The translations under genes were made by a program, and so were the position numbers. The notes below the pieces were generated by a model, which worked only from the letters and a program-made list of their open reading frames with translations, was not told where the DNA came from and searched no databases. A stretch of 64,000 bases of DNA from Planctomycetota bacterium (lineage in GTDB: Bacteria > Planctomycetota > SZUA-567 > H5-PLA8). Positions 1 through 64,000 of the stretch are shown here, one piece after another (the stretch's first letter is position 1; each line of letters begins with the position of its first letter). The DNA is taken from NCBI GenBank assembly GCA_027493525.1, contig JAOSKN010000003.1, positions 1,922,001 through 1,986,000 on the forward strand, written 5' to 3'.

Positions 1-288
1 GGCGAGATGTCGCTCGGCGCGCAGGGCTGGCAGTTCGTCACCGACGGGCGCGAGAAATTCTGCTGGGAGAGCGTCTCGGGGCGCGAATGGTTCTTCGACC
101 TGCGCGAGGATCCCCGCGAGTGCCGCAATCTCGCCGCCGCGCCCGCGGCGCGCCCGCGCGTGGAACGCTGGCGGGGGCGGCTGATTGAAATCCTGGCGCG
201 CCGCCCGCAGGACGGGCTCAGCGACGGCGCCCGGCTCCTCGCCGGGAAGGCCCCGCCGCGCACGCGCCCCGAACTGAAGGGCGCGTAG
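1..288 (+). CDS. Sulfatase, C-terminal fragment
   Basis: The reading frame is already open at the first base, so this is the 3' end of a gene that starts outside the window. The roughly 95 visible residues have the layout of a sulfatase C-terminus: a 'WQFVTDGREKF.W' strand, then 'WFFDLREDPRECRNLA', the usual ending in which a displayed residue block is followed by a short helix and tail. Family knowledge: such proteins are formylglycine-dependent secreted or periplasmic enzymes that remove sulfate from polysaccharides, and they are abundant in planctomycetes. The catalytic CxPxR region is not in view, so activity cannot be judged. It converges with the leftward DUF6067-like gene 15 bp away. 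Confidence 0.6.
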   Translation, partial: GEMSLGAQGWQFVTDGREKFCWESVSGREWFFDLREDPRECRNLAAAPAARPRVERWRGRLIEILARRPQDGLSDGARLLAGKAPPRTRPELKGA

Positions 289-303
289 CTTCCCGCGGCC
301 GGC

Positions 304-3300
304 TCAGGGCTGCGCGGGCTGGCCGGCTTCCTGGGGCAGCTTTTTCCAGACCTCCCACCACGTCTGGTTCTGGAGCAGGCCGCTGCCGGTGGGCAGGTCC
401 GCATACCCGGCGCGCGCGGCCTTGGTCTTTTCCTGCCGTTCCGCCTTGACCGCCGCCTCATCGGGGTCAAAGCGGGCGTAGAGCACGCGGAAGTCGTGCG
501 CCGGGATGTAGAGCGGGCCGTAGATCTCCTCCTTGATCACCTGCTTGGGTTCGCCTTTCGTGGCCTTGGTGATCGCGCCGCCGGTTTCGAGATCGAGGAG
601 GCAGGGCGTGTTGCCATAATTGAGCGAGGTGGGCTTGAAACTCAGCCCCGAGGGCGCGCGGTAGGCGGCGCTGACGTCGGCGGCGCTGAGGTTGTTCGCC
701 TGCCCGAAGAGCGCCTTGGAATCGAGGAAATGGAGCCGCCCGCGGATCGGCTCGTCGTTCTCGTTCATGACCACGATCAGGGCCTGGTACCCCTTGCCCT
801 TCCCGTCGGGCCGGAGCGCGCGGCGGTAGACGGTCGTGTAGACCTTGGCGAAGGGATCCTTGGGGTCCACCGCGAAGCCGTCGGTCTCGGCGCCTTCGCC
901 GAAGCGGATCGCGCGGCCGTTGCGCCAATACGGCAGCATCTCGGTGCCGGCCTCGTCGAAGTAGCCGAAATCGTAGAGCGCGCTCAGGACGCGCGCGTAA
1001 TGCTCGTGGCTGTTGACGCGCTCGGAAACGCCGAAATCGTGGAGCAGGGCGCGGCCGAGGTACGCGCGGTCGATGCGCGGGTCGTCGCCGGGGGTGGTGA
1101 TGCCGGTAAGCCAGCCGGAAGTGCGCGAGTTCACCCGCGTGGTGAGGCTCTTGCCGGAATTGCAGACGTAGCGGACCAGGGAGATGGGGTAGCGGTTGAC
1201 GTAATCGATCTCGTACGAGAGCGAGTAGCCGGCGGCGCTTTCCACCATCTCGCTGCACGCGGCATAGGACTCCAGGGAGGTCGCGGAGGTGGCCCAGAGC
1301 GAGTGCAGGTTGGGCACGTTGTTGACGGCGTGGAGCCGGGCGATGCGCTTGAAGAGCTCGCGCAGGTTCAGCGAGCCGAAGTTGGACTGGAACGGGAGTT
1401 CGTTGGGCTTGACGTCCTGAGTCGCGCGAAAGTAGGCCTGCCCGTTGGCGAGACAGTTGGTGCGGACGGGGAAGTGCGTCTCGTCCCACCAGAGCCCCGG
1501 GACGCGGCCGATCCGGATCATGCGCTCGACGTGCCAGCAGTAGAAGTCCTCCCAGCTCTTCGAACCCCACTCGATGCCCACGAGCCCCTTGCCCGGGCGC
1601 GTCCAGGGCTGTTCGTAGCCGCCCAGCGCGTCCATCGGGGTGGCGTCCACCTTGGCGCTGGAGTCGAGGAGCCACTCGCCGGTGTAGGCGCCCTTGGCCA
1701 GCGGGGGCGTGCCGCTGTTCTGCCAGTTCTTGATGAAGTACAGCCGCGGCGCGCCCTTGGGATATTGTTTGGTGAAGTACTGGAAGGTCTCGTCGGAGCC
1801 GTCGATGCCGCAGGGCCCGTCGTTGGGCAGGCACTTCAGGCCGGTGCCTTCGTAATTCTGGGGATGCCAGTCGAGCCACTGGACGCGCCGGTAGCCTTCT
1901 TCCTTGGGCTTGGCCGGGTGGGTCAGGATGCAGAATTCGATTTCACGCTTTCCTTCGATGCGCGCCGCGTGGTTGACGAACTTGACGCGCCAGGTGACCT
2001 CGCCCTGCGCGTTGCGCTCGAGGGTCATCGAGGAACCGGCGCGGTCGAGCGTCCAGCCGCGGTCGCTGTCGCAGAGCCAGGTGAAGCCGCGGTCGCCGCT
2101 GCCGAAGAAGAGGAAGGGGCAGAAGCGGGAGTAGTAGAGTTCCAGCCCCTCCATGTATTCGTTCTTCGCGCTGTCCCAGACGACGCCTTCGTCGCGGGGC
2201 AGGATCAGTTCCAGGCCCGAAGATGGCAGCATCCCGTAGAGTCCACCGACGCGCAGGTCGATGGGTCCGGCCACGTCCATGACCAGCTCCAGGCCTTCGA
2301 CCTCAACCGGCTGCGCCGCGCCGTAGGCGAGCTTGGCGGTGAGCGAGCCGTCGCAGTCGTACTGCGCGACGAGTTCGAGGTCGAGCGGGCCGGCCTTGAG
2401 TTTGGCGGCGTACTCCGCCTCGCTCTTCCACTGCCGGACGAGCTTGGCCGGCTCGACGACCTCGGCCGGGATGCGCTGGCCCTTGACGACGGCCTCAAAG
2501 CGCACCGGCGCGCGGAGTTGGGGCCCGCGGCCGATGGCGGTCAGGAGCGCTTCCGGCGGGGCCTGCTTCGCGCCTCGCAGTTCCAGGGGGAGTTCGCGCG
2601 GATCGGGCCGAGTGACGATCTGCGCGGGCAGCCCGGACGGCGCGACCTCGACCTCGTGCTTGAAGAGCTTGAGCTTCGCGCCTTCGACTTCGATGGGCGT
2701 AAAGGGGGCCCAGACGACGTCGTCGAGGCCGAGCTTGTTGCGTTCCCACTCGAAGGCGCCCTTGTAGAAGGGCTCGGGCGTGCGCTCGCCGACGAGGCGC
2801 TGGTTATCGTCGAGCAGCAACAGGGCGACCTTGTAGGAGCCGACTTTGAGGTCGGGCAGGTCAAGTTCGAAGGTCGCGAAGTCGCCGTTGAATTTCGAAG
2901 TGCTTTCCTTCACCAATTCCTCGTCGTCGCCGGCTTTCATCAGGACCAGTTTCGCCTCGACGGCCTTGCGGGCCTCGTCGCTGGCGCCGTGGATCCCGCG
3001 GTCCACGTAGCCCGCGAGGCGGCCGGTATAGGGGGAATACTGGTAGCGGAAGTCGAAGTCCCGCTTGGGCGGCCGCATCTTCGCCAGGCTGTCGACCTTG
3101 TACTTGCGCCATTCCTGGAGGCGCGGGGTGGGGTCCACGGAATGGAATTTGGCCAACCGGTTCTGAAACAAAACCTTCGCCGGACGGCCCTCGGTGCGCA
3201 CGTCGAACCAGAGATAGTTGTCGTCCGCCGAGATGCCGGGCATTTTCTTGCGCAGATGGAGGGTCTTGGTCTCGCCGGGAACGAGTTCGACCATCCCGCC

Positions 3301-4281
3301 GTTCGTCGCCTCGTCGCTGTAGCTGGAGTAGATCAGGCCCTCGGCGTTCTCGACGAAGAAGCCCAGGCGCACGTTTTCCGACTGCTTGTTGTGGTTCTTC
3401 AGCGTCACCGTCACGTCGATGACGTCTTCCATGATCGGGCCCAGCTCGTTGACCTGGAAGCCCACGGACTGCGAATCGAGGACCAGCTTCGTCTTCGTCG
3501 TGTTCCAGGTGTGCTGGTCGAAGAGGACGACATACTGCCCCGCGCCGCCGATGCCGTTCTTGAACCAGCAACGCCAGGCGGTCCCGTCGGGCGGAGGCAA
3601 TTGAAGCAACTCCTGGCCCTTCTCGTCCTTCTCGGCGTAATCCTTGACCTTGAGGTTCTGGAAGGGGATGCGCATCTCTACGACCCAGTAGTCGTCCGTC
3701 TGCCCCGCGCGCACGGCGGCCTGGGACTGCCAGGCCTTGCCCAGGCCTTCCTTAACCGTCCAGAGCTGGTCGGAGACCGTGCCGATCGGGTTGACGAACC
3801 ACTTGAAGAGCCCCAGGCGGTAGGCCTTCCCGACTTCGTGGTAAGGGCGCAGTTCGAACTCGACGTGGTCGTCCCCCATCAGGCCGTAGAGCGGATGGTT
3901 GTAGACGTCCGGGAAGCGCCCGTTGGCCTTGAGCCAACTGCTCTTGGGATAGACGTTGACGAGATACGCGAGGTACAGGTTCTCGCGGTCGAAGCCGGCG
4001 TAAATCTTGGACTGGATCTGGTGCGGGGCAAGGTGCTCGTAGCGCGGCGGCTTGTTGCCGATGCTGGACGACCAGAAGGCCGAGAGCGCCGCGGCGTCTT
4101 CCCACTCCTTCTCGGTGAACGTCCCGTCGATGGCCGGCAGCGCGCGCATGAGCGGCAGGCGCAGCACCGGCGTGTCGAGGGTCGCGACGGAGCCGTCGGA
4201 CGTCGGGGACTCCAGTGCGGACAGCGGCGCGGCCGCGAGCAGGAGCAGCAGGCCCAGTCGTTGCGCACAGACAGGCTTCAT
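304..4281 (-). CDS. Large secreted DUF6067-like glycoside hydrolase-type protein
   Basis: 1325 aa. The start at 4281 has a good Shine-Dalgarno (GGGAGGT) and a signal peptide (MKPVCAQRLGLLLLLAAAPLSA). Residues about 40-270 look like a CBM9-type beta-sandwich ('LPAIDGTFTEKEWEDAA'). The middle holds several beta-rich segments. The C-terminal half looks like a TIM-barrel glycosidase with 'GLWWDETHFPV' as a likely active-site strand. It shares the signature 'RGFTWLCDSDRGW' with 'RGLCWFAENDRGW' in the protein at 22775-25480, so the two are paralogues. I assign both to the DUF6067-like group from memory; no substrate is known to me. It is the last gene of the leftward operon headed by the GntR/LacI-type regulator, which suggests carbohydrate-controlled expression. 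Confidence 0.7.
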   Translation of the reverse strand: MKPVCAQRLGLLLLLAAAPLSALESPTSDGSVATLDTPVLRLPLMRALPAIDGTFTEKEWEDAAALSAFWSSSIGNKPPRYEHLAPHQIQSKIYAGFDRENLYLAYLVNVYPKSSWLKANGRFPDVYNHPLYGLMGDDHVEFELRPYHEVGKAYRLGLFKWFVNPIGTVSDQLWTVKEGLGKAWQSQAAVRAGQTDDYWVVEMRIPFQNLKVKDYAEKDEKGQELLQLPPPDGTAWRCWFKNGIGGAGQYVVLFDQHTWNTTKTKLVLDSQSVGFQVNELGPIMEDVIDVTVTLKNHNKQSENVRLGFFVENAEGLIYSSYSDEATNGGMVELVPGETKTLHLRKKMPGISADDNYLWFDVRTEGRPAKVLFQNRLAKFHSVDPTPRLQEWRKYKVDSLAKMRPPKRDFDFRYQYSPYTGRLAGYVDRGIHGASDEARKAVEAKLVLMKAGDDEELVKESTSKFNGDFATFELDLPDLKVGSYKVALLLLDDNQRLVGERTPEPFYKGAFEWERNKLGLDDVVWAPFTPIEVEGAKLKLFKHEVEVAPSGLPAQIVTRPDPRELPLELRGAKQAPPEALLTAIGRGPQLRAPVRFEAVVKGQRIPAEVVEPAKLVRQWKSEAEYAAKLKAGPLDLELVAQYDCDGSLTAKLAYGAAQPVEVEGLELVMDVAGPIDLRVGGLYGMLPSSGLELILPRDEGVVWDSAKNEYMEGLELYYSRFCPFLFFGSGDRGFTWLCDSDRGWTLDRAGSSMTLERNAQGEVTWRVKFVNHAARIEGKREIEFCILTHPAKPKEEGYRRVQWLDWHPQNYEGTGLKCLPNDGPCGIDGSDETFQYFTKQYPKGAPRLYFIKNWQNSGTPPLAKGAYTGEWLLDSSAKVDATPMDALGGYEQPWTRPGKGLVGIEWGSKSWEDFYCWHVERMIRIGRVPGLWWDETHFPVRTNCLANGQAYFRATQDVKPNELPFQSNFGSLNLRELFKRIARLHAVNNVPNLHSLWATSATSLESYAACSEMVESAAGYSLSYEIDYVNRYPISLVRYVCNSGKSLTTRVNSRTSGWLTGITTPGDDPRIDRAYLGRALLHDFGVSERVNSHEHYARVLSALYDFGYFDEAGTEMLPYWRNGRAIRFGEGAETDGFAVDPKDPFAKVYTTVYRRALRPDGKGKGYQALIVVMNENDEPIRGRLHFLDSKALFGQANNLSAADVSAAYRAPSGLSFKPTSLNYGNTPCLLDLETGGAITKATKGEPKQVIKEEIYGPLYIPAHDFRVLYARFDPDEAAVKAERQEKTKAARAGYADLPTGSGLLQNQTWWEVWKKLPQEAGQPAQP

Positions 4282-4335
4282 CTTCGTGACCTCCCGCGTG
4301 AAGGATCGTCAGCGTTTCGAAAAAGGGAAACCGCG

Positions 4336-5343
4336 CTACTTGCGCATGTGTACGCCGTCGAGAATCCCGCCCGCCCAGACGCCCTTCTCGGGCGTCTCGT
4401 AGATGCAGCGGATGGGGAAGGGGCTGGCCAGCGAAACCTGCCAGGCCTTGCCGTCCCAGAAGCGCAGGCCGCCCTGGGTCTGTGAGCTGACCCACACCTT
4501 GCCGTCGGAAGTCGCCGCGAGCAGGTTGATCGCGCCTTCGTCCTTGAGATCGTTCGTCCAGGCTTGCCCGTCATAGCGCCAGAGGCCGTGCGCGCTGGTG
4601 GCGACCCAAAGCGCGCCGGCCGTATCGGCGACGATCGTATTGATCGAGGCCTTTTCCTTCTCGAGGTGCCGCATCCAGGCGTCCCCTTCGAGGACGTAGA
4701 CGCCCGCGCCCCAGGTGCCCGCCCAGACCCGCTGCTGGCCGTCCTGCGCGATGCAGGTCACGGGCCGCCCCTTGAGGTGGTGCACGATGCCGCTGGGGCC
4801 CTTGCCGGGTTCGACCGAGTAGACGCCGTCGGCTTCGACGGCGACCCAGAGCCTGCCGTCCGAAGTCGCGCTCAGGTACAGGACCGGCAGGTCCTTGAAG
4901 GCTTCCACCGGCTCCCAGGTTTCGCCCGCGCAGGCCACCACGCGGCCCGCACCTTCGTTCCGGTCCTTGCACAGCGCCCAGACGGTCTTCTCGTCGTAGC
5001 GCAGCAACGGCGCGACGTTCTGGCCCTTGAGCAGCGGTTCCTGGGGTCCGCCCTTGAGCCGGATGGCGCCGGCGTTGGTGCCGACCCAGGCCTCCTCGGG
5101 GCTCAGTTCGTAGACGTCCCAGGCCTGGAGTTTCGGGAGCACGGTCTCGACCTTGCCGTCCTTCCAGCGCGCCAAGCCCGCAAGCGTGCCGATCCAGGCG
5201 CCTCCGCCTTGGGCCTTCTTGATGAACTGGACTTCGTCGCCGGGCAGGCCCGTTTCGCTGTTGAGGACCTCCCAGGCGTCCTCGGCCGCGGCGGAGAAGC
5301 TCACGCAAAGCAGCAGCAGGCCGGCGAGTCTCGAGTTTTTCAC
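4336..5343 (-). CDS. Secreted beta-propeller protein (two-component regulator propeller type)
   Basis: 335 aa, GTG start at 5343 preceded by GGAGGGA, signal peptide MKNSRLAGLLLLCVSFSAAA. The rest is a run of about 40-residue blades with the 'AWIGTLAGLARWKDGKVE', 'AWVGTNAGAIRLKGG', 'LWVATSAHGLWRYDGQAW' pattern of the Reg_prop repeat. In Bacteroidota this repeat forms the periplasmic sensor of hybrid two-component systems; here no membrane segment, kinase or DNA-binding part follows, so it is a free propeller. It sits between the regulator (29 bp away) and the DUF6067-like protein (54 bp away) in one leftward operon. It may bind a glycan or a partner protein; that is inference. A related propeller begins at 63518. 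Confidence 0.75.
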   Translation of the reverse strand: MKNSRLAGLLLLCVSFSAAAEDAWEVLNSETGLPGDEVQFIKKAQGGGAWIGTLAGLARWKDGKVETVLPKLQAWDVYELSPEEAWVGTNAGAIRLKGGPQEPLLKGQNVAPLLRYDEKTVWALCKDRNEGAGRVVACAGETWEPVEAFKDLPVLYLSATSDGRLWVAVEADGVYSVEPGKGPSGIVHHLKGRPVTCIAQDGQQRVWAGTWGAGVYVLEGDAWMRHLEKEKASINTIVADTAGALWVATSAHGLWRYDGQAWTNDLKDEGAINLLAATSDGKVWVSSQTQGGLRFWDGKAWQVSLASPFPIRCIYETPEKGVWAGGILDGVHMRK

Positions 5344-5372
5344 GGCGGATTCCCTCCCTGCGGGCGGCGGTA

Positions 5373-6545
5373 TCAGCTACGGGACGAGATCACGGGTTGC
5401 GCCGGCGCCGTTCCCGCGCCGAGAGGCGCGGTGGAGGCGCGCTGGACGAGCACGGGCGGGATGCGCACCACGCGCCCCGCCGGCGGGGCGCCGTTGAGCT
5501 GGCGGACGAGCAGCTCGATCGCCGCCCGCCCGACCACCAGCGGATCCTGCTCCACCATCGTCATCGACTGCCCGATGAACTGGGACGAAAGCGAGGAACC
5601 GCGGCCCACCACGGAGAGTTCGCCCGGTACGGCCACGCCTTCGGCTTCCAGTTCGCGCATGAAATTCATCAGCAGGAAATCGTCCGCGACAAAGAGCCCC
5701 GTGGGGCGCGGTTCGAGCTGCTTCCAGCGCTCGACGGCGCGCCGCGCGTGTTCCGGAGACCAGCCGCCCACCAGAAGCTGTGGGACTGGCACGTTCGGCG
5801 GCGTGCAGTCGAAGACCTCCGCCAGCTCGTGGCCGAGGGACAGCCAGGGGCTCTTGCCCAGGAACGCGACGTGCTTGTGGCCCAGTTCGAGCAGGTGCCG
5901 GAAGCCCATGCGCAGTTCCTCGCCGTGGTCCTCGACGACGCGGTCGAGCGGAATCTGCGGATACCAGCCGGTGAGGTCCACGACGGGGATGCGGAACTGG
6001 AGCGCGCGGCGGTACTCGCCCGGCCGGGCATGCTGGCAGGCGAAGCCCGCGATGCCGTGCCGCTCCAGAAAGTTCTCGGTGACGCCGACGTTCCCCTCGG
6101 GCGCGGTCACGAACTTCATGCTCATGCCGTGCTGGCCCGCCGCGAGAATGAAGCCGTCCAGCAGCGCCGAATAATAAGGATGGAAGTCCGGCGAGATGCG
6201 GCAGTGGAAAAACGCCAGCGTCTGTCCGTCGGGACGGGCGGCGCTCTGCGAGACGGCCGGCGCGGCGCGCCCTTCCACTACGAAGGTCCCGCGCCCGCGC
6301 GTGCGCTCCACCACTCCGGCCTCCGCCAGCGCGCGCAGCGCCCGGCTGACGGTCCCGTAGCTGTAGCCGAACTGGCTCATCAGCTCCTTCTCCGTCGGGA
6401 GCCGGTTCTCTGGCGCGAACGCGCCGCCGTGAATCTTGCGTTCCAGGTAGACTTGGAGGCTCTTCCACTTCGGCACCGCCAGCGCCTTCAGGTCCAGGCC
6501 GAGGTCGGCATCCGCATCGGAAGAAGAAGGAGCCGAGAGTTCCAT
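5373..6545 (-). CDS. GntR-type transcription factor with LacI-like effector-binding domain
   Basis: About 390 aa from the ATG at 6545; an in-frame TTG at 6554 (GAGGT just upstream) is an alternative start. Residues about 25-95 are a GntR winged helix ('LPTEKELMSQFGYSYGTVSR', 'ALAEAGVVERTRGRGTFVV'). The remainder is a periplasmic-binding-protein fold of the LacI/PBP1 type ('TLAFFHCRISPDFHPYYSALL', 'GLFVADDFLLMNFMRELEAE', 'VVGRAAIELLVRQLNG'). This AraR-like architecture is a sugar-responsive repressor in known cases. It heads the leftward operon with the propeller and DUF6067-like genes. The two inverted motifs at 6571-6604 and 6661-6694 lie directly upstream, and copies occur at the second DUF6067-like locus, so it probably controls itself and both loci (inference). 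Confidence 0.85.
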   Translation of the reverse strand: MELSAPSSSDADADLGLDLKALAVPKWKSLQVYLERKIHGGAFAPENRLPTEKELMSQFGYSYGTVSRALRALAEAGVVERTRGRGTFVVEGRAAPAVSQSAARPDGQTLAFFHCRISPDFHPYYSALLDGFILAAGQHGMSMKFVTAPEGNVGVTENFLERHGIAGFACQHARPGEYRRALQFRIPVVDLTGWYPQIPLDRVVEDHGEELRMGFRHLLELGHKHVAFLGKSPWLSLGHELAEVFDCTPPNVPVPQLLVGGWSPEHARRAVERWKQLEPRPTGLFVADDFLLMNFMRELEAEGVAVPGELSVVGRGSSLSSQFIGQSMTMVEQDPLVVGRAAIELLVRQLNGAPPAGRVVRIPPVLVQRASTAPLGAGTAPAQPVISSRS

Positions 6546-6570
6546 GCGCCTCAATTACCTCATTGGGATT

Positions 6571-6604
6571 CCGAAAACCTTATGCAACTGATGTAACTAC
6601 ACCG
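6571..6604 (-). promoter_or_regulatory. Operator candidate, copy A1
   Basis: Read on the minus strand it begins CGGTGTAGTTACATCA and continues with a degenerate second half ending in GGTTTTCGG. It shares GGTGTA-N3-ACATCA with copy B1 at 22614-22648, and with N4 in A2 and B2. It lies just upstream of the GntR-type regulator start and points toward it. Binding by that regulator is inferred from repeat and position only. Confidence 0.6.
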
Positions 6605-6660
6605 ATAAATCAGTGTTTTCGTCCTACAACCCTACTATTTTGCCTTTAAAATCGATATTC

Positions 6661-6694
6661 TGGTGTAATAAACATCATTAAACTGATGCTTTTG
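6661..6694 (+). promoter_or_regulatory. Operator candidate, copy A2
   Basis: Begins TGGTGTAATAAACATCA; the following bases form an inverted repeat CATCA-N6-TGATG. It faces away from copy A1, with 56 bases between the GGTGTA ends, so the pair brackets the middle of the divergent interval between the regulator and the MoxR operon. The same pair and spacing recurs at 22614-22740. Confidence 0.6.
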
Positions 6695-6813
6695 CGCATA
6701 CAGAGGTATTGCTATTAAAACCCTAATTCGATGTAGGTGCGCAATTGTAACTAGAAGGTAGAATGCGGCGGCTAAGACCAGGGTAAACGAACATCGAGGA
6801 GGGCGGGGACGCC

Positions 6814-7830
<1,017 letters not shown>

Positions 7831-7844
7831 CGAGGATCCTCCAC

Positions 7845-8768
7845 GTGGCGCAAGCACCCCTCCCGGCCTACGGGCTGGACGATATTCTCTCCGCGCGCGC
7901 GAAGGACGCCTTGCGCAGCCTGGAGCTGAACGCGCGGCGCGCCGTCGAGGGTGCGCTGCACGGCGTTCATCGCAGCCGCCGCAAGGGCATCAGCACCGAG
8001 TTCGACCATCACAAGCAGTACCAGCCCGGCGATCCGCTCAAGCACCTGGACTGGAAGGTCTCCGCGCGCCACGACCGCTATTTCGTCAAGCGCTACCTGG
8101 AGGACACCGCGCTGACGCTGCATATCGTCGTGGATCGCAGCGCCTCCATGCGCCGGGCCAGCGGCGGCGCGACGAAGTTCCTGCAGGCCGCGCGAATCGC
8201 CGCGGGGCTCGTGTACCTGGCCCTCCGCCAAGGCGACTCGGCCGGCCTGGCGCTCAGCGACGCCGGCGAGACCGTCTGGGTCACGCCGGGCTCCACCCAG
8301 GCGCACCTCGTCCGCGTGCTCCAGGCCCTGGCCGCCCGGGAGGCCGGCGCCCTGGACCAGCTCCCGGTCACCCTGCAGCAGATCCTGGACCGCGCGCGGC
8401 GCAAGGGACTCGTGGCGCTGGTCAGCGACCTGATGTTCGACCCGGCGCCCGTGCAGCGCGCGCTGGCGAGCCTTCAGGCGCAGGGGCACGAGGTCCTCCT
8501 CTTTCAGTTGCGCGATCCGGCCGAGGAGGATTTCCCCTTCAACCGCTGGGTCCAGTTCCAGGATCTGGAAGACCCCGCGCGCCGCCACCGGTTGGACACG
8601 ATTCCTCTCAAGCGCCTTTACCGCGAGGAGTACGCGGCGCTGCAGCGGGAGTGGCGGGAGTGGGCGCGCAAGTACAACGTTCACCTCGTCAGCTCGCGGA
8701 CCGACGAGCCGGTCGAGACGGTGCTGACCTCGTACATCCGCCGCCGCGTGGAGCCGCGGGGTTCATGA
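7845..8768 (+). CDS. DUF58 / VWA-like protein
   Basis: 307 aa from a GTG at 7845, chosen because GAGGA lies 8 bases upstream and the start follows the MoxR stop by 14 bases. The hallmark DUF58 block 'GDPLKHLDWKVSARHDRYF' is present, followed by a VWA-type fold with a metal-site-like D-R-S-A-S at residues 97-101 ('VVDRSASMRR'). No membrane segment is seen, so it is likely cytoplasmic. DUF58 proteins are the usual direct neighbours and presumed partners of MoxR. Its stop overlaps the next start (ATGA), which implies translational coupling. Confidence 0.9.
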   Translation: MAQAPLPAYGLDDILSARAKDALRSLELNARRAVEGALHGVHRSRRKGISTEFDHHKQYQPGDPLKHLDWKVSARHDRYFVKRYLEDTALTLHIVVDRSASMRRASGGATKFLQAARIAAGLVYLALRQGDSAGLALSDAGETVWVTPGSTQAHLVRVLQALAAREAGALDQLPVTLQQILDRARRKGLVALVSDLMFDPAPVQRALASLQAQGHEVLLFQLRDPAEEDFPFNRWVQFQDLEDPARRHRLDTIPLKRLYREEYAALQREWREWARKYNVHLVSSRTDEPVETVLTSYIRRRVEPRGS

Positions 8769-10894
8769 CCTTCATCAACCCCGGGTTCCTGTGGGTCCTG
8801 CCGGCCGCCGCGCTGCCGGTGCTCATCTATTACCTGATGCGCTTCCGTTCGCTTAAGGTGGAGTGGGGCGCGACCTACGTGCTCGAGCGCGTACTCGAGA
8901 AGCTCAAGAAAAAGCTCTACTGGGACCAGGTGATCCTGCTGGCCCTGCGCACGCTCGCGTGCGTGGCGCTGGTGCTGGCCTTCGCGCGCCCTTCGTCCAG
9001 CGGCGCGGCGGGCACGGTGAGCGGCTCGGGCATGCATCGCGTGATCCTGGTGGACGCCTCCTACAGCATGCTGGCGGGCGAGCCCGGGCGCGCGCGCTGG
9101 GAGCGCGGCAAGGAGGTCCTTAAGCGCCTTACGGCGACGTGGGGGCGCGGCGAGAAGTGGTCCCTCGCGCGCGTCGCCGAGCGCGTCGAATGGCTCGTGG
9201 ACGGCGAGGCCATCGAGGACGCGCAGGCCAGCGCCGCGCGCATCGACGCGCTCAAGCCGGCCGAGGCGCGCGTGGAGTGGGCCAAGGCTCTCGAATCCGT
9301 GTTCGCGAAGCTCGCCTCCGAGCCCGGCGTGGAACTGTACTTCTGCGCCGACGATCAAGCCGCGAGCTGGGCGCGAGCGGAGGCCTTGCGCCTGCCGCCG
9401 AACTTCGCGCCTCGCGCGTACTGGATCGTCCCGCCGCTGGAGGAGCCCTCGAACCTGGCCGTCACGGAAGTGCGCCTCGCCGGCGACGTGAGCCTCGCCG
9501 GACACGCTTCGCCGGTCTTCGCTCGCGTGCAGAACTTCGGGACGCGGGACGTGGAGCATGCCGAGATGGAATGGCTCGTGGACGGCGCCTTCGCGGCGAA
9601 GGAAGCCTTCTCGCTGCGCCCCGGGCAGAGCGGCTGGGTCCAGGGCGAGGTGATCTTTGACCGCGCCGGTTCACACTACGTCACCGCGCGCGTCGGCGCG
9701 GACGCGCTGGACCTGGACAATCGCTTCAGCGCCGGGGTGGAGGTCGTCGAGCAGCTCAACGTGCTGGTCCTGCGCGATCCCGGGCGCACGCGCAAATTCG
9801 ATTCGAGTTGGGATTTTCTCAAGATCGCCGGGCAGTCCGAGAAGCTCAACGACAAGGACGACGCGCCGGTCTTCACGCTGGGTCCGCTGGTCTTCTCGGT
9901 GCACGAAGGCCCGCTCGACGAGGCCGCGCTGCGCGAGAAGCAGGTCGTCGTGGTCGACGGCGCGAGCGGGCTGGCGCCGGAAGCCGCCGCGCGGCTCCGG
10001 ACTTTCGTACAGGCCGGCGGCGGGTTGCTGCTTTCCGCCGACGATGCCGTGGACGCGCAGGCCTGGAACGCGCTGTTGGGCGATGCCGGGCTCCTGCCGT
10101 CCCCGCTGCGCGCGGCGCGGCTGGAGCAGGTCGCGGGCGAGCGCTTCCAAACCCTGGCGGCGCCCGACCCCGAACGCGCGGCGTTTCGCGCGCTCTCCAG
10201 CGCCGAACGAGGCGATCTAGCCGAGGCGCGCTTCTACTCCTGGTTCGAACTGGACGAGCCCGCGGAAGACGCGCGGATCCCCTTGCGCTTCGCCGACGGG
10301 CTGCCCTTCCTGGTGCTGGAACGCCGCGATCCCGGAGCCGTGGTGCAGCTCGCCGCGGGTCTAAACGGGCGCGTAAACAACCTGCCGGTGCGCGAGTTTT
10401 TTTTCCCGTTCCTGTTCCGGCTTTGCACGGAAGCCGCCGCCGGCGCGTACTCCCCGAGAACCGTGGACCGCGCCGCGCCGGTGCGGCTGCGCCTGCCCGG
10501 GGCGGCCGGGCTGCGCGGAGTGACCCTGCATTCCGAAGGCCGCGAGCCCTTGCCCATGACCCTGCAGCCGGCGCCGCAGGGCTTCGTCGCGCAGAGCGCC
10601 GGGGCTCCCGAGTGGAGCGGCCTGTACGCGGCGCTCGCGGTGCGGGAAACCTCCACCGAAAAAATCTGGATCGGCGTGCAGGGGCCGCGTGCGGACTCCG
10701 ATCTGGCGCCGCTGGGGACTGAAGCGCGCGCCGAACTGGTCCAGGCCCTGGGCCTGGCCGAAGCGCCCGACTGGGACCGCCTGGACGAACTGCTGCGCGC
10801 GAGCCGTGGCGGCGCGGAGTGGCATCACTGGGTCGTACTCGCCCTGCTGGCGCTGCTGGTGGGCGAACTGCTGATGGAACGCCGTTTCCTTTAG
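8765..10894 (+). CDS. BatA-type membrane protein with VWA domain
   Basis: 709 aa. The start overlaps the DUF58 stop (ATGA at 8765). The N-terminus is the aerotolerance/BatA-type double membrane anchor ('FINPGFLWVLPAAALPVLIY' at 3-22 and a second segment at about 55-74). A VWA-like domain follows with D-A-S-Y-S at residues 97-101. A later segment ('NVLVLRDPGRTRKFDSSWDF', 'VVVDGASGLAPEAAARLRTF') resembles the amidotransferase-like fold in these proteins. A single membrane segment ends the protein ('VVLALLALLVGELLMERRFL'). Such proteins are membrane partners of MoxR/DUF58 modules. The exact function in this organism is unknown. Confidence 0.85.
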   Translation: MTFINPGFLWVLPAAALPVLIYYLMRFRSLKVEWGATYVLERVLEKLKKKLYWDQVILLALRTLACVALVLAFARPSSSGAAGTVSGSGMHRVILVDASYSMLAGEPGRARWERGKEVLKRLTATWGRGEKWSLARVAERVEWLVDGEAIEDAQASAARIDALKPAEARVEWAKALESVFAKLASEPGVELYFCADDQAASWARAEALRLPPNFAPRAYWIVPPLEEPSNLAVTEVRLAGDVSLAGHASPVFARVQNFGTRDVEHAEMEWLVDGAFAAKEAFSLRPGQSGWVQGEVIFDRAGSHYVTARVGADALDLDNRFSAGVEVVEQLNVLVLRDPGRTRKFDSSWDFLKIAGQSEKLNDKDDAPVFTLGPLVFSVHEGPLDEAALREKQVVVVDGASGLAPEAAARLRTFVQAGGGLLLSADDAVDAQAWNALLGDAGLLPSPLRAARLEQVAGERFQTLAAPDPERAAFRALSSAERGDLAEARFYSWFELDEPAEDARIPLRFADGLPFLVLERRDPGAVVQLAAGLNGRVNNLPVREFFFPFLFRLCTEAAAGAYSPRTVDRAAPVRLRLPGAAGLRGVTLHSEGREPLPMTLQPAPQGFVAQSAGAPEWSGLYAALAVRETSTEKIWIGVQGPRADSDLAPLGTEARAELVQALGLAEAPDWDRLDELLRASRGGAEWHHWVVLALLALLVGELLMERRFL

Positions 10895-10895
10895 G

Positions 10896-13565
10896 ATGAC
10901 GCCGTTGGAGCCGACGCCCGCGACGCAATGGGAAGTGCAGTTCGCCGCGCCGCTCTCGCCGTGGTGGCTGCTGGCGCTGCTGCCGCTTGCCGGCTGGCTT
11001 GCCTGGCGCCTCTACCGCGCGCAGGCTCGGGCCGTGGAGCCCCCGCACGGGCGGCTGCTCGGGGCGCTACGCGCCGCGCTGCTCCTTGCCGTCGTCGCGC
11101 TGGCGTTCCGTCCCAGTCTCATCCGCCGCACCGTGCTCGATTACCCCGGCCGCGTCGTGGTGGTCGTCGACGATTCCGAGAGCATGACTGCGCGCGACAC
11201 GTCCGATCCGGACTCCACCGCGCTGTTCCGGTATCGGCGGGTCTTCGGCGCCGGCGAGGAGCAGCAGGAGGCCTTCCACCGCCTCGCCGAGAGTCTGGCC
11301 CGCGCGGAGGCCCTGCTCCGCCGCTTCGAACGCTTCGCCCGCCGGACCGCGCGGACCGAGGAGGCGTACTGGGACGAGCAGGGCCGCGTACAGGATCTCC
11401 TGGCACAGGTTTTCAAGCCCTTCGACGCGGACGCGGGCGCGCTGCCCAAGCTGCCCGAGGACGCGCCGCGTGCCGAGCCGGCGCTCGCGGCGGCACGCGA
11501 GCGGCGCGCGGAACTCGAGGCCATCCTGTCCGCGGAGGCCTTTCCGGGACCGCAGGCCTGCGAGGCGCTGTACGGGGAACTGGCCGGCCTGCGCGGAACG
11601 TTCCTCGAACTGCAGGCGCGCCTGGACGCCGCCGCGCTCGCGCGGGGCGACGCGCCGAGCACCGAGGCGCTGCGCAGGATGCGGAACGGCACGCGGCTCG
11701 AACTCCTTGCCGCCCAATTCAAGCGCCTGGAGCCGGAGTGGGAGGAAGGGCTTCCCGGGCAGCGCATCGAGTTCGTCCGCGCCATGAGCGGGCAGGCGCT
11801 GGAGCGCGTGGAGGCCGGCCGCGAGGCGCTGAAGCCCGCGCCGGGCCCGACCGACCTCCTGGGCCGGCTCGAAGCGATCGTGGGGCAGGAGAGCGCTCAC
11901 CCGCTCAGCGCGGTGCTGCTGGTCAGCGACGGGCGCGATCATTCGGGGCGTTCCCTGCCGGACCTCGCGCGCGCCTTCGCGCGGCGCCAGGCGCCCATCA
12001 TGGCGGCGGGCGTCGGCGCGGTCGAGGAACCGCTCGACCTAGCCGTCCTGGATGTCGTGGCCCCGCCATTCGCGGTGCAGGGCGTGCCCTTCACGGTGCG
12101 CGCACGGCTGAAGACGGTCCTGTCCGGGCCGCAGCGCCTGAAGGTCGAGGTCGTGGAGTCCGGCAGGGCGCTGGCTTCCGAAGAACTGGATCTGGGCGAC
12201 GCGCCGGAGGCGCGGGTCGCGCTGAAGGTTACGCTGCCCGCAGCGGGGCTGTTTCGCTGCGAGTTGCGCATCGCGCCGGCCGAAGGCGAGATCGTTCCCG
12301 AGCGGAACAACCGCGCCGAGTTCGCCGTGCACGCGCGCGCCGACCGGACCAAGGTGCTCTTCCTCGACTGGAAGCCGCGCTGGGAGACCCGCTTCGCCCT
12401 CAACGTCTTCCAGCGCCTCGACTACATCGACCTGAACGCGATCGTCGTCGCGGTCCAGGAAGACGGGACGCTCAAGCGCGGCGTGGAACGCGGGACCTGG
12501 CCTGCCACGCCCGAGGCGCTCAAGATGTACGACTTGGTGGTACTGGGCGACCTACCGGGGGGCGTTCTGACCGAGGCCGAATGGGGCGCGTTGCGCGCGC
12601 TCGTCGAGGAGCAGGGCCGCACGCTTTGCCTGATCGGTTCCGGCCGCGCGGATCCGCTCCCGGACAATGAGGCCTTGCGCGGCGCGCTGCTGCCGCTCGT
12701 GCCTCGCGAGGAAGGCGCGCGCGCGTCCGCGGCCGAACTCGACGCCCCCGCGCGCCTGGCGCTCACCGAGGCCGGGCGCCTGCATCCGCTCACGCGCCGT
12801 CTCGCCGGCGTCCTCGAGACCGCGCCCCCAGGGGCCATGCCGCGCTTGCGCCCCGACACGGTCCCGCTGCTGCTCGAGCGCGAGACCCTCCGCCCGCTGG
12901 TCTGCTGCCGCGACGCGGGCAAGGGCAAGACCCTGCTCATCGACACGCCTGACCTCTGGAAGGCCTTGAACCCGACGCAACTCGAGGCGCACATGGATTT
13001 GTACCTCGAGCAGCTCACGTGGGCGGTGGAGGGCGGGCTCCGCACGGGCGAGGAATCCTACGCCGGGCCGCGGCTGGGGCTGGACCGGCGCCGCGAAGGC
13101 GGCGGACGCGCGCTCCAGGTCTGGGCTCGCGACGCCAGGCCGGGGGAGGAGGTCGAGGCGCTCGACGGCGAGAACGTAGTCGCCACGCAGCCGCTCGAAA
13201 CCTTGCGCGAGGGTTCGCCGTTGAGCCGCGCGGTCTTCGATTCCCTGCCCGCAGGTGCCTTCGTCTTCCGCCTCAAGCGCGAGCCGCGCGCGCGCACCGA
13301 GAGCCTGATCCGCTTGGAAGAGGACGTCGAGCTGAAGCGCCTGGCCCGGGACGAGGCGGTGCTCGAGGCGCTGGCCAAGGGCACTGGAGGCGCGCGGGCG
13401 GAGGCCGCCGACCTGGAATACCTGCTCGCGCGCGTCGAGCCCAAGCGCCGCATCGAGAAGCACGAATCGGTGTGGCGGCTCTGGGAGAGCGGTCTGGTGC
13501 TGGGGCTCCTGGTCTGCGCGTTGGCGCTGGAGTGGGTCTGGCGCAAGCTGGTGGGGCTGGTCTGA
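10896..13565 (+). CDS. Membrane VWA / glutamine-amidotransferase-like protein
   Basis: 889 aa, starting one base after the previous stop. Two N-terminal membrane segments (about 22-40 and 54-71) are followed by 'RVVVVVDDSESMTARD', a VWA entry strand with the D-D-S-E-S metal-site pattern. A helical, Ala/Glu/Arg-rich insert of about 200 residues comes next, then 'HPLSAVLLVSDGRDHSG', beta-sandwich segments, and 'KVLFLDWKPRWETRFALNVF' with 'MYDLVVLGDLPGGVLT', as in the amidotransferase-like domain of large VWA membrane proteins. A C-terminal membrane helix closes the protein. It is part of the MoxR operon and probably acts in the periplasm with the neighbouring BatA-type protein. Confidence 0.8.
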   Translation: MTPLEPTPATQWEVQFAAPLSPWWLLALLPLAGWLAWRLYRAQARAVEPPHGRLLGALRAALLLAVVALAFRPSLIRRTVLDYPGRVVVVVDDSESMTARDTSDPDSTALFRYRRVFGAGEEQQEAFHRLAESLARAEALLRRFERFARRTARTEEAYWDEQGRVQDLLAQVFKPFDADAGALPKLPEDAPRAEPALAAARERRAELEAILSAEAFPGPQACEALYGELAGLRGTFLELQARLDAAALARGDAPSTEALRRMRNGTRLELLAAQFKRLEPEWEEGLPGQRIEFVRAMSGQALERVEAGREALKPAPGPTDLLGRLEAIVGQESAHPLSAVLLVSDGRDHSGRSLPDLARAFARRQAPIMAAGVGAVEEPLDLAVLDVVAPPFAVQGVPFTVRARLKTVLSGPQRLKVEVVESGRALASEELDLGDAPEARVALKVTLPAAGLFRCELRIAPAEGEIVPERNNRAEFAVHARADRTKVLFLDWKPRWETRFALNVFQRLDYIDLNAIVVAVQEDGTLKRGVERGTWPATPEALKMYDLVVLGDLPGGVLTEAEWGALRALVEEQGRTLCLIGSGRADPLPDNEALRGALLPLVPREEGARASAAELDAPARLALTEAGRLHPLTRRLAGVLETAPPGAMPRLRPDTVPLLLERETLRPLVCCRDAGKGKTLLIDTPDLWKALNPTQLEAHMDLYLEQLTWAVEGGLRTGEESYAGPRLGLDRRREGGGRALQVWARDARPGEEVEALDGENVVATQPLETLREGSPLSRAVFDSLPAGAFVFRLKREPRARTESLIRLEEDVELKRLARDEAVLEALAKGTGGARAEAADLEYLLARVEPKRRIEKHESVWRLWESGLVLGLLVCALALEWVWRKLVGLV

Positions 13566-13567
13566 AC

Positions 13568-16500
13568 ATGGAACTGCCGCTGAAACACTTGCCCCCGGAA
13601 GTAGCCGCGCCGCTGCGCGCATTCCACCGCCGCAAGCTCGTCTTCCGCCTGCTCCGCGCGGCCTTCGCGGCGCTCTCGGTCTACCTGGTCCTGGGGCTCG
13701 TGGCGATGCACCTGGACCGCTTTCTGTTCCTCGATGCGGGGCTGCGCGCGGCGCTCTCGTACGGCGCGCATGGGCTGGCGGCTGCGGTCCTCGCCGGCGG
13801 CGTGCTGGCCTCGCTGCTCCGGCGCGCGACGGTGCAGCGTCTTGCTTACGAACTGGAGAGCCGCCTGCCGCCCGACGCGCAGGAGCGCTTCGTAACCCTC
13901 GACGACGTGCTGCGGCGGGGCGGGCTGGAGGGGAACCCCGTCGCCCTGGAACTCCTCGGGCAGTTGCGCGACTCGGCGGTCGAGTACGGCCGAAGCGTGC
14001 GCGCCGGCGCGCTGGTCCGCGACCGCCGGCTGCGCGGGTGGCTTGCCGTGGCCTGCGGTCTGCTTGCCGTCTGCGGTCTACTCGCGCTCCCCGAAGGTTA
14101 CGAATTCCCGCTGATGGCCGAGCGTTTCTGGCGGCCAACGGCCAACCTGCCCAAGCCCAGCTTCGTGCGCCTGGACGTCAGCCCCGCCGAACTCCGCGTG
14201 GGTCTGGGCGGCGAAGCGATCCTCCAGGCGCAAATCACCGACCGGACCCCGGAATGGCTGCGGGGCCTGATGCAGCGCCTGGGGCTCGGCGCTCAGCGCT
14301 GCCGGATCGCCCTCGCCGAAGGCCGGGACGGCGAGCTGCGCTTCGAGGAAGCCGAGGTCCAGGATCTGAGCCGGATCCAGCGCGACCTGTTCCTCTACAC
14401 GCGCGGCGACTTGCGCCAGGATTTCCGCTACCGGATGCGCTGCGGCGACGCGGAGACGGAGCTGCGCCGGGTCGAAGTCGTCGCGCAGCCGCGCATCGTG
14501 GCGCTGCGCCTCGACGTGACGCCGCCGACCTACGCGGGACTGCCGTCTAGCAGGCTTGAATCCGTGCGTGGCGCATTGAGCTTCCTGCCGGGCTCGGAGA
14601 TCCGCGTCACGTTCGAGACCGACCAGGACGTTCCGGAGCGGCGGATCCTCGTCGCGGGCGCCGCCGAGCCCGTGGCGCCGGAATGGGACGCGGGCCGGCG
14701 CGCCGGAAGCGCCGCGTTTACGCTGCAGGACAAGCTCGAGCTTGAAATCCGCGTCGCCAACGCGCAGGGCTTCGAAAACGTCGACCGGGCGCGCGTCGTC
14801 ATCGGCCTGCGCAAAGACCAGGAGCCGATGGTGCAGCTCGAACGTCCCGCCGGCGACGTCGAAGCCGTCCCCGGCGCGCTGATTCCCCTGCGCGGCACGG
14901 CCGGGGACGACCTGGGCCTGACCGAGGTGGGCCTGCGCTTCGTCGTGAATCCCGATCCGGAGCGCGAGCCGGCGCCGCAGGCGCTGAGTTGGCCTCCGGA
15001 GCCCGAGAAGGCGAAGGAGGTCGCGCTCCCCGACGCCTTCGACTTGGACCGCACCGGCGCCGTGCCGGGAGATCGCGTCCAGTTCCACGTCTTCGCGCGC
15101 GACGCGGCCGGCAACGAGGGCCGCTCGCGGGAGATCCTGATCCAGGTCAACGCCTTCACGCGGGGCGAAAACGAACGCCGGCGCCTCGCCGCGCTGCGCG
15201 GGCTGAGGGAGGCGCTGGAGGCGCTTGGCGCACAGCCCTTCGACGCGGACGGGAACATTACGGCGGAAGCCTACGAAAAGGCATTGAAGGCCGCGCGAGC
15301 CCGCGGGCTGGCGTTGCCGGAAGCGCCCGCCTGGGCCTCGGTCCTGGAGGCGCTGGAGCGCGAGCAGATCGTCACCGACGCGCCGCGGCATCAGGAGGAT
15401 TTGCGCATGCTACGCGGCGCGCTGGCGCGCGCATCCGCCGAAGAGGCGGCCGCCTTCGCCGGGACCACGCTGCCTGAGCTCACCGCCTTCCGCACCGGGA
15501 CGAACCTGCTCTGGCGCCAGTGCGGGATGCGCCACGAACTCGCGCGCCTGCGCGAGCTACTGGAAGCCGCCGCGACCCAGGAGGAGTGGGCCGCCGACAA
15601 GAAAGCCGCCTTTGCCCGGCGGGCCAAGCTGTATCTCGAGGCGCTCCAGGACGGCAATGCGGAACTGCTGGAACTGGCGCGCGCCATGCCCGCGCTCGAC
15701 GAGGCCCGCGTGAGCAAGGCCATCGGGCGCGCGACCATGGCGCGCCTGTACCTTGGCCGCGCCGCGCCGAAGAAGCAGCTCGAAGAAGCCGAGAAGCTCG
15801 ACGCCGGGCTGCGCGAGGCGATCGAGCTGCTCCGCGACGCGCTCGGGCCGCTCTGGCAGTCGGAATCCGTCGCACGCGCGAAGTTGAACGGGCTCTACGA
15901 GCGCGGGCTGAAGAGCCTGGCGTCGCCCGAAGCCGGCTCGAACGCCGCCGCGGCCCGGCGCTGGATCGAGGCCGACGCGCGCATGCTGGGACGCGAGCCG
16001 TACGCTCCCTTCTGGCCGCGCTTTGTCCGGCACGCGCTCGCCGCGGCCTTTGCGGACTTCGAAGAAGGCGGCGAGGCCGCGCGCGCGAAGCTCGCCGAAT
16101 GCGCCGCCGCGCTTGAGCGGCTCGACGAACCGGTACGGCAGGCCGTGGAAGACGCGCGCGCCGGCGCGGAACACCTCGCCTTCGAGTGGGAAGCCGGCCG
16201 GGTCCGCGAACTGGAGCGCATCCCCGCGGCTGAACGCAATCTGGAGCTGGGGCTGCTTAACCTCCAGTGGCGCGCGCGCGTGGACCCGCCGGATCCGGCG
16301 CGGGACGCCGAGGCGTTCGCGGCCTTGCGCGGCTTGCCCATCGAGGGCGGTGGCGCGCTGGCGGAACTCGCCGAGCCCGGTCGCGGCGCGCGCATGGAGC
16401 CGGCGGCGCGGCTCGAGGCCCTGCGCGCGGCCGTCCAGCGGATCGAGGCGCTCGATTTCGACCCCGCGCGGCTCGCCTCGGCCGCCGCGCGCGCGGCCCG

Positions 16501-17794
16501 GACGGCGGCGGAACTGCAGAAGCTGGGCAGCGACAGCGCCGAGGCGGCCGGGCCGTTCACCGCCCGGATGCGCGAATGGGCGGAGGCTTCGGAACGCGAC
16601 CTGACCTTGCTGGCCCGCGCGCGCGGCGCGCTGGCCTTGCGCCTGGGCGACCTCCACGCCGGCGCGCCGCAGGCGGAACTCGAGGAGCTGGCGTACGTCC
16701 GGTTGAGCCAGACGCTGAGCCGGCACGAGGCCCGCTCCTGGGAAGCGCGCGCGGGGCTGAGCAAAGAGCTGGCATCGCCGGAGCCGGATTCGCGCGCCGT
16801 CGCTTCCGCGCGCGGGCTCGCGCTCGCGCTGGCCTCGCAGCACGCGGCGCTGGCCGCGCAGGTGGAGAAGCTCGCGCAGGCCTGCGCCGACGGGTCGCTT
16901 CTCAAGGAACGCGAGAAGTATCCCGTGCTCCAGACTTGGGCGTCCCTGCGGCGCATGCTGGACGTGGCGGCGGCCTTGGCGAAGCCGGAAGCCGCCGCGG
17001 TCGCGCGAACGTTCCTGGGCGAGACCCCCGAGGCCGCGCAGGCGCTGCTGGCCCAGCATGCCCAGGATGTGGGCGGCGCGCGCGAGGCGCTCGATGCCGC
17101 GGCCCGCGCGCTCGACGCCGAGGCCCCGGCGCGCGCTGCCTACGAGGAGGCCCTGGCCTCCGCGCGCGGGCGGCTGGGGCGGTTCCAGGATGGCTTGAAG
17201 CTGCTGGAGGGGCAGGACGACGCGGCGCGGCTGCTCGCCGACGCGCAGGGCCTTGCGGCGGAGTTGGAGCGGCTCGCGCTGGCCGAGCGTCCCGACGCGG
17301 AGACGCTGAACCGCAAGCGCTACGCGCTGGGCGAAGCCCGCAAGCGCGCGGAGCGGCTGGTGCAGGCGCTGGCGACCCTGCAGGCCGGCGCCGAGGATCC
17401 CTTCGAGGCCTACCTGGAGGCTCCCGCGGCGCTCGAGGGCGTCGCCGAACTGGCCAAGGCCGCGGAGGCCTCCCGCCGCCGCGTCGCCGAGCAGGCCCGC
17501 GCGGCCCGCTCGCGCTTCATGCTGGGCGTCTTCGGCGCCCTGGCGCCTGGGGCGCAGGGCGGGGACGAAGAGGCCCCCGCGGCTTTCCTGCGCCGGCTGG
17601 CCTTCAGCGATTGGTTCGGCGTGGGGGGCGTGCGCCTCGCGCGGAGCGGCCGGGACGCGGGCGCCGGCGATCCGCTGCGCAAGTTCTTCGACGCCGAACT
17701 CGAGAAGGCGCGCCAGCGCGGGAAGGAGCTCATGCACTACCGCGCCCTGACTCGCGAATACCTGGAGACCCTGAAAGACTGGGTGAGGTACTGA
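13568..17794 (+). CDS. Giant membrane-anchored helical protein, DUF4175-like
   Basis: 1408 aa, ATG two bases after the previous stop. Three hydrophobic segments lie near the N-terminus (about 22-45, 59-83 and 158-176). Ig-like strands follow ('VALRLDVTPPTYAGL', 'GALIPLRGTAGDDLGLTEVG', 'DRVQFHVFARDAAGNEGRS'). About 900 residues of Ala/Glu/Arg/Leu-rich helix come next, ending 'YRALTREYLETLKDWVRY'. The layout matches DUF4175-type proteins that accompany MoxR/VWA modules; the family name is from memory and not certain. The long helical part probably spans periplasmic distance or scaffolds the complex. It shares operon position and tight spacing with its neighbours. Confidence 0.6.
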   Translation: MELPLKHLPPEVAAPLRAFHRRKLVFRLLRAAFAALSVYLVLGLVAMHLDRFLFLDAGLRAALSYGAHGLAAAVLAGGVLASLLRRATVQRLAYELESRLPPDAQERFVTLDDVLRRGGLEGNPVALELLGQLRDSAVEYGRSVRAGALVRDRRLRGWLAVACGLLAVCGLLALPEGYEFPLMAERFWRPTANLPKPSFVRLDVSPAELRVGLGGEAILQAQITDRTPEWLRGLMQRLGLGAQRCRIALAEGRDGELRFEEAEVQDLSRIQRDLFLYTRGDLRQDFRYRMRCGDAETELRRVEVVAQPRIVALRLDVTPPTYAGLPSSRLESVRGALSFLPGSEIRVTFETDQDVPERRILVAGAAEPVAPEWDAGRRAGSAAFTLQDKLELEIRVANAQGFENVDRARVVIGLRKDQEPMVQLERPAGDVEAVPGALIPLRGTAGDDLGLTEVGLRFVVNPDPEREPAPQALSWPPEPEKAKEVALPDAFDLDRTGAVPGDRVQFHVFARDAAGNEGRSREILIQVNAFTRGENERRRLAALRGLREALEALGAQPFDADGNITAEAYEKALKAARARGLALPEAPAWASVLEALEREQIVTDAPRHQEDLRMLRGALARASAEEAAAFAGTTLPELTAFRTGTNLLWRQCGMRHELARLRELLEAAATQEEWAADKKAAFARRAKLYLEALQDGNAELLELARAMPALDEARVSKAIGRATMARLYLGRAAPKKQLEEAEKLDAGLREAIELLRDALGPLWQSESVARAKLNGLYERGLKSLASPEAGSNAAAARRWIEADARMLGREPYAPFWPRFVRHALAAAFADFEEGGEAARAKLAECAAALERLDEPVRQAVEDARAGAEHLAFEWEAGRVRELERIPAAERNLELGLLNLQWRARVDPPDPARDAEAFAALRGLPIEGGGALAELAEPGRGARMEPAARLEALRAAVQRIEALDFDPARLASAAARAARTAAELQKLGSDSAEAAGPFTARMREWAEASERDLTLLARARGALALRLGDLHAGAPQAELEELAYVRLSQTLSRHEARSWEARAGLSKELASPEPDSRAVASARGLALALASQHAALAAQVEKLAQACADGSLLKEREKYPVLQTWASLRRMLDVAAALAKPEAAAVARTFLGETPEAAQALLAQHAQDVGGAREALDAAARALDAEAPARAAYEEALASARGRLGRFQDGLKLLEGQDDAARLLADAQGLAAELERLALAERPDAETLNRKRYALGEARKRAERLVQALATLQAGAEDPFEAYLEAPAALEGVAELAKAAEASRRRVAEQARAARSRFMLGVFGALAPGAQGGDEEAPAAFLRRLAFSDWFGVGGVRLARSGRDAGAGDPLRKFFDAELEKARQRGKELMHYRALTREYLETLKDWVRY

Positions 17795-17796
17795 AC

Positions 17797-18885
17797 ATGA
17801 ATACGCATGCATGGGGGTTGGCGCTCGCGCTGGCCGCGGGCGCGGCGGCGGGTTTCGGCGGTGAAGATCCGCCCGCGCCGCGTGAAGTCGACCGCGCCAT
17901 CGAGAACGGTCTGAAATGGCTGGCCGAGCACCAGGTCGCAGAAGGGCCGGCAGCCGGGAGCTGGGAGTGCGTCGAGTATCGCGCCGCCGCGGCGAGTCTC
18001 GCCGGACTTGCCTTCCTGGCTAACGGCCACCGGCCGGGCGACGGGCCGTACGGCGCGGTACTGGAACGGTCCATGCGCTACGTTCGCGAGACGATGCGCC
18101 CGGACGGCTACCTCGGCGCTTCCGACGGGACCATGTACGTGCATGCCATGTGCACGCTCTTCGGGCTCTCCTACCTGGGCCGTTCCGAAAAGGACGAGGG
18201 CGAGAAGGAACTGGCCGAGTGGTGCCGCAAGGCCGTGAACCTGGTCGTGGAGGCGCAGAAGGTCCGCAAGGGCGCCTACGCCCGCGGGGGCTGGAAGTAC
18301 CGCCCGGACGATCCCGACAGCGACCTGTCCGTGACCACCTGGATGCTTACGGTGCTCCACGCGGCGCGCCAATGCGGGTATGCAATCGACCCGGCGGTCT
18401 TCGACGCGGGCCTGGCCTACGTCAACCGCTCCTTCGTCGAGAACGAGCAGGGCGAAGCAGGCTTCCGCTACTCGCAGCACAACTTCGAACCCAAGAGCCC
18501 CGCCGTCTCGGGGGCGGCAGTCTTCGTGAAGGTGCTGCTCGAACAGACCGTGGACGAGCGCGCCAAGAAGGCGCTCAAGCACCTCGAGGGATTTCCGCCG
18601 CAGTGGGGCGGGCGCACCTACAAGAATTACTTCTACTTCGGGACTTTCTACCTGGCGCTAGGGCAGTTTCAGGCCGGCGACGAGGCCTGGGCGCGCTACG
18701 CCGGGCCGCTGAAGCGGCTGCTGGTTGACCATCAGGAGGGCGACGGGCGCTGGGCGCTGCCGCCCCAGACCCCCGTCCACGCGCGCAACGCGGGCCCGGC
18801 CTATCCCACGGCGATGGCGATCCTGATCCTGTCCCTGGAGAAGCAGTACCTGCCCATGTACCAGCGCCAAATGCGGCTCTTTTGA
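17797..18885 (+). CDS. Secreted alpha/alpha-toroid protein (squalene cyclase / prenyltransferase-like)
   Basis: 362 aa with a signal peptide, starting two bases after the previous stop. Repeated helices with 'AIENGLKWLAEHQ', 'YVHAMCTLFGLSYLGRSEKD', 'ARGGWKYRPDDPDSDLSVTT' and 'WALPPQTPVHARNAGPAYPT' are typical of the terpene-cyclase-fold proteins common in planctomycetes. The catalytic DxDD of true squalene-hopene cyclases is replaced by a D-S-D-L-S-V stretch and the protein is about half the usual cyclase length, so cyclase activity is unlikely. It is the last gene of the MoxR operon and points at the convergent zinc-ribbon gene. Confidence 0.8.
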   Translation: MNTHAWGLALALAAGAAAGFGGEDPPAPREVDRAIENGLKWLAEHQVAEGPAAGSWECVEYRAAAASLAGLAFLANGHRPGDGPYGAVLERSMRYVRETMRPDGYLGASDGTMYVHAMCTLFGLSYLGRSEKDEGEKELAEWCRKAVNLVVEAQKVRKGAYARGGWKYRPDDPDSDLSVTTWMLTVLHAARQCGYAIDPAVFDAGLAYVNRSFVENEQGEAGFRYSQHNFEPKSPAVSGAAVFVKVLLEQTVDERAKKALKHLEGFPPQWGGRTYKNYFYFGTFYLALGQFQAGDEAWARYAGPLKRLLVDHQEGDGRWALPPQTPVHARNAGPAYPTAMAILILSLEKQYLPMYQRQMRLF

Positions 18886-18897
18886 GCAACGGGCGCG

Positions 18898-20766
18898 TCA
18901 CGGCGCGTCCAGCAGGTGGGAGAAGTCCAGTTCCAGTTCGATCTTGTCGCAGATGCACTTGAAGCCCGCTTGCTCGTCGCACTGGATGTTGATCAGGCCG
19001 TGCACGCCGGCGGACTCCTTGTCGAAGACGAAGACCGAAATGCCGGACTGCTGCGCGGGCAGCTTCGCTTTGACCATGTTCCGCCACGTGCCGGGCTGCC
19101 CGCTGTCCGGGGCATCGGGATCGTCGAAGCTGATCTTCGGATGGATACCGAATAGGTTGGTGCGGTTATTGTTGAACCAGGTGACCACGATTTTCTCGCC
19201 CGGCAGGAAACGGCGCGCGGGGCCGCGAAGTCCCTGGCAGTTCAGGTTGCGGTCCTTGTGATTCGAACGGAGCCCGCCGGGGCCTTCGTTGGCGGGGTAC
19301 GTGCCTTCCGGGAGCAGCAGGTCCTTCCAGCCGAGCGGTCCGTAGGCGTGGCTGTCCTTGGAGCCGCCGAAGTCCACGATCAGGATCGGCTTGGCTCGCT
19401 TCATCAGGTCCTCGACCGCCTCGCGGAAGCCCACGCGGTGTTCCTGCGCCCAGCGCGTCCGGCCGTGCGCGAGTTTCCATTCGCCGAGCGCGCCGCCGAG
19501 CGCCAGGACTTCCGCGGCTTCGTGCGCGCCGTCCAAGCGCGCGCGCAGGGCTTCCCAGGCCGCCCGGGCCGCCTCGTCGTCGTGCAACCGCCGGCGCGCC
19601 TCGAGATGCTTCGTCACGAACGGCGCCAGGATGTGCGGCTTGGCGCGCTCTGCAGCGTCAGACGCCGCGTCCCAGTTCTCGTCCAGCATGCAGGCGAGCG
19701 CGCGGTCGATCCAGGCCGAGGGCGAGTCCGCCTCCCGCGCCGGGCCGAGGATTTTCGCGACGGTTTCCGGCGTCAGGTCCGCCACCAGCACCCCGACTTC
19801 CGGCCCCGCGCGCATCTGGCCGTTGATGCGGAACGCAGCCTGGAGCGTCAGCACGCCCGCCTCGTACGAGAGCACCTTCCCCTGCCGCGCGCCGTTCCGC
19901 GTCTCGAGCTTTACCTCGCTGCCGACCAGCTTCGCGTACGCGGCCTGCTTGGCTTCCTCACGCGAGGCGTGCAAACGAACCAGGTCCTGAATGCCGCGCG
20001 CGAGGTCCGGCGCGGCGGCGGCCTCCGGCGCCGCGGCGAGTGCGTCCGCCAAGCGCTTCGCCTCGTCCAGTTTTCCGTCACGCAAGGCCATGGTCAGCGA
20101 TTTTACATGCGCATCGAAGTGCAGTTGCGCTGGATCGAGCGGCGGCTTGGGCTCGGGCGGCGCGGTCTGGACGGACTTCGGCTCCTTCGGCTCCTTCGGC
20201 TCGATCGGCGCGGGCTCCGACGGTGCCGGGCGAACGGTCGGTGGTGTTTTCATGGCGGGCGTGGGCTCGAGGTTCTTAGCCGACGGTTCGGGCGTCGGGT
20301 TCTCGACGCTTGGCGTGCGTACGGGCGGCTCTCCACGCGGCGCGGGCACATTTTCGGCGCTGGGGTTTCCGGGCGCGGCCGGCCGCAGGGTCGGCGATCG
20401 AGTGAGCAGGTACGCGCCCAAGACCACCGCCGACAGGCCCGCGCCTACGAAGGCAAGCGCGACGCCGGGAGAACGGGTCGCCGCCGCGGGTCCGGCCTCG
20501 GGCGTACGGCGGAGCGGCCGTGGAATGCGCGCCTCGGAGGCGATCCTTGCGCGCTTCGCGACGGGCGCCGCGGGCGTCTCGCCGGGTTGGTCGTTCAGCA
20601 CGCGCTGGGCTTCGGCCTCGGAGAGCGGGAGCGTCTCCATGGTCAGGATGCCCGCCGCGCAATTGGCGCAGAAGACTCCGCGCAATTTCTTGTCGCGGGC
20701 CTTGCCGGCCTCGACGTCCTCTTCGGTGAGGCGTTTGCCGCACGTTTCGCAAAAATAGAACTTCAT
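18898..20766 (-). CDS. Zinc-ribbon, single-pass membrane protein
   Basis: 622 aa from the ATG at 20766 (MKFYFCETCGKRLTEEDVEA). Two CxxC pairs at residues 6-9 and 33-36 form a probable zinc ribbon. After a proline-rich stretch there is one membrane segment (about 102-122), then a Pro/Glu/Lys-rich linker, a helical region (about 215-420) and a C-terminal beta domain ('VDFGGSKDSHAYGPLGWKDL', 'GEKIVVTWFNNNRTNLFGIH', 'INIQCDEQAGFKCICDKIEL'). I do not recognise the C-terminal domain. It is the third gene of a leftward operon after the isomerase and MORN-like genes (29-bp gap). The ribbon faces the cytoplasm if the membrane helix is a normal type II anchor. Confidence 0.7.
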   Translation of the reverse strand: MKFYFCETCGKRLTEEDVEAGKARDKKLRGVFCANCAAGILTMETLPLSEAEAQRVLNDQPGETPAAPVAKRARIASEARIPRPLRRTPEAGPAAATRSPGVALAFVGAGLSAVVLGAYLLTRSPTLRPAAPGNPSAENVPAPRGEPPVRTPSVENPTPEPSAKNLEPTPAMKTPPTVRPAPSEPAPIEPKEPKEPKSVQTAPPEPKPPLDPAQLHFDAHVKSLTMALRDGKLDEAKRLADALAAAPEAAAAPDLARGIQDLVRLHASREEAKQAAYAKLVGSEVKLETRNGARQGKVLSYEAGVLTLQAAFRINGQMRAGPEVGVLVADLTPETVAKILGPAREADSPSAWIDRALACMLDENWDAASDAAERAKPHILAPFVTKHLEARRRLHDDEAARAAWEALRARLDGAHEAAEVLALGGALGEWKLAHGRTRWAQEHRVGFREAVEDLMKRAKPILIVDFGGSKDSHAYGPLGWKDLLLPEGTYPANEGPGGLRSNHKDRNLNCQGLRGPARRFLPGEKIVVTWFNNNRTNLFGIHPKISFDDPDAPDSGQPGTWRNMVKAKLPAQQSGISVFVFDKESAGVHGLINIQCDEQAGFKCICDKIELELDFSHLLDAP

Positions 20767-20795
20767 GGGCCGCGTCCCCGCGCGCGTGGGCCGGG

Positions 20796-21617
20796 TCAAG
20801 GCCGCTTGTCGAAGGCGTCCTTGTCGACTTCCTTGTCCTGGATCCAATAGCGCTTCCGTGCGATCGCGCCGCTTTCATCGTACTGTACTTCGATGCCGTC
20901 GAAGCGGTCGTCCTTAAGCGGAACCTCGCGCCGGACCTGCCCCGACTCGTAGAACTCCTTGACCGTGCCGTCCACTTTGTCGGCCTTGTACGGCACGATG
21001 CGCTTGGGCTTGCCGGTGGCCGTCCAGTAATCGAGCATCTCGCCCTCGCGCTTGTCGTTCTTGTACGCGGTGACCCGTTCGAGCCGCCCCGGCAGGTCGT
21101 AGCTCTTGCTTTCGCCTTCGCGCGCCCCGTTCACGTAGGTCGTCTCGCTGCGGAGCTTGCCATTGGAATGGTAGAGCTTCTTGACGCCGTGCACCCGGTC
21201 GGCGTTCCAGGGCGTCTCCGATTCCAGGACCAGTTCCGGCTTCTTCTCGTTGGGACCGAGGGCGAATTTCTTCTCCAGCCCTTCCTTCTTTCCTTGCTTG
21301 TACGGCACCGTGCGGAGCACCTGGAGGTGTTCGCCGTAGTACCGCGCCTCGCCTTCGGCCAACCCGGCGCCGTCGACAGGGCAGAGCGAGAGCAGGTGCC
21401 CGACGATCTTGGCCTCGTCGTCCGAGTAGGCCTTGCGCACCTCCGCGCGCACGTCGAAGCCGGCGGGCAGCGCGGCCTTGAACTGAGCCAGGGTCTTTTG
21501 CGCCTGCGCCGGCAGAAGCTTAAGGTCGTCGGCGTCGGCGCCCGCTTCCTCGCCCTGCGCCGACAGCGGCCCGGCGAGCAGCGCGCCGATGAGGACGGTG
21601 AGCTTGAGGATTTGCAT
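20796..21617 (-). CDS. Secreted MORN-repeat-variant protein
   Basis: 273 aa with a signal peptide (MQILKLTVLIGALLAGPLSA) and GGAGG upstream. Residues about 95-270 are consecutive about 23-residue units such as 'GVKKLYHSNGKLRSETTYVN', 'GTVKEFYESGQVRREVPLKD' and 'GIEVQYDESGAIARKRYWIQ', the MORN-variant pattern seen in YwqK-type proteins. These repeats form an elongated beta sheet and usually mediate binding. It lies between the isomerase gene (36 bp) and the zinc-ribbon gene (29 bp), so the three are probably cotranscribed. Despite the YwqK 'antitoxin' label used for such repeats, nothing here suggests a toxin partner. Confidence 0.75.
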   Translation of the reverse strand: MQILKLTVLIGALLAGPLSAQGEEAGADADDLKLLPAQAQKTLAQFKAALPAGFDVRAEVRKAYSDDEAKIVGHLLSLCPVDGAGLAEGEARYYGEHLQVLRTVPYKQGKKEGLEKKFALGPNEKKPELVLESETPWNADRVHGVKKLYHSNGKLRSETTYVNGAREGESKSYDLPGRLERVTAYKNDKREGEMLDYWTATGKPKRIVPYKADKVDGTVKEFYESGQVRREVPLKDDRFDGIEVQYDESGAIARKRYWIQDKEVDKDAFDKRP

Positions 21618-21653
21618 GGTCGAGCCTCCTTCGAGTTGCGGAATCCCGGCGCC

Positions 21654-22538
21654 TCATTGGGGCATGACCCGGACGTCCGAAGTCCACAGGTCCTTCAGGT
21701 ATGCGAGTCCTTCGGCGATGCGCTGGGCCGCGGGCAGTTCGCGGCGCAGGTCTTCTACGGAAAGGTAGCCCGCGAAACCTTCGTCCTTCAGCGCGGTAAG
21801 CAGTTCGGGGTAGTTGGCGATCCCTTCGCTCAGGCCGGCCCACTTCCGATGCCAGCGCCCGTCCACGCCACGTTCCCAGGCCGCGTTCTTGCAGTGCACG
21901 TACGCGAGGTAAGGTCCCAGCAGTTGTACTGAGTTGCGCCAGCCTTCGCCGCCCTCGAAGACCATGTTCCCCGGGTCGAGCAGCACGCCCGCGCGTGACG
22001 GGGGATAGGCGTCCAGCAGACGCAGCGCCGCGCTGGCCGAATTCACCACGTAGCCGTGGTGTAGTTCGAAGACGAAGCGCAGCGCGTGCCGCTCGGCGTG
22101 GCTCATGAGCGCGCTCAGGGATTCGGCCTGCCGCGCCATCCACTCGCGGCTGTGCCGGGCGCCATCGTACTCGGCGTGGACCGGATCGAGCTTCGAATTC
22201 GGCCCGCCCCAGCGCACGTGCGGTTCAAAGAACATTCGCACGCAGCGCGAGCCCAGCGCGTCGGCGGCACGCGCGACCCGTTCAAGCGCATGCGCGTCGG
22301 CGCTCTGCTTGAGCAGCAGGTTTGGTGTCAGCGAGATGACCTCCAGGCCGTGCGCCTGGAATTCGGATCGGAGCCGCGCGCCCGTGGCCAGCACTTCCGT
22401 GAGCCCCGCTTGGTCCAGGCGCGGGTCGGCCACCGGAAGCGTGACCTCCAACCCCGCGCAACCCCACTCGTGCGCGAGCTTCAGCGCCGCCGGTCGATCC
22501 AGCGATTCCAGGGCAAGGAGCTGCGTTCCGAGCTTCAT
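21654..22538 (-). CDS. Sugar phosphate isomerase/epimerase (xylose-isomerase-like TIM barrel)
   Basis: About 294 aa from the ATG at 22538 (MKLGTQLLALESL), which has AAAGGGAAG upstream; an in-frame ATG at 22574 would add 12 atypical residues. The AP-endonuclease-2/xylose-isomerase fold is clear, with metal-binding candidates in 'FVFELHHGYVV', 'AGVLLDPGNMVF', 'LAYVHCKNAAW' and 'GYLSVEDLRREL'. Such enzymes isomerise or epimerise sugars or cyclitols in the cytoplasm. The gene is divergent from the second DUF6067-like gene across the B1/B2 motif pair, which ties it to the GntR-type regulator and suggests it processes the sugar released by those secreted proteins (inference). Confidence 0.85.
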   Translation of the reverse strand: MKLGTQLLALESLDRPAALKLAHEWGCAGLEVTLPVADPRLDQAGLTEVLATGARLRSEFQAHGLEVISLTPNLLLKQSADAHALERVARAADALGSRCVRMFFEPHVRWGGPNSKLDPVHAEYDGARHSREWMARQAESLSALMSHAERHALRFVFELHHGYVVNSASAALRLLDAYPPSRAGVLLDPGNMVFEGGEGWRNSVQLLGPYLAYVHCKNAAWERGVDGRWHRKWAGLSEGIANYPELLTALKDEGFAGYLSVEDLRRELPAAQRIAEGLAYLKDLWTSDVRVMPQ

Positions 22539-22613
22539 GGACTTCCCTTTCTGCCAAGACGGTGTATACCACATTGTGCGTAAAGCGGAGACCCCATGAT
22601 TACCTCAGTAGAT

Positions 22614-22648
22614 TTATAAAACATTATTCTAATGATGTTATTACACCG
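22614..22648 (-). promoter_or_regulatory. Operator candidate, copy B1
   Basis: On the minus strand it begins CGGTGTAATAACATCA and its distal half forms an inverted repeat with 9-base arms and one mismatch (AATGATGTT against AACATTATT on the plus strand). It points toward the isomerase operon. It matches A1 at 6571-6604 in both sequence and in the 15-base spacing of the GGTGTA...ACATCA part. Confidence 0.6.
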
Positions 22649-22705
22649 AAATCTTGGCAATTTTGGAGTCATCATCCTGATATATGACTGCTTTCCAGTC
22701 AAATA

Positions 22706-22740
22706 CGGTGTAACTAACATCACTTTAGTGATGTTTATGG
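22706..22740 (+). promoter_or_regulatory. Operator candidate, copy B2
   Basis: Begins CGGTGTAACTAACATCA and overlaps a perfect inverted repeat ACATCAC-TTTA-GTGATGT at 22717-22734. It points toward the DUF6067-like gene at 22775. The GGTGTA ends of B1 and B2 are 57 bases apart, against 56 for A1/A2. Confidence 0.65.
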
Positions 22741-22774
22741 GGTCCGTAAGATCCATAATTAAAGGAGCAGCGCC

Positions 22775-25480
22775 ATGTTCCGAACCACCTTCCAACGCTG
22801 GATTCTCCTGGCATGTGGATTCCTGGGATTCCTTGCGGGGAGCGTCTTTGGAGGCGAGACCTTACCTGCGCCTGAATACGTGGCTTCTGTGGGCGAGATC
22901 AAGATCGCCGACGCCTCGCCATCGATGGGGTTGATCGCGAACTTCAATGCGGGATACGTAAAGGGTCTGAATACCGAAGGGCCGGTCAAGGTGTACTTCG
23001 GCTATCGCCTGACGTTGGGCAAGCTGGTGGTGGTCGTGGAGGCGAACGATACGGCCGCGCAGCGGGCGGAGGTCGAATTGAAGGCCGCCGCAGGCGGGAA
23101 ATCGGCGCGCGGCTCGATCCTGGAGTTCACCGGCGGCAAGGGCGGGGTGGTGCTCCACGACCTGGGCCTGCTTCCCGAGGGCGACAGTACGCTGGAGGGG
23201 AAGCTCCAGGACGCCGGCGGCAAGGAACTCGCAAGCTTCAAGAGCGTCTTCCGCCGCGTGCCGCTCCCTTGGCTGGGGAACAAGCTGGGGCTCCCGGAGA
23301 CGCCGCCGCCGCCTTTCGAGCCGGTCGTCGTGAAGGAGTCCAAGGTCTCGGTTGTGGGCCGGGAGGCGACGGTCGCCGGCGACGGGAATTTCGAATCGCT
23401 GGTGATCCTGGGCGAAGAGGTTCTCGCCGCGCCGATCCGCTTCGTGGCGCGCGCGGGCGGAAAGTCCCTTCCTTTGGCCGGCGCGAGCCCCAAGTTCGGG
23501 GCCTGCACGGCGACCGAGGCGCGCTGGGAAGGCGAAGCGCGCGGCGCGGGCGTCGCGGTGCTCTCCAAGGTCGTCTACGAATACGACGGCATGGCGCGCT
23601 ATGACCTGGTGCTGAAGCCGGAAGCCGGCGCGGTGGACCTGGAGGGCCTCACCCTGCAGATCCCGCTCAAGGCGAAGTACGCCCGGCTGCTCAACGCCAT
23701 CCCGCCCGGCGGCGCCTTCCGCACCTGCCTGACCGCCTTCGCGCTCCCCGAGCGCGACGGGGCGCTCTGGGACACGCACACCTGGTTCAAGACGATGGAG
23801 GGCCTCCCCGAGCGGCCCTTCGGCGGCTTCGCCTCCGTGCTCTGGCTCGGCGGCGCGGTGCGCGGACTGTGCTGGTTCGCCGAGAACGACCGCGGCTGGG
23901 CGCCGAGCCCCGAGCGCCCCGCGCTGGCCATCGAGCGCGCCGGCGAGACGGTCACGCTGAACGTGAACCTGATCGCCGCGCCGTTCAAGCTCGCCGCCGC
24001 GCGCGCCATCACCTACGGGCTGATCGCCACGCCGCCCAAGCCCCTGCCCAAGGACCACCGGCTCTGGAACCGCGGCGAATCCGAGAAGGTCGGCGTCGTC
24101 GGCGGGCGGCTGACGAGTTGCGACGCCTTCGCGCCGTGGGAGATCTCCCCCGCCGCGCGCGACGTGCCGCACCCCACGATCAAGGTCCGCGACGGCTACT
24201 TCAGCTACTGGCCGCCGCTGGACAACTGGGAGCACGCGCGCCTGGCTTGCGAGAAGCAGCACAGCGTCCACGCCGGCAAGTATCCCAAAGGCTGCGCGCT
24301 GATGCTCTACCACGACAAGGCCAAGTGCCCCGTCCATCCCGACGTGCTCAGCTATTTCCAATGGATCTGGCGCGTCGGCTCCTATCCGCAGGACCGCGTC
24401 GACCACCTGGTCTGGTACATGGACAGGTGGCTGGCCTCCGGCATGGACGGCATCTACATCGACGACATCTTCCCGCAGCGCGACTGCAACGGCGCGCCGG
24501 TCGGAAGCGCGTACTATTCGCCCGGCGACGGCCGCGACTTCGCCTTCGACTCGGGCCCCGAGGCCGAGAAAGAGATGGAGCGGCTCAAGGCCGAGGGCAA
24601 GGAGGTTCCCAAGGTTTACGGGTTGGAACTCTTCGCCTACCGCGAGTACCTCAAGCGCGTCTACGCGCTCTTCTGCCAGCACGGCAAGCCGCCGATCATC
24701 ACGACCCACATGACCAACACCATGATCTGGCCCCTCCACTCCTTCGCGACCGTGGCCTTCGACTGCGAGGACCAGGGCCGTTTCAGCACCGCCGGGACCA
24801 CCTACATGGACGCCTGGACGCTTGAGCGCTTCGAGATCATGGATAACCCCGAGCGAACGGGGCTGGTCACCGTCCCGATGTTCAAGGGCCAGTACCTTAC
24901 CAAGTACAACGACGCGCAGAAGTTCGCGGCGCTGCGCTCGGCCTGGGCCATGTGGCTGCTCTTCGACCACAGCTTTGCGATCGTCGGGCACGGCGGCATC
25001 CCGGCGAAGAAACTCGCCGACGTCGCCGGGCGCGAATACTACGGGACCGACGTCGAAGTGCTCCTGTTCTGGCGCAACGAGGCGTACCTCACGCTGAAGG
25101 CCGAGGTTCCCGCGCAACTGGCCGAGGAAGACTTGCCCAAGAAATGGAAGGCCAAGTACTGGAGCGACGAGCAGCGGGAAGCGGTCAAGCGCGAGCCGCT
25201 ACGCGCCACGCTCTACAAGAAAAACGGCCGCGCGCTGCTGGTCGTCGCAAACTTCCTCAAGAAGCCGATCAAGGCCGAGGTGAGCGTGGACCTCGAACGC
25301 TTGGGCGTTCCCGCCGCCGCCCGCGCGAGCTTCGCCGTGGAGGACGTGGACGACTGGAAGCCCAAGGACGATCTCCCGATCCCGCCGCCCGACCGCGATC
25401 TTGCCCACAAGGCCAACGTGCTCACCTTCACGGTCGGCGGACAGGATTTCCGCGCCGTGGAACTCAAGTGGAAGCCGTAG
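22775..25480 (+). CDS. Secreted DUF6067-like glycoside hydrolase-type protein
   Basis: 901 aa, AAAGGAG upstream, signal peptide at residues 1-28. The N-terminal half is beta-rich. The C-terminal half reads as a glycosidase TIM barrel with 'SGMDGIYIDDIFPQRDCNG' (likely active-site strand with two aspartates), 'KPPIITTHMTNTMIWPLHSF' and 'FDHSFAIVGHGGIPAKKLAD'. The segment 'RGLCWFAENDRGWAPSPERP' matches the paralogue at 304-4281. It is controlled from the promoter region bearing B1/B2, so it probably belongs to the same regulon as that paralogue. The substrate is not predictable from the sequence; neighbouring sulfatase, fucosidase and lyase genes make a complex sulfated or fucosylated glycan plausible. 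Confidence 0.75.
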   Translation: MFRTTFQRWILLACGFLGFLAGSVFGGETLPAPEYVASVGEIKIADASPSMGLIANFNAGYVKGLNTEGPVKVYFGYRLTLGKLVVVVEANDTAAQRAEVELKAAAGGKSARGSILEFTGGKGGVVLHDLGLLPEGDSTLEGKLQDAGGKELASFKSVFRRVPLPWLGNKLGLPETPPPPFEPVVVKESKVSVVGREATVAGDGNFESLVILGEEVLAAPIRFVARAGGKSLPLAGASPKFGACTATEARWEGEARGAGVAVLSKVVYEYDGMARYDLVLKPEAGAVDLEGLTLQIPLKAKYARLLNAIPPGGAFRTCLTAFALPERDGALWDTHTWFKTMEGLPERPFGGFASVLWLGGAVRGLCWFAENDRGWAPSPERPALAIERAGETVTLNVNLIAAPFKLAAARAITYGLIATPPKPLPKDHRLWNRGESEKVGVVGGRLTSCDAFAPWEISPAARDVPHPTIKVRDGYFSYWPPLDNWEHARLACEKQHSVHAGKYPKGCALMLYHDKAKCPVHPDVLSYFQWIWRVGSYPQDRVDHLVWYMDRWLASGMDGIYIDDIFPQRDCNGAPVGSAYYSPGDGRDFAFDSGPEAEKEMERLKAEGKEVPKVYGLELFAYREYLKRVYALFCQHGKPPIITTHMTNTMIWPLHSFATVAFDCEDQGRFSTAGTTYMDAWTLERFEIMDNPERTGLVTVPMFKGQYLTKYNDAQKFAALRSAWAMWLLFDHSFAIVGHGGIPAKKLADVAGREYYGTDVEVLLFWRNEAYLTLKAEVPAQLAEEDLPKKWKAKYWSDEQREAVKREPLRATLYKKNGRALLVVANFLKKPIKAEVSVDLERLGVPAAARASFAVEDVDDWKPKDDLPIPPPDRDLAHKANVLTFTVGGQDFRAVELKWKP

Positions 25481-25520
25481 AGGCTGCTCGATATGGTGAA
25501 TGGGTAAGGAGCCGAACGTG

Positions 25521-25541
25521 CAGGCGTGATTCGCGCGCCTG
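25521..25541 (+). terminator. Possible terminator after the DUF6067-like gene
   Basis: CAGGCG and CGCCTG arms flank a 9-base loop, followed by TCCGTTTGACTT. The U-tract is short, so this is a weak candidate, but it lies 40 bp after the stop codon and before the sigma-factor promoter region. Confidence 0.35.
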
Positions 25542-25546
25542 TCCGT

Positions 25547-25594
25547 TTGACTTGTATTGCATTGAAAATAAACAGGTTATGAAAGCATTGAAAA
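25547..25594 (+). promoter_or_regulatory. Promoter candidate with repeated GCATTGAAAA
   Basis: TTGACT at 25547 is followed after 16 bases by TAAACA, a plausible housekeeping promoter for the sigma gene at 25665. The decamer GCATTGAAAA occurs at 25559-25568 and again at 25585-25594, 26 bases apart. It could be a tandem operator or chance in an A-rich stretch. Confidence 0.35.
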
Positions 25595-25664
25595 AACCCG
25601 CCTAATCCGGACCCCGGCCTGCATGAGTTTGCGAAGGGCAGGCCGTTGCGGACTGGAGATAATC

Positions 25665-26198
25665 GTGAGCGTGGCGAACCCCGGCAACCGCGTACCGCTT
25701 GTGCAGTTCCTGACCAGGAAGCAGGCGCTCGTGCAGGCGTACGCGTACGCGATCGTCCGAGACTTCCAGACGGCGGAGGACGTGTACCAGGAGGTCGCGC
25801 TGCGGGTCGCCGAATGCTGGGACGAGTTGCCGGCTGGCGACGGCCTTGAGCGCTGGCTGAAGGAAGCCACGCGCCGCAAGGCCCTCGAGGCGCGCCGCAA
25901 ACTCAAGCGCCAGCTCACGCTCTCCCCGGAAGTGCTCGCGCTGGTCGAACCGCATTTCATCGAGCGTCCTCGCGTCAACGACCCGCGCAAGGAACTCCGC
26001 GCGGTCATGGCTGGTTGCGTCGAGAAGCTCGAACGCGCCGCGCGCACCGCCGTCCAGGCCCGCTACGCCGAGAACCGCTCCTGCGACGAGATCGCCGCCG
26101 AACTGCGGAGGCCCGTGCAGGGCGTCTACGCGCTGCTCAAGCGGGCGCGGCTGGCCCTGGCAGAATGCGCCGAGCGGGCGCAGGCCGCTCAAGCTTGA
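25665..26198 (+). CDS. ECF-type RNA polymerase sigma factor
   Basis: 177 aa from GTG at 25665, chosen for GGAGA six bases upstream; an ATG at 25623 would add 14 residues. Region 2 is visible as 'AYAYAIVRDFQTAEDVYQEV' and region 4 as 'RYAENRSCDEIAAELRRPVQ' followed by 'GVYALLKRARLAL'. This is the sigma type common in planctomycetes and Verrucomicrobia, normally paired with a membrane anti-sigma or FecR-like protein. Such a gene follows after 10 bp, so the pair forms one regulatory unit. Confidence 0.85.
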   Translation: MSVANPGNRVPLVQFLTRKQALVQAYAYAIVRDFQTAEDVYQEVALRVAECWDELPAGDGLERWLKEATRRKALEARRKLKRQLTLSPEVLALVEPHFIERPRVNDPRKELRAVMAGCVEKLERAARTAVQARYAENRSCDEIAAELRRPVQGVYALLKRARLALAECAERAQAAQA

Positions 26199-26208
26199 GG
26201 AGCCCCGC

Positions 26209-28287
26209 ATGGCGCGCGACATCCATCTCGATGAACTGCTGGTCGCTTACCTCGCCGGCGACATCTCCGAGCGGGACTTGGCGGAATTGGAGGGGCGCCT
26301 CGTGGCGGAACCCGCCGCGCGCGCGCGGTTGGCTGAGCTTTGCGAACAGGACCTCGCGCTTCGCCAAGCCCTGTCGTCCACCCGGCTGGCCTCGGACGAA
26401 TCCCAAACAGTCGAAAAGCTGCCTCCGAATCACGAGGACGTGCCGGAACCGGTCGCCGCGCAGGCCAGGCCGGACATTCAGTTCGGCCCGGGCCTCGAGG
26501 AGAAGTCGCGCAGCCGCCGCGCATCTTCGCGCCGAATCGTTCTGCGCCAGTTGCAGTGCAAGCGCGCCGAGGCGGCGCGCGGCCACGGGACCGCGGCGCT
26601 GATCGCCGCCGGCGTCCTGGTCGCGTTCCTGGTCGGGTTGACGATGCTGCGCGCGCCCGAACCCCATCGGCAGGCGCTGGAACAGCGGCAGCAGGAGACG
26701 CTGGAAGCGCATCGCGCCGCGCGCCAGGATCTCAGCAGCCAGCGCGCCGAGGTCGAGAACGCCCAGGCCAAGCTGAAGGAATCGGAGAGCGCGCGCGCCG
26801 TGGCGCGGCGCGAACTCGAACGCCTGCAGGCCGAGCAGGAACGCGTGGCGCAGGCGCAGGCCGTCGAGGAAGAACGCCGCCGCGCGCTGGAAGACCTGGA
26901 AGCCCGCCAGCGCCGCATCCGCGAAGACCTCGCCGCGCGCGAAGCCGCCGAGAAGGAGCTTGAGCGCCGGCTTGCCGAAGCGCGCCAGCGCGCCGAAGAG
27001 GCCGAGCGGCGTGTCGCGGCGATCGAGCGGGAAGCCGAGGAATTGGGCCGCGTCGTCTTCGTCGCCGAGTTGCGTCGTCCGAACGCCGAGGCCCCGCGCC
27101 TGGTCCGCGCCGGCGGCGAGACGCTGCCCTTGCGCGACGGCCTGGAACTGCGCAAGGGCGACCGCATCGAGACGTTCGGCGCCGGCATGGCGCCCGGTGA
27201 GGCCGGCCCGCGGCCGGCGTTGGCCGCGCTCGAGTTCAACACCGGCGCGACGCTCGACTTGGCCGCCGAAACGCGCCTCGAGTGCCTCGGGTACGAGGCG
27301 TTGCGCGCGGACAGCGGTCAGCTTTATGCCAGCGTTCATTCCGCCGCGTCTTTCGAAATCCAGACGGCCTGCGCCACGCTCAAGGCCGAGCGCAGCCGCT
27401 TCGGCCTGCGCATCGGCGCAGACGAATCGGAAGTGCTGGTCGAAGAAGGCGCCGTGACCTTCGGGAACGAACAGGGCCGCGTGAAGCTCCAGGCCCTGCA
27501 GCGCAGCGCCGCGCGCAAGGGCTTCGCGCCTTCTCCGGCGCGCGCGCTGGACCCCGCGGACCTGTGGCGCGGGCGCGCGGCGCGCGCGTACCGGGCCGCG
27601 GTCGTGCAGGCGAACCCGCCCACGCCGAAGGACCTCGTGGCCAACGGGCAGTACCTGCTCAAACTACTTGACCGCGCCGCCGAACAGGGCGCCCGGCTGA
27701 TCGTGCTCCCCGGCAACGCGCTCCATCCGCGTGCGATCGAAGGCAACGGCCGGCCGGGCCCGGAACTGGTCCAGAAGCTCGACGGCCCGTTCCTCAGCGC
27801 CGTGGCGGCACGCGCGAAGCAGCTTAAGGTTGGCGTCGCGCTGGGCGTGTACCTCGAGGAGCCTGACGGCAACCGTTATGTCGCCTGCCTGCTCTACGGA
27901 CCCGATGGCAAGCTTCTGCATAAGCAGTACAAGGTCGCGTTGGCGTCCCGCGAGACCGGCTTCGCGACGCCGGGCCAGGACTTCGCCGCCGCCGACACGC
28001 CCTTCGGCCGCGTAGCGATGATCCATTCCAAGGACGTTCACTCCGGCACGGGGCTCCGCGAAGCCGTCGCGGCGAAGCCGGACCTGTTGCTCGTTGTTAA
28101 CGCCGACCCGGACACTTCGCGTTACTTCGAACTTCTCGCGCCTCTGGCCGCGAAGGATCGCATCGCCGTGCTCATGGCCAACAGCTACTACGACGCCATG
28201 GATGGCTCCGCCGCCTTCCTGCCGGGAGGCGAAGTGCGGAAGAGCGCCGCCGCGGAAGAAAGCGTTTACGTGGACCTGACGAGATAG
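26209..28287 (+). CDS. Membrane anti-sigma/FecR-like protein fused to an inactive nitrilase-fold domain
   Basis: 692 aa. Residues 5-55 resemble the N-terminal anti-sigma segment ('LLVAYLAGDISERDLAELEG'). One membrane helix lies at about 127-147 and a long Glu/Arg/Ala coiled coil at 150-280. A FecR-like beta domain covers about 285-430 ('LRKGDRIETFG', 'LAALEFNTGATLDLAAETRL', 'VLVEEGAVTFGNEQGRVKLQ'). Residues 461-692 follow the nitrilase / carbon-nitrogen hydrolase pattern ('RAAVVQANP', 'GARLIVLPGNALHP', 'GKLLHKQYKVAL', 'PFGRVAMIHSKDV'). The family catalytic Glu is Gly502 and no Cys stands at the nucleophile position (IHS at 605-607), so the enzyme is probably dead and may act as an extracytoplasmic sensor. 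The cognate sigma gene precedes it by 10 bp. Confidence 0.8.
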   Translation: MARDIHLDELLVAYLAGDISERDLAELEGRLVAEPAARARLAELCEQDLALRQALSSTRLASDESQTVEKLPPNHEDVPEPVAAQARPDIQFGPGLEEKSRSRRASSRRIVLRQLQCKRAEAARGHGTAALIAAGVLVAFLVGLTMLRAPEPHRQALEQRQQETLEAHRAARQDLSSQRAEVENAQAKLKESESARAVARRELERLQAEQERVAQAQAVEEERRRALEDLEARQRRIREDLAAREAAEKELERRLAEARQRAEEAERRVAAIEREAEELGRVVFVAELRRPNAEAPRLVRAGGETLPLRDGLELRKGDRIETFGAGMAPGEAGPRPALAALEFNTGATLDLAAETRLECLGYEALRADSGQLYASVHSAASFEIQTACATLKAERSRFGLRIGADESEVLVEEGAVTFGNEQGRVKLQALQRSAARKGFAPSPARALDPADLWRGRAARAYRAAVVQANPPTPKDLVANGQYLLKLLDRAAEQGARLIVLPGNALHPRAIEGNGRPGPELVQKLDGPFLSAVAARAKQLKVGVALGVYLEEPDGNRYVACLLYGPDGKLLHKQYKVALASRETGFATPGQDFAAADTPFGRVAMIHSKDVHSGTGLREAVAAKPDLLLVVNADPDTSRYFELLAPLAAKDRIAVLMANSYYDAMDGSAAFLPGGEVRKSAAAEESVYVDLTR

Positions 28288-28420
28288 CGCGGCCGACCTG
28301 CGCGCCGCGAGCCGAGCCTACGGAAAAGGACGCCGGACCCCCGGTACCACCGGGCGCAAGCGGGGAGCGCTTCCTCGCGCGGGGATATTCTGTCCCCGCA
28401 AGGACGAAAGGATGCCTTAG

Positions 28421-31400
28421 ATGATGCCCAAGGCCCTGACTCGTTTCATGCTCGCCGTACTCCTCGTCTTGCCCTTGGCGCGGGCTGGGACCGTCTTCCC
28501 CGGCGCGGCCTGGGAGACGCGCACGCCCGTCCAGGCCGGCCTGGACGCGGCCAAGCTCGATCAGTTCCGCGCTCTTGCCGGCGGCGGCCCCGGCTGCGTT
28601 ATCAAGGACGGCTATCTGGTCTATTCGTGGGGCACGCAGACGTTGCACGGCGAATGGGCCTCGGCCTCCAAGCCCGTCTACGCCACCTTGATGTTCATGG
28701 CCATCGAGGAAGGCCGCGCCGGCGGCGTCGGCGACTTGGTCAAAGACTACAACTGGAACCTCAGCGCCAAGGACCAGACCATGACGCTCGAGCATCTCGC
28801 CAACATGATCTCCGGCTACGCGCTGCCCGAGAATCCCGGCGCGGCGTGGGGCTACAACGACTACGGGATCAAGCTCTGGGCGCTCACGCTCCTCAACCGC
28901 ATGTACGGCGCCGACGCCGCCAGCGACGCGGAGACCGAAGCCGTCTTCCTCGCCGCCAACCGCTTCGGCCCGCTCCAGTTTCAGGACGGCGACGTGCTGA
29001 CGATCAAGAACGGCGCGCCGCGGATCAACATGACGCCGCGAGACTTCTGCCGCGTCGGCTGGTTCTGGCTCAACAGGGGCCGCTGGAACGGCGCGCAGCT
29101 CGTTCCGCAAAGCTACTTCGACAACTACATGAAGCCCATCGTCCCCGCGGGACTCCCCCGCACCGCCGGCGGGACCAACGACTACCTGGGGATCGGCTCC
29201 CATGGCGGCGGCTCCAACCAGACCGCGCTGGGGCCGGGCATCTACGGGTACGCCTGGTGGCACAACCCCAACCGGCAGACGTGGCCCGACGCGCCGGCCG
29301 ATACGTTCCAGGCCAACGGCCACTGGAACAAGGAGGTCCTGACCGTCATCCCCAGCCTGGGTATCGTCGCCGCCTGGCGCGGCGGGACCGGCGCGCCCAC
29401 CGATTCGTTCGCCGGCCCGATGAACTTGGTCCTCAAACCGCTCGTCGAGTCCGTCCAGGCCGCGCCCGCCAACCAGGCGCCGAGCGTGGACGCCGGCCCC
29501 GATCGCACGGTCACGCTCCCCGTCTCCGCGTCGCTCGACGGCGCCGTCAGCGACGACGGCCTCCCCAATCCGCCCGGCACGGCGACCGTTATGTGGTTCA
29601 AGCAAAGCGGCCCCGGCACGGTCACGTTCGGCAATGCGAACGCAGTGGATACCACGGCCAGTTTCTCGGCGGCCGGCACGTACGTGCTGAAGCTGGAGGC
29701 CGGCGACGGCGAACTCTCCGCGAGCGATACCGTCACCGTCACGGTGAATCCCGCGCCGCCGTCCGGTCCGTTGCCCGGGCAAATCATCGTCCATCCCGAC
29801 ACGCCGCGCTGGCTGGCCTACAACCGCGATAACGACGGCGACGGCAAACCGGACCCCTTCTTCATGTGCGGTCCAGGCGATCCCGAGGACTTCCTCTACC
29901 GCGGCGCGCGCAACGCCGACGGCACGCGCAGCGGCGACCAGTTGACCCTGATCGACAAAATAATCGGCACCGGCGCCAACTGTATCTATTTCCAGGCCGT
30001 CCGTTCCCACGGCGGCGATGGCGCGGCCGACCACAACCCCTTCGAAGGCTCCGATCCCAACAACGCGCTCGATCCCGACATCCTCAACCAATGGGAGCTC
30101 TGGTTCGACGCGATGGACGATAACGGTATCGTGATCTACTTCTTCTTCTTCGACGACAGCGCCGGGTTCGCCGCCGCGCGCGAAGATTACATGCTTTGCG
30201 AACTCGTCAACCGCTTCGAGCACCACAAGCACTTGGTCTGGTGCATCGCCGAGGAGTACCAGGAACAGTTCACCGCCGCGCGCGTCTCGGAATTGGCCGC
30301 CATCGTCCGCGCCGAAGACGACCACGACCACCCCATCGCCGTCCACAAGCTCTCCGGACTGAGCTTCAGCGAGTTCGCCGACGACCCCAACATCGACCAG
30401 TTCGCGATCCAGTACAACCAGGGCGCCGCCGACTCGCTGCATGCCGGCATGGTCACCGCCTGGGACAACGCCGCCGGCAAGTACAACCTCAACATGTCAG
30501 AGGCCGCGAGTTACGGAACCGGCGCCACGGCGCGCCTGAAGGATTGGGCCTGCGCGATGGGTGGCGCGTACGTCATGCGGCTGGGGATGGACATCGCCTC
30601 GACTTCCGTCTCGGACCTCCAGGATTGCGGCCGGCTGCGCGCGTTCTTCGAGTCCTTCGACGTCTCCGCCCTGGCGCCGCACGACGAACTGAAGCATGGC
30701 GGCACCCAATACGTTTTGGCCAACCCCGGCGCGGCGTATGCGGCCTACGCCTCGAATCTCAGCGGGAGCTTGGGGTTGAAGAGCCTGACGTCGGGAACCT
30801 ATACGCTCAAGTGGCTCGATTGCGTCACCGGCGCGAGCGTCACGCAGAACGGCGTCGGCGTGGCCGCCGGCGACCAGACCTTCGCGAAGCCCGGCGGGAT
30901 CGGCAACGAGCTGGCGCTCTACCTCAAGCGCACCGGCGGCGGCGCCAACGCCGCGCCCACCGCGCTGCCGCAGAACGTGAGCGTCGCGTACCAGACCGCA
31001 CAAGCGATCGCCCTGACGTATACGGATCCCGACGGCCCCGGCCCGTACACGTTCGCGATCGCGAGCGGACCGGCGCACGGCGCGCTGAGCGGCAACGGCG
31101 CGAATCGAACCTACGCGCCGGCGGCCGGCTACAGCGGCCCCGACAGCTTCGCCTTCACGGTCCACGACGGGCTGGCGACCTCTGCCGCGGCGACGGTCTC
31201 GATCACGGTCCAGGCGCCGGGCAATGCCGCGCCCGTCGCGAACAACCAGAGCTTATCGACGCCGCAAGGCACGCCGGTCACGATGAGCCTTTCGTACTCC
31301 GATCCGGACGGCCCCGGCCCGTACACGGTCACGATTCTTTCGCAGCCGACCCACGGTTCGCTCGGCGGCGCCGGCAACGACCGCACGTACACGCCCGCCG

Positions 31401-34400
31401 CCGGCTACACGGGCGCGGACAATTTCACCTGGCGCGTGAACGATGGCCTCGCGAACAGCAACACCGCCACCGTCTCCCTTGCCGTGACCGCGCCGCCGGC
31501 AGCCGGCTTGCTCGCGCATTGGAAGTTCGACGAGACCTCCGGCACGGTCGCGGCCGACGCCACGGGCAACGGCTGGACGGGCACGCTCGTCAACGGGCCA
31601 ACCTGGACGGCGGGGCAGGTGAGCGGTGGGTTGCAGTTCGACGGGAGCAACGACCGCGTCTCCGTCGCGGGGACTTTCGCGCCGCCGGCCAAGGGCACCG
31701 TCGCGTTCTGGGCCATGGTTACGATCGACGGCGCGCGCCAGCGCATCCTGGGCGGGCACGACGCATGGGAAATCACCATCGAGAGCAACGGAAAGCTTGC
31801 CAACCAACTCAACTCCGCCGGGAGCAACACGCTCCAGAGCGCCGCGAGCGTGCCCAACGGCCAGTGGCTTCATGTCGCCTGCACCTACGACAGCGCGAGC
31901 AACGCGCGGCAGACGTATTTCAACGGTTCGCTCGACGCCTCGAGCACGAACCACGACAACACCGGCCCCGGATCGTTTGCGCTCACGCTGGGCACGCGGA
32001 CCGGCGCGAGCGATTACTTCTCCGGCGTGCTCGATGACGTGCGCATTTACGACCGCGTACTAAGCGCCGCCGAGATCGCCGCGCTCGCGAATACGCCCCC
32101 GCCGAACCAGCCGCCCGCGATCGAGTCCGGAGCCTGGGCGAACCCGAATCCCGTGACGCTGCCGGCGACGACCGCCGTCAACGTGGTCGCCAGCGACCCC
32201 GACGGCGGCCCGCAGCCGTTGGCGTATACGTGGTCGAAGGTAAGCGGTCCGGGCTCGGTGGGCTTCACGCCGAACGGGAGCGTTTCGGCCAGCCAGAGCA
32301 CCGCGTCTTTTTCGGCCGCCGGCGAATACACGCTGCGTGTCAGCGTCTCCGACGGCGAGGCGACCGTCACCGACGATGTGGTTGTCGCCGTCAACCCCGC
32401 CCCGCCCTCCAACACCGCGCCCGACGTCGGCGCGGGGCCGGATCTCGTTCTCACATTGCCCGCCAGCGCCTCGCTCGGCGGCTCGGTCGGCGACGACGGA
32501 CTGCCCAATCCGCCCGGTGCGGTCACGGTGACCTGGTCCAAGCTCAGCGGACCCGGCGCGGTTACGTTCGGCAATGCGAATGCGATCGCTACGAGCGCCT
32601 CCTTTAGTGTTGCGGGCACGTACACGCTGCGCCTGACGGCGTCCGATTCGCAGCTCTCTGCGAGCGATGACGTGACCGTCATCGTCAACCCCGCGCCGCC
32701 GGTCAACGCCGCGCCGGCCGTCAGCGCCGGTCCCGACTTGGCCGTCACGCTCCCGGCGAGCGCCACGCTGGACGGAGCCGTGAGCGACGACGGGCTGCCG
32801 AATCCTCCTAGCGCGGTAAGCGTCGCATGGGCGAAGGTGAGCGGCCCCGGCACGGTAAGCTTCGGGAACTCGAACGCGGTGGACACGACGGCGACCTTTT
32901 CGGCGCCGGGCGGCTATATACTGCGCCTGACGGCCTCCGACTCGCAGCTTTCGGCAAGCGACGAGGTGTTCGTCGCCGTGGACGCGATGCCCGTCTCCAG
33001 CCTGATCGCCAACGTCGTCGCCAGCACCGGCACGGCGTACGAAGTGGACACCCTTGCCGCCGGCAAACTCGTCTACGTGGACCGCGCTTTCACGTTCACC
33101 AACGTGCCGGCGGCGTACGCCGGCCAGGAGTTCATTCGCACGGCGAACAACGACAAGACCGTGAACGCCGCGAACTATCTGACCTTCACGCTCACCGCCG
33201 CCGCGAGCGTCTACGTCGCCTACGACGTGCGCGCGAGTTCGGCGCCGTCCTTCATCGATGGATCCTGGACAACCGTCGCCGACACGCTTGGCACCAGCGA
33301 TGTCTCCCGCGTGCTGTACCGGAAGGATTTCGCCGCGGGCACGGTGGTGCTGGGAGGTAACCAGCAGGGCGGTCCCACGGGCGCGGGAAGCAATTACAAC
33401 GTGCTCGCTATCGCCGGCGGCTCGCCGCCTCCCCCTCCGAATCAGCCTCCGCAGATCACGAGCGTCGCCGCGTCGCCCAACCCCGTTACGCTGCCGGCCG
33501 GCGTTATGCTCGGCGCGAGCGCCGTCGATCCCGACGGCGGGCCTGCGCCGCTGAGCTACGTCTGGTCGCAACTGAGCGGCCCCGGCACGGTCAGCTTCGT
33601 CGGCGCCAACGCCGCGAGCGCGAGCGCGAGTTTCTTCGCCGCGGGGACGTATGTGCTGCGCGTCACGGTCTCTGACGGCATGGCCAGCGCGTACGCCGAC
33701 GTGAGCGTGGACGCGAATCCCGAGCCGCCGCCTCCGCCGCCCGCCGGCTTCGAACTGGCCGTGGCCTTCGTCTCGACCGGCAAGGCGTACGATCTGTCCG
33801 TCGCCGAAGCCGGCGGGCTGATCTACATCGACCGCAGCTACACGATCGCGAGTTTGAGCGCCGCGCTCGGAGGCGCCGCGCTGATCCGCACGGCCAACAA
33901 CGATAAGAACGTAGCCGTGAACCCGCATCTCACCTTTACGATCAGCCAGGCCGCGACGGTCTACGTGGGATACGACAAGCGTGCGACAGCGCTTCCCGCG
34001 TGGCTCGACGGGAGTTGGACGCTGACGGGCGAGAGCCTTGCGAGCACCGACGGCGCGGCCGGCCCGATGCGCGTCTATGCGAAGAGCTTCCCCGCCGGCA
34101 GCGTGACGCTGGGCGGGAACAAGCACGGGGGGAACACCGGCGCGGGGAGCCACTACGTCGTGATCGTGGCGCCAAGCGCGAGCGGCGCGGGCGACGGCGT
34201 CGGCAGCCGCGCGGCGGCCGGCGCGAGGGGCTTCGAGCCCGCGCGCCTGTGGTGGCACGACGGGGACCGTGACGGCGACGGTCTGCTGGACGTCTTCGAA
34301 CTCGCGCGCGGCCTGAATCCGGACGCCATCGACAGCGACGGCGACGGCAATTCCGACGAACACGAGAGCCTCGCCGGCCGGCCGCTTTTCGAAGTCCAGG

Positions 34401-34714
34401 ACCTCGACGCGGAAGACGGGGTCGTGGACCTGGGCTCGTTCCCGATCCGCACGAGGATCGTACTGAACGTCGCACGCCCGGCGGCTTTCGCCGAACTGCG
34501 CGCGGTCGTCTGGCGGCCGCTCGACAAGCGCGTCATGCCGCGCGCCCTGCGCATCGCGCGCGACCGGCTGGTGGCCAATGTGCGGCTCCCGGGCGAATAC
34601 GTCTTCAGCATGCTCGCGCGTGCGCGCGTGGTCGTGACGGATCCCGTAACGCACAAGCGCCGCGCGCAGTGGCTTGAAGTCCGGCGCACGTTCAGGCTGA
34701 CGATTGTCGAGTGA
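28421..34714 (+). CDS. Giant secreted multidomain protein: serine beta-lactamase-like, PKD, glycosidase-like, LamG and repeat domains
   Basis: 2097 aa with a signal peptide. Residues about 30-340 look like a class C beta-lactamase/serine hydrolase with S-A-S-K (81-84) as the SxxK motif. A PKD-type domain follows (about 350-440). A TIM-barrel-like segment covers about 450-840 ('IVIYFFFFDDSAGFAAARED', 'HLVWCIAEEYQEQF'). Next are two Big_9-like repeats, a LamG-type domain ('LLAHWKFDETSGTVAADATG', 'DDVRIYDRVLSAAEIAAL') and three PKD-like repeats. A module 'LIANVVASTGTAYEVDTL' / 'RTANNDKTVNAANYLTF' occurs twice, with another PKD-like repeat between the copies. A calcium-binding thrombospondin-3-like stretch ('DGDRDGDGLLDVFELARGLN') follows near the end. 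It is likely an exported adhesive polysaccharide-active protein; exact domain borders are approximate. Confidence 0.7.
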   Translation: MMPKALTRFMLAVLLVLPLARAGTVFPGAAWETRTPVQAGLDAAKLDQFRALAGGGPGCVIKDGYLVYSWGTQTLHGEWASASKPVYATLMFMAIEEGRAGGVGDLVKDYNWNLSAKDQTMTLEHLANMISGYALPENPGAAWGYNDYGIKLWALTLLNRMYGADAASDAETEAVFLAANRFGPLQFQDGDVLTIKNGAPRINMTPRDFCRVGWFWLNRGRWNGAQLVPQSYFDNYMKPIVPAGLPRTAGGTNDYLGIGSHGGGSNQTALGPGIYGYAWWHNPNRQTWPDAPADTFQANGHWNKEVLTVIPSLGIVAAWRGGTGAPTDSFAGPMNLVLKPLVESVQAAPANQAPSVDAGPDRTVTLPVSASLDGAVSDDGLPNPPGTATVMWFKQSGPGTVTFGNANAVDTTASFSAAGTYVLKLEAGDGELSASDTVTVTVNPAPPSGPLPGQIIVHPDTPRWLAYNRDNDGDGKPDPFFMCGPGDPEDFLYRGARNADGTRSGDQLTLIDKIIGTGANCIYFQAVRSHGGDGAADHNPFEGSDPNNALDPDILNQWELWFDAMDDNGIVIYFFFFDDSAGFAAAREDYMLCELVNRFEHHKHLVWCIAEEYQEQFTAARVSELAAIVRAEDDHDHPIAVHKLSGLSFSEFADDPNIDQFAIQYNQGAADSLHAGMVTAWDNAAGKYNLNMSEAASYGTGATARLKDWACAMGGAYVMRLGMDIASTSVSDLQDCGRLRAFFESFDVSALAPHDELKHGGTQYVLANPGAAYAAYASNLSGSLGLKSLTSGTYTLKWLDCVTGASVTQNGVGVAAGDQTFAKPGGIGNELALYLKRTGGGANAAPTALPQNVSVAYQTAQAIALTYTDPDGPGPYTFAIASGPAHGALSGNGANRTYAPAAGYSGPDSFAFTVHDGLATSAAATVSITVQAPGNAAPVANNQSLSTPQGTPVTMSLSYSDPDGPGPYTVTILSQPTHGSLGGAGNDRTYTPAAGYTGADNFTWRVNDGLANSNTATVSLAVTAPPAAGLLAHWKFDETSGTVAADATGNGWTGTLVNGPTWTAGQVSGGLQFDGSNDRVSVAGTFAPPAKGTVAFWAMVTIDGARQRILGGHDAWEITIESNGKLANQLNSAGSNTLQSAASVPNGQWLHVACTYDSASNARQTYFNGSLDASSTNHDNTGPGSFALTLGTRTGASDYFSGVLDDVRIYDRVLSAAEIAALANTPPPNQPPAIESGAWANPNPVTLPATTAVNVVASDPDGGPQPLAYTWSKVSGPGSVGFTPNGSVSASQSTASFSAAGEYTLRVSVSDGEATVTDDVVVAVNPAPPSNTAPDVGAGPDLVLTLPASASLGGSVGDDGLPNPPGAVTVTWSKLSGPGAVTFGNANAIATSASFSVAGTYTLRLTASDSQLSASDDVTVIVNPAPPVNAAPAVSAGPDLAVTLPASATLDGAVSDDGLPNPPSAVSVAWAKVSGPGTVSFGNSNAVDTTATFSAPGGYILRLTASDSQLSASDEVFVAVDAMPVSSLIANVVASTGTAYEVDTLAAGKLVYVDRAFTFTNVPAAYAGQEFIRTANNDKTVNAANYLTFTLTAAASVYVAYDVRASSAPSFIDGSWTTVADTLGTSDVSRVLYRKDFAAGTVVLGGNQQGGPTGAGSNYNVLAIAGGSPPPPPNQPPQITSVAASPNPVTLPAGVMLGASAVDPDGGPAPLSYVWSQLSGPGTVSFVGANAASASASFFAAGTYVLRVTVSDGMASAYADVSVDANPEPPPPPPAGFELAVAFVSTGKAYDLSVAEAGGLIYIDRSYTIASLSAALGGAALIRTANNDKNVAVNPHLTFTISQAATVYVGYDKRATALPAWLDGSWTLTGESLASTDGAAGPMRVYAKSFPAGSVTLGGNKHGGNTGAGSHYVVIVAPSASGAGDGVGSRAAAGARGFEPARLWWHDGDRDGDGLLDVFELARGLNPDAIDSDGDGNSDEHESLAGRPLFEVQDLDAEDGVVDLGSFPIRTRIVLNVARPAAFAELRAVVWRPLDKRVMPRALRIARDRLVANVRLPGEYVFSMLARARVVVTDPVTHKRRAQWLEVRRTFRLTIVE

Positions 34715-34724
34715 CCACGAGAGG

Positions 34725-36029
34725 TCATGCGCGGCCGACGGGCCGGTCCAGTTCCAGCTCCAGCACCGTGACGGGAGCCTCGCGCCCGCCCGCGGGGAGG
34801 CGGATCGAAACGCTCGACGCGCTCTGCTCGAAGCCCAACGCCGCGCCGCCGAGCTGGCGGCACGCGAGGATCTTCCGCTCGAGCGCCGGCAGCGGCAGCG
34901 TCTCGCGATCCTCGCCGGGCAGGACATGGACGTACACGGAACGCGCGCGGCAAGTCGAGCCGTAGCGGTCCTCGACCGGCTCGAACGGCCCTGCGCGCGT
35001 GCCGTAGATGCTCTTCCCGTACCGCTCCATCCAGGCGCCGACTTCGCGCAGCCGCTCGACATGCGCCGGGGGAATCTCGCCGTCGGCGTCGGGCCCCACG
35101 TTCAACAGCACGTTGCCGCCGCGATTCACAACATTGACCAGCATCAGGATGACCTCGTCGCGCGTCATCAGGTCCTGCTCGCGGTTGAAGCCCCAACTGG
35201 GCCGGTTCAGGTTGAGGCACTTCTCCCACGGCCAGTCGATGATCGGGCCGGCCGCGCGGTGCCCGCCTTCGTCGGTGCCGAAGTCGCCTTCCCAGCCCGA
35301 GCGCGGGCTGATCACGATCTTCGGCTGATGCCGGCGCGCCATCTCGTTCAACTTGACCGGCTCCCAGAGCCACGCGGCGTCGGCGTCCGTGCCCTTGTGG
35401 GCGAGCCACGCGCCGTCGTACCAGAGGATGTCGATCGTGCCGTACTTCGTCGTCAACTCTTCGACCTGGCCGTGGCACTGCCGCTTCATCAGTTGCGCGT
35501 TCTCGGGGAACTCATCCGGCTTGAAGTACCCCGGGAAGCGCCAGTCCATCGGCGAGTAGTACAGCCCCGCGCGCATCCCGGCTTCGTGGCAGGCCTGCGT
35601 GTACTCGGCGACGAAATCGCGCCGCGCCGCGGTGCGCGTGCTGCAATAGTTTCCGTAAGAGGCCGGACTGTCCCAGAGCGCGAAGCCGTCGTGGTGCCGC
35701 GCGGTCAGGACCATGTAGCGCATCCCGGCGTCCTGCGCGGCCCGCACCCAGGCGCGCGCATCGAACTTGCGCGGCCTGAACTGCTCCGCATACTTCGCGT
35801 ACTCTTCCTTTGAGATCCCGCTGAAGTGCAAGTACCACTCCCCGTCGGCGGGGATCGCGTACAGGCCCCAGTGGATGAACATCCCGAAGCGCGCGTCGCG
35901 CCACCAGGCAAGGTCTTCGGGCGACAGGCGCAGTCCCTCGCCTTTAATGCCGCCCCGGCGTTGGAAGTCGACATTGTTCTTCAGCTTCGAGGCCAGTTCG
36001 TCGCCGGTCAGGGTTTCGACTTCGCTCAT
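34725..36029 (-). CDS. Alpha-L-fucosidase, GH29
   Basis: 434 aa from ATG at 36029 with AAAGGG upstream. The GH29 pattern is complete: 'WWRDARFGMFIHWGLYAIPA', 'AGMRYMVLTARHHDGFALWD', 'MRAGLYYSPMDWRFPGYF' and 'YGTIDILWYDGAW', the last carrying the expected nucleophile aspartate. The C-terminal part ends with a short beta domain. No signal peptide is visible, so the enzyme is probably cytoplasmic or exported by another route. It cleaves terminal alpha-L-fucose from glycans in characterised relatives. It is the last gene of a leftward run with the two beta-helix proteins, 29 bp after the nearer one. Confidence 0.9.
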   Translation of the reverse strand: MSEVETLTGDELASKLKNNVDFQRRGGIKGEGLRLSPEDLAWWRDARFGMFIHWGLYAIPADGEWYLHFSGISKEEYAKYAEQFRPRKFDARAWVRAAQDAGMRYMVLTARHHDGFALWDSPASYGNYCSTRTAARRDFVAEYTQACHEAGMRAGLYYSPMDWRFPGYFKPDEFPENAQLMKRQCHGQVEELTTKYGTIDILWYDGAWLAHKGTDADAAWLWEPVKLNEMARRHQPKIVISPRSGWEGDFGTDEGGHRAAGPIIDWPWEKCLNLNRPSWGFNREQDLMTRDEVILMLVNVVNRGGNVLLNVGPDADGEIPPAHVERLREVGAWMERYGKSIYGTRAGPFEPVEDRYGSTCRARSVYVHVLPGEDRETLPLPALERKILACRQLGGAALGFEQSASSVSIRLPAGGREAPVTVLELELDRPVGRA

Positions 36030-36058
36030 GGCACGCCCTTTCGCTTGGGAATCGGAGG

Positions 36059-37843
36059 CTATTTCGCCAGCGCCTCGTAGCGCGCTTGCGCCGGGATCTT
36101 GTGCGACTCGGGGTCGGCGTCGGGCCCGAAGGCCGGCCAGGCCAGTTCGCCGAACCACGCGGGCTTGGCCTTGAGGTACAAGCTGGCGGGCAGCGTCGCG
36201 CCGTTCAGCGCCTCGCTCGCGGGCACGCCGCCGTCCTTGTAGTTGAAGTTGCCCTTGAGGAGCGTCGTGGCGCGGACGTCGAGGTCCAGCTCCTGGAAGC
36301 CGCCCGGACCCGGGCCCTTGCCGTGTTCGAGGGTCGCCATCTTTTCCCAGTCGGCCCAGGGCTTGTTTTGACTCAGTTGCGCGGTGCCGTTGAATCCGCC
36401 GTTGCCCATGTTCGGGAAGCCCAGCGCGTAGATCAGGTGCTGCCCGTAATGGAATGGCGTCTCGCCGGCGTCGTAGATCCACTCGTGACCCTTGCGCCCG
36501 AGCACGTTCCCGACCAGCGAGTAGCAGCGCGTGAACCGATTGAGGTTCACGCAGACCCAGAACTGCTTGGTGTGGGCGGAGGTCCCGTGAATCCAATTGC
36601 GGAAGAGCGTGTCGTGAGAGGCGCTGCCGTGGTAGCCGTCGCATTGGATCTTCGGCGCGACGTTGCCTTCGTACAGGTTGTAGCTGTTGTGCCCGGCGTG
36701 GTTGGTATTGATGGAGCCGCCCAACAGGTCGCCCTGCACCGCCTTGTCGTCGCAGAAATTGTAGGCGAAGACGCTGCCGCTGGTGGAGTTCACTTCGATG
36801 TTCGGGAAGGCTTCGGCGAGGATGTTGTCCTCGGCAAGGATAAAGGAGCAGCCCCCGATGAGCAGCCCCGCGCCGTCGGGTCCCATGGGCTTGTTGCGTT
36901 TGGCGACGTGGCATTGCCGCACTTCGCATTGAACCGACTCGTTGATCCAGAGGTGGTAGTTCGGCACGTTCACGATCGAGACGTTCTTGACCCAGCAGCC
37001 GTAGGCCTGCTGCATCATCAGCGGCGCGTGGCGCGTCTGGGAGTGCGTGCCGTCGATCGTCAGGTCCTCGACGCCGGTAAACTGGATGTAGCCGCCGCCG
37101 GGGCTCAGGTAAGGCTCCAGCGTCTCGGGCAGGTCGAAGAGCAGGCCGGGGGCGATGGTGACGCTGTTGGCGGTCTTCGCCACGATCCGCGACTTCTGCT
37201 TGCGCAGATAGTCGTAGTTCGCCGGCGCGAGCACCGGCAATTGGGGATCGTTTTTCAGGGACAATTGGCAGAGCTGCCCGACGCCGCCGTCCGGGTAGGC
37301 CTCGAGCGCCTTGGTGTCTTCCACGCTCAGGACCGTGGCCCCGCGCTTCGGGCCGCCGAGGATCTTCAGCTTCGGCGCCTTGCCGTCCCACCAGCCGCCC
37401 CGCGCGGTCAGGAAGTAGACATCGATCGCGCCGCCGCGCCCGCTGTTGTAGGCCATCACGATCGTCTTGCCGGGGCCGTCGCCGCGAATCGTGAGCTTGC
37501 TCTTGTTGACGGCGACCGGCCCGTTCACGCGGTAGGTGCCCGCCGGGAGGTACACCACGTCGTTCTCCCCGGCTTTCGCGAGCGCCTGCATGATGGCCGG
37601 CTGCGCGTCGGCCTGCCCCGTGTTGTCCGCGTTGAAGGGCGCCTTCGTCACGTCGATCAGGTTGGTCCGGTTGTTCGGGATTCCGCCCGGCACGCCCACC
37701 TGGACCCCGGGCGTCCAGTCGGCGAGGCGCTCGGCGGGCAGTATCCCGCCGGATTGTTCTGCGCGCGCGCTTACAAGGCTCGCCAGTGCGCAGAGCAGGA
37801 ACGACGCGGCCGTCACCTCGGGGCGATTGCGCAGCATCTCCAT
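36059..37843 (-). CDS. Secreted right-handed beta-helix protein, pectate-lyase-3-like (copy 2)
   Basis: 594 aa with a signal peptide (to about residue 28). The 'LIDVTKAPFNADNTGQADAQ' and 'VVYLPAGTYRVNGPV' segments are the start of a pectate-lyase-3/GH28-type parallel beta-helix. Later turns include 'GVEDLTIDGTHSQTR', 'CWVKNVSIVNVPNYHLWINE' and 'FAYNFCDDKAVQGDLLGG'. The protein at 37900-39684 has the same length and near-identical landmarks throughout, so the pair is a tandem duplication. Both probably act on polysaccharides outside the cell; lyase versus hydrolase chemistry cannot be settled by eye. Confidence 0.8.
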   Translation of the reverse strand: MEMLRNRPEVTAASFLLCALASLVSARAEQSGGILPAERLADWTPGVQVGVPGGIPNNRTNLIDVTKAPFNADNTGQADAQPAIMQALAKAGENDVVYLPAGTYRVNGPVAVNKSKLTIRGDGPGKTIVMAYNSGRGGAIDVYFLTARGGWWDGKAPKLKILGGPKRGATVLSVEDTKALEAYPDGGVGQLCQLSLKNDPQLPVLAPANYDYLRKQKSRIVAKTANSVTIAPGLLFDLPETLEPYLSPGGGYIQFTGVEDLTIDGTHSQTRHAPLMMQQAYGCWVKNVSIVNVPNYHLWINESVQCEVRQCHVAKRNKPMGPDGAGLLIGGCSFILAEDNILAEAFPNIEVNSTSGSVFAYNFCDDKAVQGDLLGGSINTNHAGHNSYNLYEGNVAPKIQCDGYHGSASHDTLFRNWIHGTSAHTKQFWVCVNLNRFTRCYSLVGNVLGRKGHEWIYDAGETPFHYGQHLIYALGFPNMGNGGFNGTAQLSQNKPWADWEKMATLEHGKGPGPGGFQELDLDVRATTLLKGNFNYKDGGVPASEALNGATLPASLYLKAKPAWFGELAWPAFGPDADPESHKIPAQARYEALAK

Positions 37844-37899
37844 CGGCGTGCTCCTTTGCGGTTGTTCGCGGAGTATACCCGCTCGAAGCCCCGGCTATG

Positions 37900-39684
37900 T
37901 CACCTGCCGGCGGATGCCTGCCGGGCTTCGAAGCGCGCCTGCGCCGGGATCTTGTGCTTTTCGAAGTCCGTATCCGGGCCGAAGGCCGGCCAAGCCAGGT
38001 CGCCGAACCACTCGGGCTTCTCTTTGCGGTAGAGGCTGGCGGGCAGCGCCGCGCCGTCCAGCGCTTCGCTCGCCGGCACGCCCAGGTCCTTGCAGTTGTA
38101 ATTGCCTTTGCGGAGCGTCGTCGCCGGCACGTCCAGGTCGAGTTCCTGGAAGCCGCCGGGCCCCGGCCCCTTGCCCGGCGCGGCGGCCAGCATCTTCTCC
38201 CAATCGGGCCAGAACTGGCCCAGGCTCGGCTGCGCCGTCTTCCCGTTGCACCAGCCGTTGCCCATGTTGGGGAAGCCCAGCGAGTAGATGTAGTGCTTCT
38301 CGTAAGCGAAGCCGGACATGCCGACCTCGTAGTTCCACTCGTGCCCCTTGCGTCCCAGTACGTTGCCGACCAGCGAGTAGCAGCGCGTGAAGCGGTTCAG
38401 GGTCACGCAGATCCAGTATTGATCGGTCTTGGCGGACGAGCCGTGGAACCAGTTGCGGAAGGCCGTGTCGTGCGAGGCGCTGCCGTGGTAGCCGTCGCAC
38501 TGGAAGCGCGGAGCCAGGTTGCCTTCGTACAGGTTGAAGCTGTTGTGCGCGCCGTGATTGGTGTTGATCGAGGCGCAGAGCAGATTGCCCTGGATCGCCG
38601 CGTCGTCGCAGAAATTGTAGGCGAAGACGTTGCCGGTGCAGCCGCCGTCCACTTCCGTGCCCGGCGAGATCACGTTGTCTTCGATCAGGCAGGAGCCGGA
38701 CATGGTGAAGAGCAGCCCGCCTCCGTTGGGCCCCGCGGCGGTCTTGCGCCCGGCGATGAAGCAACCCCGGATCTCGCAACGCAGCGAGCCGTCCATCCCG
38801 AATAGGTAGCGCTCGCCGTTGCGCACAGCCACGTTCTTCACCCAGCACCCATAGCTTTGGCCCACGCCGATCAGGCCATGGGGGGCGGGGGAGTTGGCGC
38901 CGTCCACCGCGAGGTCCTCGATGCCCACGCCCTCGGAGTACCGCCCCACCGGCCGCAGCACGGGCGCCAGCTCCGCGGGCAGGTCGAAAAGCAGCCCCGG
39001 TTCGATGGTGACCGTCGTCTCCGTCTTCGCGACGATGCGGGTCAGGTGCTTGCGCTGGTAGTCGAAGTTCGCCGGGACCACGACGGGCAGCTTCGGGTCG
39101 TTCTTCAGCGCAAGCTGGCAGATCTGCCCGATGCCGCCGTTTGGATATCCGTCCAGCACCTTGGTCTCGCCGACCGTCAGGACCGTGGCGCCGCGGGCCG
39201 GGCTGCCGGCAATCTCGAGCTTGGCGCGCTGCGGATACCACCAGTCGCCTCCGTCGGCCGGCGCGATGCCGATGATGCTACCGGCGGGTTGATAGCCCAG
39301 CATGATCGTCTTCTCGGGACCGGCGCCGCGGATCGTGATGTGGCTCTTCCCGCCGAAGCAGCCGACGCCCTTGTTCACGCGATACGTCCCGGCCGGCAGG
39401 TAGACGACTTCGTTCGGCTTCGCCTCATTGATCGCCTTCTGAATCGCCGGCTGCGCGTCGGCCTGCCCCGTGGGGTCTGCGTTATAGGGGGCCTTGGTCA
39501 CGTCGATCAGCACGTTGCGGTTGTCCGGTATCCCGCCCGGCACGCCGGTGTGCGTACCCGGAGACCATTCGGCGAGACGCTCGGCGGGAATCGGGGCACG
39601 GGCCTCACCGTCCTGGGCCGCGTGGAGGGATAGCGCCGTACCGATCAGGAACGCTAGGGCGAAGAACTCTCGAAGTCTCGTCAT
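37900..39684 (-). CDS. Secreted right-handed beta-helix protein, pectate-lyase-3-like (copy 1)
   Basis: 594 aa from ATG at 39684 (AAAGGAG nine bases upstream; signal peptide MTRLREFFALAFLIGTALSL). It has the same order of motifs as the next gene: 'LIDVTKAPYNADPTGQADAQ', 'VVYLPAGTYRVNKGV', 'GIEDLAVDGANS', 'FAYNFCDDAAIQGNLLCASI', 'YEGNLAPRFQCDGYHGSASH' and 'RCYSLVGNVLGRKGHEW'. It is the promoter-proximal gene of the leftward run ending in the fucosidase, so the 255-bp gap at 39685-39939 should hold the promoter. Binding or cleavage of a plant-type or algal polysaccharide is inferred. Confidence 0.8.
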   Translation of the reverse strand: MTRLREFFALAFLIGTALSLHAAQDGEARAPIPAERLAEWSPGTHTGVPGGIPDNRNVLIDVTKAPYNADPTGQADAQPAIQKAINEAKPNEVVYLPAGTYRVNKGVGCFGGKSHITIRGAGPEKTIMLGYQPAGSIIGIAPADGGDWWYPQRAKLEIAGSPARGATVLTVGETKVLDGYPNGGIGQICQLALKNDPKLPVVVPANFDYQRKHLTRIVAKTETTVTIEPGLLFDLPAELAPVLRPVGRYSEGVGIEDLAVDGANSPAPHGLIGVGQSYGCWVKNVAVRNGERYLFGMDGSLRCEIRGCFIAGRKTAAGPNGGGLLFTMSGSCLIEDNVISPGTEVDGGCTGNVFAYNFCDDAAIQGNLLCASINTNHGAHNSFNLYEGNLAPRFQCDGYHGSASHDTAFRNWFHGSSAKTDQYWICVTLNRFTRCYSLVGNVLGRKGHEWNYEVGMSGFAYEKHYIYSLGFPNMGNGWCNGKTAQPSLGQFWPDWEKMLAAAPGKGPGPGGFQELDLDVPATTLRKGNYNCKDLGVPASEALDGAALPASLYRKEKPEWFGDLAWPAFGPDTDFEKHKIPAQARFEARQASAGR

Positions 39685-39939
39685 GGCCGCTTCTCCTTTA
39701 ATTTCCCGGCAAAAGATTCGAACTTTTCCCGCCATGATTCTGGCTTCGCGCTGCGGGTGCGGACATTCCCATATACTCCGGTGCGCCCGGGGCGATGAAC
39801 GGAGCTTCCGTGAATTGTTTTAATTAGTGCAGAATACAAGCGTTTCCTGATGCCTAAATTACCGGGAAAATATGCGGGGATTGCTCGGGATATATTCGCC
39901 GCGTACTGCCCCTCCGGCGCCGCTTGGGCACGACCTTGG

Positions 39940-41853
39940 TTAAGCGTGAACTCCCAGGGCACGCAACGTCACCGAAACGTCCTCAACTCGTCCTGCGCCC
40001 GTCTCGACGACGTAGGAGCCTTCGACATTCGACGCCGCGAAGCGCTCGAGATGCCGGCATGCGATGCCGTCGCGCGTCCAGGCATGTTCGATCTCGAGTT
40101 GCGACACCTCGCCGCACGCCGGCGGCTCGCAACTCAGCCCCGCGCGCACTTCCCAGCCGGGCAGGTCCGCCGTCACGCGCAGGAAGATGGCCTCGGCCGC
40201 CTGCGCGGGCAGGTACTCGCCGTCCAGGCTGAAGTGATAGCCGTGCTCGTGGACCGGCGCGACGCGCTCGTCGATCGGGGTCCAGGGACCATCGGGGGCG
40301 CAGGCGGCTTCCAGTTTGGCGCGCGGCGGCCGGCTCAGGTACTCGGGCGGCGGAGCGTCGGGGTGTCCCTTGAAGGACTGGATCGAGGCCTGCACCCATG
40401 CCCGGTGAATCGGCCGGCCGCGAAAGACGCGGGGCGCGGCTTTGAAGACCGCGCTCCAGGGCTTGGAGGCATCCTCCGGCGAGAGCCGCACGTACGGGGC
40501 GTCCCCGCGCTTGAGGTTCGAAGCCGCGACGATCGTCCGCGCGAAGCCGGCGGCCTCCTCGAGCGGCGCGACCCACGGCTCGGTGAGCGTCCCGCCGCCG
40601 CGCTCGTCGCCGGCGTGGAACTTCAGCATCGTCCGGCCCGCGTCGAGGAACGGGTACGCGTTCGGCGCGTGCTGGAACCAGGTCGTCAATTTGAAGTCGC
40701 GCGCCTCCGCGCCTCCTTCGAACTCTAGCGCGATCCGCGCGCGGTGCCGGCGCTCAAGCCAGCGCGTGAAGTCCGCATGCAGCGCGCCCGAACGTTCCGC
40801 GCGCGCCGCGCGCTCCCAGGTTTCGCCGTCCAGCGTAATGAGCACATTCACCGCGTCGCCGGCCTTGGGCGCCTCCACGTTCAGGTCCGCAAAGGCCGCG
40901 CCTTCTTTCCGCGATGGCGCTCCAGGATCGAGCACCCGCCCGGTGATCGGCCAGGGCGAGTGGATCAGGTACTCGATCCGTGCGCGTTTGCCGCCGGCGG
41001 CACGCAGGCCACCTCCGGCCTGCGCGACGCCCTCCGCGAGCCAGGCGCCATGGACTTCGGGCGTGTGCGTCAAGTCCGGCGCGTACTCAAAGCACCCGTT
41101 GGAATAGGTTCGATGCGGTTCGAAGCGTTCTCGCGGCCCGCGGCCATGCCATTCGTTCTGGTATTTCTTGCTGTCTTCGACCCAATGTGCCGGGAACGAC
41201 CAGCGTTCCTCGCGCGGGCCGGGGTAAAGCACCAGCCGCTCGCCAGGCCGGAGCAGATAATCCATCGTGTGCAGCCGCTCGATAAAGCGCGGCATCTGCC
41301 CGCCCTTGCCGGGCGCGTAGAGGCTCTTCGCCATCGACTCGGGGTCGCGGTCGGCGACGTAGTATGGATCGCTGCGCGCAACCGGGTTCGCCACGAGGTC
41401 CGGATGGGCCAGCAAGTCCTTCAGCGAGGCGATCTGCCCGTCAGGGCGGCGATGGATCGCGCGCAGGTCGCAGTCGATCAGGCGCCACGCGCCGCCGTAG
41501 CGGACCTCGTTGAGCGTATGCCCGGTGACGCCGACGATCGCCGCCTCCAGCCCGGCCTCCTCGCAGAGATTGGCGTAGATGGCCGCAACGGTCCCGCAGA
41601 GCATGTAGCCGTAGCCGTTGATCAGTTTCAGCGGATCCTTCACGTAGTCGTTCGGGTGGTACGGGCGGTGCACGTCCAGGTCGGCAGGCGACCAGAAGTG
41701 GTAGAAGCCCGCGACCGGATCAACGGTGTAGCGCCAGAGCGCCAGGGCGAGTTCCTCGTCCTGCCGACCCGCAAAGCGCTCGTGCGCCACCAAGCGGCGG
41801 AGGCTGAAGGTATCGGGATGCCGGGCGTTGTGGATCCAGGGGCTGCGGAGCAT
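39940..41853 (-). CDS. Transglutaminase-like cysteine protease-fold protein
   Basis: 637 aa, GGAGAGG five bases upstream. The transglutaminase core is at about residues 75-150: Cys in 'GYGYMLCGTVAAIYANL', His in 'GVTGHTLNEVRY', Asp in 'WRLIDCDLRAIH', the expected C-H-D order. No signal peptide is seen. The C-terminal half contains beta-rich segments ('RARIEYLIHSPWPITGRVLD', 'RARIALEFEGGAEARDFKLT') of unknown family, possibly carbohydrate or protein binding. It stands apart from the beta-helix operon by 255 bp. The reaction is unknown: relatives hydrolyse peptides or cross-link proteins. Confidence 0.75.
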   Translation of the reverse strand: MLRSPWIHNARHPDTFSLRRLVAHERFAGRQDEELALALWRYTVDPVAGFYHFWSPADLDVHRPYHPNDYVKDPLKLINGYGYMLCGTVAAIYANLCEEAGLEAAIVGVTGHTLNEVRYGGAWRLIDCDLRAIHRRPDGQIASLKDLLAHPDLVANPVARSDPYYVADRDPESMAKSLYAPGKGGQMPRFIERLHTMDYLLRPGERLVLYPGPREERWSFPAHWVEDSKKYQNEWHGRGPRERFEPHRTYSNGCFEYAPDLTHTPEVHGAWLAEGVAQAGGGLRAAGGKRARIEYLIHSPWPITGRVLDPGAPSRKEGAAFADLNVEAPKAGDAVNVLITLDGETWERAARAERSGALHADFTRWLERRHRARIALEFEGGAEARDFKLTTWFQHAPNAYPFLDAGRTMLKFHAGDERGGGTLTEPWVAPLEEAAGFARTIVAASNLKRGDAPYVRLSPEDASKPWSAVFKAAPRVFRGRPIHRAWVQASIQSFKGHPDAPPPEYLSRPPRAKLEAACAPDGPWTPIDERVAPVHEHGYHFSLDGEYLPAQAAEAIFLRVTADLPGWEVRAGLSCEPPACGEVSQLEIEHAWTRDGIACRHLERFAASNVEGSYVVETGAGRVEDVSVTLRALGVHA

Positions 41854-41987
41854 GGTGGCCTCTCCTTATAGGGTGCAGCGTAGCGCGCGGCGGCGCCGTG
41901 ACAATCCGACCCGCGCGAAGGCTTTACGGCGTGCGTGGCCGTGGTAGGCTCCTCACGTCCAAACGAGTTTGAGGCGGGGGATCGAGC

Positions 41988-42677
41988 ATGAAGGGTTGGG
42001 CCGCGGGTCTGGCCGTCGCCGTCGTCTGCGCGCTCCTCGGCGGACTGCTGGGCGCTTTGACGCTCAACCCCGACGACCTGCGCATCCAGCCGTTCCTGTG
42101 GGGCGCGCTGGCGAGCCTGCTGCCCTCGGCCCTCGCCGGCTTCATGGCCGCGCGCGGCGTGCTGGGGCGGAGCAACGGTTCGATCGAGGGGCTCGACCAG
42201 TTGACGGGGCTCTTCGGCGAGGAACGCCTGCGCCAGGACCTCGAGGTGGAATGGTCGCGCAGCAAGCGCGTCGGCAAGAAGGTCGGGGTCGTGATCGCCG
42301 AACTCGACCAGGGCGAGCGCTTCGCGATTCCCCAGTACGTCGCCTGGCGCGCGATGGCCCGCACGCTCAAGCAGGCCACGCGCATCTCCGACAGCGCCTA
42401 TGTCCTCGGCCCCGGCCGCTTCGCCGTGCTCCTCAGCGCCACCGAGACCCAGGGCGGCGACGTCGTCATCAAGCGCCTGCGCGGTTCGGTGAAGGACGTG
42501 CCGGAACTCTACGGCGTCAAGATCCGTTATGGGGGGCACGTGGAAGACCCCGGCGATCCGGCCGAACCCCTCGCGGAGCAGGTACTCCTGGGCGCGCAGG
42601 AAGCCGTGCGACAGGCCCAGACCGAGACTACCGTACCCAAGCCGCCCGAACCGGCGGAGGCCACGGGAACGGCCTGA
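41988..42677 (+). CDS. Membrane protein with degenerate GGDEF domain
   Basis: 229 aa. Two N-terminal membrane segments (about 5-26 and 36-57) are followed by a diguanylate-cyclase-like region: 'LDQLTGLFGEERLRQDLEVE' corresponds to the DxLTGLxNRR entry of GGDEF domains, and 'MARTLKQATRISDSAYVLGP' to the helix before the active site. The signature GGDEF is replaced by G-P-G-R-F (141-145), so cyclase activity is not expected. It could bind c-di-GMP weakly or serve only structurally. The gene is followed at once by a strong terminator. Confidence 0.65.
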   Translation: MKGWAAGLAVAVVCALLGGLLGALTLNPDDLRIQPFLWGALASLLPSALAGFMAARGVLGRSNGSIEGLDQLTGLFGEERLRQDLEVEWSRSKRVGKKVGVVIAELDQGERFAIPQYVAWRAMARTLKQATRISDSAYVLGPGRFAVLLSATETQGGDVVIKRLRGSVKDVPELYGVKIRYGGHVEDPGDPAEPLAEQVLLGAQEAVRQAQTETTVPKPPEPAEATGTA

Positions 42678-42687
42678 CCTCGGATCA

Positions 42688-42708
42688 ATGCACCCGTGCA
42701 TCTTTTTT
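42688..42708 (+). terminator. Intrinsic terminator
   Basis: ATGCAC-CC-GTGCAT forms a perfect six-base stem with a two-base gap, followed by CTTTTTT. It lies 11 bp after the degenerate GGDEF gene and insulates it from the sigma-factor gene. Confidence 0.85.
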
Positions 42709-42870
42709 AGGGTGATGGAATCGGCCGCCCTCAACCGTTACACTGGGACTGCTGCACGTTGTATGCGATTGAGGTAACTTTAGTCTCATGCGATCTTTAG
42801 ATAAGTACAATTTTTTGAACCTCAGCGCCCAGCCCAGCGTTTCTAAGACCGTTGGATGGGGTTTGCTCCG

Positions 42871-43482
42871 ATGAAGAGCGACCCCGAGCTGATGGCGGAC
42901 TTCGCGGGAGGCGACGAGTCGGCCTTCGACAAGCTGGTCAAGCGGCATCAGGTCGGGCTGTTGAACTACTTTTTCCGCCTGCTCTGGGACCGCACGCTGG
43001 CCGAAGACCTGACCCAGGAAGTATTTCTGCGCCTCTATACGCACCGGGAAGAGTACGAGCCCCGCGCGAAGTTCACGACGTACCTGTACCGCATCGGGCG
43101 CAACTGCTGGATCGACTACCTGAGGCGGACGAAGGCTGAACGAAAGACGCGCAGTCTGGACGCGCAGGACGAGGAGGGGCGGTCGCTTTCGGAGGCCGTG
43201 GCCGCGCGGGCCGAAGATCCGCGCTCGACGGTGGGCAAGGACGAACTCACCGAGGCGGTCATCGAAGCCATCGACGCGCTACCGGAGGACCACAAGCTGG
43301 TCTTCATCCTCAGCGAGGTCCAGGGCATGAAGTACCAGGAGATCGGCGAGACGCTGGGCATCCCGGTGGGCACGGTCAAGAGCCGCATGTTTCACGCGCT
43401 CAAGCGCCTGCGGGAGCATCTCGGACGGAGCATGAAAGGCGCGCGCGGCCCGTGGCAACAGGCCGGCGGCGAGGCGGACTGA
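42871..43482 (+). CDS. ECF-type RNA polymerase sigma factor
   Basis: 203 aa from ATG at 42871; an upstream ATG at 42856 is possible. Region 2 'LLNYFFRLLWDRTLAEDLTQ' with 'EVFLRLYTH', then 'KFTTYLYRIGRNCWIDYLRR', and region 4 'LPEDHKLVFILSEVQGMKYQ' with 'EIGETLGIPVGTVKSRMFHA' are all clear. Its stop is two bases before the start of the anti-sigma gene, so the two are translationally linked. It may direct transcription of this pair and of the large secreted gene at 44557, but no shared promoter motif was confirmed. Confidence 0.95.
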   Translation: MKSDPELMADFAGGDESAFDKLVKRHQVGLLNYFFRLLWDRTLAEDLTQEVFLRLYTHREEYEPRAKFTTYLYRIGRNCWIDYLRRTKAERKTRSLDAQDEEGRSLSEAVAARAEDPRSTVGKDELTEAVIEAIDALPEDHKLVFILSEVQGMKYQEIGETLGIPVGTVKSRMFHALKRLREHLGRSMKGARGPWQQAGGEAD

Positions 43483-43484
43483 CG

Positions 43485-44420
43485 ATGGACGAACGGCTTC
43501 AGGAAGATCTGGTCGCGCTCGTCAAGGACGAGTTGCCGGCCGAGCGCAAGGCCGAGCTTGAGGCGCTGGCCGAGCGCGATGCCGCCGTGCGCGAGGAACT
43601 CGAGCAGATCCGCGCGGCGCTCCGCGCCGTCCATCGCATCGGCATGGTCGAGCCCAGCGCCGCCTTCCGCAAGAAACTTGAACAGCGCATCCGCGATTCC
43701 GTGGTCCACAAAGAGCGCAGCGGGCGACTGAAGCGCCCTGGATCGACGGCTCTGCGCCTGACGTCCGTCGAGTCTCCGTCCGCCTCCGCGCTGCGCGCCG
43801 CCGAGGCCGCGCGCTCCTCGCGCAAGACCTCCGCCTCGATCCGCCTCGCCGAGCGCCGGGACCGTCCCGCGGGCCTGGGCTGGCTGCGCTACGCCGCCCT
43901 CGCCGCCGCGATGGTGCTCCTGACGCTCACCCTCGCGCACTTCTTCTACATGCCCAGCGGCCGGCCGGCCGACGAAGCGCCCCTCACGGCGATGATGCAG
44001 CGCTGGAACGAGCGCCGCGAGGCCCCGCGCTGGGAGGACGTGCTGAAGGGCGACGCCGTCGCCGCCGCCAAGATCCCCGACGGCACCGAACTGGTCCTGC
44101 TCGGCAACTACAAGGAAGGCGGGCAGGAGAACTGCGTCGTCGCCTACACCGAGAGCCAGCTCGAGGCGCTGCGCGCCCACGCCGGCGTCGATCCGAAGGA
44201 TCTCGAGGCGCGCCTGGCGCTCTCCTTCAAGGCCACGGTCGAAAACGGCGCGGTTGTCGTGCCCCCGCAGTTGCGCGCGCGCTTCTTCAAGGACGCCAGC
44301 GCCCGCGTGGTGATCCTCGCCTGCCCCGACCGCTTCGAACTCTGGTCCGAGCCCGACTTCCAGCGCTACCTCGACGCCGAACCCAAGCTCGAAGCCGTCC
44401 CCCCCAAGACCGGCTCGTAG
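43485..44420 (+). CDS. Membrane anti-sigma factor with a C-terminal MraZ-like domain
   Basis: 311 aa. Residues 1-60 form a helical anti-sigma-like head ('LVALVKDELPAERKAELEAL'). A basic Ser-rich linker and one membrane helix (about 133-155) follow. Residues about 200-297 align by eye with MraZ: 'NCVVAYTESQLEALRAHAG' corresponds to the 'CLxLYxxxEWE' part and 'GAVVVPPQLRARFF' to 'GRLLIPxxLR'. 'RFELWSEPDFQRYL' matches the FELW ending of MraZ. MraZ proteins are double AbrB-fold DNA-binding rings in the cytoplasm; here the fold would lie across the membrane if the anti-sigma head is inside. That arrangement suggests a sensor use of the fold (inference). Confidence 0.75.
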   Translation: MDERLQEDLVALVKDELPAERKAELEALAERDAAVREELEQIRAALRAVHRIGMVEPSAAFRKKLEQRIRDSVVHKERSGRLKRPGSTALRLTSVESPSASALRAAEAARSSRKTSASIRLAERRDRPAGLGWLRYAALAAAMVLLTLTLAHFFYMPSGRPADEAPLTAMMQRWNERREAPRWEDVLKGDAVAAAKIPDGTELVLLGNYKEGGQENCVVAYTESQLEALRAHAGVDPKDLEARLALSFKATVENGAVVVPPQLRARFFKDASARVVILACPDRFELWSEPDFQRYLDAEPKLEAVPPKTGS

Positions 44421-44556
44421 ATCGTGCGCCAGCTTTTAACGTACTCCCAAGTTAATTATTGCGGCTAAGCCCGTTTCAGCATATGACCCAGGTTATTACA
44501 TCCTTTGGGCGCAAACTTGGCGCGCCTTATGCGTCTTCATCATGGAGGGGCTCGGT

Positions 44557-47500
44557 ATGCGCGTGCTCGCGATTGGATTCGGCTTGGTCCTGGGCACGCT
44601 GCTGCTGGTGAGCATCGGCGCGCTGGTTCCGCCTGGGCCGGCTCCGATTCTTGGGGGGGTAAGCGCTCCGGTTGAATCGGCCGCAATCCCCGCGCAGGTC
44701 CGCCACGCCGCGCCCCTTGTTGTTTTATCCGCGAAGAACAAGCCCGAGTCGTTCGTCAAGCTCGCCGAACGGCAGGCGGATCGGGCGCGCAACATCCACG
44801 AAAACTTCGAGGCCGCGATGAACCTCGCCGGCGCGCTGCAAAAAGCTGGAAAACCGGACGCCGCCGTCGATGACGCGCTCCGCCGCGCCGCCGATTTCGC
44901 CGAGTGCCTTCCCGCGGGCACGCTCGGCGCGAACGGCCGGCCCACGCCCTTCTCCGGCCCCGAAGGCGGCGCGCGCACGCTGCTCGCCCAGGCGCACCGC
45001 GAGATCGTCCACGGCGAACAAGCCGCCGCGCGCCGGCATCTGGAGTTGTTGCTCGAACGCTACGCCGAAGCGAGTCCCGCGCTCGCGGAGCAAGCGCGTG
45101 CCGACCTGGCGCGGCTGGACAGCGGGGAGCAGGCGGCCGGAGCGCCACGGGCCTTGGCCGGTGCGAAAGAGGAAAAGCTCCTCGGCAACCGGAAACCGGC
45201 GACCGGAAACCAGCAACCGGTAACCGTCGCCGCGCGCGAGGTCTCGCCCGTCCAGACCACGCTCGTCCTGGCGACCAGCGAAGCCAACACCGTGATCTTC
45301 AGCGGGGCCGAGAACGGCAAGACCTACACCATCTCCGCCGCCGGGATTTGGGCGCAAGATCCGGACCCTCAATTCGACACCGGCCCGGAAGGCCTGGCGA
45401 GCTTCGGGACCATTTCCGGCGGCCCGTTCGCGGGGATGTTCTTTGGAACCTTTGCCGCGCAGGAACCCGGCAGTGGAAGTTGGCAGGCCATCGGCGCGTC
45501 GGGTTCCATTACGGCGACGGCCGACGGGGAAATTCTCGGTTCGTTCGCGGATATTCTGGGGCTTTACGGGGACAATAACGGCGCGCTGTTCGTCACCGTG
45601 TCCGAGGAAGGCTTCGAGCCGCCGCCGGGCGCGACCGCGCCGCCGCTCGCCGATGCCCGCGTGAGCCCCGATACCGCCTGCGTGCATTACGCCTCGACGA
45701 ACGTCGCGCTCGACGGGAGCCTCTCGGCGGACGCCGACGCGGAGGGCGACGCGCCCGCGCTGCGCTGGTTTCACTGGCGTCTGGTCAACCTCACGAATCC
45801 GGCGGTGAGGCCGCTCGTGTACGAGGGCCCCGATTCGTTCGCGTTTCCAAGCGGGCTGAATCAGCCCGGCGCATACGAAGTGACCTTGCGCGTCGTGGAT
45901 AACGAGGGCGAACTCGGCACGGCGGTCCGGACGCTCACGGCGGTGGGGATCGTCTTCGATCCGCCGTCGCTGGAGGCCGAGGTTGGCGCGACGGCGACCT
46001 CGAACGCGGAAGTGATCCCCGCGAGCGCGGCGGATGGGATCAGCTTTGAATTCAGCGTGCCGGACGTGGCGAATTTCCAGGCGACGAGCGCGGGCGCGGG
46101 CGTCATCGAAGTCCAGATCGAGGGCGTGGCGGAAGGCAGCACGGAATTAATCGCGCAAGTCCAGGGCGAATTCGGCCCGGAGAACTGCGAGTTTCTGTAT
46201 GTAAGCGTGGTTCCGCCGTCTATCAAGACGCCGCCCGTCGCGATAGCGGAGACGACCACGCCGGTCATCTGCGCGGGCGGGACGGTGACGCTGGACGGCA
46301 GCGGCTCGCACGATACGGACACGGTCAACGACGACCAAATCCTGCCTCAGATTCAGAACTATGCCTGGACCCTGGTGAACCTGACGGACCCGGGGCAACC
46401 GCCGATTACCTTCAGTACCCCCAATGCCATGACGACGACGGTGCTGACTGCGCCGGGCGAATACGAGGCGACGCTGGTGGTGACGGACAACGACGGGGAT
46501 CCGTCGCTGGACGGATCGAGCGATGCGCACGCGACGCTGATCGTGGTGGGCGTGACGTTCGAGCCGGACGTGCTGGCCGTGGAGGTTGGCGAAACGGAAC
46601 TTACCGTCGCGACGGTCGTGCCCGCGAGCGCGGCCGGCAGCGTCACGTTCTCCCTGACGGATGCCGCGAAAGCGTCCATTCCCGCGAATCTGCCCGCCGG
46701 CGCGATCGTCCCGATACCCGTGACGGGCTTGACCGAAGGGCTGACGACGCTACGGGCGGAAGTGGCCACCGGCATGGGGAGCGAAATCTGCGCGACGGCG
46801 GACATTGCCGTCCTGCCTGCTCCCGCGGGAGCCGTCGCGGCCATCCTGGATACCGAAGACAATGTACTGGAATTCCTGGGCCATAAGCTGGACAAATTGC
46901 CCGTGGACAGCCAGGGTTTCGGAACCGTGGTGAGCCTGCAATTCGGCGGCGGCGCGGCGGTTGCGGCGCGCGCTTCCGGCCTTGCCCCGGTCGAACTGTC
47001 CGACGATCGGATCGACACGCTCAACGTGGAGCTTTCCCGAAACCAGGACGGCTTCTCGGAGCGGATTTCGCTTACCGAGACGGGCGCGGACTCGCTGGAC
47101 TTCTTCAGCGCGGACGGCACGGTCGTCGCTCGAGTGACCCGTCCTCCGGGGAACGACACGAAGCGTATCGACACGATGGAACTCACCCTTACCTCGACGA
47201 GATACCTGGCGATCGACACGACTTTCAACTTGATCGAAACCGGGAAGAATACACGAACCTTCAGGAGTCCCGACCGCGGCTTGAGCGTGTTATTCATCGG
47301 CCGGCCGCATGCGAACCGGCGGGACTTGGCGCTGGCCTTCGTCTTCGACGCGACGGCGCGGGACCTGGACCCCGCGTTGCTGATCGAGACGGGCAAGGAT
47401 ACGCTGGACTTCCGGAGCGCGAACGGCAAGACGCGGCTCGTCCTGCCGGCGGGCGTGGAATTCGACGCGCATGCGGCGGACGAATTCGAGGCGCGCTTCA

Positions 47501-49953
47501 GCGAGGCGCGGCAGGGCGTCTCCGGCGCGCCTTTGCGCCTGCTGGAGTCGGGCGCCGACAGCCTGTTCTTCCAGACGCGCGGCGCGGGGCTGTCGGGGAG
47601 CAACGAGATCGTTGTTCGGGTAGAGATGAGCAGGGACGATGCTTCGCAAGGCGGCACCGTAGCCAATACCATTGTTGCCACTTTAAGCGCGGGAAGCCAG
47701 TCCATCGAAGTCACCCTCACTCGCCAGCCAGGAATTGGCGATCCGGTCAGGTATTTTTCGAAGGCCATAAAAGTAGGCGCGAACGAAACCAGTAGGGATG
47801 AAGTCGCAATTCAGGCCGCGCCTGGAACCAAAGTGACGGCGCAAGCCGCCAAACCCAAAGATGGAGCCTTGGTCATATCCCAGCGGGTCGCCGTGTACGA
47901 AGCCGCCATCCTTGAGCCCAGTACGAACGTCGTAGTGGCGGGGCCGAATAGTACGGCGAATATAGCGCTCCTTATTGGAACGGGTGGGACTCAAACGCCT
48001 GACGCGGAAAGCCTCGAGGCCACGATGGAAATTAGTTCGGGCGGCGAGTTGATACGTAAATTAACGGGGCCTGTAAGCCTGACCGATGTTGCTGGCGTTT
48101 TGGCCTGGGACCTTACGAACGAATTCGCGGTGTTTGTACCACCCGGCAACTACGACATAACCATTACCGTGGCGCCCCCGGGCGCGCCGACCGCATCGCG
48201 AGCCGTTTCCAACACCCACACCGTCACCGTGGTGGAAAATCTCGGCAAGCCTAAGGCCTCCATAGTGGACGTGGACACGTACCGGGTGATGGTGGCCAAG
48301 ATGGCTGGGGTATCTCCTGGCAGTCAAAACGCGGACGTTAGAATCGTCATTTCTGACTTGCCGCCAGGACAACAAGCGCTTGTAACGGTGGAAGACCTGC
48401 CTGGAGCCGGAAGCTGTACCATTGAGGATTCACGGAGAATAGACCCAAGGACCTTGTTATTGCCTACTGGGGTTCATAATGGGATCAAGCTTCAGGGGGA
48501 CCGGCTAAGTAAATCGCGGCACGATATTCTCGTCACCGTGCGTGACCCCGTAAGCAAGGCCGTATTGGCAAGCGAGACCTTTACTTCATTTTGGGTTGCT
48601 CTGGATTCCCCGCCAGATTTCCATGGAAATGGTGCGCCGGAACTCCCGATTGAGCCGAATAATGGTAGGTTTCCACTACGAGAGAACCTTTTCATTCGCT
48701 TTCTCACTAGAAAACCAGGGTTTGGGATACTTAAGCTACCAGCGGAGAGTGTAGCCCATACTGGTATTCTCGTTAGAGGTACGATCATCCCTTCCGGAAT
48801 GGTGTCTACTGACTTCAGAATTGAAACAAGCGAAAGGGATGGCTTCAACTTCGCTCGGAAACGTACAACAAGAATGTGGGTTGAAAGTGGGCCGGATATT
48901 TGTACTTCTGAAAACCCCGCCGGCGGCGGAGCAAATGTTGACAATGGGGACGACGATCCCGATGGAGACGTTTCAGACGAAGATCTAAAGCCAGATCGTG
49001 ACGGTTCAGAAAGAGATCTATATATCTATAGTATCGATGCCCCTAGAGTATCAAGTAGCCAGATAATCCATAACGAAACTCTTCGATTTCGTGGCAACTT
49101 CAATACCTTTACCGAATATCAATCGGTACGTTGCTCTGGAGATTTTGTTTGGTTTAGCCGAATTTCGGTCACAAAATCTCCTCAGGGTGACCTGCAAAGC
49201 AGCAGTACATTCCAGCATGACAACCTAAATGCGCCAGGCATTACTTCATTGGCTCCCGATTTAATCAGCACTCCCCCGACTGTGGATTTTGTAATCGGAG
49301 CCATTTCACCTACGGCGATTGCACCTTCCCTCCCAGGACCGCAAGTCCTTGATGTTATATCAAAAGCTGGAACTACATTTCCTCCAGGTATGATAACAGT
49401 CAGTTTGGACAAGATATCCGGAGATGGTCCTGACAGTATTCCTCTTATTGGACAACCGACGAGGAAAGCTGGTGACACAATCATCTCTGTAGCCTTGGAT
49501 AGTGCTGCAATAGCAAACTCATTAAGAGCAGACTATCGAGTACATGTTGAAATCGACGGAGTTGGTTGTCAGTCGTTCACATCGCTTATTATCGGGAACA
49601 GATTCTGGCAGAATGTTGCTTTGGCCAATGATTTTGACCCCATAACAAATAAGATAACCGGTATCACGGTGACATTTGTTCCTTTAAACGCATCTGGAAT
49701 TCCAATCAATTTACCGGCGGATGCTCTACCTACTATTCAGCCTTCACCAGCATTTACGACAACAGGGACCATTCAAGCGGCCGGGCCTGTTCAAGTAAAG
49801 GCAAATGGAGTCGAATTCTTCAGGAAATTTGTTCTTCCTCCAAGCACTCCTCCATTATCGGGTGGCTTCGTGATTGAATGCCAGGGCCCCGCCTCGGTTC
49901 CTCCGATTGCACCGGGCTATGCCCCTTTGCTGACTTATACGGAAGGGCAATAA
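44557..49953 (+). CDS. Giant secreted protein with Ig/PKD-like domains and a low-GC C-terminus
   Basis: About 1798 aa from ATG at 44557 (GGAGGGG six bases upstream); an ATG at 44542 would add five residues. An N-terminal membrane or signal segment (about 1-24) precedes a helical part, a heptanucleotide-repeat-encoded linker (14 residues, 45186-45227) and several Ig/PKD-like domains. Around residues 825-1020 a module with 'SLTETGADSLDFFSADG'-type cores repeats four times. Acidic Asp-rich segments lie near residues 1460-1490. GC content and codon choice change at about 47.6 kb: before it the gene is high-GC like its neighbours, after it clearly AT-richer to the stop. No enzyme motif was recognised. 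It follows the ECF/anti-sigma pair. Confidence 0.65.
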   Translation: MRVLAIGFGLVLGTLLLVSIGALVPPGPAPILGGVSAPVESAAIPAQVRHAAPLVVLSAKNKPESFVKLAERQADRARNIHENFEAAMNLAGALQKAGKPDAAVDDALRRAADFAECLPAGTLGANGRPTPFSGPEGGARTLLAQAHREIVHGEQAAARRHLELLLERYAEASPALAEQARADLARLDSGEQAAGAPRALAGAKEEKLLGNRKPATGNQQPVTVAAREVSPVQTTLVLATSEANTVIFSGAENGKTYTISAAGIWAQDPDPQFDTGPEGLASFGTISGGPFAGMFFGTFAAQEPGSGSWQAIGASGSITATADGEILGSFADILGLYGDNNGALFVTVSEEGFEPPPGATAPPLADARVSPDTACVHYASTNVALDGSLSADADAEGDAPALRWFHWRLVNLTNPAVRPLVYEGPDSFAFPSGLNQPGAYEVTLRVVDNEGELGTAVRTLTAVGIVFDPPSLEAEVGATATSNAEVIPASAADGISFEFSVPDVANFQATSAGAGVIEVQIEGVAEGSTELIAQVQGEFGPENCEFLYVSVVPPSIKTPPVAIAETTTPVICAGGTVTLDGSGSHDTDTVNDDQILPQIQNYAWTLVNLTDPGQPPITFSTPNAMTTTVLTAPGEYEATLVVTDNDGDPSLDGSSDAHATLIVVGVTFEPDVLAVEVGETELTVATVVPASAAGSVTFSLTDAAKASIPANLPAGAIVPIPVTGLTEGLTTLRAEVATGMGSEICATADIAVLPAPAGAVAAILDTEDNVLEFLGHKLDKLPVDSQGFGTVVSLQFGGGAAVAARASGLAPVELSDDRIDTLNVELSRNQDGFSERISLTETGADSLDFFSADGTVVARVTRPPGNDTKRIDTMELTLTSTRYLAIDTTFNLIETGKNTRTFRSPDRGLSVLFIGRPHANRRDLALAFVFDATARDLDPALLIETGKDTLDFRSANGKTRLVLPAGVEFDAHAADEFEARFSEARQGVSGAPLRLLESGADSLFFQTRGAGLSGSNEIVVRVEMSRDDASQGGTVANTIVATLSAGSQSIEVTLTRQPGIGDPVRYFSKAIKVGANETSRDEVAIQAAPGTKVTAQAAKPKDGALVISQRVAVYEAAILEPSTNVVVAGPNSTANIALLIGTGGTQTPDAESLEATMEISSGGELIRKLTGPVSLTDVAGVLAWDLTNEFAVFVPPGNYDITITVAPPGAPTASRAVSNTHTVTVVENLGKPKASIVDVDTYRVMVAKMAGVSPGSQNADVRIVISDLPPGQQALVTVEDLPGAGSCTIEDSRRIDPRTLLLPTGVHNGIKLQGDRLSKSRHDILVTVRDPVSKAVLASETFTSFWVALDSPPDFHGNGAPELPIEPNNGRFPLRENLFIRFLTRKPGFGILKLPAESVAHTGILVRGTIIPSGMVSTDFRIETSERDGFNFARKRTTRMWVESGPDICTSENPAGGGANVDNGDDDPDGDVSDEDLKPDRDGSERDLYIYSIDAPRVSSSQIIHNETLRFRGNFNTFTEYQSVRCSGDFVWFSRISVTKSPQGDLQSSSTFQHDNLNAPGITSLAPDLISTPPTVDFVIGAISPTAIAPSLPGPQVLDVISKAGTTFPPGMITVSLDKISGDGPDSIPLIGQPTRKAGDTIISVALDSAAIANSLRADYRVHVEIDGVGCQSFTSLIIGNRFWQNVALANDFDPITNKITGITVTFVPLNASGIPINLPADALPTIQPSPAFTTTGTIQAAGPVQVKANGVEFFRKFVLPPSTPPLSGGFVIECQGPASVPPIAPGYAPLLTYTEGQ
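45186..45227 (+). repeat. Heptanucleotide repeat inside coding sequence
   Basis: Six tandem 7-base units (CAACCGG, AAACCGG, CGACCGG, AAACCAG, CAACCGG, TAACCGT) total 42 bases. Because 42 is a multiple of three, the array inserts 14 residues (NRKPATGNQQPVT-like) without breaking the frame. Similar ACCGG-type heptamers are usually intergenic in bacteria, so a coding location is uncommon. Confidence 0.8.
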
Positions 49954-49955
49954 AG

Positions 49956-50660
49956 ATGAACTATCGCATAAGCGTCGCATGTGTCCTGATAACGCTTTTC
50001 GCGCACTCCTCATGGTGCTTGGATGAGCAAGAATCGCGAGCTGTTCATGCAAGTGTTGTAGGGTTGCTGGATAAGCCTGAGCCCGAGCGCATGAAGAGCG
50101 TTGGAGAAATGCCAATCGGACAATTGCCCCAAATTCGAGAGGTGCTCCGTAATGCGGTTCATGGAAAACTGCACATTACTGGAAAGTACTACATCGTACG
50201 CCCTGATATCGGCCTCGACGATCCAATTCAAAGTCTCCAGCTTAGAGCCAACGCGGCCGCAAAAACCTTGCTGCTGATCGGAGGCGAAGACGATCTTTTT
50301 GCCGTACTCTTGGAATTATCCAAGCACTATGCGCCACACTCCGCTCAGGAAGTATTGTCAAAGCCCTCTCCCGCTCAAATCTTTTCAATTCTCGGCCAGC
50401 AAGTGAGACTTTCTTTCCTCCGTTACCTCGTGCGCGAACACGATGTAGAGACGCTGGAATCTTTCATGGAGTATGTACAGAAATGGGGGCAATTGAAAGA
50501 CTGGCATCAAGACCTTCGAATTCTTATTGAAAGCATCGATACCACTCAGCGGAGGCTTAGGATCGTTGAAACACATGCCAGCGGATTACTCAAGAAAGAA
50601 GCGGAGGAGGCCGCAAGAAAAGAACCGCCCAAACGCGACGAGCGGCACGAATTCCCGTGA
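49956..50660 (+). CDS. Small secreted protein of unknown function, low GC
   Basis: 234 aa, start two bases after the preceding stop with GGAAGGG upstream. Signal peptide at about 1-21 (MNYRISVACVLITLFAHSSW). The rest is mainly helical ('LLLIGGEDDLFAVLLELSKH', 'SFLRYLVREHDVETLESFME') and ends in a charged Lys/Glu/Arg tail. I do not recognise a family. GC content is well below the surrounding genome and like the C-terminal third of the preceding gene, so the two were probably acquired together. Its position directly after a variable low-GC C-terminus is where an accessory or immunity partner would lie, but nothing in the sequence proves that role. Confidence 0.65.
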   Translation: MNYRISVACVLITLFAHSSWCLDEQESRAVHASVVGLLDKPEPERMKSVGEMPIGQLPQIREVLRNAVHGKLHITGKYYIVRPDIGLDDPIQSLQLRANAAAKTLLLIGGEDDLFAVLLELSKHYAPHSAQEVLSKPSPAQIFSILGQQVRLSFLRYLVREHDVETLESFMEYVQKWGQLKDWHQDLRILIESIDTTQRRLRIVETHASGLLKKEAEEAARKEPPKRDERHEFP

Positions 50661-50777
50661 CGAGGCGAGCCAACTCTCTTGCCGAGGGCGACATCATGGG
50701 AGATGAGCGCACCGGCGAAGATGAATTGGCAGGTGGTATTCCTCCCAACGCGCTCCTCGCCCCTCGCCCCGGCAGCA

Positions 50778-51445
50778 GTAAAGCGCCCCCCTTTCCGATT
50801 GGACAGGGGCTAAGAGACGGGCAGCTTGGTTGACGGGCCGGTCAGAGGCCTCCGGCACAAGGGGGACACTTTATCGACGGGCACGAACTCGGCGGCGGTC
50901 TCCTTTGGCTACCGTCTCCCGTTGATGGCCATAAGTTCAGGATCGAAGTGGAATGCAAGACGGTCTTCGACGGCCAGGAACTGTCGGTGTCCCTGAACCG
51001 CGACTACGACTTCACCGGCGCCGGCCCGGGTCCGGTGCGCGATCCTGACACCGGCGAGGAAGACTTTTCCAGCCGTGTGCAGCCGAACGTCACGGCGCTG
51101 CCGCGCTCGGACGAAGAGGAGCGGCTGGTCGAGGTGTTCATTTCACCAAGGACGGGCGCGGCCCCGAACGAGTGGCCTTGGGTCGATGGGATCGAGACGG
51201 TGGCCTACGACCCGGCGACGTCGATGGCGACGCTGCGCCTGAAGCCGGAACGCCTCAACACGGACGATCCGGAGTTCCCGTATGTCGAAGACCCCGGCGT
51301 AGCGCCGGGGATGCACGCGGTCAACGGCGAGCCGGACCTGTTCAACGTCGTCAGCGTGCGTCCGAGCACGGTCGTGGCGGGGCAGGTTGTGCGGCTGACG
51401 ATCGGCGGCGCGAACCTTCCGGACGCGCTCGGCGGGGTGCGGACG
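50778..51445 (+). repeat. 668-bp direct repeat, copy 1 (core)
   Basis: Begins GTAAAGCGCCCC and ends ...GTGCGGACG. It matches 54891-55450 plus 56842-56949 at a constant offset of 4113 bp, with only a handful of mismatches, for example AAGGGGGAC against AAGGGCGAC and TTGGCTACC against TTGGCTGCC. It is high-GC and includes about 165 bp upstream of the first ATG as well as coding sequence, so the repeat unit is not just a domain. Confidence 0.95.
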
Positions 51446-51733
51446 GTGGATTACAACAACGACGAGGAGTTGTGGGATTTGCTCCAGACGGCCGCGCCGC
51501 CGAGTTCGTTCGTCTTCACGGCGTCGGACGGGGTTCCGCCGCCGGCGGGAGAGGACACGGGGATCGAAGTCCTTCGCGCGCGGACGCGGAAAGACCCGCG
51601 CTACGTGACGGAAATCGGCGAAGTGGATTTGGAAGTGCGCCTCGGCGCGAACGCGCCGGTGGGGCTGTACGACCTGACGCTGCCGCTGAAGGATGGGGGA
51701 CGGCGCGGTTGGAGGAGGTTATTGAAAGCATAA
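50834..51733 (+). pseudogene. Displaced core of a large secreted protein, 5'-truncated, frame-slipped from its tail
   Basis: An open frame runs from 50834, just after a stop, with the first ATG at 50948; the residues before that ATG ('HELGGGLLWLPSPVDGHKFR') read as genuine protein, so the true 5' end is missing. The product resembles beta-sandwich surface domains, including an IPT-like 'VRPSTVVAGQVVRLTIGGAN'. At the G-run 51695-51699 the frame breaks and it stops at 51733, while the adjacent frame continues as 'GTARLEEVIESINFEYLVPE' into the low-GC tail. A one-base change in the G-run would fuse the two. It could be a silent recombination donor, a decayed gene or a phase-variable gene. Confidence 0.65.
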
Positions 51734-53721
51734 ACTTTGAGTATTTAGTTCCAGAACACGCAGATTTTACAGGACAACTATCAACAACTTTCCTTTCTAT
51801 ATCAAACCCAAGACCAAGAATTATTATTGACCCTATAAGCTTAGATGACGTCCAAGTAGACAATGAGAAGGCATCCATTTCGGTATCGGGTTACGTAGTT
51901 GACAAAATCGCAGATAACGGAGTGGGGCGTTTGGCGTCTTTGGGTGGATCAGATATTGATGCAATTAAGTTTTCGGTAAATGGAAATATGTTTTACACGC
52001 AACCACTAAATCGAGACATTAACTACGAATCTCAGAATTCAAATTACTGGCTACAACATCCGTATCGAGCAAAGTTCGGACCAATATCCATTGAGGTTCC
52101 AATTTCGACAAGTACAGAAACTGTCTTAGATATTACCACCTCCCCTAATGGAATTGGTCTGACTGGTTCGATCGAAATACGATTGGAGATAGGACGATTT
52201 GTTGATCATATTTCTGGCATCGATCAAGCCGGAATTACTGGCCTGCGTCTTGAAGGCGATAATGAATCAACTGAATACTTCCCCTTCACCGTTAGATACA
52301 GAGATCGGGTCGAGCACGAGAACTCCGAAATTGATGTTCTAGGAACAACATTTGAAGTAGGAGTCAAGGAAGACGGCTACTATTACCCTAAGGGGCCTAG
52401 CAAGCAGGTGTACTGCATCGTTAAGTTAAATGGGGCTTTTTATTTGACTTGGGTTGACCGTGATGGAATTGTAAGGACGGCGCTCATATCTAAGAAGTCT
52501 TTCGCTGATGCGGTTACGGTGTTTGAAAAGGTCCATAACCTGAAAGGAAAGCTTGTTGCTTATCAACCTACCGGCTTGCCGATAAAGCTTGTGGATTCCC
52601 TTAGCCCTCCATTTAGAGAATACTTGAATAACATTATTACCTTTAGATCGCATTTGCATGAAATAAATATCATAACTGGTGCAAGGCCAATTATCCCAGC
52701 TGACTTGGGATATGAAATCGACTTCCTGAAAAGAACAAACCAAAGAGAACCAGTCAAAAGCACGATAAAATATCTTGAGCAGGCGAAGTTGCCTGGCTAT
52801 TTTTCCGAAGGTATCAACCTTTATGATTCAATTGTGCAGAGTTTTCAAGATGCACGGGGAATCGCCGAAGTGCTGTGGTTAATGGATCATTGGAAATTGC
52901 TAAAAGAACTTTCTGAATGGGCCAAGGTACCTAAGGAAGCGATTATCTCTGGCTTGTTTTCTGAAACTCAAGACGATAATACCTTTACTGTATGGGCGGA
53001 GAGCGCACTTACCAATAATACATATGTAAGAAAATTGCAACTTCAAATTACTGGGACAGGTCTTTGCAATCTTCATTACACTTTGCCATATGAGACTGTT
53101 CACGGATTCGGTATTTTGGAATTTCTTGAGGAGCCAGCAACGGGCTTGGGCATAGAAGAGGAGCGCGAAAAGGTGTTTACTATATTCTCCGCACTCACGC
53201 GACTAGGCAATACGAATAGGGAACTAGCGCGCATTGACTTTCAGGAGAATATTCAAACAAATGATGTGCGATCAATGATATTATATACAGCTGTGTGGCA
53301 TAGCATTGCTAGGCAATTATATGTCCAGGCACCAGACCGGTTGACATATAATCCATTTGTGGAAAACTCACAACCTAAGTGGACCGCCCAGGATATTAAT
53401 GTATCTGGTGATGCTTCGTATCAAAAAGTAAGCTTGGCCAATATTGTAATGATGGCGATTGAACAGGCGTACCTTGGATTTAAGAGCCCTACAGGAGGGT
53501 TGGCGCCTGTTCCTGTGGGAAAAGTGGACCTAAGAACAGGAAAAGTATACGGCGGTCCACCGCCACCTGCGCTACCAAGTTTCTTGGATTTAAGGAAATT
53601 GAACACAGGACCTAGGAATTTGTATGGTCTTCCATATCAGTTTGCAACGACATATTTCGACGAAGTGCTCGATCGAGTTCGCAACGAAGTAGTTTTAGTG
53701 GAGTTCCTTGCTGGCGAATGA
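51697..53721 (+). CDS. Low-GC C-terminal tail, about 674 residues, unknown function
   Basis: This frame is open upstream only as a high-GC shadow; real protein character begins at 51697, one base out of phase with the core. It contains beta-rich and then helical segments ('ISLDDVQVDNEKASISVSGY', 'YFPFTVRYRDRVEHENSEID', 'IAEVLWLMDHWKLLKELSEW', 'NIVMMAIEQAYLGFKSPTGG') and ends 'RVRNEVVLVEFLAGE'. There is no signal peptide or convincing start codon of its own, so it is probably expressed only when joined to a core. I do not recognise a family or catalytic motif. GC is far below that of the core, which points to separate ancestry. Confidence 0.6.
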   Translation, partial: GTARLEEVIESINFEYLVPEHADFTGQLSTTFLSISNPRPRIIIDPISLDDVQVDNEKASISVSGYVVDKIADNGVGRLASLGGSDIDAIKFSVNGNMFYTQPLNRDINYESQNSNYWLQHPYRAKFGPISIEVPISTSTETVLDITTSPNGIGLTGSIEIRLEIGRFVDHISGIDQAGITGLRLEGDNESTEYFPFTVRYRDRVEHENSEIDVLGTTFEVGVKEDGYYYPKGPSKQVYCIVKLNGAFYLTWVDRDGIVRTALISKKSFADAVTVFEKVHNLKGKLVAYQPTGLPIKLVDSLSPPFREYLNNIITFRSHLHEINIITGARPIIPADLGYEIDFLKRTNQREPVKSTIKYLEQAKLPGYFSEGINLYDSIVQSFQDARGIAEVLWLMDHWKLLKELSEWAKVPKEAIISGLFSETQDDNTFTVWAESALTNNTYVRKLQLQITGTGLCNLHYTLPYETVHGFGILEFLEEPATGLGIEEEREKVFTIFSALTRLGNTNRELARIDFQENIQTNDVRSMILYTAVWHSIARQLYVQAPDRLTYNPFVENSQPKWTAQDINVSGDASYQKVSLANIVMMAIEQAYLGFKSPTGGLAPVPVGKVDLRTGKVYGGPPPPALPSFLDLRKLNTGPRNLYGLPYQFATTYFDEVLDRVRNEVVLVEFLAGE

Positions 53722-53736
53722 AGGTTGGTGTGGTTA

Positions 53737-54894
53737 ATGGTTAAGCGTTTTAGTTTAAGGACACTGCTAATGGCCATGACTGCCACTGGCGGCTTGTTAT
53801 TTGTTGTTTTTTTCATCCCGATTTGGGCATTGAGTGGGCGATTTACTAGTAAGGATGGAGCAGTATTGGGCATTTGGTGTTCGGATAATTGCAATACTTT
53901 TGTGACCGGTTATGCAGACGGTGTTGTTAGGGTTTTTGATTTGGCGTCACCTGAATTGACATGTAAGGAAGAACTGCAAGTAAGTGGCCCAGTGCACCAT
54001 GCCTATCACTCTGAGAAGGGGAATTTAGTTTCTGGCGTAACCGGTTCAGGCGAGGTATTTATTTTCGATTCAGCGTCTTCCAATTTCATTTATAGGCAAC
54101 ATACCTCGAATACCTACCGGGCCTGGGCTGTGAGGTGGAATGGCAAAATTGCTTGTGTGATCAATGCGAGTGACCGTACAAGTCTTCTCCTGAAAAAGGG
54201 GCATTTGTTTGAAGAGGTAGACTTAAAAACCGATGATGTGCTTAGTAGTTTTGCATTTTGGGAAGAAGAGAGTACCCTTATTGTACAGTCGATAATTGGG
54301 AAAACTTATCAGTGCAATTTAGAAAATATAGAGGAAACTAGTTCTATGGTATTAGTTGACGATATTAACCTTTACCCGATGTGCGTTTTGAGAGAATTAG
54401 AAATGCAATTGGAGATGATGAATGGGTCAAAGCTAAGTGGAATAGGGCCGCTATTCAGTAAGGTTGATCCCAGGAGTATTGAAGTTCTGGATCTTCGTGA
54501 AAATCAAGAGATGTATGTGGATACGTTGGAATCTGATGTTCAAGTGATTGGATTTTGCCCCAATCTGCCTGAGATAATTGTTGGGACTATTGATGGATCG
54601 ATAGTTAAATATAGAATGCTTAGGGCTCCATGCCTGTTAGGTAAAATATCACATCCTATGTTTTGGATAGATGCTCTACTTTGGATTTTCGCGTTTGTTA
54701 GTTACCTTTATGATAGAAAAAATGGGCTCTTCTCAAAAGAGTGTAGATGTGTCGGGAGGGAGTGTATGAAATATTGTCAAAAGTTGTGGAGGCTCTTCTC
54801 CAAAGAGTGTGGGTGGGTCGGGCGGGGGTTAGAGTTCCGGGAGCATGCAGGTCAGCACTTTGAGGCGCAGGTATTCTGGAAAGTGCAGGCGTAA
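53737..54894 (+). CDS. Membrane-anchored WD40-like protein following the tail
   Basis: 385 aa from ATG at 53737. The N-terminus 'MVKRFSLRTLLMAMTATGGL' is the FSLRTLL anchor typical of planctomycete membrane proteins. It is followed by propeller-like repeats ('CNTFVTGYADGVVRVFDLAS', 'VSGVTGSGEVFIFDSASSNF', 'EIIVGTIDGSIVKYRML') and a second membrane segment near residues 310-325. The last about 55 codons run through two copies of a hairpin repeat and a 19-base fragment of the nearby IS end, giving repeated 'LFSKEC.CVGRE' residues, so the natural C-terminus is probably earlier. Low GC like the tail before it, 15 bp away. Confidence 0.65.
   Translation: MVKRFSLRTLLMAMTATGGLLFVVFFIPIWALSGRFTSKDGAVLGIWCSDNCNTFVTGYADGVVRVFDLASPELTCKEELQVSGPVHHAYHSEKGNLVSGVTGSGEVFIFDSASSNFIYRQHTSNTYRAWAVRWNGKIACVINASDRTSLLLKKGHLFEEVDLKTDDVLSSFAFWEEESTLIVQSIIGKTYQCNLENIEETSSMVLVDDINLYPMCVLRELEMQLEMMNGSKLSGIGPLFSKVDPRSIEVLDLRENQEMYVDTLESDVQVIGFCPNLPEIIVGTIDGSIVKYRMLRAPCLLGKISHPMFWIDALLWIFAFVSYLYDRKNGLFSKECRCVGRECMKYCQKLWRLFSKECGWVGRGLEFREHAGQHFEAQVFWKVQA
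54724..54760 (+). repeat. Hairpin repeat, copy 1
   Basis: GGGCTCTTCTCAAAAGAGTG followed by a G-rich stretch ending in GTCGGGAGGG. The CTCTT/AAGAG arms form a small stem. Related to the copies at 54791-54828 and 57190-57228. Confidence 0.6.
54772..54790 (+). repeat. 19-base solo fragment of the IS256-type inverted repeat
   Basis: TATTGTCAAAAGTTGTGGA is identical to bases 5-23 of the terminal inverted repeat of the complete element at 55451-56832, but no element follows it. It lies inside the end of the WD40-like gene between two hairpin repeats, consistent with a remnant of an older insertion. Confidence 0.7.
54791..54828 (+). repeat. Hairpin repeat, copy 2
   Basis: GGCTCTTCTCCAAAGAGTGT followed by GGGTGGGTCGGGCGGGG. 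Small CTCTT/AAGAG stem then a G-rich arm. Nearly the same as the inverse of 57190-57228. Confidence 0.65.
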
Positions 54895-55441
54895 AGCGTC
54901 CCCCTTTCCGATTGGACAGGGGCTAAGCGGCTGGCAGCTTGGTTGACGGGCCGGTCAGAGGCCTCCGGCACAAGGGCGACACTTTATCGACGGGCACGAA
55001 CTCGGCGGCGGTCTCCTTTGGCTGCCGTCTCCCGTTGATGGCCATAAGTTCAGGATCGAAGTGGAATGCAAGACGGTCTTCGACGGCCAGGAACTGTCGG
55101 TGTCCCTGAACCGCGACTACGACTTCACCGGCGCCGGCCCAGGCCCCGTTCGCGATCCTGACACCGGCGAGGAAGACTTTTCCAGCCGTGTGCAGCCGAA
55201 CGTCACGGCGCTGCCGCGTTCGGACGAAGAGGAGCGGCTGGTCGAGGTGTTCATTTCACCAAGGGCTGGCGCGGCCCCGAACGAGTGGCCTTGGGTCGAT
55301 GGGATCGAGACGGTGGCCTACGACCCGGCGACGTCGATGGCGACGCTGCGTCTGAAGCCGGAACGCCTCAACACGGACGATCCGGAGTTCCCGTATGTCG
55401 AAGACCCCGGCGTAGCGCCGGGGATGCACGCGGTCAACGGC

Positions 55442-55450
55442 GAGCCGGAC
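55442..55450 (+). repeat. Target-site duplication, left copy
   Basis: GAGCCGGAC directly precedes the left end of the IS element. The uninterrupted repeat copy at 51329-51337 holds this 9-mer once. Confidence 0.95.
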
Positions 55451-56832
55451 GGGGTATTGTCAAAAGTTGTGGATGGCGAGAGGAGAATCATGCGGCGTTT
55501 TCCTTGATGCCGTCCACGAAACGGATGCCTCGAATCACGTCTTCCAGCAGCTTATGGCCGTTTAGTTTCCGCCAGCGCTTCTCGGCAACCTGAGCGAGTT
55601 TGAACACCATCGCCAGCGTGGCTTGGCGCGTGCCGCAGCCTTTGGTCTTGTGCGTCCGCAAGCGCACCGTGGCGAAGGCGGACTCGATCGGGTTCGTCGT
55701 TCTCAGATGCGCCCAATGCTCGGCGGGGAAATCGTAAAACGCCAACAGCGCGTCTTGGTCCTTGAGCAGACACTCGACCGCCTTGGGATGCTTGGCTTGG
55801 TACGTCGCCACGAACGCATCGAACGCTGCCTGCGCATCCTTGCGCGTCTGGGCCATCCAGATCTGATGCAATTTCTCCTTGGCTGAAGGCTGTAATTTCT
55901 TGGGCAGGCCGTTCAGCACATTCATCGTCTTGTGAACCCAGCAACGCTGCACCCGGCACTTGGCAAAGGCTTTCGGAAGCGCCGCCCAGAAGCCCAACGC
56001 ACCGTCGCCGATGGCCAGGTCCGGGCCGTTCTTCAAGCCGCGCGCTTTCAGGTCCGTCAAGACCTCAAGCCAGGACTGTTCGCTCTCCCGCACGCCGTCA
56101 TGCACGGCGACCAGTTCCTTCTTGCCGTCGGCCGTGGCCCCCATGACCACCAGGATGCACGAGCGGTCTTCCTCCAGGCGGACGTTGAAGTAGATGCCGT
56201 CCACCCACAGATACACGTAGCGCTTGCCCGCCAAGGACCGCCGGTTCCAGCTCGCGTACTCGGAGGCCCAGACGTCCTTGATCCGCGTGATCGTATTGGC
56301 CGAAAGCCCCTTGGCTTGCGGCCCCAACAGCGCGCTCAGCGCCTCCGGAAAGTCCTGCGTGGAGATGCCCTTCAAATAGAGCCACGGGATCAGGTCTTCC
56401 ATGCTCTTGGTCCGGCGCAAATAGGGCGGCAGAATCTTGCTCGTAAAGGGCTCTCGCTCGTCCGAGGGGCGCCGGTCTTCCACGCGCGGCTGCGCTACGC
56501 GTACGGCGCCGATGCCCGTCTGGATCGTTCGTTCCGGCAGGTAGCCGTTGCGCCCCACCACGCGATGCCCGCGCTCGTCCCGCGCCCGCTCGAAACGCTG
56601 GAGGTATTCTTCCACCTCCGCGTTCAGCGCCGCGGCTAGCAAGCGCTGCGCGCCTTCGTTCAGGATGTGAGTAAGCACGTCCCGGCTGGACGCTTGCGGA
56701 TCGAGCGAAACCGTCGTACCCTGGCTCATGTGGCGTATCCTCCTGCCCTTGTGGGCGTGGTGGCCTTAGATCTCCACCAAGGATACGCCGCACTTTTCTT
56801 TCTCGCTCATCCACAACTTTTGACAATACCCC
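55451..56832 (-). mobile_element. Complete IS256-family insertion sequence
   Basis: 1382 bp bounded by 25-bp perfect inverted repeats; the left begins GGGGTATTGTCAAAAGTTGT and the right end is its exact complement. It carries one transposase gene and is flanked by 9-bp target duplications (55442-55450 and 56833-56841). Perfect ends and an intact gene indicate a recent, possibly still mobile insertion. Confidence 0.95.
55488..56729 (-). CDS. IS256-family (mutator-type) transposase
   Basis: 413 aa, the normal length for the family. DDE-type residues are recognisable in 'YLWVDGIYFNVRLEED' (first D), 'PDLAIGDGALGFWAALPKAF' (second D) and 'LRTTNPIESAFATVRLRTHK' (E). The segment 'CRVQRCWVHKTMNVLNGLPK' is the conserved C/H-rich block between them. 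It has no frameshift or internal stop. It catalyses cut-out or copy-out transposition of the surrounding element. Confidence 0.97.
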   Translation of the reverse strand: MSQGTTVSLDPQASSRDVLTHILNEGAQRLLAAALNAEVEEYLQRFERARDERGHRVVGRNGYLPERTIQTGIGAVRVAQPRVEDRRPSDEREPFTSKILPPYLRRTKSMEDLIPWLYLKGISTQDFPEALSALLGPQAKGLSANTITRIKDVWASEYASWNRRSLAGKRYVYLWVDGIYFNVRLEEDRSCILVVMGATADGKKELVAVHDGVRESEQSWLEVLTDLKARGLKNGPDLAIGDGALGFWAALPKAFAKCRVQRCWVHKTMNVLNGLPKKLQPSAKEKLHQIWMAQTRKDAQAAFDAFVATYQAKHPKAVECLLKDQDALLAFYDFPAEHWAHLRTTNPIESAFATVRLRTHKTKGCGTRQATLAMVFKLAQVAEKRWRKLNGHKLLEDVIRGIRFVDGIKENAA

Positions 56833-56841
56833 GAGCCGGAC
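56833..56841 (+). repeat. Target-site duplication, right copy
   Basis: GAGCCGGAC follows the right inverted repeat directly, matching the left copy exactly. Confidence 0.95.
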
Positions 56842-56956
56842 CTGTTCAACGTCGTCAGCGTGCGTCCGAGCACGGTCGTGGCGGGGCAGGTTGTGCGGCT
56901 GACGATCGGCGGCGCGAACCTTCCGGACGCGCTCGGCGGGGTGCGGACGTACCAGG

Positions 56957-56995
56957 TGCGGCGCCTGCAGCCGCAGGCGCCGCAGCACGTTTTTT
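56957..56995 (+). terminator. Strong intrinsic terminator at the core-repeat junction
   Basis: TGCGGCGCCTGC and GCAGGCGCCGCA form a perfect 12-base stem with loop AGCC, followed after a few bases by TTTTTT. It begins 8 bases after the point where the second core stops matching the first. It would end transcription coming from the left. Confidence 0.8.
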
Positions 56996-57441
56996 CCCCC
57001 TCCGGCGGAGGACCACAATTCGGGCGTCGGGGTCATGCAAATCGCGGCGCACGCGGGCCAGCGGCCGAAAGCCCGGGAAGGCGTATTCCTGGACCAGGTT
57101 CTGAGCGGTAGGCATACGCCGATTCATGCCAGAAACCAGCAGGGCGAAAAGCGCCGAATTCCCGCCCGTTCAGGCGATTAGAGCCCATCCCCGCCCGACC
57201 CACACCCACTCTCTTTGGAGAAGAGCCGGAAACTTGAGCTTCAACTTCACGTGCCGGCAGTTCGACGCCGGCGCCGAAGCGCTCCGTGACGCGCGCCGCA
57301 AAGTCCGCCTTCCGCCGGGTAATCCGGCCAGAAGAATCACCCAGCGCGGCGACCTACTCCCGCTGCCCCCAACCCTCGGCCAGGCCGCAGCTTCGACCGC
57401 CCCCGCCGCACTTTTCAACCGCCTTTCACCAAGAGTCGTAG
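56996..57441. other. Gap without a convincing gene
   Basis: About 450 bp of mixed sequence. A minus-strand frame from 57127 ('MPTAQNLVQEYAFPGFRPLA' after four residues) looks protein-like for about 45 codons and is then lost in the terminator stem, so it may be a truncated fragment; I do not recognise it. The stretch 57190-57228 is the third hairpin repeat. The remainder up to the end of the MFS gene shows no supported feature. Confidence 0.5.
57190..57228 (-). repeat. Hairpin repeat, copy 3 (inverted)
   Basis: On the minus strand: GGCTCTTCTCCAAAGAGAGT followed by GGGTGTGGGTCGGGCGGGG. It differs from copy 2 mainly by a short insertion in the G-rich arm. The three copies bracket the second core and the IS element. 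Confidence 0.65.
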
Positions 57442-58734
57442 CTACGCCGGATCTCGCGATTCCGAGCCGCTACGAGGCGGATCTGGGAGGTTCCTGAGTT
57501 CTCTCGCCGGCGAGCGCCACACGAGCATCAAGAGTGCCGGCGCCGCGCCTGCCACGGCGATGGGCCAGAAGGTACGCTCGCTGTCGGTCGCGACCCCGGC
57601 GTTGGCCCAATCGACCATGTACCCGAGCAGCGGCGCCACCAGCATCGTCGAGACCGAGTTGGCCTGCGATTCCAGCGAGAGCAGCGTCGCGGCGACCTCC
57701 GGCTTCGAGTGCGAGTCGAAGCGGCCGATCAGGACGGGGCGCCAGAGGTTCTGCGTCACGGACAGCAACACGAACAGCGCGACGGTGCCGCCTTCGAGGC
57801 GCAGACGCAGCGTAACGATCAACAGCAGAAACGCGACGAGCACGATCCACCAGAGCCGCCGCGCGGCGCCCTCCTCCCCGCCCCAGCGCTCCACCGTGAC
57901 GTGCGAATACCGCGACGCGGCGCTGGAGAGCAGGTGCAGGACGAAATAGACCGCGCCGACCACCACCGCAGTGCGCTGCCGGTCCGAGACAGAGAGGAGA
58001 ATCGGGAGCGAGAGGGCCGCTAATTTCAGGATCGGCTGGAGGTAGTCCTTCACCGCCGCGTATACTCCCTCGCAGCTCATGCATTCGCAGAGCAACCTCC
58101 TCAACATGGGCGTGCGCATTGCGTCGGAGGCCACCCTCCAGAGATGGCGCGCCATCTGACGGAAGGAGACCTCCGTCGAGCGGTTTCCGTCGAGGCTGGC
58201 TGGATACGTCGCCAAGTTGATGAGATTCGCGAGGTACGGCGCGATCGCGAACAGGAAGATGCTCCGGTAACTCCCGCCGTAAAAGACGAGCGCCGAGGCG
58301 ATCAATACGGAGATGGCGGAGCCCAGCTTCGACCAACTCCGCGTATAGCCGTAGACCTTCGTCCGCTCGTCGGCGCGGCCCTGCGCACGGAGCCAGTCGA
58401 AGATCATGGCCTTGTGCGTGCCGGTGCGGAACGCCTCGCCCCCGCCGAAGAAGAACATCCCCGCGAACAGATGCCACAGTTCGGCGCCGTAAGCGAGGAT
58501 CAAGAACGAGATGATGTAGGAGGCGAAAGAGACGACCATGCAGCGCCGCCGCCCATGCAGGTCCGCCAACGCGCCGCTGGGCACTTCGAAGAGATTGATG
58601 ACGACTTCGCGGAAACCGATTAGAAGGCCAATCTCGAAGAAACTCATCCCGGCTTCGCGGAACGCTAGCACAAGGAACGGCTCGAAATAGGTCTGATTCT
58701 TGAGAAAGCCGTAGAGTGAAAATCGAAGGATCAT
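57442..58734 (-). CDS. Major facilitator superfamily transporter
   Basis: 430 aa with about 12 hydrophobic segments. The loop-2/3 motif 'GALADLHGRRRCMVV' (G-x-L-A-D-x-x-G-R-R) is the MFS motif A. Other landmarks include 'FAGMFFFGGGEAFRTGTHKA' and 'YTRSWSKLGSAISVLIASAL'. The fold is certain, but the substrate is not; the set of charged loops does not point to a known subfamily by eye. No close partner gene: the upstream side is a long AT-rich gap and the downstream side is the rearranged repeat region. Confidence 0.88.
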   Translation of the reverse strand: MILRFSLYGFLKNQTYFEPFLVLAFREAGMSFFEIGLLIGFREVVINLFEVPSGALADLHGRRRCMVVSFASYIISFLILAYGAELWHLFAGMFFFGGGEAFRTGTHKAMIFDWLRAQGRADERTKVYGYTRSWSKLGSAISVLIASALVFYGGSYRSIFLFAIAPYLANLINLATYPASLDGNRSTEVSFRQMARHLWRVASDAMRTPMLRRLLCECMSCEGVYAAVKDYLQPILKLAALSLPILLSVSDRQRTAVVVGAVYFVLHLLSSAASRYSHVTVERWGGEEGAARRLWWIVLVAFLLLIVTLRLRLEGGTVALFVLLSVTQNLWRPVLIGRFDSHSKPEVAATLLSLESQANSVSTMLVAPLLGYMVDWANAGVATDSERTFWPIAVAGAAPALLMLVWRSPARELRNLPDPPRSGSESRDPA

Positions 58735-59074
58735 GAAAGTTAGTGTACTGCCCCACTCTCCTTGACATTTCTGCTTGGGCCTTTTGGCCGTGTTATATTT
58801 CCCATGTTTGTCACAGAGGATCTCTCAATATGCTCCTCGAGCATGCTCAAAATCCCCGGCGCAAAACCGTCCATCCGAATGGGTTCACTACACAAGCTCT
58901 CAAATCCTGTAATACTAAAATACACGTAACATGAATGACTCTTGTACTTGAACTGTATGAAACTCAATCACACGCTCTTCGGTCCATATCCATAACACCA
59001 ATCAGTATAATGTGTTAAATTACATGAATCCATGGCATGGTAATCGCAATACCAATTAAAAGGCACATCATATT

Positions 59075-59089
59075 TGAGAATGAGTTGCA
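59075..59089 (+). promoter_or_regulatory. Fur-box-like site
   Basis: TGAGAATGAGTTGCA fits the 7-1-7 layout TGATAATnATTATCA at 10 of 14 conserved positions. It lies about 225 bp upstream of the TonB receptor start. The match is partial and could be chance in an AT-rich stretch. Confidence 0.35.
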
Positions 59090-59209
59090 ATAGAATTTTG
59101 ATTATGTATATTGAGTCTCAGTTAAATTGATTTTTAAGCAAGGCGCCAAGTGACTCGGAGCATGGGCGGATCACGGACAATGCATAATTGATTGGGCAGA
59201 AAGAAGTTG

Positions 59210-59256
59210 CTGGGTCGTTCGCCATCCCTCGGGAAAGGTCTGAGCGAACGACCCAG
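59210..59256 (+). promoter_or_regulatory. Leader hairpin 1 upstream of the TonB receptor
   Basis: CTGGGTCGTTCGC (59210-59222) and GCGAACGACCCAG (59244-59256) are perfect 13-base complements around a 21-base loop that itself holds CCC-TC-GGG. Such a long perfect stem in a 5' leader suggests a cis-acting RNA structure, but it does not match a riboswitch I know. Confidence 0.55.
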
Positions 59257-59264
59257 GTTGCCGC

Positions 59265-59291
59265 AGGAGGTTGCCCACCTGGGCTCCTCCT
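59265..59291 (+). promoter_or_regulatory. Leader hairpin 2 containing a Shine-Dalgarno-like arm
   Basis: AGGAGG (59265-59270) pairs with CCTCCT (59286-59291), and inside it GCCCA pairs with TGGGC around a CC loop. The left arm is a perfect anti-anti-SD sequence. It ends 22 bases before the receptor start, so it could modulate initiation or act as an attenuator together with hairpin 1. Confidence 0.5.
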
Positions 59292-59313
59292 TTCATACAC
59301 GATTGGGGGGCAC

Positions 59314-61569
59314 ATGCAACGGGAGGCGGCTTCCAGGCAAGCACTTTGCTGGGCATTGTTAATTTTAGGATGTTGCAATGGCGGTGTCTTGGGTGGGGAA
59401 GAATCGACGGTCAAGAAGACCGACCCGCAGGAGGGCTCCGCGCGCGAAGATGCGGAGCAACCGGTTCCCGCCGACGAGAGCGTGAAAGTAGTAATCGAAG
59501 CAGACAAGGAAAAGAATCCTCTGCCTTCCAACGCCCCGGAAGCCGAGCGCCTCGTGGATCCCGTCCCTCAGACTGGAGTGAAGCGCGAAGTTTACGAGTA
59601 CCGCAACAATCGCCGCGTCGGCGACATCCTGAAACGTCTGCCGGGCATTACGATGGACGGCGGCACGGGGGAAGAGAACAAGGACATCAAGCTGCGTGGC
59701 TTGGATAAGGAATTCACGCGGCTCCAGTTCGACGGAATCCAACTCCCAGGAGGCGGCGAGAAGCGCGAGTTCCAAGTCAACCGGTTACCTTCGTTCCTGA
59801 TTGGGGACGTAAAGGTCATACGAAACCCCACGGCAGAGTATGAAAGCGATGGCCTGGCCGGCCGCGTGGCGATCGATTCCCGCCCCATTCCCGAAAAGCT
59901 CGTAGTCGAAGGACAAGCGGGGTTCGGCGGGTACAACGGACTTCATGGCGACTTATACGGAGGCAATGTGGGCTTTGGCCTGCGCCCTTTGAGCTGGTTT
60001 GGCATCATGGGCGTGATCGACTATCTGCATGAGCATGCCGTATTCAAAAAGCTTAAAAATATCTCGAACGGAAACACCGAATTCGAGGACGAAGAGCGGA
60101 TTAACGACTCGATCAACGCCTTTCTCGATGCCGGCTTCTTTTATCCCGATGGCGAAGTTCATGTGAAGCCCATGGCGCTGTACCTGATGAAGCCCAAGCC
60201 CAAGAAGAAGTTGAATCGAAACGGCGCGGGCGCGCCGACGGCCCTGGAAATCGAGAACGAAGAGTTCGACCAGTGCACCCTGGGCGGCTCGATCCATCAC
60301 AAACACCAGTTCTCGGATCAGCTTCGCTGGGAAACTCAAGGCGGCTACTGGAGCACCGTCGAAGCTAAGGATAAGGACAAACCCAGCTTCAATTTTCCCG
60401 GAGGCGTTCAGACATTCAGGCAATTCGACGACGAGAAGGAAGACAAGGAGGACCGGTTCTGGCAGATCAATTCGCACGTCGATTTGAATGCCGGCGATGC
60501 CATTAAGCACCGGATCAAGGTGGGCGGTTCCGTCAGGTTTCGCGAACGCTACAGGGAAAAGTCCGTGCTGCGGACCAATGCCGCCGGCGTGACGACCAAT
60601 GTCACCACGCCGAAGGACACGTACTTCCTGGAAGAGGACTATTTCGCCGGATATGCGCAGGACGAGATTACGCCCCTGAGCTGGTTTTCCATCACGCCGG
60701 GCGTGCGTCTGGAGCAAGTAGCGTTGAGGTCTCGCGATGCCGTGAGCCCCGAGGACGAGGAGGATTTCGTCGATCTCAATCCATCCTTGCATTTCCTATT
60801 CCGGCCCCGGAACGATACGAGCGTCCATCTGGCCTTTTCCCGCGGCGTCAATCGCCCAAAATTCGACGAACTGAGCCCCTTCGAGCAAGAGCAGGGAGCC
60901 GACGACCTCGTCATTGGAAACCCCGACCTGCGGCCGGCCATTTCTCATAACGTGGATGTGGGGGTGGATTATGCAACCAAACATGTTTTTGCCGGCGTGA
61001 ACTTCTTTTACAAGGAAATGTACGATCACATTCAGCAGGTTGACACGGGCATCGACCGGGACGGTCGCGACGTCCTGCAGGTCGTAAACGCGGGGGACGG
61101 CTGGCTCGGCGGCGTCGAACTCGAACAGCGGCTCAACTTGGGCATCACGGGAGTGAAGGGTCTGGAGAGCCTAACCATCTGGTCGAACCAGACCCTGCTC
61201 GATAGCGAGTTGGATGACCCGAATGGACTGGACAAGCCGTTCTTTCAGCAGCCTAAGCATATTTTTAACTTGGGCTTAGACTTCAATTACGAACCTTGGG
61301 GCACCATTCTGGCGCTTTCCTGGACACATACTGGGGCACGGCACGAATTCGCGGTGGACAAGACCAAGACCATTCTGCGCTCCTCCAGCCTAGACCTGTA
61401 CTTCCAGCAACGGATTCAGGAGCGCCTCTTCATTTTCTTCGAGGCCGACAACCTGACCGGCGAGAAGAGCAAGATCGAGAAGGAGTTGAATCTGAACAAC
61501 GGTCAGTTCTCGTACAAGAGCGAGGGAGGCGGAAGGAAGTTTTACATGGGCCTGAAATGGAAATTCTGA
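59314..61569 (+). CDS. TonB-dependent outer-membrane receptor
   Basis: 751 aa from ATG at 59314 with a signal peptide (to about residue 28); a longer frame from 59188 would cover the leader hairpins and is less likely. The plug domain is seen at about 85-200 ('VGDILKRLPGITMDGGTGEE', 'VKVIRNPTAEYESDGLAGRV'). About 22 beta-strand segments follow, including 'INPSLHFLFRPRND'-like barrel strands and 'HLAFSRGVNRPKFDELSPFE'. The protein ends 'FYMGLKWKF', with the terminal Phe typical of outer-membrane barrels. It should import a large substrate such as a siderophore, metal complex or glycan. The following [2Fe-2S] gene and candidate Fur box favour iron (inference). Confidence 0.9.
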   Translation: MQREAASRQALCWALLILGCCNGGVLGGEESTVKKTDPQEGSAREDAEQPVPADESVKVVIEADKEKNPLPSNAPEAERLVDPVPQTGVKREVYEYRNNRRVGDILKRLPGITMDGGTGEENKDIKLRGLDKEFTRLQFDGIQLPGGGEKREFQVNRLPSFLIGDVKVIRNPTAEYESDGLAGRVAIDSRPIPEKLVVEGQAGFGGYNGLHGDLYGGNVGFGLRPLSWFGIMGVIDYLHEHAVFKKLKNISNGNTEFEDEERINDSINAFLDAGFFYPDGEVHVKPMALYLMKPKPKKKLNRNGAGAPTALEIENEEFDQCTLGGSIHHKHQFSDQLRWETQGGYWSTVEAKDKDKPSFNFPGGVQTFRQFDDEKEDKEDRFWQINSHVDLNAGDAIKHRIKVGGSVRFRERYREKSVLRTNAAGVTTNVTTPKDTYFLEEDYFAGYAQDEITPLSWFSITPGVRLEQVALRSRDAVSPEDEEDFVDLNPSLHFLFRPRNDTSVHLAFSRGVNRPKFDELSPFEQEQGADDLVIGNPDLRPAISHNVDVGVDYATKHVFAGVNFFYKEMYDHIQQVDTGIDRDGRDVLQVVNAGDGWLGGVELEQRLNLGITGVKGLESLTIWSNQTLLDSELDDPNGLDKPFFQQPKHIFNLGLDFNYEPWGTILALSWTHTGARHEFAVDKTKTILRSSSLDLYFQQRIQERLFIFFEADNLTGEKSKIEKELNLNNGQFSYKSEGGGRKFYMGLKWKF

Positions 61570-61808
61570 ACGACGCGGCGTCCGGAAACGACCGCCTGAT
61601 CTGCACTTGCCACGGAGTATGCGCGGGCGAGGCGCGGAAGGCGATCCAGGAAGGCGCTGCCACGGTAAAGGCTTGCTTTCGAGCGCTGGGCCGCTGGCCC
61701 AAGTGCGGGAACTGCGTCGTGCCGCTCCGCGACTTGCTCGCCGAAGCGCAGGACGCAAAAACTCGAGTCGAAGAGGATACAAGGGTCGGATGGACCAGGG
61801 AGGTCTGA
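61557..61808 (+). CDS. BFD-type [2Fe-2S]-binding protein
   Basis: 83 aa, starting inside the end of the receptor gene (13-base overlap), hence probably translationally coupled. The cysteines C-T-C (in 'RLICTCHGVCAG') and C-G-N-C (in 'GRWPKCGNCVVPL') give the C-x-C...C-x2-C cluster-binding pattern of bacterioferritin-associated ferredoxins, with the usual helix 'GEARKAIQEGAATVKACFRA' between them. Known relatives pass electrons for iron release or serve as cluster domains of larger enzymes. Confidence 0.85.
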   Translation: MEILNDAASGNDRLICTCHGVCAGEARKAIQEGAATVKACFRALGRWPKCGNCVVPLRDLLAEAQDAKTRVEEDTRVGWTREV

Positions 61809-61887
61809 AGGATCCTTGCGGTGAAAGCGCCGGTCATGGGGATGCGGCGAATGTACCCTGGAGAACCTGGGGGAAAGGAACAGAGCC

Positions 61888-62088
61888 ATGAAAGTGAAAG
61901 TCAAGCTGGAGCATTTTCTCGAGAACGGGAACAAGGTCGCGTTCGAGGGCTTCCTGGAAGCGGAGGATTTGAACGCCGCGCAGAAGAAAGGCCTGGGTGA
62001 ATTCCAGGCAGCGCTTAAGAATCTCGCCTCGGCCTCCAGTATTTCCATCGAAAAGGCCAAGGTCGAATTCGGGCACGAGCACCATTGA
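61888..62088 (+). CDS. 66-aa protein with His-rich C-terminus
   Basis: Starts MKVKVKLEHFLENGNKVAFE with AAAGGA upstream and ends in G-H-E-H-H. It is predicted to be a small alpha/beta protein; no family is recognised. The terminal His cluster and its place between a [2Fe-2S] protein and membrane proteins suggest metal binding, which is inference. It is clearly codon-biased like its neighbours, so it is probably a real gene despite its size. Confidence 0.6.
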   Translation: MKVKVKLEHFLENGNKVAFEGFLEAEDLNAAQKKGLGEFQAALKNLASASSISIEKAKVEFGHEHH

Positions 62089-62106
62089 CCGCCATCGGCA
62101 TGTAAC

Positions 62107-62145
62107 GCTCGCTTGAGGCAGGGCAACCCGCCCTGCCCGGCGAGC
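62107..62145 (+). other. Intra-operon hairpin
   Basis: GGCAGGGC-AACCC-GCCCTGCC (62117-62137) is a perfect 8-base stem, extended by outer arms GCTCGC (62107-62112) and GCGAGC (62140-62145). No U-tract follows, so it is more likely an mRNA-stability or processing element than a terminator. It lies 6 bases before the ABC-type gene start. Confidence 0.65.
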
Positions 62146-62151
62146 GAGCCG

Positions 62152-63126
62152 ATGAGCCCGGCGCTTTACTTGGCCATGAGTGAACCAATGCTTGCCTCAG
62201 GCGCTCCTACCGCATCCAGTTGGCCGCGGGAAATGTGGCGTCTTATCTTTAGGCATCCGTGGCTCCTGGCCGGCACGATTCTACCGTCCATCCTGGCTCC
62301 GATTGTAGAGCCCGCGCAAGCCTGGGTAGCCAAGTTCGCGGTGGATTCGATGACCAAGGAAGGCGCGACGTTCAGCCGCGAAGAGTTGCTCCGTTTCGTG
62401 CCCTGGGCCGTGGCGGTCTTCCTGGCCCTCGCGGTCATTAAGCTCCTTGGCACGTTTGTCGACAAGATGTTCGACGAGCGGCTCAAAATCGAGCTTCAAC
62501 GCGCCTATTTCGACCGCCGGCCGAACAAGGATCCTGGAGAGGATATTGCCCGGACCTTGAACGACGCCGAGCAGGCGCGCAAGGTGGCCGATATCGTGCA
62601 ACGCGACATCTGGCTGGTAGTCGTGGGGCTTCCGGCCGTATTGCTCTGGCAGATGAAGCTCGCGCCCAATTGGATTTCGGCCCTGTTGTTGGCTGCCGCG
62701 CCATCGCTCCTACTTACCGTCCTTCTCGGCAGATTCGTACAGCGACTTAGCCATCGCAGGCTGAAGGCTATGGCGGCGATTTCTGACGCGGTCAATCGTG
62801 ACCACAGGGCGGACTTGCATTCCGAGCAGGAAGCCTATTATCGCGCCTCGGTCGGCTTTGAATTATGCAAGAAAGGAACCGAGGTTCTCACGGAATCGCT
62901 CCAATGGCTCGGCCTGATCGCCGTCCTGCTCCTGGCCACCGTCTTCCCACTGCTTCCGGAAGAGGTGAGCGCGGGCGAACTCGCCGCATTCCTGGTCAAC
63001 CTGAAGCTGATCGGAAAGCCGCTCAATCAGATTGGCGTGATGTACGTCAAATTCCGTGAAGCGCAGCCCGCCCTGGTTCGCATTTTCCATCCCGAGCGCA
63101 CAAGGGTGCAGGAGCTTGTCGCATGA
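62152..63126 (+). CDS. ABC-exporter-type membrane domain without ATPase domain
   Basis: 324 aa from ATG at 62152; ATGs at 62176 and 62188 are alternatives. About six membrane segments match a type-I ABC exporter transmembrane domain, ending with the characteristic 'SAGELAAFLVNLKLIGKPLN' and 'REAQPALVRIFHPERTRV'. The gene stops where the nucleotide-binding domain should begin, and no Walker A/LSGGQ ATPase is encoded nearby. It may have been truncated, may recruit a separate ATPase, or may have a new role. Its stop overlaps the next start (ATGA). Confidence 0.7.
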   Translation: MSPALYLAMSEPMLASGAPTASSWPREMWRLIFRHPWLLAGTILPSILAPIVEPAQAWVAKFAVDSMTKEGATFSREELLRFVPWAVAVFLALAVIKLLGTFVDKMFDERLKIELQRAYFDRRPNKDPGEDIARTLNDAEQARKVADIVQRDIWLVVVGLPAVLLWQMKLAPNWISALLLAAAPSLLLTVLLGRFVQRLSHRRLKAMAAISDAVNRDHRADLHSEQEAYYRASVGFELCKKGTEVLTESLQWLGLIAVLLLATVFPLLPEEVSAGELAAFLVNLKLIGKPLNQIGVMYVKFREAQPALVRIFHPERTRVQELVA

Positions 63127-63497
63127 TCGCGGTTGCCCCGCTTTTTGTATCCAACATATTCATGACCGCCGCCTGGTACGGACATCTGAAGCACAAGGAT
63201 GCCGCGCTCTGGAAGGTCATCGCGGCGAGTTGGTTGATTGCGTTTCTCGAATACTGTTTTCAAGTTCCGGCCAATCGCCTTGGCCATGGCTATTTCAGTG
63301 CCGCTCAGCTCAAGATCATTCAGGAGGCGGTCACGTTGACCGTCTTCATCGGTTTCGCATGGTGGTATTTGGGTGAAAAACCGCGCGTGAATGAGATGGT
63401 CGCCGCAGCCCTGGTCATGATTGCAGTGGTGGTCGCGCAAGCGCCGTGGCGTACGAACGCCGAGACGGCTTCGCATGCGGCACATGTGGCCGAGTAA
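63123..63497 (+). CDS. DUF486 / DMT-family small membrane protein
   Basis: 124 aa with four hydrophobic segments. The sequence 'FLEYCFQVPANRLGHGYFSA' and 'QLKIIQEAVTLTVFIGFAWW' are the signature stretches of DUF486, a small family of inner-membrane proteins related to drug/metabolite transporters. Translationally coupled to the preceding gene through ATGA. Substrate unknown. Confidence 0.9.
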   Translation: MIAVAPLFVSNIFMTAAWYGHLKHKDAALWKVIAASWLIAFLEYCFQVPANRLGHGYFSAAQLKIIQEAVTLTVFIGFAWWYLGEKPRVNEMVAAALVMIAVVVAQAPWRTNAETASHAAHVAE

Positions 63498-63517
63498 CCG
63501 TTTGGAGGGAGTTTGAA

Positions 63518-64000
63518 ATGGATCTTTCGTCGATTCTCGATTTTGCCCGGCCACAGGTGAAAGACATGCTGCGCGTTCAAGGCACACTCTGGCTGGGCTC
63601 GCACGCCGGACTATTCCGCCTGGACGATCAACGCTTAGTCGCGGCGGAAGGGTGGTCCGACGGAGAGATCAAGGCGCTGGGCCCTGCGCCGCTGGGCTTT
63701 TACGTGGCCATCAAGCGCGGGAAGTGCTGCGAGGTTCACCGCTGCGGCGCAGACGGTCGTTCCCTGGATCTCCTGCCCGCCCTGACCGCTTCGGACCTCA
63801 AGTGCGTCAGTGGGTTGCGAAGCGTCTGGGCCGGCGCCAAAAAGGGAGTGTACCGGCTTCGCGATAAGGCTTGGCAGCCGGTCTACGTTCAAGATTCCTG
63901 CGAGGTGGCGCGAGTCGAGGAGCGCGAGGACGGCATCTGGGTCTTTTGCAAGAAACACGGCCCGGAAATGACTCCTGCGGTGCTGCGCTCGAAGGACGAT
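63518..64000 (+). CDS. Beta-propeller protein, N-terminal part
   Basis: The first 161 codons are visible; the gene continues beyond the window. GGAGGGAG upstream supports the start. Blade-like repeats ('GTLWLGSHAGLFRLDDQRLV', 'GLRSVWAGAKKGVYRLRD', 'VEEREDGIWVFCKKHG') resemble the Reg_prop units of the protein at 4336-5343. No signal peptide is evident, so it may be cytoplasmic. Being at the end of the TonB cluster, 20 bp after the DUF486 gene, it is probably cotranscribed. Confidence 0.7.
   Translation, partial: MDLSSILDFARPQVKDMLRVQGTLWLGSHAGLFRLDDQRLVAAEGWSDGEIKALGPAPLGFYVAIKRGKCCEVHRCGADGRSLDLLPALTASDLKCVSGLRSVWAGAKKGVYRLRDKAWQPVYVQDSCEVARVEEREDGIWVFCKKHGPEMTPAVLRSKDD

Follow-up and report, generated by a model that had tools for sequence, protein, structure and literature searches.

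What does the long composite motif in front of a GntR/LacI-type regulator gene represent: one operator of that regulator, or several signals laid over one another? We analysed the stretch of DNA that contains it (64,000 nucleotides, hereafter the window) together with its home genome and the genomes of relatives. The motif is real and specific, but it appears to contain two overlapping kinds of signal rather than a single operator.

Motif copies and their gene neighbourhood

The preliminary description had reported GGTGTA-N3/4-ACATCA in two opposed copies, recurring with nearly identical spacing at 22.6–22.7 kb. A whole-genome pattern search confirmed this arrangement. The exact pattern matched four times in the home genome (7.46 Mb, 6 contigs), where an order-2 Markov expectation gave 0.12 matches (Poisson P ~7e-6). 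All four matches were inside the window, as two facing pairs with about 16 kb between them, and none was found elsewhere in the genome. The first pair (6571–6694), 5′ of the GntR/LacI-type regulator gene, consists of GGTGTAGTTACATCA (6589–6603, minus strand) and GGTGTAATAAACATCA (6662–6677, plus strand). The second pair, 5′ of a GH123_N-like gene at 22.6–22.7 kb, consists of GGTGTAATAACATCA (22633–22647, minus strand) and GGTGTAACTAACATCA (22707–22722, plus strand). The GGTGTA ends face inwards in each pair, and the boxes are separated by 58 and 59 bases, which corrects the 56 bases given earlier. The spacer was N3 in the minus-strand copies and N4 in the plus-strand copies. Because the pattern with 2 mismatches allowed was common across the genome, only the near-exact form of the motif is informative.

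The regulator gene (5373–6554, minus strand) encodes 393 amino acids from a TTG at 6554, with the ATG at 6545 as the likely start. Its assignment as a GntR/LacI-type regulator was borne out by domain matches, and the motif pair is in its promoter region. The N-terminus matched the GntR winged HTH (PF00392, E 7.7e-17) and the AraR DNA-binding domain (4egy, E 3.6e-8). The C-terminus matched the LacI/PBP-type sensor domain Peripla_BP_3 (PF13377, E 1.3e-25) and the C-terminal structures of LacI, PurR, and AraR; PDB 4egy and 3tb6 match the two parts of the protein. On the same strand, the regulator is followed by a beta-propeller (Reg_prop) protein and then by a GH123_N-domain protein of 1325 amino acids (304–4281, minus strand), a presumed target. 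To the right of the first pair, a MoxR-DUF58-BatA gene set, identified by domain matches, starts at 6814 and runs rightward. Domain matches also identified a leftward xylose-isomerase-like TIM-barrel gene on the left of the second pair (21654–22574) and a second presumed target, a GH123_N-domain protein of 901 amino acids, on its right (22775–25480, plus strand). Both motif pairs therefore precede units encoding GH123_N proteins. The regulon of the GntR/LacI-type regulator very likely includes the GH123_N gene at 22.7 kb. Contigs of other family members likewise have GH123_N-type genes close to their GntR-type matches (G002 C305, G006 C94, and G000 C1).

Pattern matching placed a GGTGTA box in front of each of the four flanking genes or gene sets, and comparison across genomes suggests that each box belongs to a promoter. 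The boxes are at 6598–6603 (minus strand, leftward to the regulator), 6662–6667 (plus strand, rightward to the MoxR-DUF58-BatA set), 22642–22647 (minus strand, leftward to the TIM-barrel gene), and 22707–22712 (plus strand, rightward to the GH123_N protein gene). A fifth intergenic GGTGTA, within the partly self-complementary sequence GGTGTATACC (22561–22570), is close to the start of the TIM-barrel gene.

The GGTGTA box across the regulator class

In six genomes from two planctomycete families, GGTGTA was present upstream of 60 of the 91 sampled GntR/LacI-type regulators, compared with about 9 expected. The individual values were 10/16, 11/20, 8/13 (G002), 11/14 (G006), 5/11 (G004), and 15/17 (G011), with 1.2–1.8 expected in each; G002, G006, and G004 belong to the same family as the home genome and G011 to another. 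GGTGTA was also the top enriched hexamer in the upstream cores of the 31 other GntR/PBP paralogues of the genus (20 cores, 1.8 expected). Firmicutes relatives, used as controls, had it in 8 of 79 upstream regions. In the home genome, upstream gaps of genes in general showed no enrichment (8/129 against 5.1 expected, two of the eight being the window's own); these gaps were ORF-based and were taken from a crude ORF caller. They replaced AT-rich islands as the intergenic background since such islands were rare (19 in 464 kb). Within the last 200 nt before start codons, 49 boxes pointed toward the gene and 2 away from it (n = 51; P ~1e-12). A role as a ribosome-binding site was rejected, since several genes have a separate SD sequence after the box and the distance from box to start codon varies. 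A universal inverted half-site was weakened as an explanation by analysis of the sequence after the box, where ACAYC-like enrichment was mild.

In a second subclass of GntR regulators (L205, L212, L219, and L223, with L126 recognized by eye), 10-bp palindromes of the form AC......GT occur in tandem at a spacing of 21–22 bp and end exactly 3 nt before GGTGTA. Their letters differ from locus to locus: ACTAGCTAGT, ACATGCATGT, ACAAGC(A/T)TGT, and ACATATATGT. In this subclass the box appears to be constant and the operator private to the locus. GGTGTA is not specific to the window regulator, and the palindrome alone looks regulator-specific.

In the relative G011, 8 of 15 regulators had a GACA separated from the box by exactly 13 nt, and GACA-N13-GGTGTA matched 27 sites genome-wide, whereas the reversed control gave 2. 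No fewer than 18 of the 27 sites are directly 5′ of GntR-type regulators; others precede a phosphoesterase, a beta-helix protein, and further genes, among them those for a hydrolase with a GH123 catalytic domain and for an RpiR/SIS regulator (L281 and L276). The hexamer after GGTG at the 27 sites reads TAT..T (T in 17/27 and 16/27). The box would thus correspond to the end of a 17-bp spacer and the start of the −10 element, a −35/−10 spacing inside the 16–18 bp expected of a housekeeping-type promoter. The ordinary G011 promoter TTGACA-N17-TANNNT was found 65 times against 4 in the control, with GGTG in only 4 of the 65.

In the window's genus, no convincing −35 element precedes the window's own boxes, consensus sigma-70 scans at the window sites gave no usable promoter, and the region upstream of the box showed only an A/T tendency at about −24, −36, and −45 relative to the box. 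Because no −35 is conserved there, we can only infer promoter activity in this genus. The box is also non-canonical, with TG at −14/−13 rather than −15/−14, and the home genus shows no excess of T at position 6 of the −10. The most plausible reading of GGTGTA is as the −10 region (GGTG + TA) in a class of promoters that these regulators share with some of their targets. Our literature search found neither a GGTGTA mark nor an operator/promoter rule for these regulators, which does not prove that none has been described.

The main rival, which we consider unlikely, takes the whole composite as the operator of one regulator, with GGTGT-N4/5-ACATC as an AraR-like GT-N4-AC site and TGATGT as an additional half-site. 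Its geometry fits the AraR consensus (PMC4218819), the 4-nt GT-AC distance is as in HutC sites (PMC4494728), and extra half-sites near GntR palindromes have been described (PMC4494728). The confinement of the exact motif to the two window loci also agrees with it, as does the weak ACAYC-like sequence after the box, which is mildly above chance and so at spacer 5 as well. Given this geometry and enrichment, GGTGTA may also serve as half of an operator. However, GGTGTA is common to regulators with unrelated palindromes, is strictly gene-oriented, and in G011 keeps a fixed distance to a −35. The earlier proposal of the composite as one operator is thus supported only in part: the palindrome is retained as a candidate operator, and GGTGTA behaves as a promoter box.

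Slightly less likely again, a dedicated alternative sigma factor would recognise GGTGTA as its −10, or a global regulator common to the carbohydrate regulons would bind there, with the palindromes as the specific operators. The strictness of GGTG would fit such a factor, as would the confinement of the box to GntR/PBP-type promoters and some targets rather than general home-genome promoters, but the GACA −35 and TATnnT −10 of G011 fit the ordinary promoters there, at the same 17-bp spacing.

Palindromes as candidate operators

The second half of the motif is an 18-bp palindrome, ACATCA-N6-TGATGT. At the regulator locus, the left copy ACCTTATGCAACTGATGT (6577–6594) is weak (4/6 outer pairs) and the right copy ACATCATTAAACTGATGC (6672–6689) has 5/6 outer pairs; at the 22.6–22.7 kb locus, ACATTATTCTAATGATGT (22621–22638) has 5/6 outer pairs and ACATCACTTTAGTGATGT (22717–22734) is the sole perfect copy. 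All four are candidate operators. The palindrome starts are 95 bp apart at the first locus and 96 bp apart at the second.

Close homologues of the regulator were found in G001 (50% identity) and once more in the home genome (48%), both divergent from a heparinase II/III-like gene; no orthologues beyond the three were found at E ≤ 1e-35 among 392 genomes of the phylum. The promoters of the homologues (48–50% identical) contain 18-bp ACCTAT...TAGGT palindromes of the same length as those of the window, namely ACCTATCAAGTAGTAGGT with its partner ACCACTTTAAAACAAGGT 95 bp away (L024), and ACCTCTTAATTAGTAGGT and ACCTATGGACTAGAAGGT, 93 bp apart (L006). In one of these promoters, GGTGTA is again found four bases before the palindrome (GGTGTAAATAACCTTG...). 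Paired 18-bp palindromes are present in the regulator's own and presumed target promoters, and the same layout occurs beside homologues, with spacings of 95, 96, 95, and 93 bp over the four promoters of related regulators. The recognition helix is altered in the relatives with other palindromes (SYTTVNRAL against SYGTVSRAL). This suggests that the palindrome letters vary with the recognition helix of the regulator while the box and the layout stay constant, a covariation backed by few cases because there are only three close homologues. ACATCA-N6-TGATGT is probably the private operator of the neighbouring regulator, placed at divergent promoters.

The four-copy layout also bears on two further readings. 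Ends of a mobile element, for example a twice-inserted MITE-like inverted repeat, would explain why each locus has inverted arms of about 30 bp that enclose some 58 bp, but the enclosed sequences bear no relation to each other, the genome has only two such places, and each is a divergent promoter region next to genes of related types, which makes this reading very improbable. Chance similarity of AT-rich promoter DNA, already judged very unlikely in the preliminary description, could appeal to the frequent 2-mismatch matches but is refuted by the number of exact copies and their two identically arranged pairs, and is the least probable of all.

An 18-mer pair search gave no universal 95-bp palindrome pairs before all other paralogues, and repeat searches returned isolated cases only. 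Separately, an inverted pair, TTGAAGCGAGTCAT and TTGAATCGAGTCAT, 69 bp apart, was observed 5′ of another GntR/PBP regulator (L130, G000:C1:2114350-2114980). Between the first motif pair and the MoxR gene, CCCTAATTCGATGTAGGT (6721–6738) differs at one position from ACCTA-N8-TAGGT, the palindrome that accompanies the 48% paralogue, and cross-regulation through this sequence is possible.

Proposed mechanism and comparison with known systems

We propose, with a probability of roughly two in three, that each motif copy contains two modules, a shared promoter box and the palindromic operator of the regulator, with repression at divergent promoters. The sequences, their rarity, conservation, orientation, and spacing were observed directly; from them we infer binding, repression, looping, a sugar inducer, and sigma recognition as follows. 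GGTG would form the end of the −35/−10 spacer and TA the first bases of the −10 hexamer. In this planctomycete lineage, promoters of this class would drive the genes of GntR/LacI-type sugar regulators and some of their targets. The 18-bp palindrome, 3 or 4 bases downstream of the box, would cover the expected transcription start. Each site would then hold a back-to-back pair of divergent promoters, with operators 95–96 bp (about nine helical turns) apart. When no inducing sugar is present, a regulator dimer would, in the manner of AraR, occupy both operators and block both start sites, possibly closing a small DNA loop between them, and the regulator's own gene and the GH123-like genes would be repressed. 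Binding of the sugar to the PBP domain would release the regulator. The constant 93–96 bp spacing, near nine turns, is consistent with looping, although the four promoters belong to related regulators and are not independent evidence.

Bacillus subtilis AraR combines a GntR HTH with a GalR/LacI sensor and has paired in-phase ara boxes and a small DNA loop (PMC4218819). The window regulator has the same domain architecture, paired palindromic operator candidates in its promoter, and a carbohydrate-gene context. In contrast to AraR, its candidate operator is an 18-bp AC...GT palindrome of other letters and length, not ATWTGTACGTACAWAT, and its paired sites, 95–96 bp apart, are predicted to lie over two divergent starts. 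Since ACATCA-N6-TGATGT, compared by eye, does not match the ara-box consensus At(T/A)tGTaCGTAcaa(A/T)T (PMC4218819), we class the regulator as AraR-type in architecture only, and not as AraR.

In regards to GntR-type regulators of another subfamily, Escherichia coli NanR has a (GGTATA)3 operator (PMC8012715). The GGTATA word resembles GGTGTA and is likewise near promoters of a GntR regulon; unlike these direct repeats, GGTGTA is single in each promoter, oriented, and common to many regulators. The window regulator also has a LacI-like sensor domain and two candidate operators about nine helical turns apart, as in the lac system, whereas its DNA-binding domain is GntR and not that of the LacI family. 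LacI-family repressors use auxiliary operators, with lac O1 and O3 92 bp apart. In extended −10 promoters, G/T bases immediately before the −10 are conserved and the −35 is weak or missing. The window boxes likewise have G/T bases before the proposed −10 and no convincing −35, but GGTG directly abuts TA, and only a single class of regulators and some of its targets have the mark.

The larger sampled planctomycete genomes contain about 35–50 GntR/PBP-type sugar-regulator matches each. A shared oriented box combined with a regulator-specific palindrome would make it simple to find, from sequence only, where dozens of regulators have their promoters and operators and which genes form their regulons. 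Of the two signals, the GGTGTA mark common to the regulator class is the more interesting, and it raises the question of why regulator genes have a common promoter signature that other genes lack. We suggest only tentatively that promoters with GGTGTA form a class reserved for the sugar-sensing GntR/LacI-type regulators of this planctomycete lineage and their glycoside-hydrolase targets, and that a specialised sigma factor or a common co-regulator reads it; if so, tens of private sugar switches would have one common global input.

Elsewhere in the window, an AT-rich stretch at about 50000–56700 (with an island of about 3.1 kb that includes 52407), near a Mutator-family transposase (55488–56729), looks like acquired DNA.

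Follow-up and report, generated by a model that had tools for sequence, protein, structure and literature searches.

The locus analysed here raises the question whether a membrane-bound anti-sigma factor can carry a domain of the MraZ type behind its membrane helix, and what such a domain might do there. Few signalling devices of bacteria are as numerous as ECF sigma factors, and for many of the outer sensor domains connected to them an explanation is still lacking. In the initial annotation of the window (the whole stretch of 64,000 nucleotides of Planctomycetota DNA that was analysed) the open reading frame at 43485-44420 had been described as a transmembrane anti-sigma factor ending in an MraZ-like domain. 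The reading frame proved to be real and begins 2 nt past the stop codon of a sigma factor gene. The features of the locus are the following (window coordinates).

42817..42840, + strand: predicted ECF-type promoter, GAAC-N17-CGT, 30 bp 5' of the conserved sigma start codon
42856..43482, + strand: ECF sigma factor, 208 aa (Pfam Sigma70_r2, 1.8e-17; Sigma70_r4_2, 4.2e-17)
43485..44420, + strand: membrane anti-sigma factor with a MraZ-fold C-terminal domain, 311 aa
43485..43724, + strand: anti-sigma domain at the N-terminus (residues 1-80), predicted to form four helices
43896..43952, + strand: single membrane helix, residues 138-156 (Kyte-Doolittle 19-residue maximum 1.88)
44028..44378, + strand: MraZ-fold domain, residues about 182-298, predicted to be extracytoplasmic
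44133..44135, + strand: Cys217, found in every anti-sigma MraZ domain (13/13)
44238..44252, + strand: equivalent of the MraZ DxxGR loop, V252-E-N-G-A256, Asp and Arg lost
44337..44345, + strand: E285-L-W287, the E-x-W signature of the C-terminus, present in all members (13/13)

The ATG at 42871 is probably the start that the sigma gene shares with its orthologues. The ordinary mraZ of the host genome (7.5 Mb, 6 contigs) is another gene, located in the dcw cluster before rsmH-, ftsI- and murE-like genes, which were named by sequence inspection. The anti-sigma gene is not located at the head of dcw beside rsmH and is not a stand-alone MraZ; it sits 3' of the ECF sigma gene.

Some neighbouring genes were also recorded. 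A membrane protein encoded just 5' of the sigma gene (41988-42677) has a degenerate GGDEF-type domain (PF00990, 3.6e-7), the GGDEF signature itself was not seen in it, and it is kept at the same place in the related genomes G001 and G002. On the minus strand, at 39940-41853, there is a 637-aa protein, transglutaminase-like by eye, for which no Pfam match was obtained at 0.01; G001 and G002 have it close to the operon as well, and a similar-looking ORF lies 5' of the sigma gene in G011. An 1803-aa PKD/Big_2 protein (44542-49953) follows the anti-sigma gene on its 3' side; as a conserved downstream target it was rejected, being not detected at the related loci.

The motifs on which the supposed MraZ likeness had been based were all found in the protein (C217-VVAY, G255-AVVV-P260-PQ-L-R264 and F284-ELW287). 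The window protein alone gave marginal scores: it matched PF02381 with E 0.0021 and 18.4 bits, the Pfam isolated-domain cut-off being 23, and its three best phmmer matches in the PDB were all MraZ at insignificant E values of 0.2-0.5. The comparison of families was decisive. When 10 anti-sigma C-terminal domains were aligned to 22 canonical MraZ proteins by hhalign, a probability of 97 and an E value of 7.8e-11 were obtained over 98 columns, extending into both MraZ halves. The C-domain profile matched only four PDB sequences, all of them MraZ (best E 1e-4). A profile of ten C-domains, built without any MraZ, recovered MraZ-sized ORFs of ~140-200 aa in more than 100 genomes, and those ORFs that were inspected were canonical MraZ. 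One orthologue, L007, exceeded the PF02381 cut-off by itself (23.3 versus 23 bits; 25.2 in the genome search), and this single protein combines an above-cut-off Pfam MraZ match with a sub-threshold zf-HC2 match.

The structural comparison pointed in the same direction. The AF2 model of the C-terminal domain, built from four sequences, reached pLDDT 79.3 and pTM 0.72, and its best 16 Foldseek matches were 16 MraZ chains with E values of 2.4e-7 to 2.8e-4; no non-MraZ match appeared below E 0.01. The alignment covers the whole MraZ monomer (138 columns versus 137 residues) with TM scores to the target of 0.60-0.73, and the two-repeat MraZ fold was recovered in the predicted model. The full-length model has low confidence (pLDDT 64.6, pTM 0.38), and MraZ is still found first with it. 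The homology of the C-terminal domain to MraZ can therefore be regarded as established from the sequence comparisons, and its MraZ fold as predicted by modelling; family profile, PDB and Foldseek searches all confirmed what had been supposed from the motifs.

Searching for the sigma-antisigma-MraZ architecture elsewhere, which had been suggested in the initial annotation, revealed 13 family members, belonging to three classes, among 392 sampled Planctomycetota genomes, 11 of them with an adjacent ECF gene. The profile of 13 C-domains found exactly these 13 members at E <= 1.5e-27, followed by a gap to E ~1e-10, below which came almost only ORFs ~140-200 aa long, the size of canonical MraZ. A contig scan with the window protein as the single query found nothing, whereas a four-sequence alignment matched three Planctomycetota MAGs. 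Eleven members belong to the class of the window (29 genomes sampled) and two to other classes, those of G045 and G056 being represented by one genome each. Within the same family the anti-sigma orthologues are 60, 39 and 37% identical, and more distant ones occur in other families. In the tree, several branches of which are long, all 13 domains fall on the same side of a branch with 98/97 support, so that the data agree with a single origin. Most of the fully read loci share one layout: a helical (often zinc-finger) N-terminal domain, one membrane helix and a MraZ-like C-terminal domain. The reading frame of L042 (G024) is shortened at its N-terminal end, and at L134 (G024:C94) the anti-sigma ORF is missing its N-terminal part directly 3' of the sigma gene, through either truncation or a frameshift; the N-terminal part of the G056 protein is also short. 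In G010 the protein shows no anti-sigma domain that could be recognised, and a sigma gene is not found beside it. Two contigs share the G011 gene, and its parts were joined by a 10-residue overlap for alignment only. Another unusual MraZ fusion was encountered at L126:595-1791 (G055:C78), a 399-aa ORF in which a MraZ domain over the cut-off (PF02381, 5.2e-8) stands behind a restriction endonuclease domain of the Mrr type (PF04471, 4.3e-7).

The identification as an anti-sigma factor is based on several observations. In 11/13 loci (the window and 10 others) an ECF sigma gene stands directly 5' of the anti-sigma gene. In the N-terminal domain helices were predicted by AF2 at residues 3-13, 19-31, 33-51 and 59-81, and zf-HC2 matches were found in seven orthologues (L059, L060, L007, L034, L020, L137, L138), five of them over the cut-off. 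The zinc ligands are absent from the N-terminal domain of the window protein and of its G001 counterpart; about 56% of the known class I ECF anti-sigma factors possess the zinc motif (PMC7406223). Foldseek with the full-length model gave a weak match to RskA (4nqw_B, rank 46, E 1.7, probability 0.57).

As for the topology, the window protein has one strongly hydrophobic segment, at about residues 138-156 between its two domains, so that the MraZ domain follows a membrane helix as had been claimed. The net charge of the helix flanks is +2 on the N-terminal and -1 on the C-terminal side. All members in which this region is present have a single helix; of its two flanks the N-terminal one carries the higher net charge in 11/13 members, and the charges are equal in 2/13. 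Since there is a single helix, the flank charges are biased and the sigma factor is cytoplasmic, the hydrophobicity and charge analysis predicts an N-in/C-out arrangement with the MraZ domain outside.

Residues kept and lost were compared between the 13 anti-sigma MraZ domains and 27 canonical MraZ proteins. The DxxGR loop is the presumed DNA-contacting part of the AbrB/MraZ fold. Its Asp is present in 27/27 canonical MraZ and in 0/13 anti-sigma domains, and its Arg in 27/27 and 3/13, respectively. The first repeat is eroded: most of its conserved positions are lost, G and P are largely absent, and its helix is missing in most family members. On the other hand, the core Cys is present in 13/13 anti-sigma domains versus 23/27 canonical MraZ, both Glu and Trp of the C-terminal E-x-W in 13/13, and the second-repeat Pro in 11/13. 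Having lost the DxxGR loop together with most of the signature of the first repeat, the C-terminal domain probably no longer binds DNA. Redox or disulfide sensing is not proposed, since the invariant Cys has no second conserved Cys as a partner.

The sigma factor itself is better conserved than its presumed partner. Its orthologues are 87, 74, 68, 54, 52, 48 and 46% identical, and the anti-sigma factor diverges faster (60, 39 and 37% versus 87, 74 and 68%). In the class of the window, 8 genomes have a sigma orthologue at E <= 1e-40, and the anti-sigma gene is present in 8/8. AAC and CGT boxes are typical of ECF promoters; as a rule, ECF operons control their own expression and are transcribed together with the anti-sigma gene (PMC8103513). 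A GAAC-N16/17-CGT element was detected before 11/11 sigma genes adjoining a MraZ-type anti-sigma gene, 11-34 bp from the start codon, where 0.04 would be expected from first-order Markov sequences; in G011 the sigma orthologue is found elsewhere in the genome, without the promoter motif. This conservation suggests that the element is the autoregulatory promoter of the operon. A regulon search with TTGAACCT-N14-16-CGTT in four related genomes yielded 10 sites, and the only one common to genomes was the operon's own promoter (G000, G001, G002). Further regulon targets are not claimed, because the other sites are not shared between the four genomes.

Taken together, the findings make it quite probable that the protein, encoded in an autoregulated ECF operon, is a membrane anti-sigma factor with an exapted MraZ fold as its outer sensor or assembly domain, most likely devoid of DNA binding. 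The sigma/anti-sigma pair would form the autoregulated operon, the N-terminal helices would hold the sigma factor on the cytoplasmic side of the membrane, and the protein would cross the membrane once, exposing the MraZ-fold domain on the outer (periplasmic) side. There this domain might act as a ligand-binding, protein-binding or self-assembly module which tells the membrane part when to release the sigma factor. By analogy with other membrane anti-sigma factors the release could occur by proteolysis, which is the commonest route (PMC8103513), or by conformational change, and the freed sigma factor would transcribe its own operon from the GAAC/CGT promoter.

The initial annotation had left two possibilities: either the topology is inverted or an AbrB/MraZ fold has been reused to sense the state of the wall or envelope. 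With an inverted or dual topology the MraZ domain would be cytoplasmic and regulate DNA, the protein being a membrane-tethered transcription factor instead of an outward sensor. MraZ is otherwise cytoplasmic and DNA-binding, and three members have retained the loop Arg, but this reading is quite improbable, because the sigma-binding N-terminal domain must be cytoplasmic, one helix follows it in every member and the flank charges favour N-in; moreover, the loop Asp is lost in 13/13 and the Arg in 10/13. The erosion of the DxxGR loop fits the reuse of the MraZ fold, which is the favoured alternative; the signal may or may not concern the wall or envelope. It is extremely improbable that an unrelated beta-rich domain has come to resemble MraZ by convergence or through a chance match of motifs. 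The marginal scores of the window protein alone might be read in this way, nevertheless MraZ was singled out by the profile, profile-profile, structure and reciprocal genome searches, and chance likeness is untenable in view of this family-level evidence.

The C-terminal domain might also be a passive spacer or stabiliser, with the signalling located elsewhere. The faster divergence of the anti-sigma protein would suit such a role, but the core residues are invariant across three classes, which makes it improbable. A sub-case of the preferred explanation is that an outer MraZ-type ring clusters the anti-sigma factors, and their assembly state is sensed instead of a ligand. MraZ acts as an octameric toroid (PMC7761207), the retained residues are those of the core (C/E/W) and the entire monomer is spanned by the alignment to MraZ; erosion has, however, affected the first repeat, whose helix is missing in most members, and this sub-case seems rather unlikely, though still worth considering. 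Returning to the exapted MraZ fold as outer module, a wider scenario can be put forward tentatively, with somewhat less than even confidence: the fold of a DNA-binding division regulator may, on a single occasion in Planctomycetota, have been transferred across the membrane, lost its DNA binding and come to sense the state of the envelope or wall, possibly by ring assembly, thereby controlling an ECF sigma factor.

The initial annotation named no described precedent, and no MraZ-type anti-sigma factor was found in the literature searched, the coverage of which was partial and does not prove novelty. Planctomycetota have been reported to lack FtsZ (PMC12283558). Compared with MraZ (PF02381, TIGR00242; PDB 1n0e, 9r4j), the domain shares the fold, the C..Y segment, the second-repeat Pro and the terminal E-x-W, but it is fused after a membrane helix, lies outside dcw and has eroded DxxGR and first-repeat motifs. 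AbrB/SpoVT swapped-hairpin DNA-binding proteins have a single AbrB motif and MraZ has two copies (PMC4739770); unlike the AbrB/SpoVT proteins, the domain has the two-repeat MraZ form and is predicted to be outside the cytoplasm. With the class I membrane-bound ECF anti-sigma factors (RskA, RsiW, RseA) the protein has in common the sigma to anti-sigma gene order, the one helix, the helical domain at the N-terminus, in which the zinc motif may be present or absent, and the C-terminal outer domain, which is MraZ-like here; such an outer domain was not encountered in the literature searched. The protein is best placed among the class I membrane anti-sigma factors, as one whose outer domain is of a new kind, and not as MraZ, since defining features of the latter were looked for and not found. 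For this outer domain a relative is known, a cytoplasmic ring protein that binds DNA and belongs to the division and cell-wall cluster, and the locus offers a clear example, open to testing, in which the fold of a transcription factor has apparently become an extracytoplasmic module.
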